A stretch of 64,000 bases of DNA. It comes from Mesorhizobium sp. Root554. GTDB lineage: Bacteria; Pseudomonadota; Alphaproteobacteria; Rhizobiales; Rhizobiaceae. The stretch is from contig NZ_LMGA01000001.1 in assembly GCF_001427025.1 (NCBI RefSeq), positions 3,451,697 through 3,515,696 of the forward strand, in the 5' to 3' direction. Below are positions 1 through 64,000 of this stretch, in pieces (the stretch's first letter is position 1; every line of letters begins with the position of its first letter). The translations under genes were made by a program, and so were the position numbers. The notes beneath the pieces are model-generated. The model worked only from the letters and a program-made list of their open reading frames with translations. It was not told the DNA's origin and searched no databases.

Positions 1-101
1 AGGAATGCGAACGCCAGCGCCACGCACAACAGCGTGGTGAGAATCACATAGCCGGCCCGGCGTTTGAGAATCCCGGGCAATTGAAAAATGTCTATGTTCA
101 T
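1..101 (-). CDS. N-terminus of a membrane protein, possibly polysaccharide chain-length (Wzz/ExoP-like) protein; partial
   Basis: Only the first 33 codons lie in the window; the gene starts with ATG at 101 and runs off the left edge. The peptide begins MNIDIFQLPGILKRRAG and continues into a hydrophobic stretch (YVILTTLLCVALAFAF). A short cytoplasmic 'LxxILKRR' segment followed at once by a first membrane helix is the usual beginning of Wzz/GumC/ExoP-type chain-length and co-polymerase proteins. That assignment is inference from 33 residues. The 223 bases upstream (102-324) hold no gene; the AT-rich stretch near 212-250 is a reasonable place for its promoter. Confidence 0.45.
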   Translation of the reverse strand, partial: MNIDIFQLPGILKRRAGYVILTTLLCVALAFAF

Positions 102-324
102 CGGACGCCGGAAAACCAACAGTGGCCATCCGTTGGGGCTGGCCGGGCGGCGCGAACAGCAGCCGTTGCTTTCATCTCGAATGGAATAGGCTGGCGGCGT
201 TCGCGTCGCCCCAAATCTTTCAACTTATGATTAATAAACTCATAATTCCGCGTCCCGATCTGCGTTTACGGACACGAAGCAAGCTGCTTTGCAGCGGCAA
301 AAGGGCAAGTGGGGGCGAAAAGCC

Positions 325-1242
325 TTAGTTGATGCTGTTCGGCACGTCTGCCGGCCCATCGTCGACCACCTTTTGTCGGTGGAAGATGAACAGCCCGGCG
401 AGCACGATCACCGCCGCTCCGACCAGCACGCGCGGCTCGGGGAATTGCGAGAACAGGAGCAGCCCCAGTATCACCGCCCACAACAGCAGGCTGTAGTGGA
501 GCGGCGCCAGCACCGAAGCTGGGGCAAGCTTCGCCGCGCGCGTGATCAGCAGATGCGCCACGCAGGAAACGACGCCGAGCAACAGCATCATGCCGGTTTC
601 CGGCAGGGTCGGCGTTTTCCAGGCGAAAGGCACGAGGGCGGCGCCGACAAGCAGCGCGCCGATGGTCTGCCAGGTCACCAATGTGGTGTCGCTGGTGTTG
701 CGCAGCCGACGGTTCAGAACCGTCGAGATGGCGAAGGCGATGCTTCCGGCGAGCGCCAGCATCGACGCGGGCGAGAAGGCGGCCGCTGACGGCTTGAGAA
801 TGATGATGACGCCGATGAAGCCGATATAGATCGCGGCCTGCCGCCGCCAGCCGACTTTTTCCCCGAGGAAGAAATGCGAAAGCGCCGTCACATAGATGGG
901 GCCGGCCATATAGAAGCTCATGGCGTCGGCTAGCGGCAGATAGACCACCGCCGCATAGAAGAGGCCGGTGTCCAGAGTCGCCATGACGACCCGCAGCAGC
1001 TGCAGCCAGGGCTTTTCGACGTGGAAAAGCTTGGCAGCGCTCTGACGGACAAGCATCGGGCCGAGGATGAAGAACGCGCCGGCGGAGCGGATCAACAGCA
1101 CCTGCCCGACGGAAAAACTGACCACCATGATCTTGCCCATAGCGTCGTTGAGCGAGAACATCATGTCACCCAGCAGCATCAGTGCGATGCCGGCCAGAAG
1201 CGTGTTTGTCGTGAACAGGTTGGAGAGTCGGGCAAAAGCCAT
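325..1242 (-). CDS. EamA/DMT-family transporter
   Basis: 305-residue integral membrane protein with about ten hydrophobic segments arranged as two five-helix repeats, the layout of the drug/metabolite transporter superfamily (EamA). The first repeat starts near residue 15 (LLAGIALMLLGDMMFSLNDA), and the second near residue 150 after KPSAAAFSPAS. Such proteins export or import small metabolites such as amino acids; the sequence does not reveal the substrate. The C-terminal tail is short and polar. It lies 30 bases downstream of the cytosine deaminase gene in the same orientation and could share its transcript, which would make a pyrimidine or related metabolite a possible cargo (inference). 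Confidence 0.85.
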   Translation of the reverse strand: MAFARLSNLFTTNTLLAGIALMLLGDMMFSLNDAMGKIMVVSFSVGQVLLIRSAGAFFILGPMLVRQSAAKLFHVEKPWLQLLRVVMATLDTGLFYAAVVYLPLADAMSFYMAGPIYVTALSHFFLGEKVGWRRQAAIYIGFIGVIIILKPSAAAFSPASMLALAGSIAFAISTVLNRRLRNTSDTTLVTWQTIGALLVGAALVPFAWKTPTLPETGMMLLLGVVSCVAHLLITRAAKLAPASVLAPLHYSLLLWAVILGLLLFSQFPEPRVLVGAAVIVLAGLFIFHRQKVVDDGPADVPNSIN

Positions 1243-1272
1243 GTCGGTCGGATACCCGCTAAGACGCGATTG

Positions 1273-2562
1273 TCAGGTAGTGCCGCCGGCGTCGTGCCGG
1301 CGGTTGACGCTGCCGGGCCGCCCGGCGATGGAAAGACTTGTATCGCGTTTTGGCCGTGTGGCGACAATTTTGCCGCGGGAAATGACGCATAGGCGCTCGG
1401 CCCGCAGCCGCACGGCTTCCACTGGATTTTCCGCATCCAGCACGACGAGGCTGGCCCGCTTGCCGACTTCGAGCCCCAGATGATCGAGCCCCATGATGGC
1501 GGCGTTGACGTTCGTCACCATGTCGAAGCAGCGCGCCATCTCCGCCGGGCTCGACATTTGCGCCACGTGCAGGCCCATGAAGGCGACGTCGAGCATGTCG
1601 GCTGTGCCGAGCGAATACCAAGGGTCGAGCACGCAGTCCTGGCCCCAGCCGACACGGATGCCCAGCGCCTGCATCTCCTTCACGCGGGTGAGGCCACGCC
1701 GTTTGGGAAACGTGTCGTGCCGCCCCTGCAACATGATGTTGATGAGCGGATTGGGAATGGCCGAAACCTGCGCTTCCGCCATCAGCGGCAGCAGCTTCGA
1801 AACATAGTAGTTGTCCATCGAATGCATGGAAGTCAGATGCGACCCCGCCGTCCGGCCTTGCAGGCCGAGGCGCTGGGTCTCGTAAGCCAGTTGCTCGATA
1901 TGGCGCGACAGCGGATCGTCGGTCTCGTCGCAATGCATGTCGACCATCAGCCCGCGTTTCGCGGCGATCTCGCACAATTCTGTCACCGAGCGCGTGCCAT
2001 CAGCCATCGTGCGCTCGAAATGCGGGATGCCGCCGACCACATCGACGCCCATGTCGAGCGCCCGCAAGGTGTTTTCCCGAGCTGTCGGCGAGCGGTAGAA
2101 CCCATCCTGCGGGAAGGCCACCAGTTGCAGGTCGATATAAGGTGCGATCTGCTTTTTGACGTCGAGAAGCGCTTCAACGGCAAGAAGCCGGTCGTCACAC
2201 ACGTCGACATGCGTGCGGATTGCGAGCAGGCCCATCGAAACCGCCCAGTCGCAATAACGCAGCGCGCGATCGCTGACGGCCTCATGCGTGAGCAGCGGCT
2301 TCAGTTCGCCCCAAAGCGAGATGCCTTCCAGCAGCGTGCCCGACGCGTTGATGCGCGGGATGCCGTAGGACAGCGTGGCGTCCATGTGGAAATGCGGGTC
2401 GACGAAAGGCGCCGAGACAAGGTCGCCAGAGGCGTCGACGACCGTACCGGCTTCGGCCTCGAGCTGCGGCTCGATGGCCGTTATGGTCTCGCCTTCGATC
2501 CCGATGTCCGCCGTTCTGCCGTCAGGCAAGACACCGCCACGAACGATGAGGTCGAATGCCAT
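1273..2562 (-). CDS. codA: Cytosine deaminase (amidohydrolase family)
   Basis: 429-residue amidohydrolase. The start is ATG at 2562 (MAFDLIVRGG), 10 bases after the ilvD stop; a longer open frame into ilvD is not used. Metal and catalytic residues fit E. coli CodA with a constant offset of four: H57 and H59 (DPHFH), H210 and E213 (HCDET), H242 (GSHLTS) and D309 (WGQD). CodA deaminates cytosine to uracil plus ammonia in the cytoplasm, serving pyrimidine salvage and nitrogen supply. Related members act on isoguanine, creatinine or other ring compounds, so the substrate is likely but not certain. It follows ilvD and precedes an EamA transporter, both on the same strand, suggesting cotranscription. 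Confidence 0.8.
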   Translation of the reverse strand: MAFDLIVRGGVLPDGRTADIGIEGETITAIEPQLEAEAGTVVDASGDLVSAPFVDPHFHMDATLSYGIPRINASGTLLEGISLWGELKPLLTHEAVSDRALRYCDWAVSMGLLAIRTHVDVCDDRLLAVEALLDVKKQIAPYIDLQLVAFPQDGFYRSPTARENTLRALDMGVDVVGGIPHFERTMADGTRSVTELCEIAAKRGLMVDMHCDETDDPLSRHIEQLAYETQRLGLQGRTAGSHLTSMHSMDNYYVSKLLPLMAEAQVSAIPNPLINIMLQGRHDTFPKRRGLTRVKEMQALGIRVGWGQDCVLDPWYSLGTADMLDVAFMGLHVAQMSSPAEMARCFDMVTNVNAAIMGLDHLGLEVGKRASLVVLDAENPVEAVRLRAERLCVISRGKIVATRPKRDTSLSIAGRPGSVNRRHDAGGTT

Positions 2563-2572
2563 GCGATCCCGC

Positions 2573-4408
2573 TCAGTCCGGCACTTTGCGCACGGCGCCC
2601 TTGTCGGCGCTGGTGGCGAAGGCCGCGTAGGCGCGCAGGGCCTGGGTGACATTGCGCTTGCGCTTTTCCACCGGCTTCCAGCCTGCCTTGTCCTGCGCTG
2701 CACGCCGTTGCGCTAGTTCGGATTCGGACACGGCGAGGTTGATGGTGCGGTTCGGGATGTCGATCTCGATGATGTCGCCGTTGCGCACCAGCCCGATCAG
2801 CCCGCCTTCCGCAGCTTCCGGCGAGACGTGACCGATCGAAAGGCCGGACGTGCCGCCCGAGAAACGACCATCGGTCAGGAGGGCGCAGGATTTGCCAAGC
2901 CCCTTCGACTTCAGATAGCTGGTCGGATAGAGCATTTCCTGCATGCCGGGACCGCCGCGCGGACCCTCGTAACGGATGACGACGACATCGCCCGCCTTGA
3001 CCTCGTTGCCGAGGATGCCCTTGACCGCCGCGTCCTGGCTCTCGAACACCACGGCGGGACCGGAAAATTTCAGGATGGATTCGTCCACCCCGGCCGTTTT
3101 CACCACGCAGCCGTCCAGCGCCACATTGCCCTTCAGCACAGCAAGTCCGCCATCCTTCGAGAAAGGATGCTCGGCGCTGCGAATGGCGCCCTTTTCACGA
3201 TCCATATCCAATTCTTCCCAGCGCCGGCTCTGGCTGAAGGCCGTCTGGGTGCGCACCCCGCCTGGAGCGGCCTTGAAGAATTCATGTACGTTCTGGCTTT
3301 TCGTGCGGGTGATGTCCCAGTGGTCGATAGCCTGGCCGAGTGTTGGCATATGCACGGTTGGCAGGTCGCGGTTGATCAGGCCCGCTTTGTCGAGTTCGCC
3401 GAGGATCGACATGATGCCTCCTGCGCGATGGACATCTTCCATATGCACGTCGTTCTTGGCTGGCGCCACCTTGCAAAGCACAGGCACCCGGCGCGACAGG
3501 GCGTCGATGTCTTCCATGGTGAAGTCGATCTCGCCCTCATGCGCGGCGGCAAGGATATGCAGCACCGTGTTGGTAGATCCACCCATGGCGATGTCGAGAG
3601 ACATGGCGTTTTCGAAGGCTTTCTTGGAGGCGATGTTGCGGGGCAGGGCGTTGGCGTCGTCCTGCTGATACCAACGCTGCGCCAGGTCGACGACCACATG
3701 CCCGGCCTCGACGAACAGGCGTTCGCGGTCGGCATGTGTAGCCAGCGTCGAACCGTTGCCAGGCAGGGAGAGGCCCAGCGCCTCGGTCAGGCAGTTCATC
3801 GAGTTGGCGGTGAACATGCCGGAGCACGAACCGCATGTCGGGCAGGCGTTGCGCTCGATTTCCGTGACGTCCTCGTCGGAAACGCTATCGTCAGCGGCCG
3901 CCACCATGGCGTCGACGAGATCCATGGCGCGCGTCTTTCCGCCGAGCACGACCTTGCCGGCCTCCATGGGACCGCCCGAGACGAAGACGGACGGGATGTT
4001 GAGCCGCATCGAGGCCAGCAGCATGCCGGGAGTGATCTTGTCGCAGTTGGAGATGCAGACCATGGCGTCGGCGCAATGCGCATTGACCATGTATTCGATG
4101 GAGTCCGCGATGAGCTCGCGCGAAGGCAGCGAATAAAGCATGCCGTCATGGCCCATGGCGATACCGTCGTCGACGGCGATCGTGTTGAATTCTTTGGCGA
4201 CGCCACCGGCTTTTTCGATTTCCCGCGCTACAAGCTGACCAAGGTCCTTCAGATGCACGTGGCCGGGTACGAACTGGGTAAAGGAATTGACCACGGCGAT
4301 GATCGGCTTGCCGAAATCGGAATCCTTCATGCCTGTGGCGCGCCACAGGCCGCGCGCGCCGGCCATGTTGCGGCCATGGGTGGTCGTACGTGAACGATAG
4401 GGAGGCAT
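2573..4408 (-). CDS. ilvD: Dihydroxy-acid dehydratase
   Basis: 611 residues, the normal length for IlvD. It dehydrates 2,3-dihydroxy-isovalerate and 2,3-dihydroxy-3-methylvalerate to the 2-keto acids, the step before transamination in valine and isoleucine synthesis. Fe-S cluster ligands are visible in CDKITPGM and [16 protein letters not shown], and the C-terminal domain carries [12 protein letters not shown] and [11 protein letters not shown]. The ATG at 4408 gives the standard N-terminus ([19 protein letters not shown]). A second, distant IlvD/Edd paralogue lies at 26923-28725; this copy is the one matching the biosynthetic enzyme. No leader peptide or T-box was seen in the upstream region. 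Confidence 0.96.
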
Positions 4409-4682
4409 TAGCTTGTCCTAGCTGGGGTCAACACGCCTTGCGTGGAACCAGAAAACGAGGCCTTATATACGCGACAGTGCGGCCTTGCCACGGTTTAATT
4501 TCACTATCCGTTTTAACGGAATCGACGATTTGCCCTGTGGCCAGTGCGACTGACGTGAAATCGCCCAGTCCGAACAGCCGGCCCGAAAAAAACCGGGACA
4601 TGCATATGTCGTTCGTCCCTGGCACAACGGCGGCATCTCGCGCTTGTTCCATCGAGTGTCGCCGCAACCGCTTCGGACAGAT

Positions 4683-4778
4683 TCGAGAGACAAGGCGAAA
4701 GCCGGCCGGGTGATGGCGGCGATGATGAGGATGGTCAAGGTCGACGTCGCCAAGATCGAGGAAGCGGCAAAAGGATAA
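4683..4778 (+). pseudogene. 3' remnant of a VOC/PhnB-like glyoxalase-family gene
   Basis: In one plus-strand frame the bases before a TAA at 4776-4778 encode DKAKAGRVMAAMM followed by RMVKVDVAKIEEAAKG. This resembles the usual C-terminus of PhnB-like VOC proteins, where a run like KA-RVM-AMM-M-K-DIA-LE-A closes the protein. Upstream of about 4683 the frame loses any resemblance and there is no room for a complete gene before ilvD. I read it as a decayed gene end; the family assignment is from memory of the motif. Confidence 0.4.
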
Positions 4779-4819
4779 GCCGTCATTTGCACGGGCAGCA
4801 GATCAGTCCCCCGGACAAA

Positions 4820-4847
4820 AAAGGCGGTGGATCGCTCCACCGCCTTT
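4820..4847. terminator. Bidirectional Rho-independent terminator
   Basis: A perfect 12-base inverted repeat (AAAGGCGGTGGA, loop TCGC, TCCACCGCCTTT) lies 33 bases past the stop of the minus-strand RND permease gene. An A-tract on its left becomes the U-run on the minus strand, and TTTATCTTTT on its right would serve the plus strand. Confidence 0.85.
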
Positions 4848-4880
4848 ATCTTTTCTGGCCGGAAAGTCGGCCGGCGGGAC

Positions 4881-7800
4881 TTAGTCGTGCGCAGCCGGCA
4901 TCAGCTTGGGATCCGGCTTTTCCGCATGGTGAGGCAAATCCTTGCTGGCGATCAGCGTGTAGAACATCGGCACGACGAACAGCGTGAACATCGTTCCGAT
5001 GAGGATGCCGGTGAAGATCACCAGGCCCATCGAATAGCGCGCTGCCGCGCCGGCGCCGCTCGATGTGATCAGCGGCACCACGCCGAGCGCCATGGCGGCC
5101 GTAGTCATCAGGATTGGCCGCAGGCGCACCTTGGCAGAGGCGATGATGGCGTCGCGCCGGCGCATACCGTGAACGTCGCGCTGCTGGTTGGCGAATTCGA
5201 CCAGCAGGATGCCGTGCTTGGTGATAAGGCCGATCAGCGTGATCAGACCCACCTGCGTGTAGATGTTGAGCGTGCCAAGGCCGAGGTTAAGCGGCACGAT
5301 GGCGCCGAAGATCGATAGCGGCACCGACATCATGATGATCAGCGGGTCGCGGAAGCTTTCGAACTGCGCCGCCAGCACCAGGTATATGACCAGAATAGCT
5401 GCGCCGAAGGCGATCAGGATCGTATTGCCTTGCTCCTTTTCCTGCCGCGACTGGCCCGAATAGTCGATGAAGAACGAGTCATTCAGGGTCTGGTTGGCGA
5501 TGTCCTCGATCGTCTTGAGGCCATCGCCCGTCGTCACGCCGGGAAGCGGCAGCGCTGAAATGGTCGCCGAGTTGAGCTGGTTGAACTGCTCGATCGCAGC
5601 TGGCGCCGAATTGGTCGAAATTTTCACCACAGCTGAAAGCGGCACCATGTCGCCTGAAACGCTGCGAACGAAATAGTCGCCGAGCTTTTCGGGGTTGTTG
5701 CGGAATTCCTGCGGCACCTGCGTGATGATGTCATAGCTGTTGGAATCGCGGTCGAACTGCGCCACTTCGGCTCCGCCGACCAGCAGCGTCAGCGTCCGGC
5801 CGATATCGGCAATAGGCAGGTTAAGCGCCGCGGCCCGGTCACGGTCGATCGTTACGGTGACCTGTGGCGCGTCGTAGGACATCGAGTTCTGCACAACGAT
5901 GAAGCGCCCGGAGGCCTGCGCCTTGTTCTTGATCTGCTCGGCAGCCTCAAAGACTTGCGACGCATCGCCTGTCGATCTCACCACCATGGTGATCGGCAGG
6001 CCGCCGCCTGAACCCGGCAAGGTCGGTGGAGCGAAGACGAAGGCCTCCACACCGGCCACATTGCCGAGGCGGCCCTGGATGTCCGCCTGCAGTTCCTTCG
6101 AGCTGCGGGTGCGGTCGGCCCAGTCCTTGAAGGCGAAGCCGACGAAGGCGCTATTGGTTGCGCCGCCAAACGCGACAGCCGAGAACTGAGCCCGGGTTTC
6201 CGGTATGTCCTTCACCAGGCCGAGGATCTGGTTGACGTAGGTTGCGGTATAATCCGAAGTCGCGTAGCGGGGCGCGGTCACCAGGGAGAGCAGGAAGCCC
6301 TGATCTTCTTCCGGTGCCAGCTCGCTGGATGTCTTGGTAAACATGAACCCGGTCACGGCAACCAGCGCGATGACGATCATCAACGTCACCGGACGATACT
6401 TCAGCGACCCGCTCACCAGCCGTTCATAGCGGTTCTCGACGTAACCGAAGGTGGATTCGACGATCCGCTGGAACCGGCCCTGCTTGCCATGCTTGAGGAT
6501 ACGTGCCGACATCATCGGCGTGATCGTGACGGCCACGATGCCGGAAATGACAACGGAACCGGCCAGCGTCACGGCGAACTCGCGGAACAGCGCGCCGGTC
6601 AAGCCGCCGGTGAACGCGAGCGGTGCGAAGACCGCGGCGAGCGTCAGCGTCATCGCGACAATTGCCGAGGATATTTCGCGCATGCCGTTGAACGCCGCCT
6701 GCATGGGCGACATGTGGTCTTCTTCCATGTGTCGGTGGACGTTTTCCACAACCACGATGGCGTCGTCGACCACCAGGCCGATGGCCAGAACCATGGCCAG
6801 CAGCGACAGCAGGTTGATCGAATAGCCGACTGCGAACAGAATGAAGCAGACGCCGATCAGGGCCAGCGGAATGGTCACGATCGGCATCAGGACCGACCGG
6901 AACGAGCCGAGGAAGAGCAGGATGACGACCACGACGATCGCCACCGCTTCGGCGATGGTCTTGTAGACCTCGTCGATGGAGGCGCTGATCTGCTCGGTCG
7001 AATCGTAGACGATCTCGATCGTCATGCCTTGCGGCAGGCTTTCCTGGATCAGTGGAACGATGTCATGAATTGCTTCCGCCGTCGTCAGCGGGTTCGCCGC
7101 CGGCGTCGGGAAAATGGCGAGGAAGGTGCCAGGCTTGCCGTTGAAGGTAACCCTGGTGTCCGTGCTTTCTGCTGCCAGCTCGACCTTCGCGACATCGCGC
7201 AACCTTACGACATTGCCGTCTTTCGAGCTCAGGGGCAGGGCGCCGAACGCCTCGGGGGTCTGGAGCGTGGAGCGGACAGTGATCGAAGAGACCACGAATT
7301 CGTTTTCCACCTTGCCCGGAGCGGACAGGAAGTTGGAAGAGTTGATGGCGGTCAGCACGTCCGACGCGGTGACCCCGCGCGAGGCAAGCTTCACCGGATC
7401 GATCCATACCCGCATCGAATAGTCCGCGGCGCCGAAAATCTGCACTTCCGCGACGCCTTCGACGGTCGACATGCGCGGGCGAATAACGCGCTCGATGTAC
7501 TCGGTCAACTGCTCCGGCGTCATGTTCGGATTCTGCATCGAAATGTACATCATCGCGAACGAGTCACCGGTCCCCTTGACGATGACCGGGTCCTTGGCCT
7601 CTTCCGGCAATTGGCCGCGCACGCCCTGCACCTTCGACAGAACTTCCGTCAGCGCCACGTCCGGGTTGGAGCCGAGCTTCATCTGCACGGTCACCGTGCT
7701 GGCCGAGGGGCGGCTGCTGGAGGTGACGTAGTCGATATTTTCCGTCGATGCGACCGCACGCGCGATCGGCGCGGAAATGAAGCCCTGGATCAGGTCCGCG

Positions 7801-7964
7801 CTGGCGCCTGGATAGGCAGTTGTTATCGTGATCGCGGTTTCATCGACCTTGGGATACTGGCGGATCGACAGGTTGAAGATGCCCTGGAAGCCGAGCAGCA
7901 GGATCATGCAGGCCAGAACGGTCGAAAGCACCGGCCGGCGAATGAAGATATCGGAAAAACTCAT
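4881..7964 (-). CDS. RND (HAE1-type) efflux pump inner-membrane permease
   Basis: 1027 residues, full length for an AcrB/MexF-type resistance-nodulation-division transporter. It forms the proton-driven trimeric pump that moves drugs or metabolites out through an adaptor and an outer-membrane channel. Visible features are the N-terminal helix (MSFSDIFIRRPVLSTVLACM), two large periplasmic loops, and the helix-4 proton-relay aspartates in AIGLVVDDAIVVVENV. The second half has the matching helices (LIGLITKHGILLVEFAN). Its ATG at 7964 overlaps the adaptor stop by 4 bases, so the two are translationally coupled. No outer-membrane TolC-like gene is adjacent; a channel encoded elsewhere must be shared. 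Confidence 0.95.
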   Translation of the reverse strand: MSFSDIFIRRPVLSTVLACMILLLGFQGIFNLSIRQYPKVDETAITITTAYPGASADLIQGFISAPIARAVASTENIDYVTSSSRPSASTVTVQMKLGSNPDVALTEVLSKVQGVRGQLPEEAKDPVIVKGTGDSFAMMYISMQNPNMTPEQLTEYIERVIRPRMSTVEGVAEVQIFGAADYSMRVWIDPVKLASRGVTASDVLTAINSSNFLSAPGKVENEFVVSSITVRSTLQTPEAFGALPLSSKDGNVVRLRDVAKVELAAESTDTRVTFNGKPGTFLAIFPTPAANPLTTAEAIHDIVPLIQESLPQGMTIEIVYDSTEQISASIDEVYKTIAEAVAIVVVVILLFLGSFRSVLMPIVTIPLALIGVCFILFAVGYSINLLSLLAMVLAIGLVVDDAIVVVENVHRHMEEDHMSPMQAAFNGMREISSAIVAMTLTLAAVFAPLAFTGGLTGALFREFAVTLAGSVVISGIVAVTITPMMSARILKHGKQGRFQRIVESTFGYVENRYERLVSGSLKYRPVTLMIVIALVAVTGFMFTKTSSELAPEEDQGFLLSLVTAPRYATSDYTATYVNQILGLVKDIPETRAQFSAVAFGGATNSAFVGFAFKDWADRTRSSKELQADIQGRLGNVAGVEAFVFAPPTLPGSGGGLPITMVVRSTGDASQVFEAAEQIKNKAQASGRFIVVQNSMSYDAPQVTVTIDRDRAAALNLPIADIGRTLTLLVGGAEVAQFDRDSNSYDIITQVPQEFRNNPEKLGDYFVRSVSGDMVPLSAVVKISTNSAPAAIEQFNQLNSATISALPLPGVTTGDGLKTIEDIANQTLNDSFFIDYSGQSRQEKEQGNTILIAFGAAILVIYLVLAAQFESFRDPLIIMMSVPLSIFGAIVPLNLGLGTLNIYTQVGLITLIGLITKHGILLVEFANQQRDVHGMRRRDAIIASAKVRLRPILMTTAAMALGVVPLITSSGAGAAARYSMGLVIFTGILIGTMFTLFVVPMFYTLIASKDLPHHAEKPDPKLMPAAHD

Positions 7965-9169
7965 TTCGCCGCACCCTGCGGTTTGGAAAGATCGACGGTA
8001 TTGTCGACCTTGACGGGAGCGCCGTTCGAGAGACGGTTCTGGCCCGCCGTGACGACTTCGTCGCCGCCGGCAACGCCTTCGGTGATTTCAACCATGCCGG
8101 CAAAGCGGCGGCCGGCCTTGACGAAGACCTGGTAGGCGGCGAGCGACGGTCCATCAGCCTTCGGAGCCGCCTGTTCCGCGGGTTTCGCCGCCTCGGGTTT
8201 TGCCTCAGCGCTTTTGGCATCCGTCGGGGCCGGCGCCTGCGCTGGAGCTTCAGCCTGTTTGGCCGGACGCACCACATAGACGAAATCCCCGTAAAGGCTC
8301 GTCGTCAGCGCTGTCTGCGGAATGGCGATGACGCCGTCTTCCTTGGGGAGCTCTACACGAACCTGGAGGAATTGGCCCGGGCTGAGCTGTCCGTCCGGAT
8401 TTGAGACGTCGGCTCGCACCGACACCAGCCTGCTGGCCGGGTCGACCTTGGGATCGATACCGGTGATCTTTCCCCTGAAGGTAAGATCGTTGGTGGTCCT
8501 GCCGAAAGCGACCGGCTGGCCGATCTTCAATGAATTGAGCTGTTGCTCGGGGACCGTGAAGTCAGCCCGCATCGTATCGAGGTCCTGCAGAGTCGCGACG
8601 ATGGTTCCAGGCGCGATATATTGTCCCTGCTCGATCCTCGGGATGCCGAGGGTGCCGGAGAAAGGCGCATTGAGCAGTTTCTGATCCGCCAGCGCCTGCA
8701 ACTTCACAACCTGCGACTTGGAAGTCGAAGCGGCGGCGCGCGCCGTATCGAGCGTTGCGTCGGAGCCGACTCCGCGCCTCTGCAATTCGACCGCGCGGTC
8801 GAGCGCCTGCTGATCGAGGGCCGCCTGCGTCTTGGAAGCAGCGAGGTCTGCCTGTTCGACCGCGTCGTCGAGTCGCACCAGAAGCTGTCCGCGTTCGACG
8901 TGCTGGTTGGCCGAGAACAGCAGTTCCTTGATGATGCCCGTCGTCTCGACGGTCAGGGCGACGCCGCGTGAGGCTGCCACCGTGCCAATCGCCTCGATGC
9001 CGGGGGTCCAGGGCGCGGGTTCCACCTTCGCGGTGGAGACCGTCAGCTGATTGACCGGCATATTGGCGAAAAACTGCGAAATCGCATTGTCACGGAAGAT
9101 GTTGAAGCCGACGATGCCGCCGCAAATCAGAACGAGCAATACGAAGGCGATAATCAGGCGCTTTATCAC
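7961..9169 (-). CDS. RND efflux periplasmic adaptor (membrane fusion protein)
   Basis: 402 residues, starting at GTG 9169 (MIKRLIIAFVLLVLICGGIVGF), a membrane anchor rather than a lipoprotein signal. The lipoyl/coiled-coil region is clear around QHVERGQLLVRLDDAVEQAD and LNAPFSGTLGIPRIEQGQY. It joins the RND permease to an outer-membrane channel. Near residues 285-340 there is an Ala/Pro/Lys-rich insertion (AEAPAQAPAPTDAKSAEAK and onward) inside the membrane-proximal part, longer than usual for the family. It is the first gene of a two-gene operon under a TetR operator. Confidence 0.93.
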   Translation of the reverse strand: MIKRLIIAFVLLVLICGGIVGFNIFRDNAISQFFANMPVNQLTVSTAKVEPAPWTPGIEAIGTVAASRGVALTVETTGIIKELLFSANQHVERGQLLVRLDDAVEQADLAASKTQAALDQQALDRAVELQRRGVGSDATLDTARAAASTSKSQVVKLQALADQKLLNAPFSGTLGIPRIEQGQYIAPGTIVATLQDLDTMRADFTVPEQQLNSLKIGQPVAFGRTTNDLTFRGKITGIDPKVDPASRLVSVRADVSNPDGQLSPGQFLQVRVELPKEDGVIAIPQTALTTSLYGDFVYVVRPAKQAEAPAQAPAPTDAKSAEAKPEAAKPAEQAAPKADGPSLAAYQVFVKAGRRFAGMVEITEGVAGGDEVVTAGQNRLSNGAPVKVDNTVDLSKPQGAAK

Positions 9170-9242
9170 GATGGTCCCCTCTCGGCCGGTTACCCGGTTT
9201 GGTCTTCCGAACCCGGCTCGGAGTCGGTTTCGGACGTTCGTC

Positions 9243-9271
9243 TAACTGTACCGTCCGGACGGTCTTGTCAA
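9243..9271 (-). promoter_or_regulatory. RND operon promoter with TetR operator in the spacer
   Basis: On the minus strand a -35 TTGACA (9271-9266) and a -10 CAGTTA (9248-9243) are 17 bases apart. The spacer contains the perfect 14-base palindrome ACCGTCCGGACGGT (9250-9263). A divergent TetR gene starts at 9326. Repressor bound here would block RNA polymerase directly and probably the tetR promoter too. Confidence 0.75.
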
Positions 9272-9325
9272 CGGCACCAAAGCTACTGTAGGTAGTCTTG
9301 GCTTGCAGACCGGTCACGGAGCGCA

Positions 9326-9883
9326 ATGAAAGTCCAACGCACGAACTCACGGGAGAAAATCCTCGCCGCCGCAGCCGATGTCGCGCGTGAGACGGGGCCG
9401 GGGAGTCTCTCTCTCGATGCCGTCGCCGCCCGGGCGGGCGTTTCGAAGGGTGGACTGCTTTACAATTTTCCGACCAAGGCGAAGCTCCTTCAGGCCCTGG
9501 TCGAAGACTATCTCTATGATTTCGATCAATCTCTCGAAGAGGCTGCGTCCAACAGCGACGGCAAGGAAAGCCTGCTGTCGCTCTATGTCAGGCTCTCGGC
9601 CAGGGAATGCGAGGAGAACGTCTCCTGTCCGTCATGGATATTTTCTGCCGTCGCTGAGGATCCCGATTTCCTTGAACCGATCAAGATATTCAGACGGCAG
9701 CTTTTTAATCGGCTGAAATCCGAAACGCCAGACCTCAAGGTTCTGCTGGTGACATATCTGGCCATCGAAGGCCTGCGAAGCATGAACCTCTTCGATTCCA
9801 AGGTTCTTTCCGGCGAAGAACGGAAGCTTCTCGTCTCGTCGCTTATATCGATCGCGGAGTCGGCTGGACCCAATCTCCAGTAG
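9326..9883 (+). CDS. TetR-family repressor of the adjacent RND pump
   Basis: 185 residues. The N-terminal helix-turn-helix is clear (residues 5-50: REKILAAAADVARE, then LDAVAARAGVSKGGLLYNF). The C-terminal part is an all-alpha ligand domain that ends after ISIAESAGPNLQ. It is transcribed divergently from the RND operon, with a 14-base palindrome between them, the usual arrangement for a local repressor released by a pump substrate. The ligand cannot be inferred. The ATG at 9326 is preceded by a weak purine-rich ribosome site (CACGGAGCGCA). Confidence 0.9.
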   Translation: MKVQRTNSREKILAAAADVARETGPGSLSLDAVAARAGVSKGGLLYNFPTKAKLLQALVEDYLYDFDQSLEEAASNSDGKESLLSLYVRLSARECEENVSCPSWIFSAVAEDPDFLEPIKIFRRQLFNRLKSETPDLKVLLVTYLAIEGLRSMNLFDSKVLSGEERKLLVSSLISIAESAGPNLQ

Positions 9884-9908
9884 CGCTGTCCGCTGAAATG
9901 GGCAGAGA

Positions 9909-9937
9909 TCGGTGGAATGGAAAAAATGTTCCACCGA
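9909..9937 (+). terminator. Hairpin after tetR
   Basis: A perfect 9-base inverted repeat, TCGGTGGAA and TTCCACCGA, with an 11-base A-rich loop, begins 26 bases after the tetR stop. The bases that follow (GAGTCTCCTTT) are only weakly U-rich, so it is a possible rather than a certain terminator. Confidence 0.45.
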
Positions 9938-9948
9938 GAGTCTCCTTT

Positions 9949-9962
9949 GGAATTGCAATTCC
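9949..9962. promoter_or_regulatory. Perfect palindrome upstream of the ABC importer operon
   Basis: GGAATTGCAATTCC is a perfect 14-base palindrome, 73 bases before the substrate-binding-protein start. It is a candidate operator for an unidentified regulator of the importer. Confidence 0.4.
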
Positions 9963-10034
9963 CTTAAAATCCCATCAGATTGTTTGTTTCCGGCGTGCTT
10001 TTTAGTAAGTCGGCAAATGACAGGGAGGAATATA

Positions 10035-11063
10035 ATGACCAGCAAATCATTGTTGGCTGCCGGTGTCGTCGCGCTCGGACTGTGGGGCGCGACATCTGCG
10101 GCGAAAGCGGAAAGCCTGACCGTCTATTGTGGCGTCGATGAAGCCTGGTGCCAACTCATGGCGCGTGCCTTCGAGGAAAAGACCGGCATCACAGTCGATA
10201 TGACGCGCAAGAGCGCTGGCGAAATCTATGCGCAGCTCCGCGCCGAGAAGGACAATCCCAAGGGCGATATCTGGTGGGGCGGCACCGGCGACCCGCATCT
10301 GCAGGCAGCGGAAGAAGGGCTGACCGAGGAATACAAGTCGCCCATGCTCGACCAGTTGCAGCCCTGGGCGATCAAGCAGGCGGAAGCAGCGGGCAATCGC
10401 ACAGTCGGTGTCTATTCCGGCGCGCTTGGTTTCGGCTACAACAAGGATTTGCTGGCAAAGAACAATCTGCCTGAGCCGAAATGCTGGGCCGACCTGATCA
10501 AGCCTGAATACAAGGGGCAAATCCAGGTGGCCAATCCGAATTCCTCCGGCACCGCCTACAACCTTCTCGCCACGATCGTCCAGATCATGGGGGAGGACAA
10601 GGGTTTCGAATATCTCAAGGCCCTGCACAAGAATATCAACCAGTACACCAAGTCGGGCTCCGCCCCGATCAAGGCGGCTGGCCTCGGTGAAACGACGATC
10701 GGCATCGTCTTCGTCCATGATGCGGTGGCGCAGACCGTTGCCGGCTTCCCGATCGTTCCGGTCATTCCTTGCGAAGGCACGGGCTACGAAATCGGTTCGG
10801 AATCGATCATCAAGGGTGCGCGCAACCTCGACGCCGCCAAGAAGTTCTACGACTGGGCGCTGACCGCGGAAGTGCAGTCGCGCGCGCCGGAAGTGAACTC
10901 TTTCCAGGTGCCGTCCAACAAGGCTGCAAAGCAGTCCGACAAGGCGCCGGACCTGTCGAAGATCAAGCTGATCGACTACGACTTCAAGAAGTACGGCTCC
11001 AGCGAGGAGCGCAAGCGCCTCTTGAAGAAGTGGGACGATGAGGTGGCTTCGCTGCCGCAGTAA
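10035..11063 (+). CDS. ABC importer substrate-binding protein, FbpA/AfuA-type
   Basis: 342 residues from ATG 10035, chosen because AGGGAGGA lies just upstream and a signal peptide follows (MTSKSLLAAGVVALGLWG, cleavage after AKA). The mature protein begins ESLTVYCGVDEAW and has the periplasmic-binding fold of family 1 (iron, thiamine, phosphonate and sugar-phosphate binders), with GDIWWGGTGDPHLQAAEEG as a recognisable stretch. It delivers its ligand to the permease encoded 6 bases downstream. Classical Fe-binding tyrosine pairs are not obvious, and a phosphatase-like gene faces the operon, so a phosphorylated organic ligand is as likely as iron (inference). Confidence 0.85.
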   Translation: MTSKSLLAAGVVALGLWGATSAAKAESLTVYCGVDEAWCQLMARAFEEKTGITVDMTRKSAGEIYAQLRAEKDNPKGDIWWGGTGDPHLQAAEEGLTEEYKSPMLDQLQPWAIKQAEAAGNRTVGVYSGALGFGYNKDLLAKNNLPEPKCWADLIKPEYKGQIQVANPNSSGTAYNLLATIVQIMGEDKGFEYLKALHKNINQYTKSGSAPIKAAGLGETTIGIVFVHDAVAQTVAGFPIVPVIPCEGTGYEIGSESIIKGARNLDAAKKFYDWALTAEVQSRAPEVNSFQVPSNKAAKQSDKAPDLSKIKLIDYDFKKYGSSEERKRLLKKWDDEVASLPQ

Positions 11064-11069
11064 AGACCC

Positions 11070-13343
11070 GTGCGTTTCCGCGAGAACCGCTGGCCGCTCC
11101 ACCCGACCGTCATCCTCTGGATGGCGGTTGGCTGGGTCGGTTTTGCCCTCCTGCCATGGTACGGGGTCGATGGCTTCTTCGGCCTGTCGTGGCTGTTCGA
11201 CGGCTATCCGCTCGACAGCGAGGTCGCGCCGGCGCTCTTCCTGAACCTGCAGGGGCAGAAGCTCTGGCTGGCGCCTTTGGGCTTCCTGCTCTTGGCGCCT
11301 TTTCTCCTGTGGGGGCGGGCGAAGTCGGACCCACTCTTCGGCAGGCTGCTGATCCTGGTCGGGGCCGCCGGCTTCGGCTGGCTGCTGGTGCAAGGCTTCT
11401 CCATCGGCCTGCGCGGCTGGCAGTTCGACTGGCTCAACGGGCTTTTCGGTGAACTTGGCGACCGCCAGTTCGGTATGGGTTACGGCGCGCTTCTGGTGGC
11501 CGGCGCTTTCCTGTTCCTGTTTACCCTCGGCGTCGCCGCCCGCGGCGCGATAGGCGGCGATGTCTTCGTCGTCAGTTCCATCGGGTTTGTCGTGACCATG
11601 GTCGCGATCTTCATTTTCATGCCGATCCTGCAGATGTTCGCCAATGCGATGGAAACCGACACCGGCTATTCGCCGCTGGTTTTCCTCGGAAAGTTGTTCA
11701 GCGAGCGCATCTGGGGGCTGGACTGCGTTTTCGGCGGCACGCGCTGCGGCGTGGCCTGGAATTCGCTGTTGCTCGCAGTCCTGGTCGGGCTGGCGACAAC
11801 CTTCCTCGGCCTCGTCTTCGCTTTGGTGGTGACGCGAACCGGGTTCAAATACGGCAAGCTGCTCCGCGCCTTGACGGTGCTGCCGATCATCACGCCGGCC
11901 TTCGTCATCGGTCTGGCGATCATCCTTCTGTTCGGCCTGTCGGGTGCGGTGACGCAAGGCATCTCCGGCATGCTCGGCATCCAGCCGACGCGCTGGGTCT
12001 ACGGGCTTCCGGGCTTGCTGATCGCCCAGTTGCTGGCTTTCACGCCCATCGCTTTCCTTGTGCTGATCGGCGTCGTCGAGGGCGTCAGCCCCTCCATGGA
12101 AGAGGCGTCGCAGACGCTGCGGGCCAGCCGCTGGCAGACCTTCTGGACCGTGTCGCTGCCGTTGATGCGCCCGGGCCTGGCCAACGCCTTCCTGCTCGGT
12201 TTTATCGAGAGCCTGGCCGATTTCGGCAATCCGCTGGTGTTGAGCGGCAATTACGACGTGCTGTCGACGGAAATCTTCTTCGCCATCGTCGGCGCGCAGA
12301 ACGATGCGGGGCTGGCCGCGATCCTTGCTCTTGTCCTGCTCGTCTTCACGCTGGGCGCCTTTTATGCGCAACGGTTCTGGCTGGGCAAGCGCTCCTACAC
12401 CACCGTTTCCGGCAAGGGCGATTCCGGCGTGCATCCGCACCTGCCTTCGGCCCTGACGTGGGTGTTGTACGCTATCGCCGGCGTCTGGACCTTCTTCACC
12501 GTCGTTGTCTATGCGACCATCTTCTATGGCAGCTTCGTCAAGCTGTGGGGCGTCGATCAGACCCTGACCTTCCAGCATTACATCAAGGCGTTTTCCATCG
12601 GCTGGACCGGCTTTGGCCTGCACTGGTCGGGTTCCGCCTGGCAATCATTCTGGACGACGATGGAGATCGCCCTGATCTCGGCGCCGCTGACGGCGGGCAT
12701 CGGCCTTTTGACCGCTTATCTCTTGGTGCGGCAGAATTTCCGCGGCAAGAACGCCTTCGAATTCGCAACCATGCTGTCCTTTGCCATTCCTGGCACCGTC
12801 ATCGGCGTCAGCTACATCATCGCCTTCAACGTGCCGCCGATCGAACTGACCGGCACCGGCATCATCCTTGTGCTGTCCTTCATCTTCCGCAACATGCCGG
12901 TCGGCGTGCGGGCTGGCGTCGCCTCCATGTCGCAGCTCGACCGCAGCCTGGACGAATCCTCGCTCACGCTGGGGGCCAATTCCTTCCAGACGTTCCGCCG
13001 CATCATCCTGCCGCTTCTGCGGCCGGCCATGCTGGCGGCGCTGGTCTATTCCTTCGTTCGCGCCATGACCGCCATCAGCGCCGTGATCTTCCTGGTCAGC
13101 GCGCGTTACGACCTGTCGACGAGCTACATCGTCGGCCGCGTCGAGAACAATGAGTACGGCATCGCCATCGCCTATTCGACGGTGCTGATCTTTGTGATGC
13201 TTGTGGTGATCGGCCTGATGCAGCTGTTGGTCGGCCGCCGCAACATCGGCCGCAGGGGCGTGCAGAGCAAGGGCGGCTGGAGCGTGCGCACCAATGTCGG
13301 CATTCCGACTGGCGGCCAGCAGACGATAGCGGGAGCGGGATGA
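11070..13343 (+). CDS. ABC importer permease, fused double-domain FbpB type with N-terminal extension
   Basis: 757 residues from a GTG at 11070. Two permease domains are fused, each with an EAA loop: EEASQTLRASRWQTF in the first half and DESSLTLGANSFQTF in the second, both followed by P-L-RP. Ordinary FbpB-type permeases are about 500-600 residues. Here about 200 extra N-terminal residues contain four or so additional membrane helices (WMAVGWVGFALLPW, LAPLGFLLLAPFLLW, LLILVGAAGFGWLLV, LLVAGAFLFLFTLG). The gene follows the binding protein closely and its stop overlaps the ATPase start by 4 bases, so the importer is one operon. Confidence 0.88.
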   Translation: MRFRENRWPLHPTVILWMAVGWVGFALLPWYGVDGFFGLSWLFDGYPLDSEVAPALFLNLQGQKLWLAPLGFLLLAPFLLWGRAKSDPLFGRLLILVGAAGFGWLLVQGFSIGLRGWQFDWLNGLFGELGDRQFGMGYGALLVAGAFLFLFTLGVAARGAIGGDVFVVSSIGFVVTMVAIFIFMPILQMFANAMETDTGYSPLVFLGKLFSERIWGLDCVFGGTRCGVAWNSLLLAVLVGLATTFLGLVFALVVTRTGFKYGKLLRALTVLPIITPAFVIGLAIILLFGLSGAVTQGISGMLGIQPTRWVYGLPGLLIAQLLAFTPIAFLVLIGVVEGVSPSMEEASQTLRASRWQTFWTVSLPLMRPGLANAFLLGFIESLADFGNPLVLSGNYDVLSTEIFFAIVGAQNDAGLAAILALVLLVFTLGAFYAQRFWLGKRSYTTVSGKGDSGVHPHLPSALTWVLYAIAGVWTFFTVVVYATIFYGSFVKLWGVDQTLTFQHYIKAFSIGWTGFGLHWSGSAWQSFWTTMEIALISAPLTAGIGLLTAYLLVRQNFRGKNAFEFATMLSFAIPGTVIGVSYIIAFNVPPIELTGTGIILVLSFIFRNMPVGVRAGVASMSQLDRSLDESSLTLGANSFQTFRRIILPLLRPAMLAALVYSFVRAMTAISAVIFLVSARYDLSTSYIVGRVENNEYGIAIAYSTVLIFVMLVVIGLMQLLVGRRNIGRRGVQSKGGWSVRTNVGIPTGGQQTIAGAG

Positions 13344-14419
13344 TGGTGGAAATCCGTAGCAACGCGGCTTCGGTGGTGTTCGAGGACGTCACCAAGACCT
13401 ATCCCGGCGGAACCACGCCTGCCGTCAACGATATCTCGCTGACTATCGAGGCAGGCAAGCTGGTGACGCTGCTCGGTCCTTCCGGCTGCGGCAAGACCAC
13501 CACCCTGCGCATGATCGCCGGGCTGGAGATGCCGAGCAGCGGGCGCATCCTGATCGGTGGGAAGGATGTCACGCGCTTGCCGGCGACCGACCGCGACGTC
13601 TCCATGGTGTTCCAGTCCTATGCGCTGTTTCCGCATATGACGGTGCTGCAGAACGTATCCTATGGCCTGGGATTCTCCGGCTATGATAAGAAGGAAACCA
13701 CGTCGCGCGCCCATGCCGGGCTGGAGCTGGTCGGTCTCACGGGTTTCGAATCCCGGCTGCCGAGTGAGCTTTCCGGGGGCCAGCAGCAGCGTGTCGCCGT
13801 TGCACGCGCGCTGGTTCTCGAACCGCAGGTGCTTCTCTTCGACGAGCCGCTGTCCAACCTCGATGCCAAGCTGCGGCGGCATGTGCGCGAGGAGATACGT
13901 GAGATCCAGACCAAGCTCGGCCTGACGGTGGTCTACGTCACTCACGACCAGGAGGAGGCGCTCGCCGTTTCCGACCGCATCATCGTCATGAACCGCGCCG
14001 TGATCGCGCAGGACGGCACGCCGCGTGAACTTTACGACGCGCCGAGCAATGCCTTCGTGGCGGACTTCATTGGAGAGGCCAATATCTTCGACTGCGAGAT
14101 CGTTGCGGTGAACAAGGGTCAGGCCACCGTGAAGCTGGGCTCCGTCGAGCTCAAGATGGCTGCGCGCGATTTTACGCCCGGTCCAGCCAAGCTGGCGATC
14201 CGGCCAAGTCGTGTGGAAATCAAAACCGGCGGAGCGGCCAACACAATTGCCGGCAAGCTTGCCAAGGTGACCTATGTAGGCAGCCATTTGGAACTACTGG
14301 TCGAAGCCGATATCGGCAACGTCTTCGTGCTATCGCCGGATGTCGATGCATCCTTTGAAGTCGGGCAGGCAGTGGGCGTCGGGTTTCCCAAAGGCGGCCC
14401 GGTTCTGATCAAAGCTTGA
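13340..14419 (+). CDS. ABC importer ATPase (FbpC/PotA-like, with TOBE domain)
   Basis: 359 residues. Walker A is GPSGCGKTT, the signature is LSGGQQQRVAVARAL, Walker B is VLLFDEPLSNLD and the H-loop is VTHDQEEAL. The C-terminal 120 residues form a TOBE regulatory domain (LAIRPSRVEI and onward). It powers the importer encoded by the two genes before it. Two in-frame ATG codons sit at 13340 and 13343; the first gives a 4-base overlap with the permease stop. Its last 11 bases overlap the convergent phosphatase gene. Confidence 0.92.
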   Translation: MMVEIRSNAASVVFEDVTKTYPGGTTPAVNDISLTIEAGKLVTLLGPSGCGKTTTLRMIAGLEMPSSGRILIGGKDVTRLPATDRDVSMVFQSYALFPHMTVLQNVSYGLGFSGYDKKETTSRAHAGLELVGLTGFESRLPSELSGGQQQRVAVARALVLEPQVLLFDEPLSNLDAKLRRHVREEIREIQTKLGLTVVYVTHDQEEALAVSDRIIVMNRAVIAQDGTPRELYDAPSNAFVADFIGEANIFDCEIVAVNKGQATVKLGSVELKMAARDFTPGPAKLAIRPSRVEIKTGGAANTIAGKLAKVTYVGSHLELLVEADIGNVFVLSPDVDASFEVGQAVGVGFPKGGPVLIKA

Positions 14420-15203
14420 ACGCATCCAGGCTGAACTGCCGAAGTTTCGGGAAGATGCCCTTGCCGGCGCAGATCACCAGCGTTCCGTCCTGAAGGACGG
14501 TGGCGGGGTCTGGCTCGACGATGGTCCCGCCTGCCTCTTCCACCAGCAGCAGAGCGGCGAGGCAGTCCCAGGCATTCATGTGTTCTTCCGCATAGCCGAG
14601 CAGGCGGCCGGCGGCGACATAGGCCAGCATCAGCGCCCCGGAGGCGTTGCGAAAGAACACACCGCCTTCCGCCATGATGTCGCGCATCAGCGGCAGCACC
14701 TTCGCTGCCTCAACTCGATTGGAAAAGCCGATACCGATCGAACCTTCCGTCATGCGGGTGGCCGGGCTGGCGCGCATAGTCTTGCCATTGACGAATGCGC
14801 CGCCGCCCTTGCGTCCATAGAAGGTTTCGCCCGAAGAAGGCTCATGTACCGCGCCAACCACGGTCCGGCCATCCTTGGTGCAGGCGATCACCACCGTCCA
14901 GGCCGGAATGCCGCGGACGAAATTGGCGGTGCCGTCTATCGGGTCGAGGACCCAGTCATAGCCGGTCGAGCTGGCGACTGGCGCGTGTTCCTCGCCGACG
15001 ATGCCATCGCCGGGATAAGCTTCATTGATCGCCGCGCGAATGAACAGTTCCAACTCCCGGTCGGCGTTGGAGACGAGGTCCTGGTGTCCCTTGCTCTCGA
15101 CCGTGAGCTTGTCGACCTCGCGGAAATATTTCATGCCGAGTTCGCCGGCCTGCTTCGCGATATCGACCGCGAATTTCAACCGCGCTTCAAGGTCCTGGCT
15201 CAT
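14409..15203 (-). CDS. Inositol-monophosphatase-family phosphatase
   Basis: 264 residues with the full set of lithium-sensitive phosphatase motifs: GEE for the first metal, DPIDGTANF for the central metal loop, and WDCLAALLLVEEAGG near the C-terminus. Family members hydrolyse inositol-1-phosphate, histidinol phosphate, 3'-phosphoadenosine-5'-phosphate or fructose-1,6-bisphosphate. The sequence alone does not decide between these. It converges on the ABC importer operon with an 11-base overlap, so the pair may be functionally linked (importer brings in a phosphate ester, enzyme removes the phosphate), but convergent genes are often unrelated. Confidence 0.87.
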   Translation of the reverse strand: MSQDLEARLKFAVDIAKQAGELGMKYFREVDKLTVESKGHQDLVSNADRELELFIRAAINEAYPGDGIVGEEHAPVASSTGYDWVLDPIDGTANFVRGIPAWTVVIACTKDGRTVVGAVHEPSSGETFYGRKGGGAFVNGKTMRASPATRMTEGSIGIGFSNRVEAAKVLPLMRDIMAEGGVFFRNASGALMLAYVAAGRLLGYAEEHMNAWDCLAALLLVEEAGGTIVEPDPATVLQDGTLVICAGKGIFPKLRQFSLDAFKL

Positions 15204-15315
15204 CGTGCTCTCCGCTTCGAGTGCGGAGGCTGATAGCAGAGCGCCGTCATCGGCGGAAGCGATTGCCAGCTAAGAGGATCAGAATCTGCGAGCCGGTGCC
15301 ACAAATTGCTGTGTG

Positions 15316-15669
15316 CTATTTTTGTGAGGCGGCGATCTCGGCCTTGGATTCGCCGGCCGCGCTTCCCTTGCCACCGGGCGCGCCGCGTTCCACATCGGCG
15401 CCTGCGCCGATGCCCACGCCTTCCGGCGCCGTCGATGGTCGCACCATCGGCGCCGCAGCAAGCACCAGTTCGTCGAAGCCTTTACCGCCTTCATCGAGCA
15501 GCTCGAAAAACTGGCGCCGCATTCTCGGCTCCCAGAATTTGTTTATATGCTCAGCGACACCGGCCACGCCTTCCTCGCGCGGTTTCGAACGGAAGAAGGT
15601 CGCGATCTGGTTGGCCATGCGAACCAGCTTTTCGGCGGTGCTGGCGGTGTGATGCTCGTCATGCGACAT
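15316..15669 (-). CDS. fdsD: NAD-dependent formate dehydrogenase delta subunit
   Basis: 117 residues. The first 70 match the small FdsD family (KLVRMANQIATFF, then HINKFWEPRMRRQFFELLD), which is needed for maturation or stability of the soluble molybdenum formate dehydrogenase. The C-terminal 45 residues are Gly/Ala-rich and low in complexity. It is the last gene of the fds cluster, and its ATG lies 11 bases inside the fdhD gene, so translation is coupled. The 112 bases downstream hold nothing recognisable. Confidence 0.88.
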   Translation of the reverse strand: MSHDEHHTASTAEKLVRMANQIATFFRSKPREEGVAGVAEHINKFWEPRMRRQFFELLDEGGKGFDELVLAAAPMVRPSTAPEGVGIGAGADVERGAPGGKGSAAGESKAEIAASQK

Positions 15670-16507
15670 GGTCTGGAACTCCGATGGTCACCCGCTCCGG
15701 GTGGGTGAAAAGATCGAAATCGTCGCCGCGCACCAGGGCCGCGAGCGTCATGCCGGCGACCTCGGCGTTGCGGATCGCCAGCGCCGTCGGCGCCGATACC
15801 GCGATGATCGCGGGTGACCCGATCGCTGCCGTCTTCTGCACCATCTCGACAGACACGCGCGATGTGACGACGACCGCGCCCGACGCACCGTCAATTCCCG
15901 CTTTGGCGAGCGCGCCCGCCAGCTTGTCGAGTGCGTTGTGACGGCCGACGTCTTCTCGCGCCAGCACGATCTCGCCCTTCGAGCCTTTGCCGGGAATGTA
16001 GAAACCGGCTGCGTGAACAGCACCCGTCTTTGCATGAAAAGGCTGCTGCCGGGACAGAAGCTTGACCGAGGAAACGATATCGTCGGCGGAAAGCCGAAGT
16101 CCCGCCGCGCCGACGGCTCTGACCGAACGCATCGCCTCCTCGATGGATTCGATGCCGCACAGGCCACAGCCGACGGGTCCGGCCAGCCTGCGGCGGCGCA
16201 CCTCGAAGCGGGTGTTGGCCTTGTCCTTCAGGCGGATCTGGATGTCGATGCCGGCGCCGCCACTTTCACCGGCAAGGTCCTCGATCTCTATGGCTTCGAT
16301 CTCCTCCGGCAACGCGATGATGCCTTCGGTCAGCGAGAAGCCGAGCGCGAAGTCTTCCAGGTCGGCGGGGGAAGCCATCATCACCGCATGGGTTGTGCCG
16401 GCATAGGACAACGCCACAGGTGTTTCTTCCGGGACCATGCGGTCGGCCTGCCTCGTACCATCCGCGCGGTGTGCAAGGCGGGTGGTGGAAGTGAGGGGCG
16501 GGCGCAT
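15659..16507 (-). CDS. fdhD: Formate dehydrogenase accessory sulfurtransferase
   Basis: 282 residues from ATG 16507 (MRPPLTSTTRLAHRADGT); an open frame extends further upstream but has no FdhD similarity and crosses a GC-rich repeat. FdhD carries sulfur from the cysteine desulfurase IscS to the bis-molybdopterin cofactor, which formate dehydrogenases need for activity. The two cysteines of the family are present at C114 and C117 (GCGLCG). Further conserved parts are FHAKTGAVHAAGFY and REDVGRHNALDKLAGAL. Its place between fdsA and fdsD fits a dedicated maturation role. Confidence 0.93.
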   Translation of the reverse strand: MRPPLTSTTRLAHRADGTRQADRMVPEETPVALSYAGTTHAVMMASPADLEDFALGFSLTEGIIALPEEIEAIEIEDLAGESGGAGIDIQIRLKDKANTRFEVRRRRLAGPVGCGLCGIESIEEAMRSVRAVGAAGLRLSADDIVSSVKLLSRQQPFHAKTGAVHAAGFYIPGKGSKGEIVLAREDVGRHNALDKLAGALAKAGIDGASGAVVVTSRVSVEMVQKTAAIGSPAIIAVSAPTALAIRNAEVAGMTLAALVRGDDFDLFTHPERVTIGVPDHVA

Positions 16508-16670
16508 TTTACCCGCCCCCTTGTGGGGGGCCGAAAGACCGGCGGTACCCGTGGCTCGCCCCGGCAAGTTGGCGTGCAAAGCGAAGGCAGTGAGACGGAG
16601 TGGAGGGGCAGAAGATCGCACAGGTACGACGCTCGGGTGACAGTGCATCCCTACCCACGGCCTTCGGCGC

Positions 16671-16695
16671 GACCCTCCCCACCGGGGGGAGGGGG
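16671..16695. repeat. GC-rich inverted repeat between fdsA and fdhD
   Basis: CCCTCCCC, a short ACCG loop and GGGGAGGG form a hairpin in the 204 bases between fdsA and fdhD. A second GC-rich run with CCCGCCCCC and GGGGGG lies near 16510-16530. This looks like a dispersed intergenic repeat of the kind common in rhizobia. It might also attenuate transcription into fdhD-fdsD. Confidence 0.5.
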
Positions 16696-16711
16696 GAACG
16701 CTGCGCGCCTG

Positions 16712-19645
16712 TCACTCCGCCGCCTCGAGATGACCCTTGATGCGGCGGCTGCGGCGGGCAAACTCGTCATACTCTTCCTGCCAGTCGCTCGGGCCGTTGG
16801 ACGGCGCCACCTGCACCGCGGTCACCTTGTATTCAGGGCAGTTCGTCGCCCAGTCGGAGAAATCCGTGGTGACGACGTTCGCCTGCGTGTCAGGGTGATG
16901 GAAGGTCGTATAGACGACACCGGGCGACACCCTGTCGGTGATCAGCGCCCTGAGTGTCGTCTCGCCGGCGCGGCTCTGGATGCGTACCCAGTCGCCGTCG
17001 CGCAGGCCGCGGTTCTCGGCATCGTGCGGATGGATCTCCAGCCGGTCCTCGTCATGCCAGACAACATTGCCGGTGCGGCGCGTCTGCGCGCCGACATTGT
17101 ACTGCGACAGGATGCGCCCGGTCGTGAGCAGCAGCGGAAAGCGCGGGCCGGTGCGCTCGTCCGTCGCGACATATTCGGTGCGGATGAACTTGCCTTTGCC
17201 GCGCACGAAGCCGTCGACATGCATGATCGGCGTACCCATCGGCGCCTTCTCGTTGCAGGGCCACTGAACCGACCCGACCTTGTCGAGGAATTCGAACGAT
17301 ACGCCGGCGAAGCTCGGCGTCGTCTGCGCGATCTCGTCCATGATCTGGGAGGGATGGGTGTAGTTCCAGTCCAGTCCGATGGCCTGGGCGAGCTTCTGCG
17401 TCGCTTCCCAGTCGGCATAGGTGCTTTTCGGCTCCAGCACCTTGCGCACCATGTTGATGCGCCGCTCGGCATTGGTGAAGGTGCCGTCCTTCTCCAGGAA
17501 GGTCGAGCCGGGCAGGAAAACATGCGCGTAGTTGGCCGTCTCGTTGAGGAACAGATCGTGCACCACCACGCATTCCATCGCGGCGAGGCCGGCGGCGACA
17601 TGCCTGGTGTCGGGATCGGATTGAAGAATGTCCTCGCCCTGGATGTAGATGCCCTTGAACGAACCGTCGACGGCGGCGTCCAGCATGTTGGGGATGCGCA
17701 ATCCGGGTTCGTCGTCCAGCTTCACGCCCCACAGGCTTTCGTAGATATCGCGAACGGCTTCGCCGGAGATGTGGCGGTAACCCGGCAATTCGTGCGGGAA
17801 CGATCCCATGTCGCATGAGCCTTGCACGTTGTTCTGGCCGCGCAGCGGGTTCACGCCGACGCCGCGCCGGCCGATATTGCCGGTGGCCATCGCAAGATTG
17901 GCGATTGCCATCACCGTCGTCGACCCCTGGCTGTGCTCGGTGACGCCGAGCCCATAATAGATCGCGCCGTTGCCGCCGGTGGCGAAGAGCCGCGCCGCGC
18001 CGCGGATGGCCTCGGGATCGACGCCGGCCAGTTCGCCGACAATCTCGGGACTATTCTCAGGCAGTGCCACGAACGAGGCCCAGTCCTGGAATTCGGCCCA
18101 GTCGCAGCGCTCGCGGATGAAGGCCTCGTCGAACAGGCCTTCGGTGACGATGACATGCGCCAGCGCCGACAGCATCGCCACGTTGGTGCCAGGCTTCAGC
18201 GGCAGATGATACTGCGCCTCGACATGCGCGGAGCGCACGATGTCGGTGCGTCGCGGATCGAGCACGATCAGCCTGGCGCCCTGCCGCAGGCGCCGCTTCA
18301 TCCGCGAAGCGAACACAGGATGCGCGTCCGTCGGGTTGGCGCCGATGATCATGATGACGTCGCTCTCGTCGACGGAATCGAAATCCTGTGTGCCCGCCGA
18401 GGTGCCGTAGGTCTGGCCGAGCCCGTAGCCGGTCGGCGAATGGCAGACGCGGGCGCAGGTATCGACATTGTTGTTGCGGAAACCCTGCCGCACCATTTTC
18501 TGCACGAGGTAGGTCTCCTCGTTGGTGCAGCGCGACGAGGTGATGCCGCCGATCGAGGTGCGGCCGTACTGATGCTGGATGCGGCGGAATTCCTTGGCCG
18601 TATGGGCGATCGCCTCGTCCCATGATACCTCGCGCCAGGGGTCGGTGATCTTCTCGCGCAGCATCGGGTTGAGGATGCGGTCCTTGTGGGTCGAATAGCC
18701 ATAGGCGAAACGGCCCTTGACGCAGGAATGGCCGTGATTGGCCTTGCCCTCCTTGTAGGGCATCATGCGGATGACCTCGTCCTGCCCGGCCTCGTTCGCC
18801 TTAACTTCGGCCTTGAACGAGCAGCCGACGCCGCAATAGGCGCAGGTGGTGACGACGGAACGTTCCGGCATCCCTTTTTCGAGCACCGATTTCTCGCGCA
18901 GCGCGTCAGTCGGGCACGCCTGAACGCAGGCGCCGCAGGACACGCATTCGGATTCGACGAAAGCTTCGTTCATCGAGGCGACCATGCGGCTTTCGAAGCC
19001 GCGGCCCTCGATGGTCAGCGCGAAGGTGCCTTGCACTTCCTCGCAGGCGCGTACGCAGCGCGAACAGACGATGCACTGCGCCGGATCGTAAGTGAAATAG
19101 GGATTGGATTCGTCGCGCGCGATGTAGTCGATGGCAAGAGAACCGTGCCCCGGCGCTACGCCGCCTCCGGTGGGCTCGACATGGTTGCGGCCCTCGACGC
19201 CGTAGCGGTTTTCGGCCAGGCCGACCGATGCCGCCACCGCATCGAACTCGCTGGCGCCGGTGCCGGCCTGTTCGTTCCAGCCCATCGGATGGTCGGAGAC
19301 GTAAAGCTCCATCACGCCGCGGCGGATGGCATCCAGCCGATCGGATTGCGTGCGCACGACCATGCCCTCGCCCACCGGCGTGGTGCAGGAGGCTGGCGTG
19401 CCGTTACGGCCGTCGATCTCGACCAGGCAGATGCGGCACGAGCCGAACGAATCCAGCATGTCGGTGGCGCACAGTTTCGGAATTTCGACGCCGGCTTCCA
19501 TCGAGGCGCGCATGATCGAAGTGCCTTCCGGCACGGTGATTGACCTGCCATCGACGGTCAGCGTCACCTGCTTCTCGGCGCTGGAGGCTGGCGTGCCAAA
19601 GTCGATTTCCTCGACCAGCGATTTGATGTCGGGCATCACGTTCAT
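16712..19645 (-). CDS. fdsA: NAD-dependent formate dehydrogenase alpha (molybdenum) subunit
   Basis: 977 residues. FdsA oxidises formate to CO2 at a bis-MGD molybdenum centre and passes electrons along Fe-S clusters to FdsB. An N-terminal [2Fe-2S] domain has C59, C70, C73 and C87. Two ferredoxin clusters follow at C191/194/197/201 and C234/237/240/244, then the [4Fe-4S] site of the catalytic domain at C268/271/275/308. The molybdenum ligand is a cysteine, C401 (ARVCHSPTGYG), not selenocysteine. The protein is cytoplasmic with no Tat signal. It starts at ATG 19645, 9 bases after the fdsB stop. Confidence 0.96.
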   Translation of the reverse strand: MNVMPDIKSLVEEIDFGTPASSAEKQVTLTVDGRSITVPEGTSIMRASMEAGVEIPKLCATDMLDSFGSCRICLVEIDGRNGTPASCTTPVGEGMVVRTQSDRLDAIRRGVMELYVSDHPMGWNEQAGTGASEFDAVAASVGLAENRYGVEGRNHVEPTGGGVAPGHGSLAIDYIARDESNPYFTYDPAQCIVCSRCVRACEEVQGTFALTIEGRGFESRMVASMNEAFVESECVSCGACVQACPTDALREKSVLEKGMPERSVVTTCAYCGVGCSFKAEVKANEAGQDEVIRMMPYKEGKANHGHSCVKGRFAYGYSTHKDRILNPMLREKITDPWREVSWDEAIAHTAKEFRRIQHQYGRTSIGGITSSRCTNEETYLVQKMVRQGFRNNNVDTCARVCHSPTGYGLGQTYGTSAGTQDFDSVDESDVIMIIGANPTDAHPVFASRMKRRLRQGARLIVLDPRRTDIVRSAHVEAQYHLPLKPGTNVAMLSALAHVIVTEGLFDEAFIRERCDWAEFQDWASFVALPENSPEIVGELAGVDPEAIRGAARLFATGGNGAIYYGLGVTEHSQGSTTVMAIANLAMATGNIGRRGVGVNPLRGQNNVQGSCDMGSFPHELPGYRHISGEAVRDIYESLWGVKLDDEPGLRIPNMLDAAVDGSFKGIYIQGEDILQSDPDTRHVAAGLAAMECVVVHDLFLNETANYAHVFLPGSTFLEKDGTFTNAERRINMVRKVLEPKSTYADWEATQKLAQAIGLDWNYTHPSQIMDEIAQTTPSFAGVSFEFLDKVGSVQWPCNEKAPMGTPIMHVDGFVRGKGKFIRTEYVATDERTGPRFPLLLTTGRILSQYNVGAQTRRTGNVVWHDEDRLEIHPHDAENRGLRDGDWVRIQSRAGETTLRALITDRVSPGVVYTTFHHPDTQANVVTTDFSDWATNCPEYKVTAVQVAPSNGPSDWQEEYDEFARRSRRIKGHLEAAE

Positions 19646-19654
19646 CTGCCGCTC

Positions 19655-21211
19655 CTATTCCGCCGCCTGCTGAACCGGCGCTGGTTTGAAATCATCGCCG
19701 AAATGGTTGATCGCGCTCATCACCGGGTAGGGCGTGAAGCCACCGAGCGCGCACAGTGAGCCGAATTTCATCGTGTTGCAGAGGTCGGTGACAAGCGCGA
19801 GGTTTTTCTCCGGCTCGATGCCGCTGGCGACCTTGTCCAGAACTTCCACCCCGCGCTGCGAGCCGATGCGGCACGGTGTGCACTTGCCGCAGCTTTCGAC
19901 GGCGCAGAATTCCATGGCGAAACGCGCCATCTTCAGCATGTCGGCGGTGTCGTCGAAAACGGTGATGCCGGCATGGCCGATCAGGCCGTCGCGCTTGGCG
20001 AACTCCTCGTAGTCGAATGGCGTGTCGAACAGTTCGCGCGGGAAGTACGCGCCCAGCGGCCCGCCGACCTGCACCGCCTTCACCGGCCGGCCGCTCGCCG
20101 TGCCGCCACCGATCCCGTCGACGATTTCGCCCAGCGTCAGGCCGAATGCGACCTCATAAAGGCCGCTGTTCTTGACGTTGCCGGCGATCTGAATCGGGAT
20201 GGTGCCGCGCGAACGGCCCATGCCGAAATCCTTGTAATACTCCGCGCCCCTGTCCATGATGATCGGCACCGAGGCCAGGCTGATGACGTTGTTGATGACC
20301 GTCGGCTTGCCGAGAAATCCCTGGATTGCCGGCAGCGGCGGCTTGGCCCGCACCACGCCGCGCTTGCCTTCGAGGCTGTTCAACAACGACGTTTCCTCGC
20401 CGCAGACATAGGCGCCGGCACCGACGCGGATTTCCATGTCGAAGGCGTGGGAAGAGCCGAGCACCGCCGGACCGAGGATGCCGGCCTTGCGCGCGACGTC
20501 CACCGCGCGGCGCATCTTGTCGACGGCATGCGGATATTCGGAGCGGATGTAGACATAACCCTTGGTCGCGCCGGTGGCGATGCCGGCGATCGCCATGCCT
20601 TCGAGCAACACGAATGGATCGCCTTCCATGATCATTCGGTCGGCGAAGGTGGCGCTGTCCCCCTCGTCGGCATTGCAGACGATATATTTCTGCGCCGCCG
20701 CCGTATCGAGCACCGTCTTCCATTTCACCCCGGTGGGGAACCCGGCGCCGCCGCGCCCGCGCAGGCCGGACTCGGTCACCTGAGCAACGATGTCGGCAGG
20801 CGGCATCGCCACCGCCTTGCGCAACCCCTTGAGACCGCCATGACGCTCGTAGGAGTCGAGCGACAGCGGATCGATCACGCCGCAGCGCGCGAAGGTCAGC
20901 CGGGTCTGGCCGGCGAGGAACGGAATCTTGTCTGGCGAACCCAGCCACCTTTTATGATGCGCGCCAGTTAGGAAGCCGGCGTCAAAAAGGCCTTTGACAT
21001 CCGAAGGCTTGACCGGCCCGTAGGCGACGCGGCCGTTCGCCGTCGCGACCTCCACCATCGGTTCAAGCGAATACGCCCCACGCGATCCGTTGCGCACGAT
21101 CCTGGCGTCGATGCCACGCCGGGCCAGTTCCTGCCTGATTGCCGTGGCAACCTTCTCCGCACCGAGCGCCAGCGCGCCGGAATCGTCCGGTATGAAGATG
21201 CGCGGGGTCAT
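19655..21211 (-). CDS. fdsB: NAD-dependent formate dehydrogenase beta (flavin/NAD) subunit
   Basis: 518 residues from ATG 21211 (MTPRIFIPDDSGALALG), which overlaps the fdsG stop by 4 bases. It is a NuoF-like subunit that holds FMN, the NAD site and one [4Fe-4S] cluster. Visible are the FMN/NAD loop GLRGRGGAGFPTGVKW, the ADEGDSATFADRM segment and the cluster ligands in ESCGKCTPCRIG. The N-terminal 110 residues are a thioredoxin-like domain as in other FdsB proteins. It hands electrons from formate to NAD+. Confidence 0.95.
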   Translation of the reverse strand: MTPRIFIPDDSGALALGAEKVATAIRQELARRGIDARIVRNGSRGAYSLEPMVEVATANGRVAYGPVKPSDVKGLFDAGFLTGAHHKRWLGSPDKIPFLAGQTRLTFARCGVIDPLSLDSYERHGGLKGLRKAVAMPPADIVAQVTESGLRGRGGAGFPTGVKWKTVLDTAAAQKYIVCNADEGDSATFADRMIMEGDPFVLLEGMAIAGIATGATKGYVYIRSEYPHAVDKMRRAVDVARKAGILGPAVLGSSHAFDMEIRVGAGAYVCGEETSLLNSLEGKRGVVRAKPPLPAIQGFLGKPTVINNVISLASVPIIMDRGAEYYKDFGMGRSRGTIPIQIAGNVKNSGLYEVAFGLTLGEIVDGIGGGTASGRPVKAVQVGGPLGAYFPRELFDTPFDYEEFAKRDGLIGHAGITVFDDTADMLKMARFAMEFCAVESCGKCTPCRIGSQRGVEVLDKVASGIEPEKNLALVTDLCNTMKFGSLCALGGFTPYPVMSAINHFGDDFKPAPVQQAAE

Positions 21212-21687
21212 GCGCGCACCTCGGCAACGATCGCGTCGATCTTTTCGTTGTCGAGCCGACCGATGACCTCGCCATCCAGCATGGCGGAGGGTGAACAGGC
21301 GCAAAGGCCGAGGCAATAGACAGGCTCCAGCGTCACTGAGCCGTCCTTCGTCGTTTCGTGAAAGCCGATGCCGAGCAACTGCTTCAGTCGCGCCGCGACC
21401 GCGTCCGAGCCCATCGACTGGCAGGCCTCTGCCTGGCAAAGCTTTAGGATGTGCCGTCCGGCCGGCTCACGGCGGAAGTCGTGATAGAAGGTGACGACGC
21501 CATGGACCTCGGCCCGCGACAGGTTGAGCGCATGGGCGATGACCGGCAGCGATCCCTGCGGCACATAGCCGAATTCTGCCTGAATGCCGTGCAGGATCGG
21601 CAGCAACGGCCCTTCCAGATCCTTCAGATTCTGGACGATGGACGCCGTTCGCGCCTCGATCTCGGTACTTGCAGGCTGCATGGACAT
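21208..21687 (-). CDS. fdsG: NAD-dependent formate dehydrogenase gamma subunit
   Basis: 159 residues, NuoE-like, carrying one [2Fe-2S] cluster with ligands in CQAEAC and CLGLCAC. It is the first structural gene of the fds cluster. The start ATG 21687 follows a good ribosome site (GGGAGGGC), and the stop overlaps fdsB by 4 bases. The neighbouring LysR gene and a LysR-type dyad upstream suggest substrate-induced control. Confidence 0.95.
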   Translation of the reverse strand: MSMQPASTEIEARTASIVQNLKDLEGPLLPILHGIQAEFGYVPQGSLPVIAHALNLSRAEVHGVVTFYHDFRREPAGRHILKLCQAEACQSMGSDAVAARLKQLLGIGFHETTKDGSVTLEPVYCLGLCACSPSAMLDGEVIGRLDNEKIDAIVAEVRA

Positions 21688-21819
21688 GCAGCGCCCTCCC
21701 TGGAACCAGTCAATGCCGCGGCCGATGAAGCAGCCGATAGACGGTGCCTTATAAAAGCGCCATCGTTTCGAACGAAAACAGACAAAATCGCATAAATCAA
21801 TAAAGCCTTTTCGTTGAAC

Positions 21820-21836
21820 GATAGGTTTTTTCTATC
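21820..21836 (-). promoter_or_regulatory. Candidate LysR binding site upstream of fdsG
   Basis: GATAG, seven bases and CTATC form a dyad that satisfies the LysR T-N11-A rule (T at 21822, A at 21834). It lies about 135-150 bases before the fdsG start and just past the LysR gene stop. Confidence 0.5.
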
Positions 21837-21852
21837 AAGGGGCCCTTCTAAC

Positions 21853-22752
21853 TCAATCTTTCACCTTGAAAGCGCCAGCCAGCGTCATCGCCTCTTCCAG
21901 AAGCGCCGAAACCAGCGGCGTATGCGGCTCGCGCGAGGCCGCAACAAGACCGACAGCGTGACTGGCATTGGGGTCGACGATGGGAATGGCGCGGATCGGT
22001 TCGGCAAAGCCGAAGGTCTCGGCCAGGTTGAGCGGCATGATCGACGACCATTTGCCGGTCCTGATGTGCGAAAACAGTACGATCATCGAGTTCGATTCCA
22101 GCGTCGGTCGGACCTCGACGCCGGCTTCGGTCAGATGCTGGTCGATGATGCGGCGGTTCTGCATGTCGGGCGTCAGCAGGCAGAGTGGCAGCCGGCTTAC
22201 CTCAGCCCATGTCACCCTGTCGCGATCCGAATAGGGGTTTCCCATGGCGGTGATGAGCTGGTAGCGCTCGTTATAGAGCGGCACCCGGCTCACCCGGCCG
22301 AGCGGCTCGTTGTCGAGGTAGGTTATGCCGGCATCTATGTCGAAATTGCCGAGCAGCGTCAGCACCTCGATGGAGGTCCGCGACAGGATGGAGAAGGTGA
22401 CGCCGGGGTGCTTTTCCCGGAAAGGCGTCGTCAGCCGCGCCACCATGGCGAGCGCGGTGGGGATCGCCGCGATGCGGATGTGGCCCGACAGGCCGTGGCG
22501 GGCGGCCCGCATCTCTTCCTTCATGGCGCGTGCATCGCCGACGATGCGCTTTGCCCATTGCAGCACCTGCACGCCCTCCGGCGTCAGGCCCTGGAAACGG
22601 GAGCCGCGCATCACCAGCATGACGCCGAGCTGGTCTTCGAGCTGCTTGATGCCGGCCGAAAGGGTCGGCTGGGTAATTCCGAGCTGTTCGGCCGCGCGGC
22701 CGAAATGCCGTTCCCGGGCCAGCGCAATGAAGAATTCCAGCTTGTCCAGCAC
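21853..22752 (-). CDS. LysR-family regulator, probably of the fds operon
   Basis: 299 residues. The N-terminal winged helix-turn-helix is typical (RHFGRAAEQLGITQPTLSAG), followed by the periplasmic-binding-like effector domain. I prefer the GTG at 22752 (MLDKLEFF) because LysR proteins usually begin so; a TTG at 22761 would add three residues. It lies directly upstream of fdsG in the same direction, 165 bases away, with a LysR-type dyad in that gap. It is therefore the likely activator of formate dehydrogenase; the effector is probably formate or a one-carbon metabolite (inference). Confidence 0.85.
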   Translation of the reverse strand: MLDKLEFFIALARERHFGRAAEQLGITQPTLSAGIKQLEDQLGVMLVMRGSRFQGLTPEGVQVLQWAKRIVGDARAMKEEMRAARHGLSGHIRIAAIPTALAMVARLTTPFREKHPGVTFSILSRTSIEVLTLLGNFDIDAGITYLDNEPLGRVSRVPLYNERYQLITAMGNPYSDRDRVTWAEVSRLPLCLLTPDMQNRRIIDQHLTEAGVEVRPTLESNSMIVLFSHIRTGKWSSIMPLNLAETFGFAEPIRAIPIVDPNASHAVGLVAASREPHTPLVSALLEEAMTLAGAFKVKD

Positions 22753-22847
22753 GACCCGCAATAGCCCTTGCTCAGTCGGGCCACATCAGCCTGACTGTCC
22801 TTACAGTTAACTGCCTTGCTGCGGCGCCGCTAGGTCTGACCCCAGAC

Positions 22848-23159
22848 TCAGCATTCATCCGTGCATATGCCGGGCGGGTCGATATACATGCCCAGGCAAT
22901 TGCCGTTCTCATCTTCGAAGATCACCACGTCTGGATGCTGCCAGTCGGCCACGAAAAGCGAAACGTCGGTCTTCGCGATGTCCTTGGGGCCGATCTTGAA
23001 ACGAATGGCGGCTGCCTGGTTTCCGGTTATGCCGGAAACCAGCTTTGAAAGCTGGCTCAGGTTTTCCTTGGCGGCGGCCATATATTTGCGGGCGTTGTCG
23101 ATATCTGGCGCTGAAAGCTGACGTTGCGATGAACTGGATTGGGCCATCGTCGTTACCAT
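22848..23159 (-). CDS. Small conserved-looking protein of unknown function
   Basis: 103 residues from ATG 23159, or 99 from the ATG at 23147 (MAQSSSSQRQL). I do not recognise a family. It has an N-terminal helical half (DNARKYMAAAKENLSQLSKL) and a C-terminal half that reads like a small beta domain (VSLFVADWQHPDVVIFEDEN). It ends in PPGICTDEC with two cysteines near the terminus. No signal peptide or membrane segment is visible. Codon use matches its neighbours, which supports a real gene. It is divergent from the DUF47 gene. Confidence 0.55.
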   Translation of the reverse strand: MVTTMAQSSSSQRQLSAPDIDNARKYMAAAKENLSQLSKLVSGITGNQAAAIRFKIGPKDIAKTDVSLFVADWQHPDVVIFEDENGNCLGMYIDPPGICTDEC

Positions 23160-23364
23160 GTGCTGGAGGTCTGGTTACGGTCTGCTGAAAGTCTGCCGGC
23201 CCAAAATACCATGGAGGGGGCCGAAATCGTGCATCGTTTTTGCAGTCGGTCCCTCTTGGAAAACGTCTGCATTCCCTTTCTATCCTCAGTTTTCAGCCGG
23301 CTATGTGTTTCCCGCATCCATCTGCCGCGCTATGTGCGTAGAACGAAAGTCTGCGGAGAGGGAC

Positions 23365-24006
23365 ATGCTGGGCTGGTTTCGGAAACTGCTGCCGCGCGAG
23401 GATCGCTTCTTCGATCTGTTCGAGCGCCATTCGCGCACCGTCGTCAGCGGCGCCGAGGCGATGCAGAATCTGCTGGCCGGCGACGATGTCGACCGCTGGT
23501 GCGACCGCATCGTCGAGCTGGAGAACGAGGCCGATCTCATCACCGCCGAAGTCCTGCTTGCCGTGCGCCGCTCCTTCATCACCCCATTCGACCGCGGTGA
23601 CATCAAGGATCTGATCCAGTCGATGGATGACGCCATCGACATGATGCACAAGACCGTCAAGACGGTGCGGCTTTTCGAGAAGCGGGAGTTCGATCCGCTG
23701 ATGTGCGACATGGGCGTCGTCATCGTCGAAGCCGCCAAGCTGGTGGCCGAGGCAATTCCGCTTCTTTCGAAGCCCGGCGCGAATGCCCCGCGGCTGACGG
23801 CGATCGCCGAGGAAGTCATGCGCGTCGAGGGCCGGGCGGATGATCTGCACGACAAGGGGCTCAAGGATCTGTTCAAGCGGCACGGCAAGACCGACCCGAT
23901 GGCCTATCTGATCGGCTCCGAGATTTATGGCCAGCTGGAGAAGGTGGTCGACCGGTTCGAGGACGTCGCCAACGAGATCAGCGGCATCGTCATCGAGAAC
24001 GTCTAG
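23365..24006 (+). CDS. DUF47/PhoU-like phosphate transport accessory protein
   Basis: 213 residues from ATG 23365 (MLGWFRKLLPREDRFFDLF), with GGAGAGGG just upstream; an open frame extends further 5' but has no family similarity. It belongs to the DUF47 (TIGR00153) helical family, distant from PhoU, that accompanies PiT transporters. Conserved blocks include DVDRWCDRIVELENEADLI, DRGDIKDLIQSMDDAIDMM and YGQLEKVVDRFEDVANEI. The gene is 9 bases before the PiT gene, so they form an operon. A role in controlling PiT activity is inferred from this pairing. Confidence 0.9.
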   Translation: MLGWFRKLLPREDRFFDLFERHSRTVVSGAEAMQNLLAGDDVDRWCDRIVELENEADLITAEVLLAVRRSFITPFDRGDIKDLIQSMDDAIDMMHKTVKTVRLFEKREFDPLMCDMGVVIVEAAKLVAEAIPLLSKPGANAPRLTAIAEEVMRVEGRADDLHDKGLKDLFKRHGKTDPMAYLIGSEIYGQLEKVVDRFEDVANEISGIVIENV

Positions 24007-24015
24007 GCCGCCGCG

Positions 24016-25020
24016 ATGGATGCCACGATCGCCTTTCCATTGCTGGTCGGCCTCGTCGGCGTGGCGCTGTTTTTCGATTTCCTGAACGGCCTGCACGACG
24101 CCGCCAATTCGATTGCGACCATTGTCTCGACGCGCGTGCTCAGGCCGCAATATGCCGTCTTGTGGGCGGCGTTCTTCAATTTCATCGCTTTCCTGTTCTT
24201 CGGTCTGCATGTTGCTGAAACGCTAGGCACAGGCATCATCGACGCGAACATCGTGACCCCGGCGGTGATCTTTTCGGCGCTTGTGGGAGCGATCGTCTGG
24301 AACATCGTCACCTGGCTGCTCGGCATTCCGTCGAGCAGTTCACATGCACTGATCGGTGGGCTGGTCGGCGCTGGCGTCGCCAAGGCGGGCACCGGCGCCA
24401 TCGTCTGGGCAGGTCTTGCCAAGACGACCGCAGCCATTGTGCTGTCACCGGCCGTCGGCTTCCTGCTGGCGCTGTTTCTTATTCTTGTCGTTTCCTGGCT
24501 GTTCGTGCGCCAGACGCCGTTCGCGGTCGACAGCAGCTTCCGCGTGCTGCAGTTCTTTTCGGCATCGATGTACTCGCTCGGCCATGGCGGCAACGATGCG
24601 CAAAAGACCATGGGCATCATCGCGGTGCTGCTTTATTCCCAAGGCATGCTCGGCGACACCTTCTACGTGCCGCTATGGGTGGTGCTGACCTGCCAGTCGG
24701 TGCTGGCGCTGGGCACCTTGTTCGGCGGCTGGCGCATCGTCCACACCATGGGTTCCAAGATCACGCGACTCAACCCGATGCAGGGCTTCTGCGCCGAAAC
24801 CGGTGGTGCGCTCACCCTTTTCGGCGCGACATGGCTTGGCATTCCGGTTTCCACCACGCACACCATCACCGGCGCCATCATCGGTGTCGGCGCAGCGCGC
24901 CGCGTCTCAGCGGTGCGCTGGGGCATCGCCGGCAACATCGTCATCGCCTGGGTCGTCACCCTGCCGGCGACGGCGGCCATCGCGGCTGCCACATACGGTT
25001 TGACGCGGCTGGCCGGCTGA
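24016..25020 (+). CDS. pit: PiT-family inorganic phosphate transporter
   Basis: 334 residues with about ten membrane helices. The two inverted PiT repeats carry the signatures FFDFLNGLHDAANSIAT near the N-terminus and SLGHGGNDAQKTMG in the second half, where the two GxNDxxN/K-type loops bind phosphate. It takes up phosphate (often as metal-phosphate) with protons or sodium. Gene order DUF47-pit is standard. No Pho box was found in the 205 bases before the DUF47 gene, so low-affinity constitutive uptake is likely. Confidence 0.93.
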   Translation: MDATIAFPLLVGLVGVALFFDFLNGLHDAANSIATIVSTRVLRPQYAVLWAAFFNFIAFLFFGLHVAETLGTGIIDANIVTPAVIFSALVGAIVWNIVTWLLGIPSSSSHALIGGLVGAGVAKAGTGAIVWAGLAKTTAAIVLSPAVGFLLALFLILVVSWLFVRQTPFAVDSSFRVLQFFSASMYSLGHGGNDAQKTMGIIAVLLYSQGMLGDTFYVPLWVVLTCQSVLALGTLFGGWRIVHTMGSKITRLNPMQGFCAETGGALTLFGATWLGIPVSTTHTITGAIIGVGAARRVSAVRWGIAGNIVIAWVVTLPATAAIAAATYGLTRLAG

Positions 25021-25103
25021 AGCTGCCGTCTGGCGCTTGGTGCCGCGACGATTCTGTCCTATCTCAGCCGCAGGAAAGCGCTCGAAAGCGCCGAGGAACC
25101 ATC

Positions 25104-26288
25104 ATGCCCGTCAGCAAGGAAGCCGTCATCGAGAAACTGAAGACGGTGAACGGTCCGGATTTTACCGGCAACATCGTCGATCTCGGGCTCGTTTCGGAAA
25201 TATTCATCGCCGACTCCAAGGTCTTCTTCTCCATTACCGTGCCTGCCGACCGGGCCAAGGAGATGGAACCGCTGCGCGCCGCGGCCGAACGCGTGGTCAT
25301 GGCCATACCCGGTATTGCCGGCGCCGTGGTGGCGCTGACGGCTGAAAAGAAGGGTTCGGGCATGGAGGCGCCAGTCCCGCAGCGTCCCGTCCCGCCGCCG
25401 CCCGCCGCCCGGCCATCTCCGCCTCCTGCGGCAGCGCGCCCGGCCCCGCACGCACCGAGTTCCCAGACCTCGGGCCGTCGTGGCGTCCCCGGCATCGAGG
25501 CGATCATCGCGGTCGCTTCCGGCAAGGGCGGCGTCGGCAAATCCACCACCGCCGTCAACATCGCGCTCGGCCTCGCCGCCAACGGCTTGAAGGTCGGCGT
25601 CCTCGACGCCGACATATACGGCCCATCCATGCCGCGCCTGCTCGGCATTCGCGGGCGGCCCGAGACGGTGGACGGCAAGGTCCTGAAGCCGATGCAGAAT
25701 TACGGCCTCAAGGTCATGTCAATGGGTTTCCTCGTCGATGAGGAGACGCCGATGATCTGGCGAGGGCCGATGGTGATGTCGGCATTGACGCAGATGCTGC
25801 GCGAGGTCGAATGGGGTCCGCTCGACGTGCTGGTGGTCGACATGCCCCCCGGTACCGGCGATGCCCAGCTCACCATGGCGCAGCAGGTCCCGCTGGCCGG
25901 CGCCGTCATCGTATCGACCCCGCAGGATCTGGCCCTGATCGATGCCCGCAAGGGCCTGAACATGTTCAAGAAGGTGGATGTGCCGCTGCTCGGCATCGTC
26001 GAGAACATGAGCTATTTCATCGCCCCTGATACCGGCACACGCTACGATATCTTCGGCCATGGTGGCGCCAGGAAGGAAGCCGAACGGCTCGGCGTGCCGT
26101 TCCTCGGTGAAGTGCCGCTGGAAATGGACATAAGGGAGAATTCCGATGCCGGAACCCCTGTGGTTGTGTCCCGGCCGGACGGCGCGGCAGCCCGAACTTA
26201 CCGCGAGATCGCGACCAATGTCTGGAACCGGCTGCAGGAAGAAAAGACCGTATCCGCAAGTGCGGTTCCGAACATCGTGTTCGAGTAA
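25104..26288 (+). CDS. apbC: Mrp/ApbC-family Fe-S cluster carrier ATPase
   Basis: 394 residues from ATG 25104 (MPVSKEAVIEKLKTV); a much longer open frame overlaps the pit gene but is not used. An N-terminal DUF59 (MIP18-like) domain (residues 1-85) is joined by a Pro/Ala-rich linker (about 90-125) to a P-loop ATPase with the deviant Walker A GKGGVGKSTTAVN. Such proteins bind and hand over Fe-S clusters. The CxxC pair found in E. coli Mrp is missing: the equivalent stretch reads NMSYFIAPDTGTRYDIFGHG. This suggests cluster handling by other residues, or a changed role. Confidence 0.9.
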   Translation: MPVSKEAVIEKLKTVNGPDFTGNIVDLGLVSEIFIADSKVFFSITVPADRAKEMEPLRAAAERVVMAIPGIAGAVVALTAEKKGSGMEAPVPQRPVPPPPAARPSPPPAAARPAPHAPSSQTSGRRGVPGIEAIIAVASGKGGVGKSTTAVNIALGLAANGLKVGVLDADIYGPSMPRLLGIRGRPETVDGKVLKPMQNYGLKVMSMGFLVDEETPMIWRGPMVMSALTQMLREVEWGPLDVLVVDMPPGTGDAQLTMAQQVPLAGAVIVSTPQDLALIDARKGLNMFKKVDVPLLGIVENMSYFIAPDTGTRYDIFGHGGARKEAERLGVPFLGEVPLEMDIRENSDAGTPVVVSRPDGAAARTYREIATNVWNRLQEEKTVSASAVPNIVFE

Positions 26289-26299
26289 GGATCGCGAGT

Positions 26300-26749
26300 C
26301 TACCCGCTGACCTTTTCATTGAAAGTGGAGAAGAACTGCCCTGCCAGTTTCTTCGAAGTGGACATGATGAGCCGGCTGCCGAGCTGGGCGATCTTGCCGC
26401 CGACATCAGCCTTGGCCGCATATTTCAGGATCGTAGCATCGGGACCGTCCTCGGTCAGGTTCACATCCGCGCCGCCCTTGGCGAAGCCGGCGATGCCGCC
26501 CTTGCCTTCGCCCTGGATGGTGTAGGAATTCGGCGGGTTGAGGTTCTTCAGCGTCACCTCGCCGTTGAAGGTTGCCTTGATCGGGCCGATCTTCAGCACC
26601 ACGATTGCCGCCATCTCTGTGTCGGATTTCATTTCCAGCGACTGGCAGCCGGGAATGCTCTCCTTCAGCACGGCCGGGTCGTTCAACGCTTCCCAGACCT
26701 TGCCGATCGGCGCGGCGATGCGCTCCTCACCTTCGATAACCAGAGCCAT
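26300..26749 (-). CDS. CoxG-like SRPBCC protein (carbon monoxide dehydrogenase subunit G family)
   Basis: 149 residues from ATG 26749 (MALVIEGEERIAAPIGKVW). The START/SRPBCC fold pattern is clear: PIGKVWEALNDPAVL, IPGCQSLE, and the later VGGKIAQLGSRLI. CoxG-like proteins accompany carbon monoxide and other molybdenum hydroxylases, where CoxG helps anchor the enzyme to the membrane. No hydroxylase genes are nearby, so this is an orphan copy. It lacks the C-terminal membrane anchor of true CoxG. It converges on apbC (11 bases between stops). Confidence 0.85.
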   Translation of the reverse strand: MALVIEGEERIAAPIGKVWEALNDPAVLKESIPGCQSLEMKSDTEMAAIVVLKIGPIKATFNGEVTLKNLNPPNSYTIQGEGKGGIAGFAKGGADVNLTEDGPDATILKYAAKADVGGKIAQLGSRLIMSTSKKLAGQFFSTFNEKVSG

Positions 26750-26922
26750 TGACGCCTCCTTCTGAAATGGTAGCCCACGCCTAGCGCGGCTGAAGGCCTC
26801 TGTCCATCGCCCAAAAGTCCACCGCATCGAGGGCACGACCTGTCCGTCCATGCGGCAATCATCGCTCTTGCCGGGCGGACGATGTTGCCATATCCATTTG
26901 TCTTACAAATACGGAGTCCAAG

Positions 26923-28725
26923 ATGGCAGGCGCCCCCACCAAGAAGAAGTTCCGCTCGCAGGAATGGCTGGACAATCCAGACAATCCGGGCATGACGGCG
27001 CTCTATCTGGAACGCTATCTGAACTATGGTCTGACGCGCGGCGAATTGCAGGCCGGCAAGCCGATGATCGGCATCGCGCAGACTGGTTCCGACCTGTCGC
27101 CCTGCAACCGTCATCATCTGGAACTGGCCAAGCGCGTGCGCTCCGGCATCGAGGCTGCAGGCGGCATAGCGTTCGAATTTCCGTGTCATCCGATCCAGGA
27201 GACCGGCCGCCGGCCGACGGCGGCGCTGGACCGCAACCTTGCCTATCTTTCTCTCGTCGAAGTCCTCTATGGCTATCCACTCGACGGCGTCGTTCTCACC
27301 GTCGGCTGCGACAAGACCACGCCGGCCATGCTGATGGCGGCCGCCACCGTCAACATTCCCGCCATAGCACTCTCCGTTGGCCCGATGCTCAATGGCTGGC
27401 ACCAGGGCAAGCGCACCGGATCCGGCACCATCGTTTGGGAATCGCGCCAGCGTATGTCTGCGGGCGAGATCGACTACAACGAATTCATGGAGATCGTGTC
27501 GTCGTCGGCCCCGTCGGTCGGTTATTGCAACACGATGGGCACGGCCAGCACCATGAACAGCCTGGCTGAGGCGCTGGGGATGCAGTTGCCGGGCTCCGGC
27601 GCTATCCCCGCGCCCTACCGTGAGCGGGGCCAGATTTCGTACGAGACGGGCCGACGTATCGTCGAGATGGTGCACGAGGACCTGAAGCCTTCCGACATCA
27701 TGACGCGCGAGGCGTTCGAGAACGCTATCGTCATCAACTCCGCCATCGGCGGCTCGACCAATGCGCCGATCCACCTCAACGCCATCGCCCGTCATCTTGG
27801 TGTGCCGCTGACCAACGACGATTGGCACAAGATCGGCCATGACATACCGCTGCTGGTCAATCTGCAGCCGGCCGGCGAGTATCTCGGCGAGGATTTCCAC
27901 CATGCCGGCGGCGTGCCGGCCGTCGTGCGCGAACTGATGGACGGCAAGCTCTTGCCGCACCCAAATGCGCGAACCGTCAATGGCAGGACGCTCGGCGAGA
28001 ATTGTGCCGCTGCACAGAACATGGAAGCCAAGGTTATCCGCACGGTGGCCGATCCGCTCAAGGCGCAGGCCGGTTTCATCAATTTGAAGGGCAATCTGTT
28101 CGACAGCGCCATCATGAAGACCAGCGTGATCTCGAAGGAGTTCCGCGATCGCTATCTGTCTAATCCGCGCGACCCGGAAGCCTTCGAGGGCAGGGCGGTG
28201 GTGTTCGATGGGCCTGAGGATTATCACGCCCGCATCGACAATCCGGCGGAGCAGATAGACGAATATACTGTCCTGTTCATGCGCGGCACCGGGCCGATCG
28301 GTTATCCCGGCGGCGGCGAGGTGGTGAACATGCAGCCGCCGGACTATCTGATCAAGCGCGGTATCCATTCGCTGCCCTGCATCGGGGATGGCCGCCAGTC
28401 CGGCACATCGGGCACGCCGTCAATCCTCAACGCCTCGCCCGAAGCTGCCGCTGGTGGTGGGCTGGCGTTGCTGCGGACGGGCGATCGCGTCCGCATCGAT
28501 CTCAAGAAGGGCACGGCCGACATTCTCGTCACCGACGACGAGATCACCCGCAGGCGGGCCGAACTGCAGAACGAAGGCGGTTACAAGTTTCCAAAAAACC
28601 AGACTCCGTGGCAGGAAATCCAGCGCGGCATGGTCGACCAGTTCTCGGAAGGAATGGTGCTGAAGCCGGCGGTGAAATACCAGCATGTGGCGCAGACGAG
28701 CGGCATGCCGCGCGACAATCACTAA
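26923..28725 (+). CDS. IlvD/Edd-family sugar-acid dehydratase, xylonate/arabinonate type
   Basis: 600 residues, aligned in length and motifs with the sugar-acid branch of the IlvD/Edd family rather than with biosynthetic IlvD. The start RFSQEW-like segment [20 protein letters not shown], the block [39 protein letters not shown] and [14 protein letters not shown] are shared with Caulobacter XylD as I recall it. These enzymes bind an Fe-S cluster and convert aldonates such as D-xylonate or L-arabinonate to 2-keto-3-deoxy acids. No other pentose pathway genes flank it, so its exact substrate is open. Confidence 0.85.
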
Positions 28726-28735
28726 GGCTTTCCCC

Positions 28736-28753
28736 GCCCGGCCAGAGCCGGGC
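28736..28753 (+). terminator. Hairpin after the sugar-acid dehydratase gene
   Basis: GCCCGGC, loop CAGA, GCCGGGC is a perfect 7-base stem 10 bases after the stop. There is no U-tract to the right, so it may act mainly as a 3' end stabiliser or serve the convergent gene poorly. Confidence 0.45.
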
Positions 28754-28790
28754 TGGAGGTATCAATCGACTGCTTTGTCTTGGGGCTGCC

Positions 28791-29207
28791 CTACAGATAA
28801 TTTGTGATCGCCGGTGCTTCCATTTGCTTGTCGCGTTTGCCGTCTTCGTAGATGACCGGCGCGGCGGCGAGTTCTTCTTCTGTGGCGTCGTCCAGGCAGG
28901 CAACGTTCACCGCCCAGAAATTGCCGCCCATGAAGTCCAGGAAGCCACGCGAGAACGTATGGGCGCCGCAATGCGGGCACATATAATGGTTGATGTCGCC
29001 TTCGGGCCAGTTCGACGGCGTCGCCTGGTAATCGCGCATCGTCTCGCTGCCCTGGGTCACACGTAGCGCCTCATAGCCAGTGAATGACTTCTTGTAGCCG
29101 AGCTTCAGGCAGAAGCTGCAATTGCACTTCCTGATGCCTTCGCCAAGATCGAGGTCGGCCTCGAAACCAATTTTCCCGCAATGGCAACTGCCGTGATATG
29201 TCTTCAT
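28791..29207 (-). CDS. GFA/CENP-V-family zinc protein (glutathione-dependent formaldehyde-activating type)
   Basis: 138 residues from ATG 29207 (MKTYHGSCHCGKIGF). Zinc-binding cysteine sites are visible: CHCG at residues 8-11, CNCSFC further on and CPHCGAHTF in the middle. The family is named after a glutathione S-hydroxymethyl enzyme, but most members have no proven reaction. The C-terminal half (NFWAVNVACLDDATEEEL) is typical of the rhizobial branch. It sits alone between two plus-strand transporters and converges on the dehydratase gene. Confidence 0.88.
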   Translation of the reverse strand: MKTYHGSCHCGKIGFEADLDLGEGIRKCNCSFCLKLGYKKSFTGYEALRVTQGSETMRDYQATPSNWPEGDINHYMCPHCGAHTFSRGFLDFMGGNFWAVNVACLDDATEEELAAAPVIYEDGKRDKQMEAPAITNYL

Positions 29208-29339
29208 CGCCGATTCCCGCTGTAGCCTTGTTCCTCGGGCTCGAAGTCGAGGGAGGAACCTGCCGTCGATGATGCACATTGAACCCAGCAGCGAAACACG
29301 TTTCTCCCTAAAGCCAGTCAGTTCCGATCACATCCTGCC

Positions 29340-30821
29340 ATGACCGAACGATCCCCCGTGCGCCGCCAGACCGTCGATCTCACCAGCGGGCCGATTTCGC
29401 GTACGCTGCTGCTGTTCGCCCTTCCCGTGCTCGGCTCCAACGTGCTGCAGTCGCTGAACGGCTCAGTGAATTCGGTATGGGTCGGCCGCTTCCTCGGCGA
29501 ATCCGCCCTGACCGCCACTTCCAACGCCAATCTCGTTCTGTTCCTGATCCTCGGCACGGTGTTCGGCATCGGCATGGCGGCAACGATCCTGGTGGCGCAG
29601 TCAGTGGGCGCGAAAAATCTCCCGGAAGCCAGGAAGATCGTCGGCACCAGCGCCACGTTCTTTTTCCTCATCTCGACGCTGTTCGCGGTGTGCGGGTGGA
29701 TCTGGGTCGATTCCATCCTCAATCTGCTTGGCACGCCGCCGGACGCGCTGCCGCTGGCGCGGTCCTATCTGCGCATCATCTTCGTCGCCGTGCCGGCTGC
29801 GAATTTCCTCAGCTTCGTGATGACCGCCCTGCGCGGCGCGGGAGATTCCCGCACGCCCTTCTATTTCATGCTGCTTGCCGTGGTGCTCGACATCATCCTT
29901 AACCCGCTGCTGATCGCCGGTATCGGGCCGTTTCCTGAACTGGGCATCGCCGGCTCGGCGCTTTCGACCCTGATTGGCCAGTCGGTCAGTGTCGTGGCCA
30001 TCCTCGTCCTGCTCTATGCGCGCAAGCATCCGCTACGGCTGGCTGGCGCCGATCTGATGTTGTTGAAGCCAGATCTGCGGATTTTGAAGATTGTCATCTT
30101 CAAGGGCGTCCCGATGGGCCTGCAGATGATCGTTATCTCAGCCGCCGCGCTCACCGTGATGGGGCTGGTCAATACTTACGGCTCGCAAGTCGCAGCCGCC
30201 TATGGCATCGCCGCGCAACTGTGGACCTATATCCAGATGCCGGCGCTGGCGATCGGCGCGGCGGTCTCGTCCATGGCCGCACAGAACGTCGGCGCCGGCA
30301 AATGGGACCGCATCGGCCGCATCGCGGGGGCCGGCATCGCCTTCAACGTCGTGCTGACCGGAGCGTTGATCAGCCTGCTCTATCTTTTCGACCGGCCTCT
30401 GCTGGGCCTTTTCCTCGTGAACGACAGCGCCGCCATCGATATCGCCGCGCACATCAACAACGTCGCCTCATGGTCTTTCGTGCTGTTCGGCATCACCATC
30501 GTCATTTTCGCCACGGTGCGGGCCACGGGGGCGGTTATGGCGCCGCTGATTATTCTTATTGTCTCGGTTCTGCTGGTGCGCACCACCTTCGCCTATATGG
30601 CCAGGGACTATATGGGGCAGGAAGCGCTGTGGTGGAGCTTCCCGGCCGGTTTCATCGCCTCGGTGATCCTGTCGATTGCCTACTACCGTTTCGGTAAATG
30701 GCGGACCATGCACATGATCGAAGGTGAACGGCCTGCCGCCGGTGAGCCGCCGGACACCGGGCTCGGCATGCCGCGTCAGCGCGCGCAGCTCGGCGTGGCG
30801 GCGGCCGCAGAGCCGGATTGA
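29340..30821 (+). CDS. MATE-family efflux transporter
   Basis: 493 residues with twelve predicted helices in two bundles. The first bundle starts PISRTLLLFALPVLGSNVLQ and contains NSVWVGRFLGESALTATSNA. The second starts at GVPMGLQMIVISAAALTV and repeats the same outline. MATE proteins export cationic compounds by sodium or proton antiport across the inner membrane. The C-terminal 30 residues are Pro/Gly/Ala-rich and cytoplasmic. No regulator is adjacent. The gene ends 8 bases before the convergent methyltransferase gene. Confidence 0.93.
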   Translation: MTERSPVRRQTVDLTSGPISRTLLLFALPVLGSNVLQSLNGSVNSVWVGRFLGESALTATSNANLVLFLILGTVFGIGMAATILVAQSVGAKNLPEARKIVGTSATFFFLISTLFAVCGWIWVDSILNLLGTPPDALPLARSYLRIIFVAVPAANFLSFVMTALRGAGDSRTPFYFMLLAVVLDIILNPLLIAGIGPFPELGIAGSALSTLIGQSVSVVAILVLLYARKHPLRLAGADLMLLKPDLRILKIVIFKGVPMGLQMIVISAAALTVMGLVNTYGSQVAAAYGIAAQLWTYIQMPALAIGAAVSSMAAQNVGAGKWDRIGRIAGAGIAFNVVLTGALISLLYLFDRPLLGLFLVNDSAAIDIAAHINNVASWSFVLFGITIVIFATVRATGAVMAPLIILIVSVLLVRTTFAYMARDYMGQEALWWSFPAGFIASVILSIAYYRFGKWRTMHMIEGERPAAGEPPDTGLGMPRQRAQLGVAAAAEPD

Positions 30822-30829
30822 AGCTCGCT

Positions 30830-32413
30830 TCAGCCGCCCATGCTGGCGCGGGGAAGCAGGATGAGATCGCCGAACCGCGACCTTAGCCAGTCGTCCAGCG
30901 ATCGTGGAATATGCCGCGGGAACCGTTCGGCCAGGATGCGCTGCTTTTGGTCAATGGCGCGCTGCACGATATCCGGTCTGCCAGCCTTCTCCCAGTCTTT
31001 CGGCGAGAGGCGATCGGCCAAGGCCGGGCGATGGCCGCGTTCGGGTTCATCGCCGGCTTGCGCATCGCCGCGATAGTGACCTGGTCCACCGAGGCAGACC
31101 TCGGCAACGGTGCTGACGCAAAGCGCGTCCTCGCTGACGTCGATGCCGCGCACGCAACGCATGCATTGTCCCAGTATGTCGTTGTCGAGGATCAGGCTTT
31201 CCAGGCAGAAGCCCTGCAGGGAGGCATGCATCCCCGCCGCCTCGTAGACCATGTTGAGCCCGGCCAGACCGGCCAGCACATTGCTGATGCCTTTTTCATA
31301 GCCGCTTTGAAGGTCCGGCAGTTTCGCATCGGCCATCCCGGCAGGCGAACCGCCTGGAAGATCGTAGAAATGCGCCATCTGCGCGCAGGCGGCGGTCATC
31401 AGAGCCTGTTCCGCCGACCCGCCTGCCATCGCGCCGGTCTGCGGATCGGAGGCGAATGGCCAGGCGCCGAAGACCGCCGGATGGCCGGGGCTGATCGCGT
31501 TGACGTAGACCAGACCGGCGAGAACCTCGGCCACCGCCTGGGTCACGGCGCCGGCGAGCGATGCCGGGGCGGTGACGCCGGCCTGTACCGCGGACACAAG
31601 CAGGATCGGCAAGCCGCCTTCCACACAGGCTTCCAGCACGCCGCAGGCATCTTCGGCGAATTTCATCGGCGGCACGACGAAGCAGTTGGCGTTTGAAACG
31701 AATGGCCGCGCCCGGAAATTCGCCTCGCCGCCGGCGATGGCGTAAAGCATTTCGAGCGCCGGCTTCACGTTCTCCCGCACTGTGAACGAAGTGCCGACAT
31801 GCTTGGCCGTTCCGGATACGCAGGCGTAAAGCGTATTGAAATCCAGCTGCATCGGGTCGGCGATGTCGCGCGCCACCATCGGCCGCTGGAAGAAATGGAT
31901 GTTGTCCAGCCCGTCGGCGATGCGGGCCGCGTCGTAAATGTCCTGCAGCCGCGATTCCCGATATTCGCGCTTCTCGACATCGACCAAATGCACCGCTGCG
32001 CCGGCGGTGCCGTAGTGAACGCGCTTGCCCTGCATCGTCAAATCGTGCCGGGAGTCCTGCCCATGCAGCGAGAAATTGCGGCCGGCCTTGGCGATTGCGT
32101 CGAGCACAAGCCGGCGCGGGAAGCGGACGCGGCCGTCGGCGCCTGCAAGCGCGCCCGCCTTCGTCAGCACCGTCTCGCATGAGGGGATGGCATTGGCGAG
32201 GCCGACTGTTTCCAGCAGCCGCAATGCCGCATCGTGGATGCGCTCCACATCGTTCTGGCCGAGCGGCCGGTAGCTTCCTCCTTCCGCCATGTCTGTCGCG
32301 CGGGAAACGCCTGTCGGAGGTTTGCTGGCGAGCGCCTGCAGCGCATGACGCTCGGCAAGGCGCGGCGGACCTCGGTCGGGCCGCGCCTCCTGCTTCTTGA
32401 CAGCACCAGGCAT
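30830..32413 (-). CDS. MttB-like trimethylamine/betaine methyltransferase family protein
   Basis: 527 residues from ATG 32413; GTG 32428 and ATG 32422 are alternative starts. It belongs to the MttB superfamily, in the branch without pyrrolysine, whose members demethylate quaternary amines to a corrinoid protein. The barrel region is recognisable in YGTAGAAVHLVDVEKREYRE, DIYDAARIADGLDNIHFFQ and PFVSNANCFVVPPMKFAED. A stretch near the C-terminus (GDAQAGDEPERGHRPALADR) differs from the hydrophobic/acidic segment expected there. No corrinoid-protein gene is adjacent. The upstream MocR regulator lies 186 bases away in the same direction and may control it. Confidence 0.85.
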   Translation of the reverse strand: MPGAVKKQEARPDRGPPRLAERHALQALASKPPTGVSRATDMAEGGSYRPLGQNDVERIHDAALRLLETVGLANAIPSCETVLTKAGALAGADGRVRFPRRLVLDAIAKAGRNFSLHGQDSRHDLTMQGKRVHYGTAGAAVHLVDVEKREYRESRLQDIYDAARIADGLDNIHFFQRPMVARDIADPMQLDFNTLYACVSGTAKHVGTSFTVRENVKPALEMLYAIAGGEANFRARPFVSNANCFVVPPMKFAEDACGVLEACVEGGLPILLVSAVQAGVTAPASLAGAVTQAVAEVLAGLVYVNAISPGHPAVFGAWPFASDPQTGAMAGGSAEQALMTAACAQMAHFYDLPGGSPAGMADAKLPDLQSGYEKGISNVLAGLAGLNMVYEAAGMHASLQGFCLESLILDNDILGQCMRCVRGIDVSEDALCVSTVAEVCLGGPGHYRGDAQAGDEPERGHRPALADRLSPKDWEKAGRPDIVQRAIDQKQRILAERFPRHIPRSLDDWLRSRFGDLILLPRASMGG

Positions 32414-32599
32414 CGAACTCATTCCCACTTTTTCGGCAGTGTTCCCCGCGACGGTTATCTCCGTCGTCTAACTGCCCGTTCATTGGAAGACTATGCTGCC
32501 ATCTCCTGTCAGCTTAAGAGCCAGCATATTTGCGCCGTCTGAGCCAGCAAATGGGACCGGGCGTCGCATGCGCCCGGCTTCCAGGTCCGCCTTGTGCCG

Positions 32600-34090
32600 T
32601 CAGGCCGCCGCGGGCCGCCGCCCGGCCGCCGTCGCCAGTTCGCGGATTCCAGGCTCTATATGCTGCAGCGCGATCGATGAAATGCCGAGCCGCATGAAAC
32701 GGGAGGGCTGGTCGGTCTGGTCGAAAAAACGGTCGCCAGGCTCGATGATGACGCTGCGGCTGGCAGCCGTGGCGGCAAGTTCACGCGAATCCGTACCGCG
32801 CGGGCCTTCCAGCCAAAGCGACGTCCCCCCGGCGGAATCCGTGGAGCGCCATTCGGGCAGGAATGCGGAAAGCGCATGCACCAGCCGCTTGCGGCGTTCC
32901 TCGAACGCCGCGGACAGCCGCCGCACCAGCGCTTCATGATGGCCGAGCGACAGGAACAGCGCCACGGCGCGCTGATTGTTGGCCGGCGGATGCCGCAACA
33001 TGAAGCGGCGCAGCGCCCGCAATTCCGCGATCAGCCCGGCGGAGGCGACGATGTAGCCGAGCCGCAGGCCGGGCGCCAATGTCTTCGACATCGAGCCGAC
33101 ATAGACGACGCGGCCGGACCGGTCGATGCTCTTCAGCGCCTGCTGCGGCGCTTCGTCGAGAAGCTGGCTGTCATAGCCGTCCTCGATGATGATCTGGTTG
33201 TGGCGGTTGGCGCGCGCCAGAAGGTCCTGCCGTCGCTCGGCCGAGAGCGGCACCATGGTCGGACAGTGATGGCTCGGCGTCACGAAGACGAAGCCGGCAT
33301 CGTTGGCGATGGACGAGGTGACGATACCCGACTGGTCCACCGGAACCGGCTGTATGTCTGCGCCGACAAGGCGGAAGATCGACCGCGCGTCGGGGTAGCC
33401 GGGGTCTTCCATCGCCACCTTCGAGCCCTTGCTCATCAGAAGCGTCGCCAGCATGTAAAGCGCGTTCTGCGCGCCGAGCGTGACGATGATTTCGTCCGGA
33501 TTGGCGAAGATGCCGCGCCGTGGCAACAGCCGCGCCTGTATCTGCTCGATCAGCAGCGGATCGTCGCGGTCGACCATGTCGGAGGCCCAGTTGCGGATTT
33601 CCAGCACCGCCAGCGCCATGCGGTTGCACTCGCGCCATTCGGCAGTCGGGAACAGCCCCGGGTCGAACTGACCGTAGACGAACGGGTAGGACGATTTGAT
33701 CCAGTTGTCGTGCTTGGCCGGCGGCGGCATGTCGCTGGCGGCGATCTTGCGCCGCTGCTTCCAGTCGATCTCGTTGGACTGTTCCGGCGTCTTCTGCGGC
33801 TTGGCCGGCGTCGTCAGCACTTCCGGATTGACGAAATGGCCGCGCCGCTCGCGCGCCACCAGAAATCCCTGATCGACCAGTTGCTGAAAGGCCAGCACGA
33901 CGGTGCCGCGCGCCACGCCGAGCTTTTCGGCCAGGATGCGGCAGGACGGCAGCGGCATGGAAGCGGCGATCTGGCGGTCAAGGATCGCGGCAACGATGGC
34001 CTGACGGATTTGCGCCTGCAGCGTCTGGCCGGATTCGGCCGATATCCTGAACAGGCCGGACCATATGGCCGTATCGTTTCGCTGTGGCAT
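32600..34090 (-). CDS. MocR/PdxR-type GntR regulator with aminotransferase domain
   Basis: 496 residues from ATG 34090 (MPQRNDTAIWSGLF). Residues 1-85 are a GntR winged helix (LPSCRILAEKLGVARGTVVL). Residues 110-480 are a fold-type I aminotransferase domain with the PLP lysine at K336 (GSMSKTLAPGLRLGY). MocR proteins sense an amine or amino acid through the PLP and switch genes on or off. It is placed upstream of the MttB-like gene on the same strand and divergent from pgi. Control of the MttB-like gene is the simplest reading; the effector is unknown. Confidence 0.92.
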   Translation of the reverse strand: MPQRNDTAIWSGLFRISAESGQTLQAQIRQAIVAAILDRQIAASMPLPSCRILAEKLGVARGTVVLAFQQLVDQGFLVARERRGHFVNPEVLTTPAKPQKTPEQSNEIDWKQRRKIAASDMPPPAKHDNWIKSSYPFVYGQFDPGLFPTAEWRECNRMALAVLEIRNWASDMVDRDDPLLIEQIQARLLPRRGIFANPDEIIVTLGAQNALYMLATLLMSKGSKVAMEDPGYPDARSIFRLVGADIQPVPVDQSGIVTSSIANDAGFVFVTPSHHCPTMVPLSAERRQDLLARANRHNQIIIEDGYDSQLLDEAPQQALKSIDRSGRVVYVGSMSKTLAPGLRLGYIVASAGLIAELRALRRFMLRHPPANNQRAVALFLSLGHHEALVRRLSAAFEERRKRLVHALSAFLPEWRSTDSAGGTSLWLEGPRGTDSRELAATAASRSVIIEPGDRFFDQTDQPSRFMRLGISSIALQHIEPGIRELATAAGRRPAAA

Positions 34091-34356
34091 TGGGGTGCTC
34101 CGTCGAGGCTGACCTGCTTGCGCGGCCGATCCATGATTCCGTGGACCAGTCGAATGTAGGCGTGGCCCAAGACATTGCGCCAATCAATAATTCTGATTTT
34201 TTCGATTTACGTCGCTGATCCATTGAGGTCGGCCACGTCGTTTCGGATGACGAAAAGCGGTTGAAACGACCGGAATTTCCCACGATAGTCGCGCGCCGTC
34301 TCTGCCCGCGCGTCGGGTCGGGCAAAGCTAGTTCGAAATCGATCGCGGAGCCCGCC

Positions 34357-36000
34357 ATGGACCACAAATCTTTCCAGTCCACGCTGTCCGCCCTGCGCGA
34401 TCGCCGCGCCGGGGCATCAATGAACATGCGCGAGGCGTTCGCTGCCGATCCCAGGCGGTTTGCCGAATTTTCCGCAACCGATGGCGACCTTTTGCTCGAT
34501 TGGTCGAAATGCGCGGTCGATGGCGAGACCATGCGACTGCTGGAGAAATTGGCCGAAGCTGCCGGTGTTGAGGCAAAACGCGCGGCCATGTTCGCCGGCA
34601 AGCACATCAACATCACGGAGGACCGCGCGGTTTTGCATACCGCCCTGCGCGATCTCGACGGCAAGGGGCTTCACGTCGACGGTCAGGACATCAAGAAGGA
34701 CGTGATGGATGTTCTGGTCGCCATGGCGGATTTTGCCGAATCCGTCAGGGATGGAAAGACCGTCGGCGCCACCGGCAAGAAGATCACCGATGTCGTCAAT
34801 ATCGGCATCGGAGGGTCGGATCTTGGGCCAGCCATGGCTACGCTGGCTCTCGCGCCTTATCACGATGGGCCGCGCAGTCACTACGTTTCCAACATAGACG
34901 GCGCACACATCCACGATACGCTGAAGGGGCTCGATCCCGCGACGACACTGTTCATCATCGCGTCCAAGACCTTCACCACCGTTGAGACAATGACCAATGC
35001 CGAGACGGCGCGGCGCTGGGTCGAGGCGAAGCTCGGCAAGGATGCCGTCGGCCATCACTTTGCCGCGGTATCGACGGCGCTCGATCTGGTTGCAAAATTC
35101 GGCATCCGCGAGGAAAGGGTGTTCGGCTTCTGGGACTGGGTCGGCGGTCGTTATTCGGTCTGGGGCGCTATCGGCCTGCCGGTGATGATCGCGATCGGCT
35201 CGGTGAACTTCGATGAATTCCTCGCCGGCGCGCACGAGATGGACGAGCATTTCCGCACCGCGCCGCTGATGCGGAACCTGCCGGCGCTGCTCGGCCTTGT
35301 CGGCTGGTGGCATCGGGTTGTCTGCGAGTACCCGGCGCGCGCCGTCATCCCTTACGACCAGCGCCTGTCGCGCCTGCCCGCCTATCTGCAGCAGCTCGAC
35401 ATGGAATCGAACGGCAAGAGCGTCACCATCGAAAGCACGCCGGTGCCGACGCCAACCGGGCCGCTTGTCTGGGGCGAACCCGGCACCAACGGCCAGCATG
35501 CCTTCTTCCAGCTCCTGCATCAGGGCACCGACTTCATCCCGGTGGAATTCCTCGCCGCCGCCGTCGGCCACGAGCCGGACCTCAAGCATCACCACGATCT
35601 GCTGCTGGCCAATTGTCTGGCCCAGTCCGAGGCCCTGATGAAGGGTCGCACGCTGGAAGAGGCGCGGGCGCAGATGCTGGCCAAGGGCCAGAAACCTGAT
35701 TTCGTCGACCGGATCGCCCCGCACCGGGTCTTCTCCGGCAACCGCCCCTCGGTGACAATTCTTTACCGCAAGCTCGACCCGCGCACCTTTGGTCGCCTCA
35801 TCGCGCTCTATGAGCACCGCGTTTTCGTGGAAGGCGTGCTCTACGACATCAATTCTTTCGACCAGTGGGGCGTCGAACTGGGCAAGGAACTGGCGACGGG
35901 CCTGCTGCCTGTCGTGGAGGGCAAGCAGAATGCCGCAGGCCGCGATGCGTCCACGGCCGGTCTGGTGGAAACTATCCGCCGGCTGCGTGGATCGGAGTAG
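34357..36000 (+). CDS. pgi: Glucose-6-phosphate isomerase
   Basis: 547 residues from ATG 34357 ([19 protein letters not shown]); an upstream ATG exists but the extension has no similarity. It interconverts glucose-6-phosphate and fructose-6-phosphate. Signature parts are [51 protein letters not shown] and [17 protein letters not shown]. The next gene, a HAD phosphatase, begins 6 bases after its stop, so the two are cotranscribed. Confidence 0.97.
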
Positions 36001-36006
36001 GGGCGT

Positions 36007-36723
36007 TTGGCGGGCATAAAAGGCATCCTGTTCGACAAGGACGGCACGCTTGTCGATTTCAACGCCACTTGGTTCGGCGTCGCGGATTTCATGGCGATGG
36101 AAGCCGCCGAAGGCGACCGGCGGCGCGCCGACGAACTGCTTGATGCGGGTGGCTTCGATTTTGCCGCGAAGCGTTTCAGGCCGGATTCCGTCTTTGCCGC
36201 CGGCACCAACCGCGATGTTGTCGAACTGTGGTTCCCGCACCTTGCCGGCGACGATTTCGCCGGCACGCTGCGCCACTTCAATGCGACGACAGCATCGCAG
36301 GGCGCCGCCATGGCCGTCGCCCTACCGGGGATAGCCGAAGCACTCGCCGCACTGCACGCCAAGCCTTACAGGTTGGGCGTCGCCACCAACGATTCCACCG
36401 CCGGCTGCGAGCAGACGCTGCTGGCGCTCGGCGTCGCGCAACTCTTCGATGCGGCTTACGGCTATGATGCCGTGGCGAATCCGAAACCGGCGCCCGATAC
36501 GGTGGTGTCTTTCTGCGACCTCACAGGGTTGAAACCCGTGGAAATCGCCATGGTCGGCGATAACCGTCATGATCTTGAAATGGCGCGGGCCGGCGGTTGC
36601 GGTCTGGCCGTGGCGGTTCTTTCCGGAACCGGCACGCGTGAATCGCTGACGCCGCTGGCGGACGTAGTTCTGGATTCGGTCGCCGAACTGCCGGCCTGGC
36701 TCGAAAAGCAGACCCGGGATTGA
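36007..36723 (+). CDS. HAD-family hydrolase (phosphoglycolate-phosphatase-like)
   Basis: 238 residues from a TTG at 36007, 6 bases after pgi. HAD motif I is LFDKDGTLVDF, motif II is VATNDSTAG, the lysine is in NPKPAPDTV and motif III/IV is MVGDNRHDLEMARAGG. The helical cap is inserted after motif I. Members remove phosphate from 2-phosphoglycolate or from sugar phosphates. Coupling to pgi hints at a repair role for a side product of sugar-phosphate metabolism, but this is inference. Confidence 0.9.
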   Translation: MAGIKGILFDKDGTLVDFNATWFGVADFMAMEAAEGDRRRADELLDAGGFDFAAKRFRPDSVFAAGTNRDVVELWFPHLAGDDFAGTLRHFNATTASQGAAMAVALPGIAEALAALHAKPYRLGVATNDSTAGCEQTLLALGVAQLFDAAYGYDAVANPKPAPDTVVSFCDLTGLKPVEIAMVGDNRHDLEMARAGGCGLAVAVLSGTGTRESLTPLADVVLDSVAELPAWLEKQTRD

Positions 36724-36755
36724 CCGGTTCGGTGTAGTTGCGATCAACTAATTTT

Positions 36756-36793
36756 ATCCGGGTAATATTGACAATGGAATAAAATCCGGGTAA
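36756..36793 (+). promoter_or_regulatory. Direct repeat ATCCGGGTAA x2 upstream of the DUF2239 gene
   Basis: Two identical 10-base copies, at 36756-36765 and 36784-36793, start 28 bases apart in an otherwise AT-rich 94-base gap. A TTGACA lies between them at 36768-36773. The second copy would cover the expected -10 region, so repressor binding is plausible. Confidence 0.55.
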
Positions 36794-36817
36794 AAACCTC
36801 CGAAAGGAGTCCAGAAT

Positions 36818-37447
36818 ATGGAAAACACCATCACCGCCTTTTCGGGCGAGCACATGTTCGCGTCCGGCCCCGCCGGCGAAGTGGCGCTGGCGGTCAAGGC
36901 GACGCAGGATCTCGACAACGCGACCACGGTTCTGATTTTTGATGACCTCACTGGCCGGCAGGTCGATTTCGATCTGCGTGGCAGCAACGAGGAAATTCTC
37001 GGTCGGCTGAAGGCCAAGACACGACAACCCGAGGAAAAATCAGCCGAGGAACAGCCGACCGAAGGGCCGGTCGCAGGTGAATCCCGCCGCTCTTCGGGAC
37101 GCCCGAAGCTCGGCGTCGTCGCCCGCGAGATCACGCTTCTGCCACGGCATTGGGAATGGCTCGGCGAGCAGCCGGGCGGCGCGTCGGTTACGCTTCGCAA
37201 GCTGGTCGACGCGGCGCGCAAGGCAGCCGGCGGGCAAGTCTCGTCCAAGCAGGCGCAGCAGGCCGCCGACCGCTTCATGGGCGCGATGCTGGGCAACCAG
37301 CCAGGCTATGAGGAAGCGACGCGCGCGCTTTATGCCGGTAACCGCGACAGGTTCCTGGCGTTGAGCAAAGACTGGCCTGCGGATTTGCGCGACCATGCCC
37401 GCAAGCTGGCCAAGCCTGCCTTCGTGGAAGACGGCAGCGCGACCTGA
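36818..37447 (+). CDS. DUF2239-family protein
   Basis: 209 residues from ATG 36818, with GAAAGGAG upstream. DUF2239 proteins have no known activity. Residues 1-65 look like a small beta domain (FSGEHMFASGPAGEVALAV, then TVLIFDDLTGRQVDFDLRG). A charged Pro/Glu linker follows, and the C-terminal half is helical with the conserved LGVVAREITLLPRHWEWL. The protein is probably cytoplasmic. Two ATCCGGGTAA repeats in its promoter suggest specific regulation. Confidence 0.85.
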   Translation: MENTITAFSGEHMFASGPAGEVALAVKATQDLDNATTVLIFDDLTGRQVDFDLRGSNEEILGRLKAKTRQPEEKSAEEQPTEGPVAGESRRSSGRPKLGVVAREITLLPRHWEWLGEQPGGASVTLRKLVDAARKAAGGQVSSKQAQQAADRFMGAMLGNQPGYEEATRALYAGNRDRFLALSKDWPADLRDHARKLAKPAFVEDGSAT

Positions 37448-37528
37448 TTGGTTCCTCTGACGGACCATTGACCAATGCGAATGCGGCGGCGTTCTTGATC
37501 AACCCCTGCCGTCATGACGGGGGCATGA

Positions 37529-39838
37529 CTATCCCCTGAGCTCTCGCCGCAGGATCTTGCCGACCGGCGTCTTCGGAAGTTCGGTACGGAATTCGATGTA
37601 TCGCGGGCGCTTGTAGCCGGTGAGATTGTCCCGGCAGTAGGCGGTTATCGCTTCCGCCGTCAGCGCCGGATCCTTCTTGACGATGAAAAGCTTCGGCACC
37701 TCGCCCGACTTTTCGTCCGGCACGCCGATGGCGGCCACTTCGAGCACGCCCGGATGCTGGGCCACCACGTCCTCCAACTCGTTCGGATAGACGTTGAAGC
37801 CGGAGACAAGGATCATGTCCTTCTTGCGGTCGACGATCCTGGTGTAGCCGCGTTCGTCCATGAAGCCCATGTCGCCGGATTTGAAGAACCCGTCCGCAGT
37901 CATCACCTTGGCGGTCTCGTCGTCGCGGTTCCAGTAGCCGGCCATCACCTGCGGTCCGCGAATGCAGATCTCGCCGACCTCGCCAAATGGCAGGTCGTTG
38001 CCGTCGTCGTCGCGGATGGCGATTTCGGTCGATGGCAATGGCAGACCGATCGTGCCGGTGTAGTCGCCGACGCTGAATTTGTTGGCCGTCGCTACCGGCG
38101 ACGTTTCCGACAGGCCATAACCTTCCGAGATCGGGCACCCTGTCAGCGCCTTCCAGCGTTCGGCCACCGCCTTTTGCACCGCCATGCCGCCGCCCAACGT
38201 CAGGATCAGCGGCTTGAAGTCGAGCTTGCGGAACTCCTCATTGTTCAGCAGCGCGTTGAACAGCGTGTTGAGGCCGGGGAAGATGTTGATCGGATATTTC
38301 TTCAGTTCCTTGACGAAGGCGGGAATGTCGCGCGGATTGGGGATCAGGATGTTGTGCGCGCCCTGCTGCATGCCCATCAGCGCGTTCACCGTCAGCGCGA
38401 AGATGTGATAGAGCGGCAGCGCGCAGACGAAGGTCAGGTTCGCCGGCTTCGGCTTCACCGTATAGGCGTCCTCCACCCACAGCGCGTTCTGCGCGACATT
38501 GGCGACGACATTGCTGTGCAGCAGCATAGCGCCCTTCGACACGCCCGTAGTCCCGCCAGTATATTGCAGGAAGGCGACTTCCTCGGCTCTCGTCTCCACC
38601 GCCTTCGGCGTCTGGCCCGCGCCCGCCTTCAGCGCCGCGGCGAATTTCGTATGGCCGGGCAGCGACCATGCCGGCACCATCTTCTTGACCCGCCGCACGA
38701 CGAGATTGACGATCGCGCCCTTCAGCCCGCCGAGCATCTCGCCCATCGAGGCGACCACCACATGCTTGACCGGCGTCTTGGCGACAATCGCCTCCAGCGT
38801 CGCGGCGAAGTTCTCGAGGATGACGATCGCCTGCGCGCCGGAATCCTTGAGCTGGTGCTCGAGTTCGCGCGGCGTGTAGAGCGGATTGACGTTGACCACG
38901 ATATAGCCGGCGCGCAGCACGGCCATCATGGCCACCGGATACTGCAGCACATTGGGCATCATCAGCGCCACCCGCGCGCCCTTCTGCAACCCCTTGGATT
39001 GCAGGAACACGGCGAAGGCCGCTGAGAGCCGGTCGAGTTCGCCGTAGCTCATCGTCTTGCCCATGCAGGTGAAAGCCGGGCGTGTGGAAAACGCCTTGCA
39101 GGCATCCCCCAGCAGGTCCCCGATTGAATCGGCCGGCAGCTTTCCAATCTCGGCGGGAACGCCCTTGGGGTAATTGTCCAGCCAGGGCTTTTTCTTCTGG
39201 CCAGCGGCGAGCGCGGCAAGGGCCTTGGGCAGTTTCACGGCGACCTTGGCGCTATTTCCGCTCTTTGACGGCACTGGGGACCTTGACGCCGCAGCTTTCT
39301 TCGGCGCTTTGACAGTGGCTGTAACCGCCGTTTTCGGTGTTGCCGGCTTTGTCGATGGTTTGGCGGCCGCCGTTTTTACCGGAGCTGCTTTCGCTGGCGC
39401 TTTGGCCACCGATGCCTTCACCGCTGGCGCCTTGGATGCTGCGGTGCTTGCTTTTGGCATCAATTGCTTTGCAGCAGGAGGTTTGGCTTTGGCGGCGCTG
39501 GTCCTGGTGGGTCCGCCGGTTTTGGCGGAAACCTTTGCAGCAGCGGGTTTGGCGGTCTTCGCCGCCGACGCTTTGGCGGCAGTAGTCGGCTTGGCTGATT
39601 TTGTGGCGCTTGTCTTCGGTTCCGCCGCGGGTTTCAGGGCGGACTTTGCGGCGACCGCCACGGGCTTCGCGCTCTTGGCAGGACTTGCCTTGACGGGCCT
39701 GGCCGCGATCTTCGCACCTGCTCCAGCCGTTGTCGCGCCTGTCTTCGCCGTGCTGGCCTTGGCCCCGGAGCTTTTCGCCGCATTGCTCTTGGGTGTGTTG
39801 CTGGCCGAAGCCGCCGCCGTCTTGCCTGACTTTGCCAC
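37529..39838 (-). CDS. fadD: Long-chain acyl-CoA synthetase with a histone-H1-like N-terminal tail
   Basis: 769 residues from GTG 39838, chosen because GAGGGAGGG ends about six bases upstream. Residues 1 to about 215 are almost only Ala, Lys, Pro, Ser and Thr (for example AKAPAKAAPVKTAAAKPSTK), like histone H1 or AlgP tails. The enzyme proper begins at KKPWLDNYPKGVPAEIG, the usual first residues of rhizobial FadD. AMP-binding motifs are YTGGTTGVSKGAML (426-439), GYGLSETSP and IVDRKKDMILVSGFNVYP, with the catalytic lysine in GKILRRELR. It activates fatty acids to acyl-CoA. The tail's role is unknown; DNA, membrane or polyphosphate binding is possible. Confidence 0.9.
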   Translation of the reverse strand: MAKSGKTAAASASNTPKSNAAKSSGAKASTAKTGATTAGAGAKIAARPVKASPAKSAKPVAVAAKSALKPAAEPKTSATKSAKPTTAAKASAAKTAKPAAAKVSAKTGGPTRTSAAKAKPPAAKQLMPKASTAASKAPAVKASVAKAPAKAAPVKTAAAKPSTKPATPKTAVTATVKAPKKAAASRSPVPSKSGNSAKVAVKLPKALAALAAGQKKKPWLDNYPKGVPAEIGKLPADSIGDLLGDACKAFSTRPAFTCMGKTMSYGELDRLSAAFAVFLQSKGLQKGARVALMMPNVLQYPVAMMAVLRAGYIVVNVNPLYTPRELEHQLKDSGAQAIVILENFAATLEAIVAKTPVKHVVVASMGEMLGGLKGAIVNLVVRRVKKMVPAWSLPGHTKFAAALKAGAGQTPKAVETRAEEVAFLQYTGGTTGVSKGAMLLHSNVVANVAQNALWVEDAYTVKPKPANLTFVCALPLYHIFALTVNALMGMQQGAHNILIPNPRDIPAFVKELKKYPINIFPGLNTLFNALLNNEEFRKLDFKPLILTLGGGMAVQKAVAERWKALTGCPISEGYGLSETSPVATANKFSVGDYTGTIGLPLPSTEIAIRDDDGNDLPFGEVGEICIRGPQVMAGYWNRDDETAKVMTADGFFKSGDMGFMDERGYTRIVDRKKDMILVSGFNVYPNELEDVVAQHPGVLEVAAIGVPDEKSGEVPKLFIVKKDPALTAEAITAYCRDNLTGYKRPRYIEFRTELPKTPVGKILRRELRG

Positions 39839-40210
39839 CTGATTCCCTCCCTCGATGCCGACCTTGGTCGGTCGGCTCTTTTTGCCGGCGCTTGCCGGAC
39901 TTTGCGGGGCAAGGCCGAATTCTTGGCCTGGTTCCTCCACTCTATCTATGGCGACAATCCGGGGACAAGCAAGTGGTGCCGCAGGGGTAGCTTGGCAGAG
40001 ATCCTTGCCGGGGCACATTGTCGGGCATCGATAGCGCTGCCTCGCAGACTCGGGCTTTGCCGGTGGAATGCAATACCCGGTTAAAGGCGGATCGTCGCCG
40101 CTGCTTCCGTTAGGGTAAACCGCAGGGTGTTCCAAAGCCAAATGAACGGTGCTTATATGCTGCCTTCACGAGCCTGAAGAGGGGCTTGTAAGAAAATCAG
40201 GGAGTGCTCA
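39839..40210. other. Divergent intergenic region between fadD and the peptide importer
   Basis: 372 bases without a supportable gene. They must hold the promoters of both neighbours. The right end has a clear ribosome site (CAGGGAGTGCTCA) for the substrate-binding-protein ATG at 40211. I see no strong palindrome or hairpin. Confidence 0.6.
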
Positions 40211-41803
40211 ATGAAAACGAAACTGGCTTTTGCGGCTGCCTTGCTGGCCGCAACCATGCTGGGCGGCGTGGCCAACGCCAAAACGCTCGTCTATTGTTCG
40301 GAAGCTTCGCCGGCAGGCTTTGATCCCTCGCCGTGGAGTGGCGGCAACGACTTCGACGCTTCGTCGCGCACCATCTATTCGCGGCTGGTCGAGTTCGACA
40401 AGGGCAAGACGACCATCTCGCCGGGCCTTGCCGAAAGCTGGACGGTTTCCGACGACGGGCTGGAATACACGTTCAAGCTGCGTCCGGGTGTCAAGTTCCA
40501 GACCACCGACTATTTCACTCCGACCCGCGACCTCAACGCCGACGATGTGAAATTCTCCTTCGAGCGTCAGTGGAAGAAGGACAGCCCCTGGTACGAATAT
40601 CTCCCCGGCACCGGCTGGGAATACTTCACTGGCATGGGCTTCCCCGACCTGCTGAAGGAAATCGTCAAGGTCGATGATCTGACGGTCAAGTTCGTGCTGA
40701 CCAAGCCGGAAGTGGCTTTCCTTCCCGACCTTGGCATGGATTTCTCGTCGATCGTTTCGAAGGAGTATGCCGACCAGCTCGAAAAGGCCGACACCAAGCA
40801 GCAGTTTACCCAGAAGCCAGTCGGCACCGGCCCTTACCAGTTCGTCGACTATCAGGTCGACGCGGTCATCCGCTACGCTGCATGGGACGGCTATTTCGGC
40901 GGCCGCCAGAAGATCGACGACCTGATCTTCGCCATCACGCCCGATCCGGCGGTGCGCGCGCAGAAGCTCAAGGCCGGCGAATGCGATATCATGTCGTACC
41001 CGGCGCCCGCCGACATTGAGGGCCTCAAGGCTGACACCAACCTCAATGTCGAGGAGCAGGAAGGGTTGAACATCGGCTACATGGCCTACAACACCACGCT
41101 GCCGCCGTTTGACAAGGTCGAGGTCCGCAAGGCCCTCAACATGGCGGTCAACAAGCAGGCCATCATCGACGCGGTCTATCAGGGCGCCGGCCAGGTGGCC
41201 AAGAACCCGATCCCGCCGACCATGTGGTCCTACAACGACGCCATCAAGGACGACGAGTACAATCCTGACGAAGCCAAGAAGATGCTCGAGGCCGCCGGCG
41301 TGAAGGATCTTTCCATGAAGATCTGGGCCATGCCGGTCAGCCGTCCGTACAACCCGAACGCCCAGCGCGTCGCGGAACTGATCCAGGCCGACTACGCCAA
41401 GGTTGGCGTCAAGGCGGAGATCATCAGCTACGAATGGACGGAGTATCGCGAGCGCGGCAAGGCCAAGGACCGCGACGGCGCCTTCCAGCTCGGCTGGACC
41501 GGCGACAATGGCGATCCGGACAACTTCCTGTTCCTGCTGGGCTGCTCGGCCATTGGCCAGTCCAACTACGCGATCTGGTGCAACAAGGAGTTCGAGGACC
41601 TGCTGCAGAAGGGCAAGGCCACCACGGACCAGGCCGAACGCACCAAGATCTATGAAGAGGCGCAGGTCGTGTTCAAGCGTGAGGCTCCGTGGCTGACCAT
41701 CGCCCACTCCAAGGTGTTCATGCCGATGAACAAGAAGGTCTCGGGCTTCGTCATGGATCCGCTCGGCATTCACCGGTTCGACGGCGTCGACGTCACCGAG
41801 TGA
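40211..41803 (+). CDS. dppA: Peptide ABC importer substrate-binding protein (DppA-like, SBP family 5)
   Basis: 530 residues. A signal peptide (MKTKLAFAAALLAATMLGG, cleavage after ANA) precedes KTLVYCSEASPAGFDPSPW, the usual start of mature DppA. The length and the ending GIHRFDGVDV also fit. Cysteines paired as in DppA are present (GECDIMSY, LLGCSAIGQSNYAIWCNKE). It binds dipeptides in the periplasm and delivers them to DppBC. Haem or 5-aminolevulinate as extra ligands are known for DppA in other bacteria. It is first in a five-gene operon and separated from dppB by a hairpin. Confidence 0.93.
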   Translation: MKTKLAFAAALLAATMLGGVANAKTLVYCSEASPAGFDPSPWSGGNDFDASSRTIYSRLVEFDKGKTTISPGLAESWTVSDDGLEYTFKLRPGVKFQTTDYFTPTRDLNADDVKFSFERQWKKDSPWYEYLPGTGWEYFTGMGFPDLLKEIVKVDDLTVKFVLTKPEVAFLPDLGMDFSSIVSKEYADQLEKADTKQQFTQKPVGTGPYQFVDYQVDAVIRYAAWDGYFGGRQKIDDLIFAITPDPAVRAQKLKAGECDIMSYPAPADIEGLKADTNLNVEEQEGLNIGYMAYNTTLPPFDKVEVRKALNMAVNKQAIIDAVYQGAGQVAKNPIPPTMWSYNDAIKDDEYNPDEAKKMLEAAGVKDLSMKIWAMPVSRPYNPNAQRVAELIQADYAKVGVKAEIISYEWTEYRERGKAKDRDGAFQLGWTGDNGDPDNFLFLLGCSAIGQSNYAIWCNKEFEDLLQKGKATTDQAERTKIYEEAQVVFKREAPWLTIAHSKVFMPMNKKVSGFVMDPLGIHRFDGVDVTE

Positions 41804-41825
41804 CCTTCGGCAATCGAGCGATCGC

Positions 41826-41849
41826 GGCGCTGGACTCGCGTCCAGCGCC
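41826..41849 (+). terminator. Partial terminator between dppA and dppB
   Basis: GGCGCTGGAC, loop TCGC, GTCCAGCGCC is a perfect 10-base stem, followed by GTTGTCTTAT. It lies 23 bases after the dppA stop. Such hairpins give more mRNA for the binding protein than for the membrane genes. Confidence 0.75.
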
Positions 41850-41913
41850 GTTGTCTTATCCGATAAGCGTATCGGTAACGTTCTAGGATTGGTCCTAGCC
41901 GGGTTGACTGAAC

Positions 41914-42921
41914 ATGTTCCGCTACCTGCTCCATAAGCTGGCGCTGATCGTGCCGACTGTCATCGGCATTTCGCTGGCGGCGTTCGCCTTCGTCAGGCTG
42001 CTGCCGGGCGATCCTATCCTGGCGCTCGCCGGCGAACGCGGCGTCAGTCCGGAGCGCTACGCCGAACTGATCGAGCGCTTCGGTTACAACCGGCCCTATA
42101 TCGTCCAGTACCTCGACTATATCGGCAATGTGCTGACCGGCGACTTCGGTATCTCCATTGCCACAAAGCGGCCCGTGTGGGGCGAGTTCATGGCGCTGTT
42201 TCCGGCAACGCTGGAGCTGGCAGTGGTGGCGCTCATCATCGCTGTCGCCATCGGCATCCCGGCCGGCATCTTCGCCGCCGTAAAACGCGGTTCCTGGTTC
42301 GACCAGGCCACCATGGGCGTGGCGCTGACCGGCTATTCCATGCCGATCTTCTGGTGGGGGCTGTTGCTGATCATCTTCTTCTCCGGCTATCTCGGCTGGA
42401 CGCCGGTCTCGGGCCGCATCGGCCTGCAATATTTTTTCCGCCCCGTCACCGGCTTCATGCTGATCGACAGCCTGATCGCCGGCCGGCCCGGCGCGTTCTC
42501 GTCCGCCGTCAGCCATTTGATTTTGCCATCCATCGTGCTGGCGACCATCCCGCTCGCCGTCATCGCGCGCCAGACGCGTTCGGCCATGCTGGAGGTACTG
42601 GGCGAGGATTATGTCCGTACGGCCCGCGCAAAGGGTTTGGCTCCGCGCCGCGTCGTCGGCCTGCATGCCTTCCGCAATGCGCTGATCCCGGTGGTCACAA
42701 CCATCGGCCTGCAGGTCGGCACGCTGATGGCCGGCGCCATCCTGACCGAGACGATCTTCTCCTGGCCCGGCATTGGCAAATGGATGATCGATGCCATCGG
42801 CAAACGCGACTACGTAGTTGTCCAGAGCGGGCTGCTTATCATCGCGCTGATCGTCATGGCGGTGAACCTGCTCGTCGACATGCTCTATGCCGTCATCAAT
42901 CCGCGCATCAGGGTGCAGTAG
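41914..42921 (+). CDS. dppB: Peptide ABC importer permease (DppB-like)
   Basis: 335 residues. It begins MFRYLLHKLALIVPTVIGIS, standard for DppB, and has six membrane helices. The EAA loop is YVRTARAKGLAPRRVVGLHA, followed by FRNALIPVVT. With DppC it forms the channel for dipeptides. The dppC gene begins 3 bases after its stop. Confidence 0.95.
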   Translation: MFRYLLHKLALIVPTVIGISLAAFAFVRLLPGDPILALAGERGVSPERYAELIERFGYNRPYIVQYLDYIGNVLTGDFGISIATKRPVWGEFMALFPATLELAVVALIIAVAIGIPAGIFAAVKRGSWFDQATMGVALTGYSMPIFWWGLLLIIFFSGYLGWTPVSGRIGLQYFFRPVTGFMLIDSLIAGRPGAFSSAVSHLILPSIVLATIPLAVIARQTRSAMLEVLGEDYVRTARAKGLAPRRVVGLHAFRNALIPVVTTIGLQVGTLMAGAILTETIFSWPGIGKWMIDAIGKRDYVVVQSGLLIIALIVMAVNLLVDMLYAVINPRIRVQ

Positions 42922-42924
42922 CCA

Positions 42925-43842
42925 ATGACCGATCAGTCCGCAGGCGAAGGCACCGCCGCCACGCTTCCGCCGGAACCGCGCAACCGCGGCCTGGTCGAGT
43001 TCTGGCACTATTTCTCGATGAACACTGGCGCGGTGATCGGGCTGGTCGTGTTCACGCTGCTGGTGCTGATGGCGATCTTCGCGCCGCTGGTCGCGCCGCA
43101 TCTTCCCGACGAGCAGTTCCGCGATTCGTTGCTGACGCCGCCTGCCTGGCAGGAGGGCGGCAAGTCGATGTTCCTGCTCGGCACTGATGCTGTTGGGCGC
43201 GACATGCTTTCGCGGCTGATCCACGGCGCGCGCTATTCGCTGTTCATCGGCCTGGTGGTCGTCGTCTTCGCCCTCGTCAGCGGCATCATTCTCGGCGTCC
43301 TGGCGGGATATTTCCGTGGCTGGGTCGATGCGCTGATCATGCGGGTGATGGATATCATCCTGGCCTTCCCGTCGCTGCTTCTGGCGCTGGTGCTGGTGGC
43401 GATCCTCGGTCCCGGCCTGTTCAACGCCATGCTTGCCATCGCGCTGGTGCTGCAGCCGCACTTCGCCCGATTGACCCGCGCCGCCGTCATGGCCGAGAAG
43501 AACCGCGAATATGTCGTCTCGGCCAAGGTCGCAGGCGCCAGTCATCTCAGGTTGATGCTGGTCACCATCCTGCCGAATTGCGTGGCGCCGCTGATCGTGC
43601 AGGCGACGCTGTCCTTCTCCAACGCAATTCTGGAGGCCGCCGCGCTCGGCTTCCTCGGCATGGGCGCACAACCGCCAACGCCGGAATGGGGCACGATGCT
43701 CGCCTCGGCGCGCGAGTTCATCCTGCGCGCGCCCTGGGTGGTGACGTTCCCCGGCCTTGCCATCCTCATCACCGTGCTCGCTATCAATCTGATCGGCGAC
43801 GGTTTGCGCGATGCGCTCGATCCCAAGCTGAAGAGGTCGTGA
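42925..43842 (+). CDS. dppC: Peptide ABC importer permease (DppC-like)
   Basis: 305 residues. The N-terminal OppC-type segment (GLVEFWHYFSMNTGAVIGLV) precedes a first helix and a periplasmic loop with LLGTDAVGRDMLSRLIHGAR, a DppC hallmark. The EAA loop is YVVSAKVAGASHLRLMLV. It pairs with DppB. The stop is 3 bases before dppD. Confidence 0.95.
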   Translation: MTDQSAGEGTAATLPPEPRNRGLVEFWHYFSMNTGAVIGLVVFTLLVLMAIFAPLVAPHLPDEQFRDSLLTPPAWQEGGKSMFLLGTDAVGRDMLSRLIHGARYSLFIGLVVVVFALVSGIILGVLAGYFRGWVDALIMRVMDIILAFPSLLLALVLVAILGPGLFNAMLAIALVLQPHFARLTRAAVMAEKNREYVVSAKVAGASHLRLMLVTILPNCVAPLIVQATLSFSNAILEAAALGFLGMGAQPPTPEWGTMLASAREFILRAPWVVTFPGLAILITVLAINLIGDGLRDALDPKLKRS

Positions 43843-43845
43843 GCG

Positions 43846-44687
43846 ATGCCGCTTCTCGATATCAAGAACCTAACCGTTTCCTTCGACACCTCGACCGGAC
43901 CGTTCATGGCGGTGCGGGGCATCGACCTGTCGGTCGAGCCACGCGAGGTGCTGGCGATCGTCGGCGAATCCGGCTCTGGCAAGTCGGTGTCGATGCTGGC
44001 GGTCATGGGGCTGCTGCCGCCGAGCGCCATCGTGAAGGCGGATCGCATGGCCTTCGACGGCATCGACCTGCTTGGTCTCAGCCCTGCCGCGCGCCGCAAG
44101 ATTGTCGGCAAGGACATCTCGATGATCTTCCAGGAGCCGATCGCCAGCCTCAATCCCTGCTTCACTGTCGGTTTCCAGATCGAGGAAGTGCTGCGCTTCC
44201 ACATGGGCATGGACCGGGCCGAGCGCCGCGCCCGCGCCATCGAGCTGATGACGCTGGTCGGCATTGCCGAACCGGAGGAACGCCTGAATTCCTTCCCGCA
44301 CCAGATGTCGGGCGGCCAGTGCCAGCGCGTCATGATCGCCATCGCCATTGCCTGCAATCCCAAGCTGTTGATCGCCGACGAGCCGACGACGGCGCTCGAT
44401 GTGACGATCCAGAAGCAGATTCTCGACCTGCTGGTTGGCCTGCAGGAAAAATACGGCATGGGCCTCATCATGATCACCCACAATATGGGCGTCGTCGCCG
44501 AGACGGCGGATCGGGTCATCGTCCAGTACAAGGGCCGCAAGATGGAGGAGGCGGACGTGCTGTCGCTGTTCGAGAATCCGAAGAGCAATTACACGCGCGC
44601 GTTACTTTCGGCGCTGCCGGAGAACGCTGTCGGCGACCGGCTACCGACTGTTTCGGATATGATGTTCGAACCGGCGCCGGGAGCGGC

Positions 44688-44691
<4 letters not shown>
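43846..44691 (+). CDS. dppD: Peptide ABC importer ATPase (DppD-like)
   Basis: 281 residues. Walker A is GESGSGKSVS, the signature is MSGGQCQRVMIAIAIA, Walker B is LLIADEPTTALD and the switch histidine is in MITHNMGVV. DppD normally ends in a cysteine-rich Fe-S loop; this copy is shorter than most (about 325 residues) and stops after MMFEPAPGAA, so that C-terminal part is missing. The stop overlaps dppF by 4 bases. Confidence 0.93.
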
Positions 44692-45521
<830 letters not shown>

Positions 45522-45539
45522 CCCACAGGGGCGGGGTCG

Positions 45540-46220
45540 TCAGACCGTCGTCACCGTGTAGCCGGCCGATCCCGTCCAGGACAATTTCCACCGGGCAGCG
45601 GGGCGCACATTCTGCACGACATGCGGCTCGAAGGCGACGAGGCAGGTGCCGCCGCGCCGGCGTACCGATGGATAGACGAGGCCGCGCGACCCTTCGTGCC
45701 TCAACTCCCGGGCCAGTTGCTGACCGGCGGGATAGGCCGAGGCCGGGTCAGGACCGAGACAATCCGGCCTTGGCTTCATTTTTCGCAGATCATGAAAATC
45801 GCCGATGAACCCGGCGAGCAGCGCCTGGTAGATCGCCTCGTCCTCGAAGCGGCCGATATTGGCGAGTTCGCGGGTGCGGTGAAAGCCCACCTCGGCAATG
45901 GCTGTACCCTCATCGAAGGCGGAATACCACGCGCCCCGGTCGCCGCTGTTGAAGCGGTTGCCCTCGGCGCGCGTATAAGTGAAGGCGGCGTTGATATAGG
46001 TGCGGCCCCAGGCCTGGAAGATCAGTTCGCGCGGATGCAGCGAGGCGAGACCGGACCGTTCCGCCCGCAGCCGCCGGTTGGTCAAGCCTTCGAGGTCCTC
46101 GAGGATTTGCAACTCTTCATCCGTATCGACCAGCACCTTCAGCACCGGAGGCTTGAAGTAGGCGGTCGATATCAGGCGGACGGTGGCCGGCTGGGCGACG
46201 GCCGTCAGCGGCGGGATCAC
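45540..46220 (-). CDS. RES-domain toxin of a type II toxin-antitoxin system
   Basis: 226 residues from a GTG at 46220 that overlaps the antitoxin stop by 4 bases. The RES domain is named after conserved Arg, Glu and Ser. Candidates are visible in NRFNSGDRGAWYSAFDEGTA, in AIAEVGFHRTREL and in LVYPSVRRRGGTCLVAFEP. Known RES toxins (MbcT and relatives) destroy or modify NAD+, and so stop growth or kill. The protein is cytoplasmic. The order antitoxin-toxin with coupled translation is standard for RES/Xre loci. Confidence 0.88.
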   Translation of the reverse strand: MIPPLTAVAQPATVRLISTAYFKPPVLKVLVDTDEELQILEDLEGLTNRRLRAERSGLASLHPRELIFQAWGRTYINAAFTYTRAEGNRFNSGDRGAWYSAFDEGTAIAEVGFHRTRELANIGRFEDEAIYQALLAGFIGDFHDLRKMKPRPDCLGPDPASAYPAGQQLARELRHEGSRGLVYPSVRRRGGTCLVAFEPHVVQNVRPAARWKLSWTGSAGYTVTTV

Positions 46221-46666
46221 ACGCCGCCCCGCAGCGCATCGACATAATCGCGCGTTTGCAGGATGGCCGGCAAGCCCGATCCAATCATCACGTCCTTCGG
46301 TGTCTGGCCGCCGAAGCTCTGCCCGGCATTGGCCAGCCCAACCCACTCGTCGGCCAGCGGATCACTGAAATAGAGATGCAGTGCCTTGTAGAGCCCGGTG
46401 ACGCCGCTGATGCGCAAAAGCTGGTCTTTCGACAGGCGTCCCGACCAGTTGCCTGCCTTCATGCGCGCCCAGGTGCGTGGTGAAACGTCGATCAGGCCCG
46501 CCGCCTCCTCATTGCGCAAGCGCCATGCGGCGGCAATCCGTGCATAGGCCTTGGCGGCCGTGCCGGCCACCTCCTCTTCGCTCCAGGTAAGGCCCGAGGC
46601 AGGACCGTCGAAAGGTTCGCTCCGGGCGGCTCTCGTTGCAGCCAATCGTAACACATTTCTTGCCAT
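46217..46666 (-). CDS. Xre/MbcA/ParS-type antitoxin
   Basis: 149 residues from ATG 46666 (MARNVLRLAATRAARSEPF); a GTG five codons in is a possible alternative. An N-terminal helix-turn-helix region (AARIAAAWRLRNEEAAGLID-like) is followed by the C-terminal MbcA/ParS segment (SGVTGLYKALHLYFSDPLAD, then WVGLANAGQSFGGQTPKDVM). It should neutralise the RES toxin and repress the promoter. The promoter is placed so that transcription would begin at the ATG, predicting a leaderless mRNA. Confidence 0.88.
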   Translation of the reverse strand: MARNVLRLAATRAARSEPFDGPASGLTWSEEEVAGTAAKAYARIAAAWRLRNEEAAGLIDVSPRTWARMKAGNWSGRLSKDQLLRISGVTGLYKALHLYFSDPLADEWVGLANAGQSFGGQTPKDVMIGSGLPAILQTRDYVDALRGGV

Positions 46667-46702
46667 GTGGCACAAGATAGCACGCCATATGGCATACTTC
46701 AA
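46661..46702 (-). promoter_or_regulatory. RES/Xre promoter with paired operator-like palindromes
   Basis: On the minus strand -35 TTGAAG (46702-46697), a 17-base spacer and -10 TATCTT (46679-46674) form a good sigma-70 promoter. Two related palindromic 12-mers, CGCCATATGGCA (46683-46694, inside the spacer) and TGCCATGTGGCA (46661-46672, over the start codon), have centres 22 bases apart, two helical turns. This is the expected operator pattern for autorepression. Confidence 0.65.
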
Positions 46703-46771
46703 GCAAAGGCATTCAATCCGGATTTCGCGCCTTCGTCCTCGGGAAATCAAATCCCATGACGGAGGCCGCAA

Positions 46772-47242
46772 TCAAGCGGCCGGCGCGGAACCGTCTTCGT
46801 CCCCGTGCCTCAGCAGCCGGCGCAGCATCGGTTCGATGCGGTCTAGTTCGTCGAGATGGGCGGCCGAAAGGTCGGCCAGGTGTTCCTCCGCGCGCGGCGT
46901 GAGGTTCAGCACGACGCGGCGGTGGTCGGCCTTGTCCTGATCCCTGGTGATCAGGCCTGCCTCGCAGATGCGGTCGACCAGCTCGACCGCGCTGTGGTGG
47001 CGGATGCGCAGGCGCTCCGCCAGCTTGCCCACCGTGACCGGACCCCCGCCGGGATACCCCTTGATCGCCAGCAGCGCCTGGTGGTGGCGTGGGGTCAGGC
47101 CGGCAAGCCTGGCCTTTTCCTGGCTGAACTCCAGGAAGAGCCGGATCAGATGCCGGAATTCCGACAGCCTTTCGTAATCCGATTGCCGGATGGCCGGCCG
47201 TTTCCTCGAAGGTCTGTCATTCGGGTCCGGTGTATCCGTCAT
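46772..47242 (-). CDS. MarR-family transcriptional regulator
   Basis: 156 residues with a winged helix-turn-helix typical of MarR: LTPRHHQALLAIKGYPG, VGKLAERLRIRHHSAVELVD and the wing LITRDQDKADHRRVVLNLT. The ClC gene starts divergently 126 bases away and a 19-base perfect dyad lies between them, so it probably represses itself and ClC. The ligand is unknown; halides, weak acids or phenolics are guesses. It ends 105 bases before the antitoxin start. Confidence 0.9.
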   Translation of the reverse strand: MTDTPDPNDRPSRKRPAIRQSDYERLSEFRHLIRLFLEFSQEKARLAGLTPRHHQALLAIKGYPGGGPVTVGKLAERLRIRHHSAVELVDRICEAGLITRDQDKADHRRVVLNLTPRAEEHLADLSAAHLDELDRIEPMLRRLLRHGDEDGSAPAA

Positions 47243-47276
47243 GGCGATTTCCTCGGCAACAAGAGGCTTGAGAATT

Positions 47277-47295
47277 TATATCGTGTTACGATATA
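47277..47295. promoter_or_regulatory. MarR operator candidate
   Basis: TATATCGT, GTT, ACGATATA is a perfect 8-base inverted repeat with a 3-base centre, located 35 bases before the marR start and about 75 bases before the ClC start. Confidence 0.7.
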
Positions 47296-47368
47296 GGTCT
47301 ACCGCAATGGGCGCGATGCCCGACACCAAACATATGGCCGTTGCGCCTCGAGTAAGAAAGCGGTTTCC

Positions 47369-49147
47369 ATGCAGTCCGGACAATTCAGCCATCGCCGGCT
47401 CGGCGATTTCACGACCGACGCCCGTGTCCTGTTCATCGCCGCCATTGCGGTGGTGGTGGCGTCGGTCGCTCTGGTCGCTGGCATCATTCTGTTGAAGCTC
47501 ATCCAGCTGGCGACCAACATCGCCTATTTCGGGCAGTTCGATTTTTCCGACCTGAAGCCGGGCGACAACCATCTCGGCTATGCAGCCGTACTTATTCCGG
47601 TGATCGGAGCGCTGATCATCGGCCTCATGGCGCGCTTCGGCAGCGAGAAGATCAGGGGCCATGGCATTCCCGAAGCCATCGAGGCGATCCTGCTCGGACG
47701 TTCGCGGCTCGACGCCAAGGTCGCCGTGCTGAAGCCGCTTTCCTCGGCGATCTCGATCGGCACCGGCGGACCCTTCGGCGCGGAAGGCCCGATCATCATG
47801 ACGGGCGGCGCCATCGGCTCGCTGATCGCGCAGTTGCTGCCGGTCAGCGACAATGAGCGCAAGACCCTGCTGGTGGCGGGCGCTGCGGCCGGCATGACTA
47901 CTGTCTTCGGCACGCCGATCGCCGCCATCATGCTGGCGGTCGAACTGCTCCTGTTCGAGTGGACGCCGCGCAGCTTCATTCCCGTCGCGGTTGCGGCCAT
48001 CGTGGCAGAGGTGGAGCGCACCCTGCTGCACATGCCGGCGCCCCTGTTTCCCTTCGCCGGCAGCATCGACGTCTCGCTCGCCGCCTTGGGCGGCTGGGTC
48101 GCCATCGGCGCCGCCGCCGGCCTGCTGTCGACGCTGCTGACGCAGATGGTCTATGCCTGCGAGGATGCGTTCCTGAAATTGCCGATCCACTGGATGTGGT
48201 GGCCCATGCTGGGCGGCCTCGTTGTTGGCATCGGCGGCCTGATCGAGCCAGATGCGCTGGGCGTCGGTTACGATAACATTTCGAGGCTTCTGGAGGGCAA
48301 TACGCTGGTCGCGGCAGCGCTCATGCTGCTGGTGGTCAAGGCCATCATCTGGTCGGTGGCGCTCGGTTCGGGAACCTCGGGCGGCGTGCTGGCGCCTTTG
48401 CTGATCCTTGGCGGCGCCATGGGCGCCATGCTTTCGGGCTTCCTGCCCGCGGCCGATCCCGGCCTGTGGGCGCTGCTGGCGATGTCCGCCACCATGGGTG
48501 GCACCATGCGCGCGCCGCTGACGGCAACCTTCTTCGCCGTCGAACTGACCGGCAACACGCACATACTGGTGCCGTTGATCGCCGCTTGCGCGACCGCTCA
48601 TGCGGTCACGGTATTGGTGATGAAGCGATCCATCCTGACCGAGAAAGTGGCGCGGCGAGGTCATCATCTGGTGCGGGAATACCGCGTCGATCCCTTCGCG
48701 CTGACGCGCGTCAGCGAAGTGATGACGGCCAAGGTGCAGACGGTTCCAGGCTCCATGACGCTTCACGGCGCGGCGCTGTTCCTGACTGCGCCGGATACGT
48801 CGCATCCGAGTTTTCCGGTCGTCGATGACGTCGGCCGCGTGCTCGGCCTGATCGATCCGCCGGCCATCCTGCGCTGGCGCCGCAACGGCCGGCACCGCAC
48901 GACGACGCTTGCCGAACTGCTTGCCGGCAGCAAGATCATGCTGGCCCATCCGGATGAATATCTCGAGGCGCTTTCGGACAAGCTGCTGACGGCGAATGTC
49001 TCGCACCTGCCCGTGGTGTCGCGGGACGATTCCAGGTTGGTCGGCTATATCGGCTGGAAGGACCTGATGCGGGTCCGGTCCCGCCAGCATGAGGCGGAGA
49101 CCAGCCGTTCGGCGCTGCTCAGCTTCAGAAACCGGAAGGCTGGATAG
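47369..49147 (+). CDS. ClC-family chloride channel/antiporter with CBS domains
   Basis: 592 residues: a ClC membrane part (about 20-430) and a C-terminal CBS pair (about 445-575, VSEVMTAKVQTVPGSM and LTANVSHLPVVSRDDS). The gating glutamate is present, E139 in GTGGPFGAEGP, as in chloride/proton antiporters. The first anion-binding loop reads RGHGIPEA, with His where E. coli ClC has Ser; that residue affects anion choice. It could serve acid resistance, or export of another anion. The tail after the CBS domains is short. It faces a MarR gene across a shared operator. Confidence 0.92.
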   Translation: MQSGQFSHRRLGDFTTDARVLFIAAIAVVVASVALVAGIILLKLIQLATNIAYFGQFDFSDLKPGDNHLGYAAVLIPVIGALIIGLMARFGSEKIRGHGIPEAIEAILLGRSRLDAKVAVLKPLSSAISIGTGGPFGAEGPIIMTGGAIGSLIAQLLPVSDNERKTLLVAGAAAGMTTVFGTPIAAIMLAVELLLFEWTPRSFIPVAVAAIVAEVERTLLHMPAPLFPFAGSIDVSLAALGGWVAIGAAAGLLSTLLTQMVYACEDAFLKLPIHWMWWPMLGGLVVGIGGLIEPDALGVGYDNISRLLEGNTLVAAALMLLVVKAIIWSVALGSGTSGGVLAPLLILGGAMGAMLSGFLPAADPGLWALLAMSATMGGTMRAPLTATFFAVELTGNTHILVPLIAACATAHAVTVLVMKRSILTEKVARRGHHLVREYRVDPFALTRVSEVMTAKVQTVPGSMTLHGAALFLTAPDTSHPSFPVVDDVGRVLGLIDPPAILRWRRNGRHRTTTLAELLAGSKIMLAHPDEYLEALSDKLLTANVSHLPVVSRDDSRLVGYIGWKDLMRVRSRQHEAETSRSALLSFRNRKAG

Positions 49148-49266
49148 ACATCGGGCGACAATAGCTGGCCTTAGGCGGTCAAGACGTGGAAAGAATTAAG
49201 ACATCAGCGCTCCGATGGAGAAGCCAAGCGCGACCGGCTCTCCGGTCTGCTGCGTGGAAAGGGAAG

Positions 49267-49312
49267 TGGTGCCGCTTAGGTGACTCGAACACCTGACCCC
49301 ATCATTACGAAT
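49267..49312 (-). other. Attachment-site junction: 3' half of tRNA-Thr(CGT)
   Basis: Read on the minus strand, these 46 bases are the 3' half of a tRNA-Thr from the anticodon loop (TTCGTAA, anticodon CGT) through the T-arm (AGGTG-TTCGAGT-CACCT) and acceptor strand AAGCGGC to ACCA. The matching 5' half (acceptor GCCGCTT and D-arm) is absent to the right, so this is not a working gene. It is what remains at one end when an element inserts in a tRNA gene. The intact tRNA-Thr should lie at the other end, beyond 64000. Confidence 0.75.
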
Positions 49313-49324
49313 TGTTTTTCGTAA
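49305..49324. repeat. 7-6-7 inverted repeat at the tRNA junction (candidate recombination core)
   Basis: TTACGAA, six bases TTGTTT, TTCGTAA. The left arm is exactly the anticodon-loop heptamer of the tRNA. Two inverted 7-base arms around a 6-base centre fit a tyrosine-recombinase core with its crossover region. Confidence 0.6.
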
Positions 49325-49875
49325 CAATATCAGATGCTTAGACGCTCTACGAAATCGTTGGACCCTACTGGACAAGCCATTGGCCGGAATCCACTTTCAG
49401 GAGTTGAGCGATAGCATGGGGTATCACCCTGTTGCCACCCCTTTGATCCCGCGACACTACTAGAAGCCTACAGTTCGCGGTTGGCCCTACTAATCGGCAC
49501 CGCACCCGCCGGACCTCCCCCCATCAACGGCACTGACAGTTTGGGCCGGGAGCGGGAGTCCGTGGGCGTCGGGATGTCCCGGTTTGTGCGGATTCTTGAT
49601 CTTGGGGGCTGGTTGCCCAAGGTCGTGAGGTCCGATTGCGAAAGAACCACTTGCCGTCGCAGCCTGCTTTGAACATGTAAGAATCTCTTACACGTTGCCA
49701 AACGGGCATTTCCAAGGGGGAGTTGTTGCATGCCGTGCAACAGCTGGTGTGATGCTCTTTCTCCATCGAAGGCGACGGCGGGGAGTTGAGGGTGGCGATT
49801 TTAGTGGATTGCGAGCAAGTCATTTGCGATAGACGCGTGAATACTTTTCAAGACGTTGTGGCGCTGGGGGGCGAT
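49325..49875. other. Non-coding left edge of the integrative element
   Basis: About 550 bases between the tRNA remnant and the DUF262 gene hold no supportable gene. One clear site is TGTAAGA, ATC, TCTTACA (49676-49692), a perfect 7-base dyad about 185 bases before the DUF262 start, which may be an operator. Confidence 0.55.
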
Positions 49876-51789
49876 ATGAAGCCGGATAAACTTTCCATCC
49901 ATGACCTATTTCAGAAAGAACGCAGATACACCGTTCCGCTCTACCAGCGCGCATATGTCTGGAACGAGGATGAACAGTGGCAGCCCCTCTGGGATGATAT
50001 CGAGCGGCAGGCGGACGCGTGTCTTGCGGCCGACAATGGCGTTCCACGTCGGTCGCACTTCCTCGGTGCAGTTGTCCTAAATGTCCAAAAAATCGTGGGG
50101 AGCGCGGTCGCCCGGTCGGAGGTCATTGATGGGCAGCAGCGGCTAACGACATTGCAGGTTTTCGTGGCAGCCCTTCGCGATTTCGCTGATTCCGCAGGAT
50201 CGGTGCATGCGAACAAGCTCAAACGCCTGACGATCAACGAGGATGAGAAGCCCGGCTCAGAGAGCAGCTTTAAGGTTTGGCCTACGAATGCTGATCGACC
50301 ACTGTTCCGATCGATAATGATGGCAGGCGGGACCGAAGCCTTGCTCAAGCAGCACGGCTTGACCCAAAAGAGCGAATTGCCGCGATTGATCGGTGCCTAT
50401 TCGTTTTTTCGACGCCAAGTGGAAAATTACGCGGCGGCCTCCGATGCGGAAGAAAGAGACAGGCGTATTTTCGGGCTACTGCAAGCGCTGAGAACGGGAT
50501 TGCAGCTTGTTGTCATAGAACTCGAAGAAAACGATGACCCACAAATCATCTTCGAAACGCTGAATGCGCGCGGCCAACCGCTGTTGCCGTCCGATCTAAT
50601 CCGCAACACAATCTTTCATCAGGCGTCAGTTGATCCTGCACACAGCAGCAATCCGAACTATGCCGACGAATTGTATGAGACCTATTGGCGATCCTTCGAC
50701 AACGATCGAACCCTTGTGTCCGTCAATGGCGAAGATAGGTATTGGCACACACCTGAACGGCAGGGCCGACTGACGAGGCCGCGCATTGACCTCTTCATTT
50801 TCCATTTCCTCGTGATGCAGACTGGACGTGAGCTTTCCATAGGTCACATTTTCCAAGAGTTCCGCGATTGGCGCGACCAGTCAGGCCAGACCCTGGAAGG
50901 TTTTCTGGACGAGTTAAAGCGCTACGCGGTCATTTTTCGAGGTTTGATTTCGCCCAATGGCACAGATCAGGTCTCGATTTTTGCGGGGAGATTGCGGTCT
51001 CTCGATACGAGCACCGTCTATCCGCTACTGCTTTATGTTCTTGGGCTGCCAATCGAAAAGTTGACCCTTGCTGACCGCAATCAGATTGTTTCGGATATCG
51101 AATGCTGGATGATACGGCGCTTTGTCTGCCAACTCACGAACAAGAACTACAATAAGTTCTTTGTTTCGCTCCTTGCTAAGGTCAGAGAAGTTGCCCTTGC
51201 GGCAGCGGTCAGCGCTGACGACAAACCTACCAGTGAAAAACTGGCTTCTACCGTACGCGAGGAGCTAACGAGGTCAGACGACGTAACCGTGCGTTGGCCG
51301 AATGATACCGAGTTCGAAAAAGGCTGGCTAGAGAAGCCGACTTATGTGAAATCCCGGCCAGATCGAGCAGTCATGCTATTGACGGCCATCGACAACGCGA
51401 TGCGCACCAACAAGAACGAATACAAGCATGCCCCTGAAGACGTCAGCGTAGAGCATTTGCTGCCTCAGCAAGGAAGCATAATTGACTATCCGTATCCAGC
51501 CGAACCGACCGAAACTGACGGGCTGACGCCTGCTGCGAGGCGGCAAAACATCATACATACTGTCGGCAATCTGACCTTGTTAACCCAAGCGCTTAACTCG
51601 TCCGTCAGCAACGGACCCTTTATGAAGAAGCGGCCAGCAATAGCGGCGAACAGCGAGCTTCGCCTGAACGCCCGGTTTCAGGATCACGAAATCACGCAAT
51701 GGCTGGAGCCTGAAATCACCGAGAGGGGGCGTGATCTTTTCGTTTATGCGAAGGGGCTCTGGCCCTTCCCTACTTCATCGGGCAACTGA
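49876..51789 (+). CDS. DUF262/DUF1524 (GmrSD-like) protein, probable defence nuclease
   Basis: 637 residues from ATG 49876 (MKPDKLSIHDLFQKERRY), with a G-rich ribosome site just upstream. The N-terminal DUF262 part has YQRAYVW (23-29) and the nucleotide-binding motif IDGQQR (84-89). The C-terminal DUF1524 part has the HNH-like VEHLLPQQ (H527) and NLTLLTQALNSSVSN (from 565). The same pair in GmrSD and relatives cuts DNA with modified bases, driven by NTP hydrolysis. Codon use is less GC-rich than in the core genes. It lies beside a type I R-M operon on the same element and converges on it. Confidence 0.88.
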   Translation: MKPDKLSIHDLFQKERRYTVPLYQRAYVWNEDEQWQPLWDDIERQADACLAADNGVPRRSHFLGAVVLNVQKIVGSAVARSEVIDGQQRLTTLQVFVAALRDFADSAGSVHANKLKRLTINEDEKPGSESSFKVWPTNADRPLFRSIMMAGGTEALLKQHGLTQKSELPRLIGAYSFFRRQVENYAAASDAEERDRRIFGLLQALRTGLQLVVIELEENDDPQIIFETLNARGQPLLPSDLIRNTIFHQASVDPAHSSNPNYADELYETYWRSFDNDRTLVSVNGEDRYWHTPERQGRLTRPRIDLFIFHFLVMQTGRELSIGHIFQEFRDWRDQSGQTLEGFLDELKRYAVIFRGLISPNGTDQVSIFAGRLRSLDTSTVYPLLLYVLGLPIEKLTLADRNQIVSDIECWMIRRFVCQLTNKNYNKFFVSLLAKVREVALAAAVSADDKPTSEKLASTVREELTRSDDVTVRWPNDTEFEKGWLEKPTYVKSRPDRAVMLLTAIDNAMRTNKNEYKHAPEDVSVEHLLPQQGSIIDYPYPAEPTETDGLTPAARRQNIIHTVGNLTLLTQALNSSVSNGPFMKKRPAIAANSELRLNARFQDHEITQWLEPEITERGRDLFVYAKGLWPFPTSSGN

Positions 51790-51902
51790 TTTAAGTGCTT
51801 GATGCTGTCCGCGCGGCGGGCCTCAAGCCCGTCAACAGGCGAGGCAGATTGCATCCGTGCGGGCGGTTGGCATGCCGCCTTTTTGAGTCAAATCAAGACC
51901 CT

Positions 51903-52226
51903 TTACAGGGCCACCGGTCGATAAATCGACTCCGGCGATATCAAACTTGGAGCGGTAATACCCTTGTCTGGGTTTGACATTCGCAGACCGTATCCCTTTT
52001 CCAGCCACGGCAAGATATCCGTCTCCTTGGCCACCCGGACGTAGTCGTCCTCAAAACGGGTTTTCGATACGACGTAGCTGCCGTCTTCGTGCTTGTGGGG
52101 GAGGAGAAGCTCTCCCACATTTGCGCCCCGGCTGACGAAGGCATGCAGATGGTGTTTCGGCAATTGGCTGTCCCATTCTTTGCGGTTGTCCCGGTCACCA
52201 AATGAACTGGTGCCCCATTCGATCAA
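51903..52226 (-). CDS. Small protein of unknown function at the end of the hsd operon
   Basis: 107 residues from ATG 52226, which overlaps the metallopeptidase gene by 32 bases; an internal TTG start is possible. I do not recognise a family. The sequence has HHLHAFVSRGANVGELLLP, then TRFEDDYVRVAKETDILPWL, and no membrane segment. It might be a small adaptor acting with the operon's restriction or peptidase proteins, but nothing in it proves this. It ends 113 bases from the convergent DUF262 stop. Confidence 0.55.
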   Translation of the reverse strand: MIEWGTSSFGDRDNRKEWDSQLPKHHLHAFVSRGANVGELLLPHKHEDGSYVVSKTRFEDDYVRVAKETDILPWLEKGYGLRMSNPDKGITAPSLISPESIYRPVAL

Positions 52227-52935
52227 GTCTTCTTAGACGATCTTCGTAGTCCGGCATGATCGTTTCCAACGAGCGCCAAAATCGCCGTGAATGATTGTGC
52301 TCAAGAACGTGGCAAGCCTCATGGGCAATAACGTAATCAACCAGTGGCATTGGTGCCATGACCAAGCGCCAGTTTAAGCGTATGCGCCCCCGTGCATCGC
52401 AACTTCCCCAGCGCTTCGACTGGTCAACGACTTTGACGGTCGGTGTCGGAATGCCAAGCGTCTCTGCGATCATTCGCGCACGGACAGGAAAATGCTGGAT
52501 CGCATGGGCACGATACCAGTGTCTGAGACCGCTGCGGACAGCAGCGCGTTGAACGGATGCATGACCATTTGGCAGTACCGGCGCGACGAGCGTTGAACCC
52601 CTCGCGGCAATTCGGGTCACAACGGCAGTTTCGTCGGGAATGAGCTTCAAGCGATACTGACGGCCCAGATAGTGGAAGGTCTCGCCACTCACAAATTCCT
52701 TTGCGACCGGCTGCCCGCCAAGCTCTCTGCACGCCGCCTGTTTGCGAAGCAGCCAAGCGCCTTTCTTGCGAACGATGCCAAGGACGCGATCATCATCCAG
52801 GTCCGAGGGTGCGAGGACGCGCACCCCATCAAAGCCAACCGATATCGCTACGGTTTTACGGCGCGATGTCCGCTCAATGAGGAATGCAAACGTTTCGCCG
52901 CCAAAGACGATGGAATGATGAGCCGCGTCCGTCAT
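52195..52935 (-). CDS. YgjP-type (COG1451/M48-like) zinc metallopeptidase in the hsd operon
   Basis: 246 residues. The zinc motif is HEACHVLEHNHSRRFW (HExxH with a third His three residues beyond the glutamate-side helix), and the preceding WGSCDARGRIRLNWRLVMAP is the standard signature of the YgjP family. Proteins of this family are often found beside type I restriction genes, and a role in removing the restriction subunit has been proposed, but the substrate is not known here. Its ATG overlaps the hsdR stop by 4 bases, so translation is coupled to HsdR. Confidence 0.9.
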   Translation of the reverse strand: MTDAAHHSIVFGGETFAFLIERTSRRKTVAISVGFDGVRVLAPSDLDDDRVLGIVRKKGAWLLRKQAACRELGGQPVAKEFVSGETFHYLGRQYRLKLIPDETAVVTRIAARGSTLVAPVLPNGHASVQRAAVRSGLRHWYRAHAIQHFPVRARMIAETLGIPTPTVKVVDQSKRWGSCDARGRIRLNWRLVMAPMPLVDYVIAHEACHVLEHNHSRRFWRSLETIMPDYEDRLRRLDRMGHQFIW

Positions 52936-55901
52936 CCCGCATACCGCGCGCGGGCGACATCCATAATCTTTGCCGTCGTGGCTTCGACCTTGTGCGCATC
53001 CAATCCCAAGCTGCGCAAATGCTCCTTGATGGATCGGCGCATCTGTCGTTGCACGTCCTCCTTATGATGCCAGTCAACGACCTCGGCATATTCCTCGAGC
53101 GCCTTGGTGATACCAGCAGCGCTCCGGGAGCGCTCAGCATCTGGCAGGTCGGTGTCAATGAAGGGCAGGATGGCGACAGCCGTTCCGGTGAGGCCGTCGC
53201 TCCTGCCCGCCACGCCCGAACGAATATCTGCGGCTTGCCCCACCATCGCTTCAAGCTGGGTCAACGCGCTGGCGGCGGAAACGCGAGCCTCCCGCCTGTC
53301 GTTGACGATCCTCTCTAGCTGTTCCCAGAGAGAAGCGTATGCCGTGGGATTTTCGTCGCGGTGGACGTGGATTTCTTGGCGGATGGCGTGCTCAATCTCA
53401 GCCGCCTTTGCATCACTCGACCGAAGGCTTTCCAGATGCGGACGGAAGGCAGGGTCGAGGATGTCAAACTTCACCAGCAACTGTTCGACGCCCGTCACCG
53501 AGAGATGGCTGGTGATTATCTCGCCGACTTTCGCGCCGTAGTCTTTGGGGTCAAACGGCTCCTCGTGATAGGCGCGGCGCGCAAGAACACGAATACGCGC
53601 GAGCCACTTCAAATCCGAGGGATAGGGCTCTTCCAATGCCTTTGGGTCCGGCAAGACCATGTCCATGGCTTCGGCGAAACGCAGGAAGTCGAGTTCGAAT
53701 TTGGCCCGGATATCGTCTGGACGCAGCAGTTCGACGCATGCGCCATCATCCTGACGGTCCATTCCTTCGAGCAGACGAATAGCCGCACGATGGCGACTTT
53801 CCAGAAGCTGAATTTTCTCGGACAGGGGGCGCAAAGCACTCGCTATGCCGTCCTCGTCAGAGAACATATCCAACGCATCCGAAATACGCCGATTGTCGCC
53901 CCAATAGTCGACGACCAACCCATAGGTCTTGCCATCCGCGGTGCGGTTCACGCGGGCGATGGCCTGCAAAAGCGTATGCTCCCGCAGAGGTGCATCGAGA
54001 TACAAAACCTGTTCTACCGGCGCGTCAAAGCCGGTCAGCAGCATGTCGCACACGACCAATATTCTCAGCGGGTCATCGCGCTTCTTGAACCGGCCAATCA
54101 AGGTATCGCGGTCGCGCTTGGATATGTGATGCGCCTGCAACCGGGCGCTGTCGTTGTTGGACGCGGACATGATCAGCGCGCATTCGGGCGCACCAAGCTG
54201 CCGCAAAGCTTCGACGTAGGTCACGGCGACGTCTCGGCTGACCGTCACTATTTGGGCTTTGAAACCATTCGGTTCGATAGTGCTTCGATAATGAGCGAGA
54301 ATATCCCCAGCGATGGCCTCTACACGAACTGGCGCTCCGGCCAGTTTCTCTTGAAGTCGCATGCCGCGCTTCAGCTTCTCAATCTCGTCGTCTGACAGTT
54401 CCGGGAACGTGGCCCGAATATCCCGTTCGAGATCGCGCCCATCGATCCGAAGTTGCGCATCGCGCATCTCGTAGTAGATCGGGACGGTCGCTCCATCCTT
54501 CACAGCCTGGTCGATCAGGTAGCGGTGCAGGTAATCGCCGAACACCTCACGGGTGCTACGGTCCTTCTTGTCGATGGGCGTGCCGGTGAAGGCGATCATG
54601 CAGGCGTTGGGCAGTCCTGCGCGCATCCGGGCGGCGAGCGCGCCATATTGCGTCCGGTGGGCTTCATCGACCATTACGAAGACATTCCGCGCCTTGGAGA
54701 TGACCGACGAGCGTTTCGGCACGGCGCTGTGAAACTTATGGACGGTCGTCAGAACGGTCGTTCCAGCGCCACCGGACAAAGCTTTGCGGAGCGCGTCTCC
54801 GCTTTCGGCCTGTATGGGGTTGGCAAAGCCTGAGCGCTGGAATTGTCCGGTGATCTGGTCGTCAAGGTCGTTTCGATCGGTGACGATAACAATCGTAGGA
54901 TTTTCGGCTTCGGGCAGGCGACGTAACTTGGTCGCAAGAAACACCATCGTCAGCGATTTACCGGAGCCTTGGGTATGGTGGATGACGCCGCCACGGCGCT
55001 GCGGATTGGGTGCGGTCCGGATGCGCTCAATCGCCTTGCCGACGGCAACGAATTGCTGATAGCGCGCCAGCTTCTTGATGCGCCGCCCGTCGATGGTTTC
55101 GAACATCACGAAGTTGCGGATGAGATCGAGCAGATTGGCAGGTGCGAGAAGCCCTGCAAGCAAGATGTCCTGCCCGGTTGGCGTTCGACCCAATTGAGCA
55201 GCGAGCGCGTCGAGCGTAAGTGGATAGGGGTCTTTCCATTCGGCCCATTGGCGAGCGGGCGTCAGCGTCGTGCCGTACTTTGCTACGTCGCGCGCCAGAG
55301 CGATAGAAACCTGCGCCGTCTCGAACAGGCGGGGAGCGCCAAGCCCGGCGAATTCATCGCGGCTTTCATAACGGCGGAACTGACGGATCGCCTCGCCCAT
55401 CGGATCGGCCAATAACGGCGATTTGCATTCGATAGCAGCGAGAGGAAGGCCGTTCACGTAAACGACGATATCGGGAATGATGTCCTGCCGCGCGCCCTTG
55501 ATCGCGACTTGCCGCGCGAACTCGAACATATTGGCGGACGGGTTATCGAAATCGAAAAACCGCACATTGCGGTCCTGCCGCCTGCCATCTTCAGTATGGG
55601 GGGCAGTCACGCCATAGGTGAGGGCCGTATAGGCGCTTTCATTGGCCTCCATCACATCGACGGCTGTAACGCGCGTGACGGCCGCAACGGCGCGGCGAAC
55701 GCCATCCTCGCCAAGCCAAGGGTTAAGGCGCTTCAGGCATTCTGAAAGGCGAACCGTCAGAACCGGTTCGGTTGCCAGCCCGTCGCGTAACCGCCGCACC
55801 TCTTCTGGAACCAAGAGCTTATAATCGAACAGAACACGCAGCAGATCGACCGCGGGTTCCTCCACCCATTCGCGCTCAAGCTGTTTGCTGGTGTCGCTCA
55901 T
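52932..55901 (-). CDS. hsdR: Type I restriction endonuclease subunit R
   Basis: 989 residues. A PD-(D/E)xK nuclease domain has D144 and E158-C-K160 (IIPDIVVY, AAIECKSPL). The translocase has Walker A HTQGSGKSL (309-317) and the DEAH box VDEAHRTQYG (411-420), then FTGTP and the later helicase motif QAIARVNR. It cuts unmodified DNA after ATP-driven translocation. The ATG overlaps the hsdS stop by 4 bases. The sequence looks intact. Confidence 0.96.
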   Translation of the reverse strand: MSDTSKQLEREWVEEPAVDLLRVLFDYKLLVPEEVRRLRDGLATEPVLTVRLSECLKRLNPWLGEDGVRRAVAAVTRVTAVDVMEANESAYTALTYGVTAPHTEDGRRQDRNVRFFDFDNPSANMFEFARQVAIKGARQDIIPDIVVYVNGLPLAAIECKSPLLADPMGEAIRQFRRYESRDEFAGLGAPRLFETAQVSIALARDVAKYGTTLTPARQWAEWKDPYPLTLDALAAQLGRTPTGQDILLAGLLAPANLLDLIRNFVMFETIDGRRIKKLARYQQFVAVGKAIERIRTAPNPQRRGGVIHHTQGSGKSLTMVFLATKLRRLPEAENPTIVIVTDRNDLDDQITGQFQRSGFANPIQAESGDALRKALSGGAGTTVLTTVHKFHSAVPKRSSVISKARNVFVMVDEAHRTQYGALAARMRAGLPNACMIAFTGTPIDKKDRSTREVFGDYLHRYLIDQAVKDGATVPIYYEMRDAQLRIDGRDLERDIRATFPELSDDEIEKLKRGMRLQEKLAGAPVRVEAIAGDILAHYRSTIEPNGFKAQIVTVSRDVAVTYVEALRQLGAPECALIMSASNNDSARLQAHHISKRDRDTLIGRFKKRDDPLRILVVCDMLLTGFDAPVEQVLYLDAPLREHTLLQAIARVNRTADGKTYGLVVDYWGDNRRISDALDMFSDEDGIASALRPLSEKIQLLESRHRAAIRLLEGMDRQDDGACVELLRPDDIRAKFELDFLRFAEAMDMVLPDPKALEEPYPSDLKWLARIRVLARRAYHEEPFDPKDYGAKVGEIITSHLSVTGVEQLLVKFDILDPAFRPHLESLRSSDAKAAEIEHAIRQEIHVHRDENPTAYASLWEQLERIVNDRREARVSAASALTQLEAMVGQAADIRSGVAGRSDGLTGTAVAILPFIDTDLPDAERSRSAAGITKALEEYAEVVDWHHKEDVQRQMRRSIKEHLRSLGLDAHKVEATTAKIMDVARARYAG

Positions 55902-57143
55902 GCCGCTTGGCCGGCTTTGCCGCGATGCCGCGCAATGATGCTGTCTGGAAGGCGAACGCGACCCGAGAGGAGTTCTTGGGCAAGGGACGATTGAGTTTGA
56001 TAAAGCACGTCTAGTTTTGCACGCTCGGCCGTTAGTCGGGCTTCTATCGTTTCATACAGATCAGCAAAGCTGTCCTGCTCAGCTTTTGGGGGCACCGCAA
56101 TCGAAAATCGCTTGAGCGTTTTTGAATTGATATTCCATTGAGAAACGCCCGGCGTAGCGAGCGTCTTTAACCTCTCCTGAGTTCGTGGCAGGTTCAAGAT
56201 GGCATTAAGCCAGTATGGATTTACACTATTTTTCACGACAAGGCGGATCAGATAGCTTGCAAAGACGACCTCCGTGCTTGGGTCATGTCTGACGATCCCT
56301 GTTTTGCCAACAAGAGCTTGGCTGTTTGTCCTGTTGAACAGAATGTCACCCTTCTTTATTGAGCATGAGGCGATTTCGGCGGGTGTCACGTCAGTTGACT
56401 TCAGCCCGCGGACATCCACGTTTACTTTACCATCCCCGATATCCGGCATCCTCAAGACTGGCACTGTGCCTTTGCCATCCAGTGGGATCGAAAGCCCATA
56501 TTGGCATTGCCGGACAAGTGAACCGATCGCCTGTACATGCCATTTCGGTTGCTTCTCGCTGCCCTGAAAGTCTCTGGTCAGCTCGTTGCGGCTCTCAACT
56601 AATGCCTCAATCAGCGTCCTCGTCTTTGCAATAGCTTCCACCACCACGCCTAAGACCTCGGCAATCGCGCTCTGTTCAGCGAGCGCTGGAAGTGGCATTT
56701 GAAATGCCCCCACATCGCGTGGACGAATAGCCGCGTAGTTGGTCGAGCCGACAGCATCGACTTGTCGATGAAGTCGGCCATCCCGAATGATATGATCAAA
56801 CCAATCCAACACTACCCTGGATTGGTTGATCTCAAATAAGAAGTAGTGACCACTGACAATCGCCCCGTCACTTTCAATTGGTATCAACCCAAAACCACCA
56901 ACTTTGGCGTCGATTTCCGCAACGAGAAGGTCGTCGGCCCTGCAAAGTTTCTGGCGCTTTGTTTTTATGTAACTCCCAGGCACCTTATCGCGAGGTTCAA
57001 CGCCTTGGTTTCTCACCCGTGCAGTGACACGGTGATAGTGAGTGCTGTCATCAATTTCGATCCAACTCACGCGTTCGCGAATTACTTCCCGCAGGCGGAT
57101 GATCGGCCATTCAGCAGCAACCGGGCCAAATCGGGTAAACGCT

Positions 57144-57154
<11 letters not shown>
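55898..57154 (-). CDS. hsdS: Type I R-M specificity subunit S, full length
   Basis: 418 residues with two target-recognition domains. TRD1 covers about 1-155, a central helical spacer about 156-195 (LPALAEQSAIAEVLGVVVEA), TRD2 about 200-360 and a distal spacer about 361-400 (VPPKAEQDSFADLYETIEAR). It sets the bipartite DNA target for HsdM and HsdR. The ATG is 11 bases inside hsdM. A second, half-size S gene heads the same operon. Confidence 0.94.
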
Positions 57155-58670
<1,516 letters not shown>

Positions 58671-58677
58671 GTTTTCC

Positions 58678-59310
58678 TCAATGGTTCTGATTGTCGCCAA
58701 ACAGGCGAGCGTCAATCAGACGCCGCGCGAGTGAGCGGCGGATTTCGGCAGCCTCTAGGGCGGTGCGGTAGGCGATTTGCGCGTCCTTAACGAGGGCGGC
58801 GATGCGCTGCTGTTCGTTCAGCGGCGGCAGATTGATTTCGAGCTTGGCAAGGTCTTTGGGCGACAGGGACAGCAGCGTCGTTGCCCCCCTTCGCAAAACC
58901 TCGATCTTTGGGCGAAAGACATCGCTCGATAGGATCGCAAACAGGGCGCCCCCCGTCACATCGGTGCCGGGTCGCACGACGATGATGTTTGCACTGGCGA
59001 TGGCTCCTGCGGTCTCATCACCCACGAGGCCGAACTTCAACAGCGTCCCGCGTCCGGTGACGAGCACATCGTCGGCCTGAACCGCATAGGTCATAGCTTT
59101 GGACAGGGACGAAAAACCGACGGTGTCCAACGCTTCGCGCGGAGCGACAGCGCCGTCCTGAAGGTCGCGCACGCCGATAACCGGAAGCCTTTCCCCCGGA
59201 CGAACCACCGTTTCCTCGCGCGACACCCCAACCCCGGCAAAAACTTCTGCGACATCGAGCAGGCGCGCGGTTAGACCGATTGGAGTTGCTATTTCTTCGT
59301 GTTGGATCAT
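58678..59310 (-). CDS. Half-size type I specificity subunit (single TRD), first gene of the hsd operon
   Basis: 210 residues from ATG 59310. It holds one target-recognition domain (about 1-165) and one conserved helical spacer (168-205, LPPLNEQQRIAALVKDAQIA). The operon also carries a full HsdS of different sequence. Half S proteins can pair as dimers and recognise palindromic targets. The start sits where a consensus promoter would begin transcription, so the mRNA is predicted to be leaderless; ATG 59316 is an alternative start. Whether both S proteins share one HsdM is open. Confidence 0.85.
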   Translation of the reverse strand: MIQHEEIATPIGLTARLLDVAEVFAGVGVSREETVVRPGERLPVIGVRDLQDGAVAPREALDTVGFSSLSKAMTYAVQADDVLVTGRGTLLKFGLVGDETAGAIASANIIVVRPGTDVTGGALFAILSSDVFRPKIEVLRRGATTLLSLSPKDLAKLEINLPPLNEQQRIAALVKDAQIAYRTALEAAEIRRSLARRLIDARLFGDNQNH

Positions 59311-59316
59311 GGGCAT

Positions 59317-59345
59317 AGAATAGCCGTAGCACGCTACCATGTCAA
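59317..59345 (-). promoter_or_regulatory. hsd operon promoter, predicted leaderless
   Basis: -35 TTGACA (59345-59340, perfect consensus), a 17-base spacer and -10 TATTCT (59322-59317). The seventh base after the -10 is the A of the ATG at 59310. The spacer contains the palindrome GTAGCACGCTAC (59326-59337). Confidence 0.7.
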
Positions 59346-59371
59346 GACAAAATAAAACCGTAACAAGCTAC
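59326..59371. promoter_or_regulatory. Two operator-like repeats CCGTARCAMGCTAC between hsd and the HTH gene
   Basis: GTAGCACGCTAC (59326-59337) and GTAACAAGCTAC (59360-59371) share the pattern GTARCAMGCTAC, both preceded by CC. Each is nearly palindromic. They start 34 bases apart; one is inside the hsd promoter and the other lies upstream of the divergent gene's promoter. Confidence 0.6.
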
Positions 59372-59395
59372 GGCACATGAGTTCAAGATTGGTGG

Positions 59396-59424
59396 TTGAC
59401 TATCTGGCGACTCTCCCTCATATA
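59396..59424 (+). promoter_or_regulatory. Promoter of the small HTH gene
   Basis: -35 TTGACT (59396-59401), a 17-base spacer and -10 CATATA (59419-59424), about 50 bases before the start codon at 59473. Confidence 0.5.
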
Positions 59425-59472
59425 GGGGGGGTCGGGCCTAGAGTCTGGCGTTTGATGAAACAGGAGCAAAGT

Positions 59473-59727
59473 ATGGGATCACGTGCGAGGCCGAGCGGCC
59501 TCACAATCAACGAGCGCGACGTGGCGCTTATTCGGGGCATGATCGAGCGGGGCGACCGCCATCACGATATCGCAGCGTTCTTCGGGCTCAATCAGGGCCG
59601 GATCGCTGAAGTAAAGGATGGGACGCGGTTTCCGGAAGTTCTGCCGGCGAGTCCAGACGAACTTCCGCCCAAGGGGCCGTATCTCACCCCGAAGGTAACA
59701 TGGATGGAAAACCGACTGGTCTCGTAA
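59473..59727 (+). CDS. Small helix-turn-helix protein, candidate controller of the hsd operon
   Basis: 84 residues from ATG 59473, with AGGAGC five bases upstream; upstream in-frame ATG codons lack a ribosome site. The central helix-turn-helix reads GDRHHDIAAFFGLNQGRIAE and resembles small sigma-region-4/Xre-like HTH proteins of rhizobial elements. The C-terminal part is Pro-rich. It is divergent from the hsd operon, and two near-identical palindromic sites lie between them, as for R-M controller proteins. Its role is inferred from position. Confidence 0.65.
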   Translation: MGSRARPSGLTINERDVALIRGMIERGDRHHDIAAFFGLNQGRIAEVKDGTRFPEVLPASPDELPPKGPYLTPKVTWMENRLVS

Positions 59728-59866
59728 ACCAGCCGATTTCCGAATACCTGGGCCGAAGCCCGCTAGGCATGTCTTGAACAACATTACCCTAGCTGGCCCC
59801 TCCTTAAAGATCAATGACCCGGCGCTTCGGACGGGTCACATTTCCAGCCCAAGGAGGGCCATCTAC

Positions 59867-60037
59867 ATGTTTGAAATCCTTCGCGCGAACGCAGGCGGGT
59901 ACTTCTGGCGTCTTAAGGGTGCCAATGGCGAAACCCTGTGCCACTCCGAAGTCTACACCTCAAAGCAGTCCGCTCAGACGGGCGTTGATACGGCAAAGAG
60001 GGTCGCCCCCCTCGCACAGGTCCACGACCGGACCTAA
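59867..60037 (+). CDS. DUF1508/YegP-like small protein
   Basis: 56 residues from ATG 59867, with a strong AAGGAGGG upstream. It holds a single DUF1508 repeat (FEILRANAGGYFWRLKGANG, then VYTSKQSAQTGVDTAKR). YegP proteins have two such repeats and unknown function, and single-repeat forms are common on mobile elements. The protein is soluble and small. Confidence 0.75.
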   Translation: MFEILRANAGGYFWRLKGANGETLCHSEVYTSKQSAQTGVDTAKRVAPLAQVHDRT

Positions 60038-60059
60038 TACATAGGGCACTATCAAGGAC

Positions 60060-60090
60060 GAGCCTCGCGGCCAACGCTGCGGGCTCATTT
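60060..60090 (+). terminator. Terminator after the DUF1508 gene
   Basis: GAGCC and CGC pair with GCG and GGCTC across a 10-base loop, with one unpaired T, and the stem is followed by ATTTTCAT. It lies about 22 bases after the stop. Confidence 0.55.
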
Positions 60091-60271
60091 TCATGCTGCT
60101 GGCTAAACTGAACCTGCCGTTGCTCATGTGCGTCTGATCGCGCGTGCGCAGGCGTTGGACGGCGTTTCATCGTGCTGGATCGGGTTGGTAAATGTTATAT
60201 AAGTATCTGATATTGCTTGTATTTTCAAGATGATTTGGTTAGTTTGAGTTGAGGCCAACAGGAGGTCTCAA

Positions 60272-61435
60272 ATGCCTAGCCTACGTCTTACCCGCCGCGC
60301 CATTGACGACATTCCGTTCTCTGCCAACGGCCAAGTCCTCTACCGTGATACGCTGCTTTCCGGCTTCGGTCTTCGGGTCGGCAGCCGCTCCAAGGTCTAT
60401 TTTGCCGAAGGGCAGGTGAACCGTGACACCCGACGCGTCACCATTGGTCGCGCGGACCTCTTTGCACCGGAGGTGGCCCGCAAGAAGGCGCTCGCCTTGC
60501 TGGGCGAAATGGCCGAGGGCCGCAACCCCAATGAAGAAAAGCGCAAGGAAACGGTTGAGCGCGTCACGCTCGCCGTGGCCTTCGAACGCTTTTTCGAGGC
60601 GCGCAACAAGCTGTCGCCGCACACCGTCACCAATTACGGGCGCACCGCCAAGCTCTACCTCAAGGCATGGCGCAAAAAGCCCATGAACCAGATCACCCGA
60701 CAAATGGTGCTGGCCAAGCATCAGGAGATTGCCAAGGCGCATGGCGAGGTGACGGCCAACAATGCGATGCGGCACCTCCGCTCGGTCTATAACTTCATTG
60801 CCGCCACCCAGGACGATTTCCCGCCGAACCCGGTGCTGATCCTTTCGCAGGCTCGCGCTTGGTATCGCGAGCGGCGTCGGCAAACTTTAGTCACTGCACT
60901 GGACCTGCCCATGTGGTGGCAAGCCGTCATGGCTGAACCGGATTATTCCCGCGACTTTCTGCTCACGGCACTGTTCACTGGCATGCGCCGGGGAGAGCTG
61001 ATGAAGCTCCGGTGGGACAATGTGGAGCTGCAAGCGCGGACCTTGCACTTGCCCACCACCAAGAATGGCGACCCGCTGAACCTGCCGCTGTCGGCATTCA
61101 TTGCGGACCTGCTGACCAAGCGCAAGGAGGCGGCGGACGGCTCACCTTGGGTGTTCCCCGGCCCCGGCAAGAACGGTCACCTCGTGGAGACCAAAAAGTT
61201 CCTGCTTCGCGTCACCACAGGGTCAGGCGTCAGCTTCACCCTGCATGATCTGCGTCGCACCTTTATCACCATCGCCGAAAGCTTTGACGTTCCCTACTAC
61301 GCGCTCAAGCGGCTTCTGAACCACCGCGCCAACGGCGACGTCACGGGCGGCTATATCGTGGTCAACGCCGAACGGTTGCGCGTCCCGGTTGAACTGGTTG
61401 CGGCCCGGATCTTGGAGTTGGCCAATGTCAGTTAG
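60272..61435 (+). CDS. int: Tyrosine-type integrase of the element
   Basis: 387 residues with a strong ribosome site (CAGGAGGTC). The N-terminal DUF4102-like arm domain (residues 1-90) is typical of tRNA-targeting integrases, followed by a core-binding domain (100-190). The catalytic set is R239 (TGMRRGEL), H325 and R328 (HDLRRTF), H351 (LNHRANGD) and Y361 (GGYIVV). It should excise and insert the element at tRNA-Thr. It lies about 11 kb from the attachment junction at 49267; many elements keep int next to one end, so the other end may be on the right. Confidence 0.94.
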   Translation: MPSLRLTRRAIDDIPFSANGQVLYRDTLLSGFGLRVGSRSKVYFAEGQVNRDTRRVTIGRADLFAPEVARKKALALLGEMAEGRNPNEEKRKETVERVTLAVAFERFFEARNKLSPHTVTNYGRTAKLYLKAWRKKPMNQITRQMVLAKHQEIAKAHGEVTANNAMRHLRSVYNFIAATQDDFPPNPVLILSQARAWYRERRRQTLVTALDLPMWWQAVMAEPDYSRDFLLTALFTGMRRGELMKLRWDNVELQARTLHLPTTKNGDPLNLPLSAFIADLLTKRKEAADGSPWVFPGPGKNGHLVETKKFLLRVTTGSGVSFTLHDLRRTFITIAESFDVPYYALKRLLNHRANGDVTGGYIVVNAERLRVPVELVAARILELANVS

Positions 61436-61931
61436 TGGCTCCACATACCGGACGACCTTGGGCGATGGAACAAGCGTGCTGGAACGTGTTTTGCTCGCCA
61501 TTATCAATGCCCACACGGATGCCGATACCGAGGGGCGGCAGTGGGAACGGCTGAACGCCGCGATGTCTGCACTAGTCGGGCCAATGACTGCAAAAGAACG
61601 CAACCTGGAAAAGGCTTTGATATTCATCGTGCGCGAAAGACAGAGGGACGAATGTGATGTTGAGATACAGGCGATGTGCTCGGGGCCAAGCGCGTCGCGC
61701 GCAGAGACACGCTCCGTGCCCACGCTTGCAAGGCTTGCGGCAGTAGAGATTTTAGGCTGCGCAACGCCAGCCGAGAAGGTACCCGCCGTCCATGCGCTCT
61801 GTGCAATGTATCAGGACCGATTTGGATTGCATGCTCGGGACTATGATGAGGTCCGCGAAGCTCTCCAATCTGAAGCCGTGCAACACATCTGCGACGAACT
61901 GGCGGAATGGGGTATCGCCACCCGAGCATAG
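61425..61931 (+). CDS. Hypothetical protein overlapping int
   Basis: 168 residues from ATG 61425, which overlaps the int stop by 11 bases. I do not recognise a family. It is mostly helical (LERVLLAIINAHTDADTEG, then ERNLEKALIFIVRERQRDE), with no membrane or signal segment. Coupling to int suggests expression with the element's mobility functions. The 294 bases after it hold no gene, but include a perfect 7-base hairpin CGGGAGG-TT-CCTCCCG at 62109-62124. Confidence 0.6.
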   Translation: MSVSGSTYRTTLGDGTSVLERVLLAIINAHTDADTEGRQWERLNAAMSALVGPMTAKERNLEKALIFIVRERQRDECDVEIQAMCSGPSASRAETRSVPTLARLAAVEILGCATPAEKVPAVHALCAMYQDRFGLHARDYDEVREALQSEAVQHICDELAEWGIATRA

Positions 61932-62225
61932 TAATCTCAATGGCCTGCTGGCTTTTTGTTTCATTGCCGATTGCCGCAATTGAACGACGGCCAACCTTAT
62001 GCAATGAAATGTGTGCGGATGAGCTGACATCCATCGCCCGGAGAAGTCCGGTGGCGAGTAACCCCAGGATTGGCGGACATCGCTGAGGCCTGACGGACCA
62101 TACTCTTGCGGGAGGTTCCTCCCGGCCATGTCAAGTAGCTGAGAACTGAGAACGGGACCGATTGCCTACTCCGGCGTCGTTTTCACCCGTGCGCGCTCAG
62201 TCGCGCCATTCAGAAAGCTACTGAT

Positions 62226-62504
62226 ATGCAATCAATCAGTCAGCATCGCGCTCGTAAGGGCGCGATCTTTTCTTCGGACCAGCAACCGCAACAGCAGATG
62301 GAGCGGTTCCTGACGACCGGGCAAGTGGCCACCCTTACGGGTGTCAGCGAATCCTATCTCGAAAAGGGCCGCATCTACGGCTATGGCCCGCCCTTTATCA
62401 GGCTTCGCCCCGGCTCCAAGAGCGGCGCGATTCGCTATCGTCTCAGCGCCGTAATGCACTGGCTTGAAGAACGGCAATGCGACCCGGAGGCGGGTCATGT
62501 CTGA
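62226..62504 (+). CDS. AlpA/HTH_17-like DNA-binding protein
   Basis: 92 residues from ATG 62226; ATG 62298 (MERFLTTGQV) is an alternative start that keeps the whole domain. The winged-helix excisionase-type domain reads LTTGQVATLTGVSESYLEKG and then YGPPFIRLRPGSKSGAIRYR. Such proteins act as excisionases or as activators of int in islands. The stop overlaps the primase start by 8 bases, so it heads the replication module. Confidence 0.85.
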   Translation: MQSISQHRARKGAIFSSDQQPQQQMERFLTTGQVATLTGVSESYLEKGRIYGYGPPFIRLRPGSKSGAIRYRLSAVMHWLEERQCDPEAGHV

Positions 62505-64000
62505 GTCGAGCCACAAGACTTTACTCGCCTTCCTTGTCTCCCTTGCCGGTCATGGGCGAACCGACTGCTACAGCCGGTTCAACGTCCGTACTGGCAAGGG
62601 GTATCTCTTGGCCGAGGAGGCCCTGAATCAAGATGTTGTCGCCGCTCACCAGAGCGGCGAACAGCCCATCGCCATCTATCTGTTTTCCGGCGAAACAACG
62701 CGGCTCGCTGCGCTGGACATCGACAATCATGGTTCGGAACTGGACTGGCAGGAGGTGGCCAAGCGCACCCTGCCGCTTGTCGAGGATTTGCGCTCGCGGG
62801 GCATGACGCCTTTCGTTGTGCGCTCTGGCGGCGGTGCAGGCATTCATATTTGGCTGGCATGGCGAGAGCCACAGAATTGTCGGGATGTCCGCCGGCTCCT
62901 AGCGCGGATAATGCGCAAGAACGGTTTCAAGCCGGGCACGGGCGGCATAGCCAACGGGGAAATTGAGGTCTATCCGAAGCAGGATACAGTTTCGGCAGGG
63001 AAGCTCGGGAATCCCATAGCACTGCCGTTCTCTCGCAGCTCCGTCCCGCTCGATAGCGAGCTTCAGCCACGTTCCCTGAATGGCTATACGCCTGCGGCCA
63101 TCGCGGAGCTGCATGCGCCGCCTCTCGCAGCGTTGCAATCGGACGATCTTCCGGCTGACGATCAGCCCCGGCCCCTCCGCTATCCTTCGCCGCCGGACGT
63201 GGTGCTCAAGGGCGACGAGTCGCAAGCGAACGCCGCCCTTCGGCATGTTTCCGCGAACGACTATGACAACTGGATTCGGATTGGTTTCGTGCTCAAGCAC
63301 TCTTTTGGCGAAAACGGCTTCCAGCTTTGGAACGAATGGTCGAAGTCGTCTCCGAAATATCCGGGCGAAAGCGAGTGCCGAAAGGTCTGGGACAGCTTCG
63401 AGCCCGACGGCACGGTCGGCATCGGAAGCCTGTTCTATCTGGCCCAGCAAGGCGGTTGGAACGGTCCCAGCGAGCCGGAAATCCGTGAGATGAATGCCAA
63501 ATACGGCATCGTTACCCAGGGCACGAAAACCATGATCGTTGAAAAGCAGATCGACCCCGAGGAGGACAATGCATTCGTGTGGATTTCAAAGGAGGTTCTA
63601 CGGGATCGACACAGGTCAGAGAGTGTTCTTGTCTCAACAGGCAAAACGGTCGAACAAGTGCCGTTGCCGGTCTATTGGCTCTCCAGTTCCGATGCCGATC
63701 ACTATAAGCGCATTGACTTTAATCCGAGTCTGCCGCCGGGCCGCAACGGGAATACGTATAACATCTGGACTGGCTTCGCGATCAGGCCGGAACTGGGCGA
63801 CTGGAGCATCCTCAAGGAACACATCGCGGAGAACATCTGCGACGGTGATGCAGACCTGAATGAATGGCTGCTGAATTGGCTTGCCCTTGGCGTTCAACGA
63901 CCAGGAGACGTACTTGGAACGGCCCCGGTGCTCTCGGGTCTGCCCGGTGTCGGCAAGGGCATCCTCGCCCATAGCTATGGAAGCCTGTGGGGACGGCACT
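62497..64000 (+). CDS. Archaeo-eukaryotic-type primase fused to helicase; partial
   Basis: 501 codons are in the window and the frame is open at the right edge. The N-terminal AEP primase domain shows the metal-binding LDIDNHG (D74, D76), RSGGGAGIHIWLAW (109-122) and EVYPKQD with GKLGNPIALPF (157-178). A PriCT-2-type segment follows (NWIRIGFVLKHSFGENGFQL, about 256-275). Near the cut end a Walker A GLPGVGKG (481-488) begins the DUF5906-like/SF3 helicase domain. It should start replication of the element after excision. The AEP motif resembles that used in TOTE conflict systems. Confidence 0.88.
   Translation, partial: MSESSHKTLLAFLVSLAGHGRTDCYSRFNVRTGKGYLLAEEALNQDVVAAHQSGEQPIAIYLFSGETTRLAALDIDNHGSELDWQEVAKRTLPLVEDLRSRGMTPFVVRSGGGAGIHIWLAWREPQNCRDVRRLLARIMRKNGFKPGTGGIANGEIEVYPKQDTVSAGKLGNPIALPFSRSSVPLDSELQPRSLNGYTPAAIAELHAPPLAALQSDDLPADDQPRPLRYPSPPDVVLKGDESQANAALRHVSANDYDNWIRIGFVLKHSFGENGFQLWNEWSKSSPKYPGESECRKVWDSFEPDGTVGIGSLFYLAQQGGWNGPSEPEIREMNAKYGIVTQGTKTMIVEKQIDPEEDNAFVWISKEVLRDRHRSESVLVSTGKTVEQVPLPVYWLSSSDADHYKRIDFNPSLPPGRNGNTYNIWTGFAIRPELGDWSILKEHIAENICDGDADLNEWLLNWLALGVQRPGDVLGTAPVLSGLPGVGKGILAHSYGSLWGRH

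What the first reader, a model, noticed from the sequence alone, without database searches (positions are those of the whole stretch)
55898..59310. Type I operon with one full and one half specificity subunit around a single HsdM
Order half-S, M, full S, R is unusual. The half S could pair with itself to methylate a palindromic target, or combine with M to compete with full S and change or block restriction. It may be a methylation-only branch of the system.
Basis: partly seen in the sequence, partly recalled or inferred. Interest (0 to 1): 0.65.

Follow-up and report, generated by a model that had tools for sequence, protein, structure and literature searches.

The report
Conserved half-size specificity subunit in restriction enzyme
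A bacterial DNA-cutting defence system carries, besides its usual swappable DNA-recognition subunit, a half-size one that changes little between species, which points to a dedicated extra enzyme part of still unknown role rather than a second target reader.

Summary
On the minus strand lie half-S (58678-59310), HsdM (57144-58670), full HsdS (55898-57154), HsdR (52932-55901) and a YgjP-type peptidase, all intact. Eleven alphaproteobacterial loci found with the half-S have the same order; there half-S, M and R are conserved (median pairwise identity 80, 95, 92%) while full S is not (33%, reshuffled domains). Half-S ORFs also precede hsdM in other HsdM lineages; in trees they group together, and most share an Arg-Gly dipeptide in one loop (27 of 28, against 5 of 92 half-domains of long S subunits). 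The kind is published: S. xylosus hsdS_short-hsdM-hsdS_long, where the long-S motif is poorly methylated without the short subunit, and B. licheniformis BlihIA, where the half-S co-purifies with the enzyme and one new motif is seen. Most likely the half-S is a dedicated fourth subunit that helps assembly or DNA engagement while the long S sets the target. A palindromic methylation-only branch is less likely but untested here. New: the alphaproteobacterial clade, the fixed-versus-variable contrast, the Arg-Gly signature, and a conserved divergent small gene with operator-like palindromes in the half-S promoter.

The parts
58678..59310 (-). half-S (HsdS-short), 210 aa: one TRD-like domain plus one long helix; Arg87-Gly88 loop
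   Evidence: PF01420; AlphaFold2 model pLDDT 84.6; best structural match a stand-alone half-S 'Esub1' 8vsr, Z 19.2 over 183 residues; conserved in 12 loci
57144..58670 (-). HsdM, 508 aa, NPPF motif
   Evidence: PF12161 and PF02384; best PDB sequence matches 7vru_A and 7vru_B
55898..57154 (-). full HsdS, 418 aa, two TRDs; hypervariable between loci
   Evidence: PF01420; median 33% identity over 66 pairs of loci
52932..55901 (-). HsdR, 989 aa
   Evidence: HSDR_N, SWI2_SNF2, TIGR00348
52195..52935 (-). YgjP-like metallopeptidase, last gene of the conserved block
   Evidence: PF01863 E 1.7e-58; 65-96% identical in the 11 relatives
59473..59727 (+). divergent 84-aa protein, probable small DNA-binding regulator (inference); no significant Pfam match
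   Evidence: matched in 11 of 11 relatives; 73-92% identical in the 9 relatives aligned; Pfam KORA only at E 0.13
59317..59345 (-). promoter-like site of half-S, TTGACA-17-TATTCT, ending 6 nt before the ATG (possible leaderless mRNA)
   Evidence: TTGAC kept in 12 of 12 loci
59325..59338 (.). operator-like palindrome between -35 and -10
59359..59372 (.). second operator-like palindrome CGTAGCTTGTTACG upstream of -35
   Evidence: the scan also scored it as a terminator-like hairpin

Best explanation
The locus is a Type I restriction-modification operon with a dedicated fourth subunit. The half-S belongs to a family of stand-alone single-domain S proteins encoded directly before hsdM. Most likely it joins HsdM and/or the long S through its long helix. 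It then helps the complex assemble or hold DNA through a fixed contact (Arg-Gly loop), while the exchangeable TRDs of the long S alone decide which sequence is methylated and cut. Shown here: intact gene, conserved neighbours, purifying selection, predicted fold, contrast with the variable long S, Arg-Gly signature. Inferred from two published systems with a half and a full S: membership in the complex and need for proper methylation. The exact contact and step are unknown.
For: Same five-gene order plus divergent small gene in 12 of 12 loci. Over 66 pairs the median identity is half-S 80, M 95, R 92, full S 33%; 7 N-TRD and 5 C-TRD types of full S sit beside one half-S type. Half-S dN/dS 0.07-0.25. 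Among HsdM loci found without using half-S (best 30 delivered per call), a half-S ORF precedes M in 14 of 36 (counting L042 behind an inserted ORF and L067 partial) and in 10 of 28 (three of these frames are 302-335 aa long). A clostridial half-S matches 8 of 398 genomes of the window's phylum; its three best hits are stand-alone half-S genes before M-like genes, ahead of the five longer frames. In a tree with long S proteins that resemble half-S most, 25 half-S rows group with only one long-branched long-S half among them (100/98). Arg-Gly loop: 27 of 28 half-S against 5 of 92 long-S half-domains; later 2 of 3 and 8 of 8 new ones. Published: the S. xylosus short subunit is needed for proper methylation of the long-S motif; BlihIA half-S co-purifies with the His-tagged HsdR complex and one new motif is seen.
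Against: No biochemical or methylome data for this clade. The staphylococcal model is distant: in its relative L080 the half-S lacks the Arg-Gly loop and HsdM is 36% identical. In that study adding the short gene back in trans failed, and its expression from a plasmid was toxic, so the effect was shown by omission only; without it methylation was partial for one system. One origin of the arrangement on the HsdM tree is disfavoured though not rejected (AU p 0.085 and 0.156), so function may differ. HsdM relatives of 46-59% identity have no half-S gene: 0 of 11, 0 of 10; 5 of 20 rows of the second half-S clade lack one too. By local identity the nearest match in 397 genomes of the own order is a long S (40% over 117 residues, L003), higher than to any half-S outside the clade (29%). 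Half-S evolves faster than M and R.
Confidence: 0.6

Rival explanations
1. Half-S homodimer plus two HsdM forms a second methyltransferase with one fixed palindromic, gapped target: a methylation-only or epigenetic branch.
For: The half-S is a complete TRD plus helix unit; its TRD is conserved (61.9% or more between any two of the 12 loci); truncated or half S proteins of Type IC systems do this (passages of PMC3874165).
Against: In the two studied systems no extra palindromic motif was reported. The half-S helix aligns about 4 residues short of the long-S helices, a weak hint at other geometry. It groups with other stand-alone half-S proteins rather than with halves of long S.
Confidence: 0.17
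2. Half-S is a regulator: it competes with long S for HsdM, damping restriction, or the M/half-S complex binds the operon's own promoter palindromes.
For: It is the first gene of the operon; two palindromes lie in its promoter region; their CGTA-N6-TACG outline resembles a gapped Type I site.
Against: By eye the inner positions of the palindromes are also kept (Y and R in the sites except the degenerate second one of L030), unlike a Type I gap, and a conserved divergent small protein is the simpler operator binder. Competition should make methylation better, not worse, without half-S; the opposite was seen in S. xylosus.
Confidence: 0.13
3. Half-S is a donor cassette for recombination or phase variation of the full S gene.
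For: Extra hsdS copies serve this in inverting Type I loci (passages of PMC7394358).
Against: The window half-S is only 15-25% identical to the 18 full-S halves aligned with it; half-S keeps the same place and orientation in 12 of 12 loci. An inverted-repeat scan was not run.
Confidence: 0.03
4. Half-S is a decaying remnant of a duplicated hsdS.
For: Half length; the first 15 residues are not conserved.
Against: Open in 12 of 12 loci with dN/dS well under 1; complete domain fold predicted.
Confidence: 0.02

Closest known systems
S. xylosus hsdRSMS system (hsdS_short-hsdM-hsdS_long), PMC10030836 (passages, section 13 part 1 of 2, sections 14 and 15 read)
   Same: About 190-aa conserved S-like protein encoded directly before hsdM, variable long S after it, often on mobile elements; short S neither variable nor, by the authors' searches, part of a long S.
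   Different: hsdR upstream with its own promoter; in the S. nepalensis copy (L080) HsdM is 36% identical, the half-S lacks the Arg-Gly loop, and no YgjP-type or divergent 84-aa gene is listed beside it (incomplete gene table).
BlihIA of Bacillus licheniformis DSM13, PMC12429846 (passages, sections 6 and 9 read)
   Same: Full S plus one-TRD S in one Type I system; both co-purify; one new motif RTAC(N5)GCT; its authors call the operon organisation similar to that of S. xylosus.
   Different: Sequence not compared here; exact gene order not seen in the text I read; host Bacillus.
Stand-alone half-S 'Esub1' (PDB 8vsq; 8vsr, titled a co-crystal with Prx)
   Same: Closest solved fold to the half-S model, Z 19.2 over 183 residues.
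   Different: 23% identity; its gene context is unknown to me and no paper was found in the held library.
Canonical M-S-R Type I operons with a SprT-type peptidase (Geobacillus, Priestia, Jeotgalibaca, Rhizobium sp. BG4, Haloferax plasmids)
   Same: HsdM 50-59% identical; same M-S-R order and a SprT-type gene next to hsdR.
   Different: No half-S before M; the peptidase gene is on the other strand in three of the five.
M-S1/2 fusion and truncated-S systems (NgoAV, EcoR124/EcoDXXI deletions, V. vulnificus MTase)
   Same: Single-TRD S units that pair.
   Different: There the half-S unit is the only S; here it accompanies a full S (passages).
RptR-regulated Type I operons, PMC12255303 (passages read)
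   Same: Small repressor gene next to a Type I operon with an M48-type peptidase; palindromes in the promoter.
   Different: RptR is the first gene of its operon and binds TAGCTA; here the small gene is divergent and the palindrome is CGTAGY-NN-RYTACG; a PDB sequence search with the small protein listed no RptR.

Membership tests
Type I restriction-modification system | HsdM with N6-MTase domain, HsdS, HsdR with nuclease-type N domain and SF2 motor, in one operon | tested here: met
Type I restriction-modification system | Methylates and cuts at a bipartite gapped sequence | not testable with these tools
   no methylome or enzyme data
hsdS_short-hsdM-hsdS_long variant (S. xylosus kind) | Short single-domain S directly before hsdM, long S directly after | tested here: met
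hsdS_short-hsdM-hsdS_long variant (S. xylosus kind) | Short S conserved while long S varies between loci | tested here: met
   median 80% against 33% over 66 pairs
hsdS_short-hsdM-hsdS_long variant (S. xylosus kind) | Short S not part of long S proteins; groups with other short S proteins | tested here: inconclusive
   20 half-S rows on one side of a branch, support 43/84, 40% of 200 bootstrap trees; 25 half-S rows plus one long-branched long-S half, 100/98 (staphylococcal row left out); but a long S matches the half-S at 40% over 117 residues
hsdS_short-hsdM-hsdS_long variant (S. xylosus kind) | HsdM of the same lineage | tested here: inconclusive
   separate clades, joint clade not rejected (AU p 0.085, 0.156)
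hsdS_short-hsdM-hsdS_long variant (S. xylosus kind) | Short S needed for proper methylation of the long-S motif | not testable with these tools
   experiment in PMC10030836, not done for this clade
Inverting (phase-variable) multi-hsdS locus | Second hsdS shares TRDs with the expressed hsdS | tested here: not met
   window half-S 15-25% identical to 18 full-S halves of the clade
Inverting (phase-variable) multi-hsdS locus | Inverted repeats between the hsdS genes | not tested
   no repeat scan run
RptR-type repressor | Sequence kinship with RptR | tested here: inconclusive
   only phmmer against PDB sequences; RptR itself not compared

The most novel reading that the evidence does not exclude
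Half-S proteins with the GD-x-L-x3-RG loop are one old protein family: an overlooked fourth Type I subunit with fixed binding, found before hsdM in several HsdM lineages and in several phyla (Pseudomonadota, Cyanobacteriota, Bacillota). It would form R-M-S complexes of new stoichiometry and may be a target of phage inhibitors, as the Prx-Esub1 co-crystal title suggests.
Probability: 0.4. Interest if true: 0.75.

Novelty: new member of a known kind. Interest (0 to 1): 0.5.

Why it matters
The authors of the BlihIA paper state that models of how full and half S subunits interact within one Type I system are lacking. This clade gives a clean natural contrast: one fixed half-S beside many different long S subunits, and HsdM relatives whose operons do without it. 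Together with a testable loop signature, this turns an open question into simple deletion and swap experiments. It also warns annotators that such genes are not truncated hsdS debris.

Tried and rejected
Rejected: decaying fragment (open in 12 of 12, dN/dS low); specificity-switch cassette. Left open: palindromic methylation branch; autoregulation by M/half-S.

Led nowhere: half-S alignment against viral contigs (none); half-S protein in plasmids (11 records, all under 60% identity); first AlphaFold2 run with 11 close sequences (pLDDT 43.6, not used); paper searches for Esub1; Pfam, NCBIfam and PADLOC on the first 116-aa reading of the divergent ORF (none), Pfam on the 84-aa protein (nothing significant); PDB for the 84-aa protein (one weak 28-residue match, 'CAP repeat', E 9.5e-5, not interpreted); tRNA scan (none). 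The operator pattern is unique in the own genome, but the reversed control pattern had only two places per strand, so this is not significant by itself.

Biases and dropped rows: the 11 close relatives were found with the half-S, so its presence in them is no test; the unbiased test is (2 of 2 M relatives with 94% identity or more; judged from identical identity values these are probably the same genomes as L025 and L029). L077, L080 and L081 were chosen because they have a half-S. L082, L025 and L028 were left out of the HsdM tree, and L081 also out of the AU tests. The tree held 19 long S proteins without the closest look-alikes; one search added these (L003, L082 and others) and left out the staphylococcal half-S L080. 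One search contains poorly aligned long-S rows with very long branches. The long-S sample is not random, and its profile was built with half-S rows. The palindrome consensus was taken from the same 12 loci, with simple shuffles; L031 (29 of 500) and L033 (37 of 500) are not significant. The lineage-collapsed Fisher test (17 of 19 against 5 of 92, p 8.9e-14) was made after the motif was seen; 8 of 8 half-S proteins seen later agree (of which L128 resembles L088 and three lie in frames of 302-335 aa).
Full report
The observation. On the minus strand of the window lies an operon half-S, hsdM, full hsdS, hsdR, ygjP-like peptidase gene. All frames are open and nearly contiguous. The half-S starts best at ATG 59310, the start present at the same place in 12 of 12 loci compared. 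In the own genome the Methylase_S family finds only these two proteins and the N6_Mtase family only this HsdM, so no other HsdM partner was found.

Relatives. A scan of genome contigs with the half-S gave 11 loci, all in Alphaproteobacteria judging from their record titles. All have the same order, and all carry upstream, on the other strand, a gene matching window 59473-59727. In 397 genomes of the own order no other close half-S was seen: the other 20 genomes with a match had it in frames of 385-760 aa, the best a long S with 40% identity over 117 residues. Over the 66 pairs among the 12 loci the median identity is half-S 80%, M 95%, R 92%, but full S 33%. The full S proteins are mosaics: 7 N-TRD and 5 C-TRD types at a 55% threshold. 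So the half-S is the fixed subunit and the full S the exchangeable one. Half-S dN/dS against the window is 0.07-0.25 (9 comparisons), higher than M (0.035-0.067, 9) and R (0.038-0.075, 8; the ninth was saturated) but clearly purifying. The first 15 residues vary freely. One locus, L031, has a close M (96%) but a more distant half-S (80%).

Wider survey. Searches by HsdM alone in class and phylum samples (at most 30 loci delivered per call) gave 36 loci besides the window. Of these, 14 have a half-S ORF before M, counting L042, where another ORF lies between, and L067, where only a partial ORF was seen. Of 28 further loci in the family sample, 10 do, among them both with an HsdM of 94% identity or more; three of the ten frames are 302-335 aa long. 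HsdM relatives of 46-59% identity do not: 0 of 11 and 0 of 10. On an HsdM tree of 56 rows the window clade is firm (100/100), and a second clade of 20 rows holds 15 half-S loci, including the staphylococcal one, and 5 without. One origin of the arrangement is disfavoured but not rejected (AU p 0.085; 0.156 with Nostoc).

Is the half-S a separate family? In a tree of 20 half-S and 38 halves of long S proteins all half-S rows fall on one side of one branch, with weak support (43/84; 40% of 200 bootstrap trees), while N and C halves mix; window, Nostoc and Carboxydocella half-S group with 99/93. A second tree of 25 half-S and 38 halves, now with the long S proteins that resemble the half-S most (L003, L082), puts all 25 half-S together with one long half, C_L082, that has a very long branch (100/98); the halves of L003 and L082 that carry Arg-Gly fall elsewhere (the staphylococcal half-S was not in it). 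Searching 398 genomes of the window's phylum with the Carboxydocella half-S gives matches in 8; the three best are stand-alone half-S genes (the window's own first, E 1.3e-19) and the other five lie in frames of 359-1443 aa. The three each precede an M-like gene. A loop after the Gly-Asp-x-Leu strand carries Arg-Gly in 27 of 28 half-S (12 of them from the window clade) and in 5 of 92 half-domains of long S proteins, 0 of 4 in longer frames. In half-S proteins seen later it is kept in 2 of 3 (read by eye) and in 8 of 8 (not counting two of the window clade). The exceptions are the staphylococcal half-S and L092 (Lys-Gly).

Fold. With a mixed alignment AlphaFold2 gives a confident model (pLDDT 84.6): a TRD and one long helix. 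The best match is the stand-alone protein Esub1 (8vsr, titled 'Co-crystal structure of Prx with Esub1'; Z 19.2), ahead of S subunits such as that of PacII (Z 17.4) and 1yf2 (Z 15.8). I found no paper on Esub1 in the held library; that Prx is the streptococcal phage protein paratox is my reading of the title together with PMC11129628 (passages), which does not mention Esub1.

Regulation. The half-S promoter-like site is TTGACA-17-TATTCT and ends 6 nt before the ATG, so the mRNA may be leaderless (inference). A palindrome sits between -35 and -10 and another upstream. Both score 10 or more of 12 in 8 of 12 loci, and the best site is matched by at most 2 of 500 shuffles in 10 of 12 (the consensus came from these loci). 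The upstream one also scores as a terminator-like hairpin. The divergent 84-aa protein, with no significant Pfam match, is the likeliest binder (inference).

Prior art. Schiffer et al. 2023 (PMC10030836) describe hsdS_short-hsdM-hsdS_long in staphylococci, show the short protein expressed and conserved, and find that in E. coli the long-S motif is properly methylated only when the short gene is present; adding it back in trans failed and was toxic. The BlihIA paper of 2025 (PMC12429846) reports a half-S co-purifying with the complex and one new motif, and says models are lacking. My searches for this arrangement by name found these two systems (listings); I did not find it described in Alphaproteobacteria, but the library lacks most subscription journals.

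Conclusion. The half-S is best read as a dedicated accessory subunit, not as a second specificity. This rests on comparative evidence here plus analogy to distant systems; the biochemistry is not done for this clade.

Noticed in passing
window 59473-59727 (+) and 59317-59375: Divergent 84-aa conserved gene and two conserved palindromes in the half-S promoter region, one between -35 and -10: a likely repressor-operator pair for the operon.
   Followed up: partly
window 49786-51789 (+): GmrSD-type (Type IV) restriction protein gene beside the Type I operon; L023 also has a GmrSD gene near its copy.
   Followed up: no
window 60272-61435 (+) and 62497-64000 (+): Phage-type integrase and a primase-like gene: the operon lies next to what may be an integrative, satellite-like element.
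   Followed up: no
L031 2003-2632: Half-S only 80% identical to the window's although its HsdM is 96% identical: faster change or replacement of the half-S.
   Followed up: no
L042 396-1429: A 101-aa ORF lies between half-S and hsdM.
   Followed up: no
L035, L037-L040, directly after hsdM: A RhuM-like gene (name recalled, no family search run) follows hsdM in several distant loci with and without half-S.
   Followed up: no
NZ_CP025190.1 185538-187012 (Roseomonas mucosa plasmid): A 1475-bp piece 88% identical to this hsdR, without a listed gene.
   Followed up: no
L053, L061, L064, L071: HsdM frames of 814-841 aa in one clade, possibly M-S fusions, without half-S.
   Followed up: no
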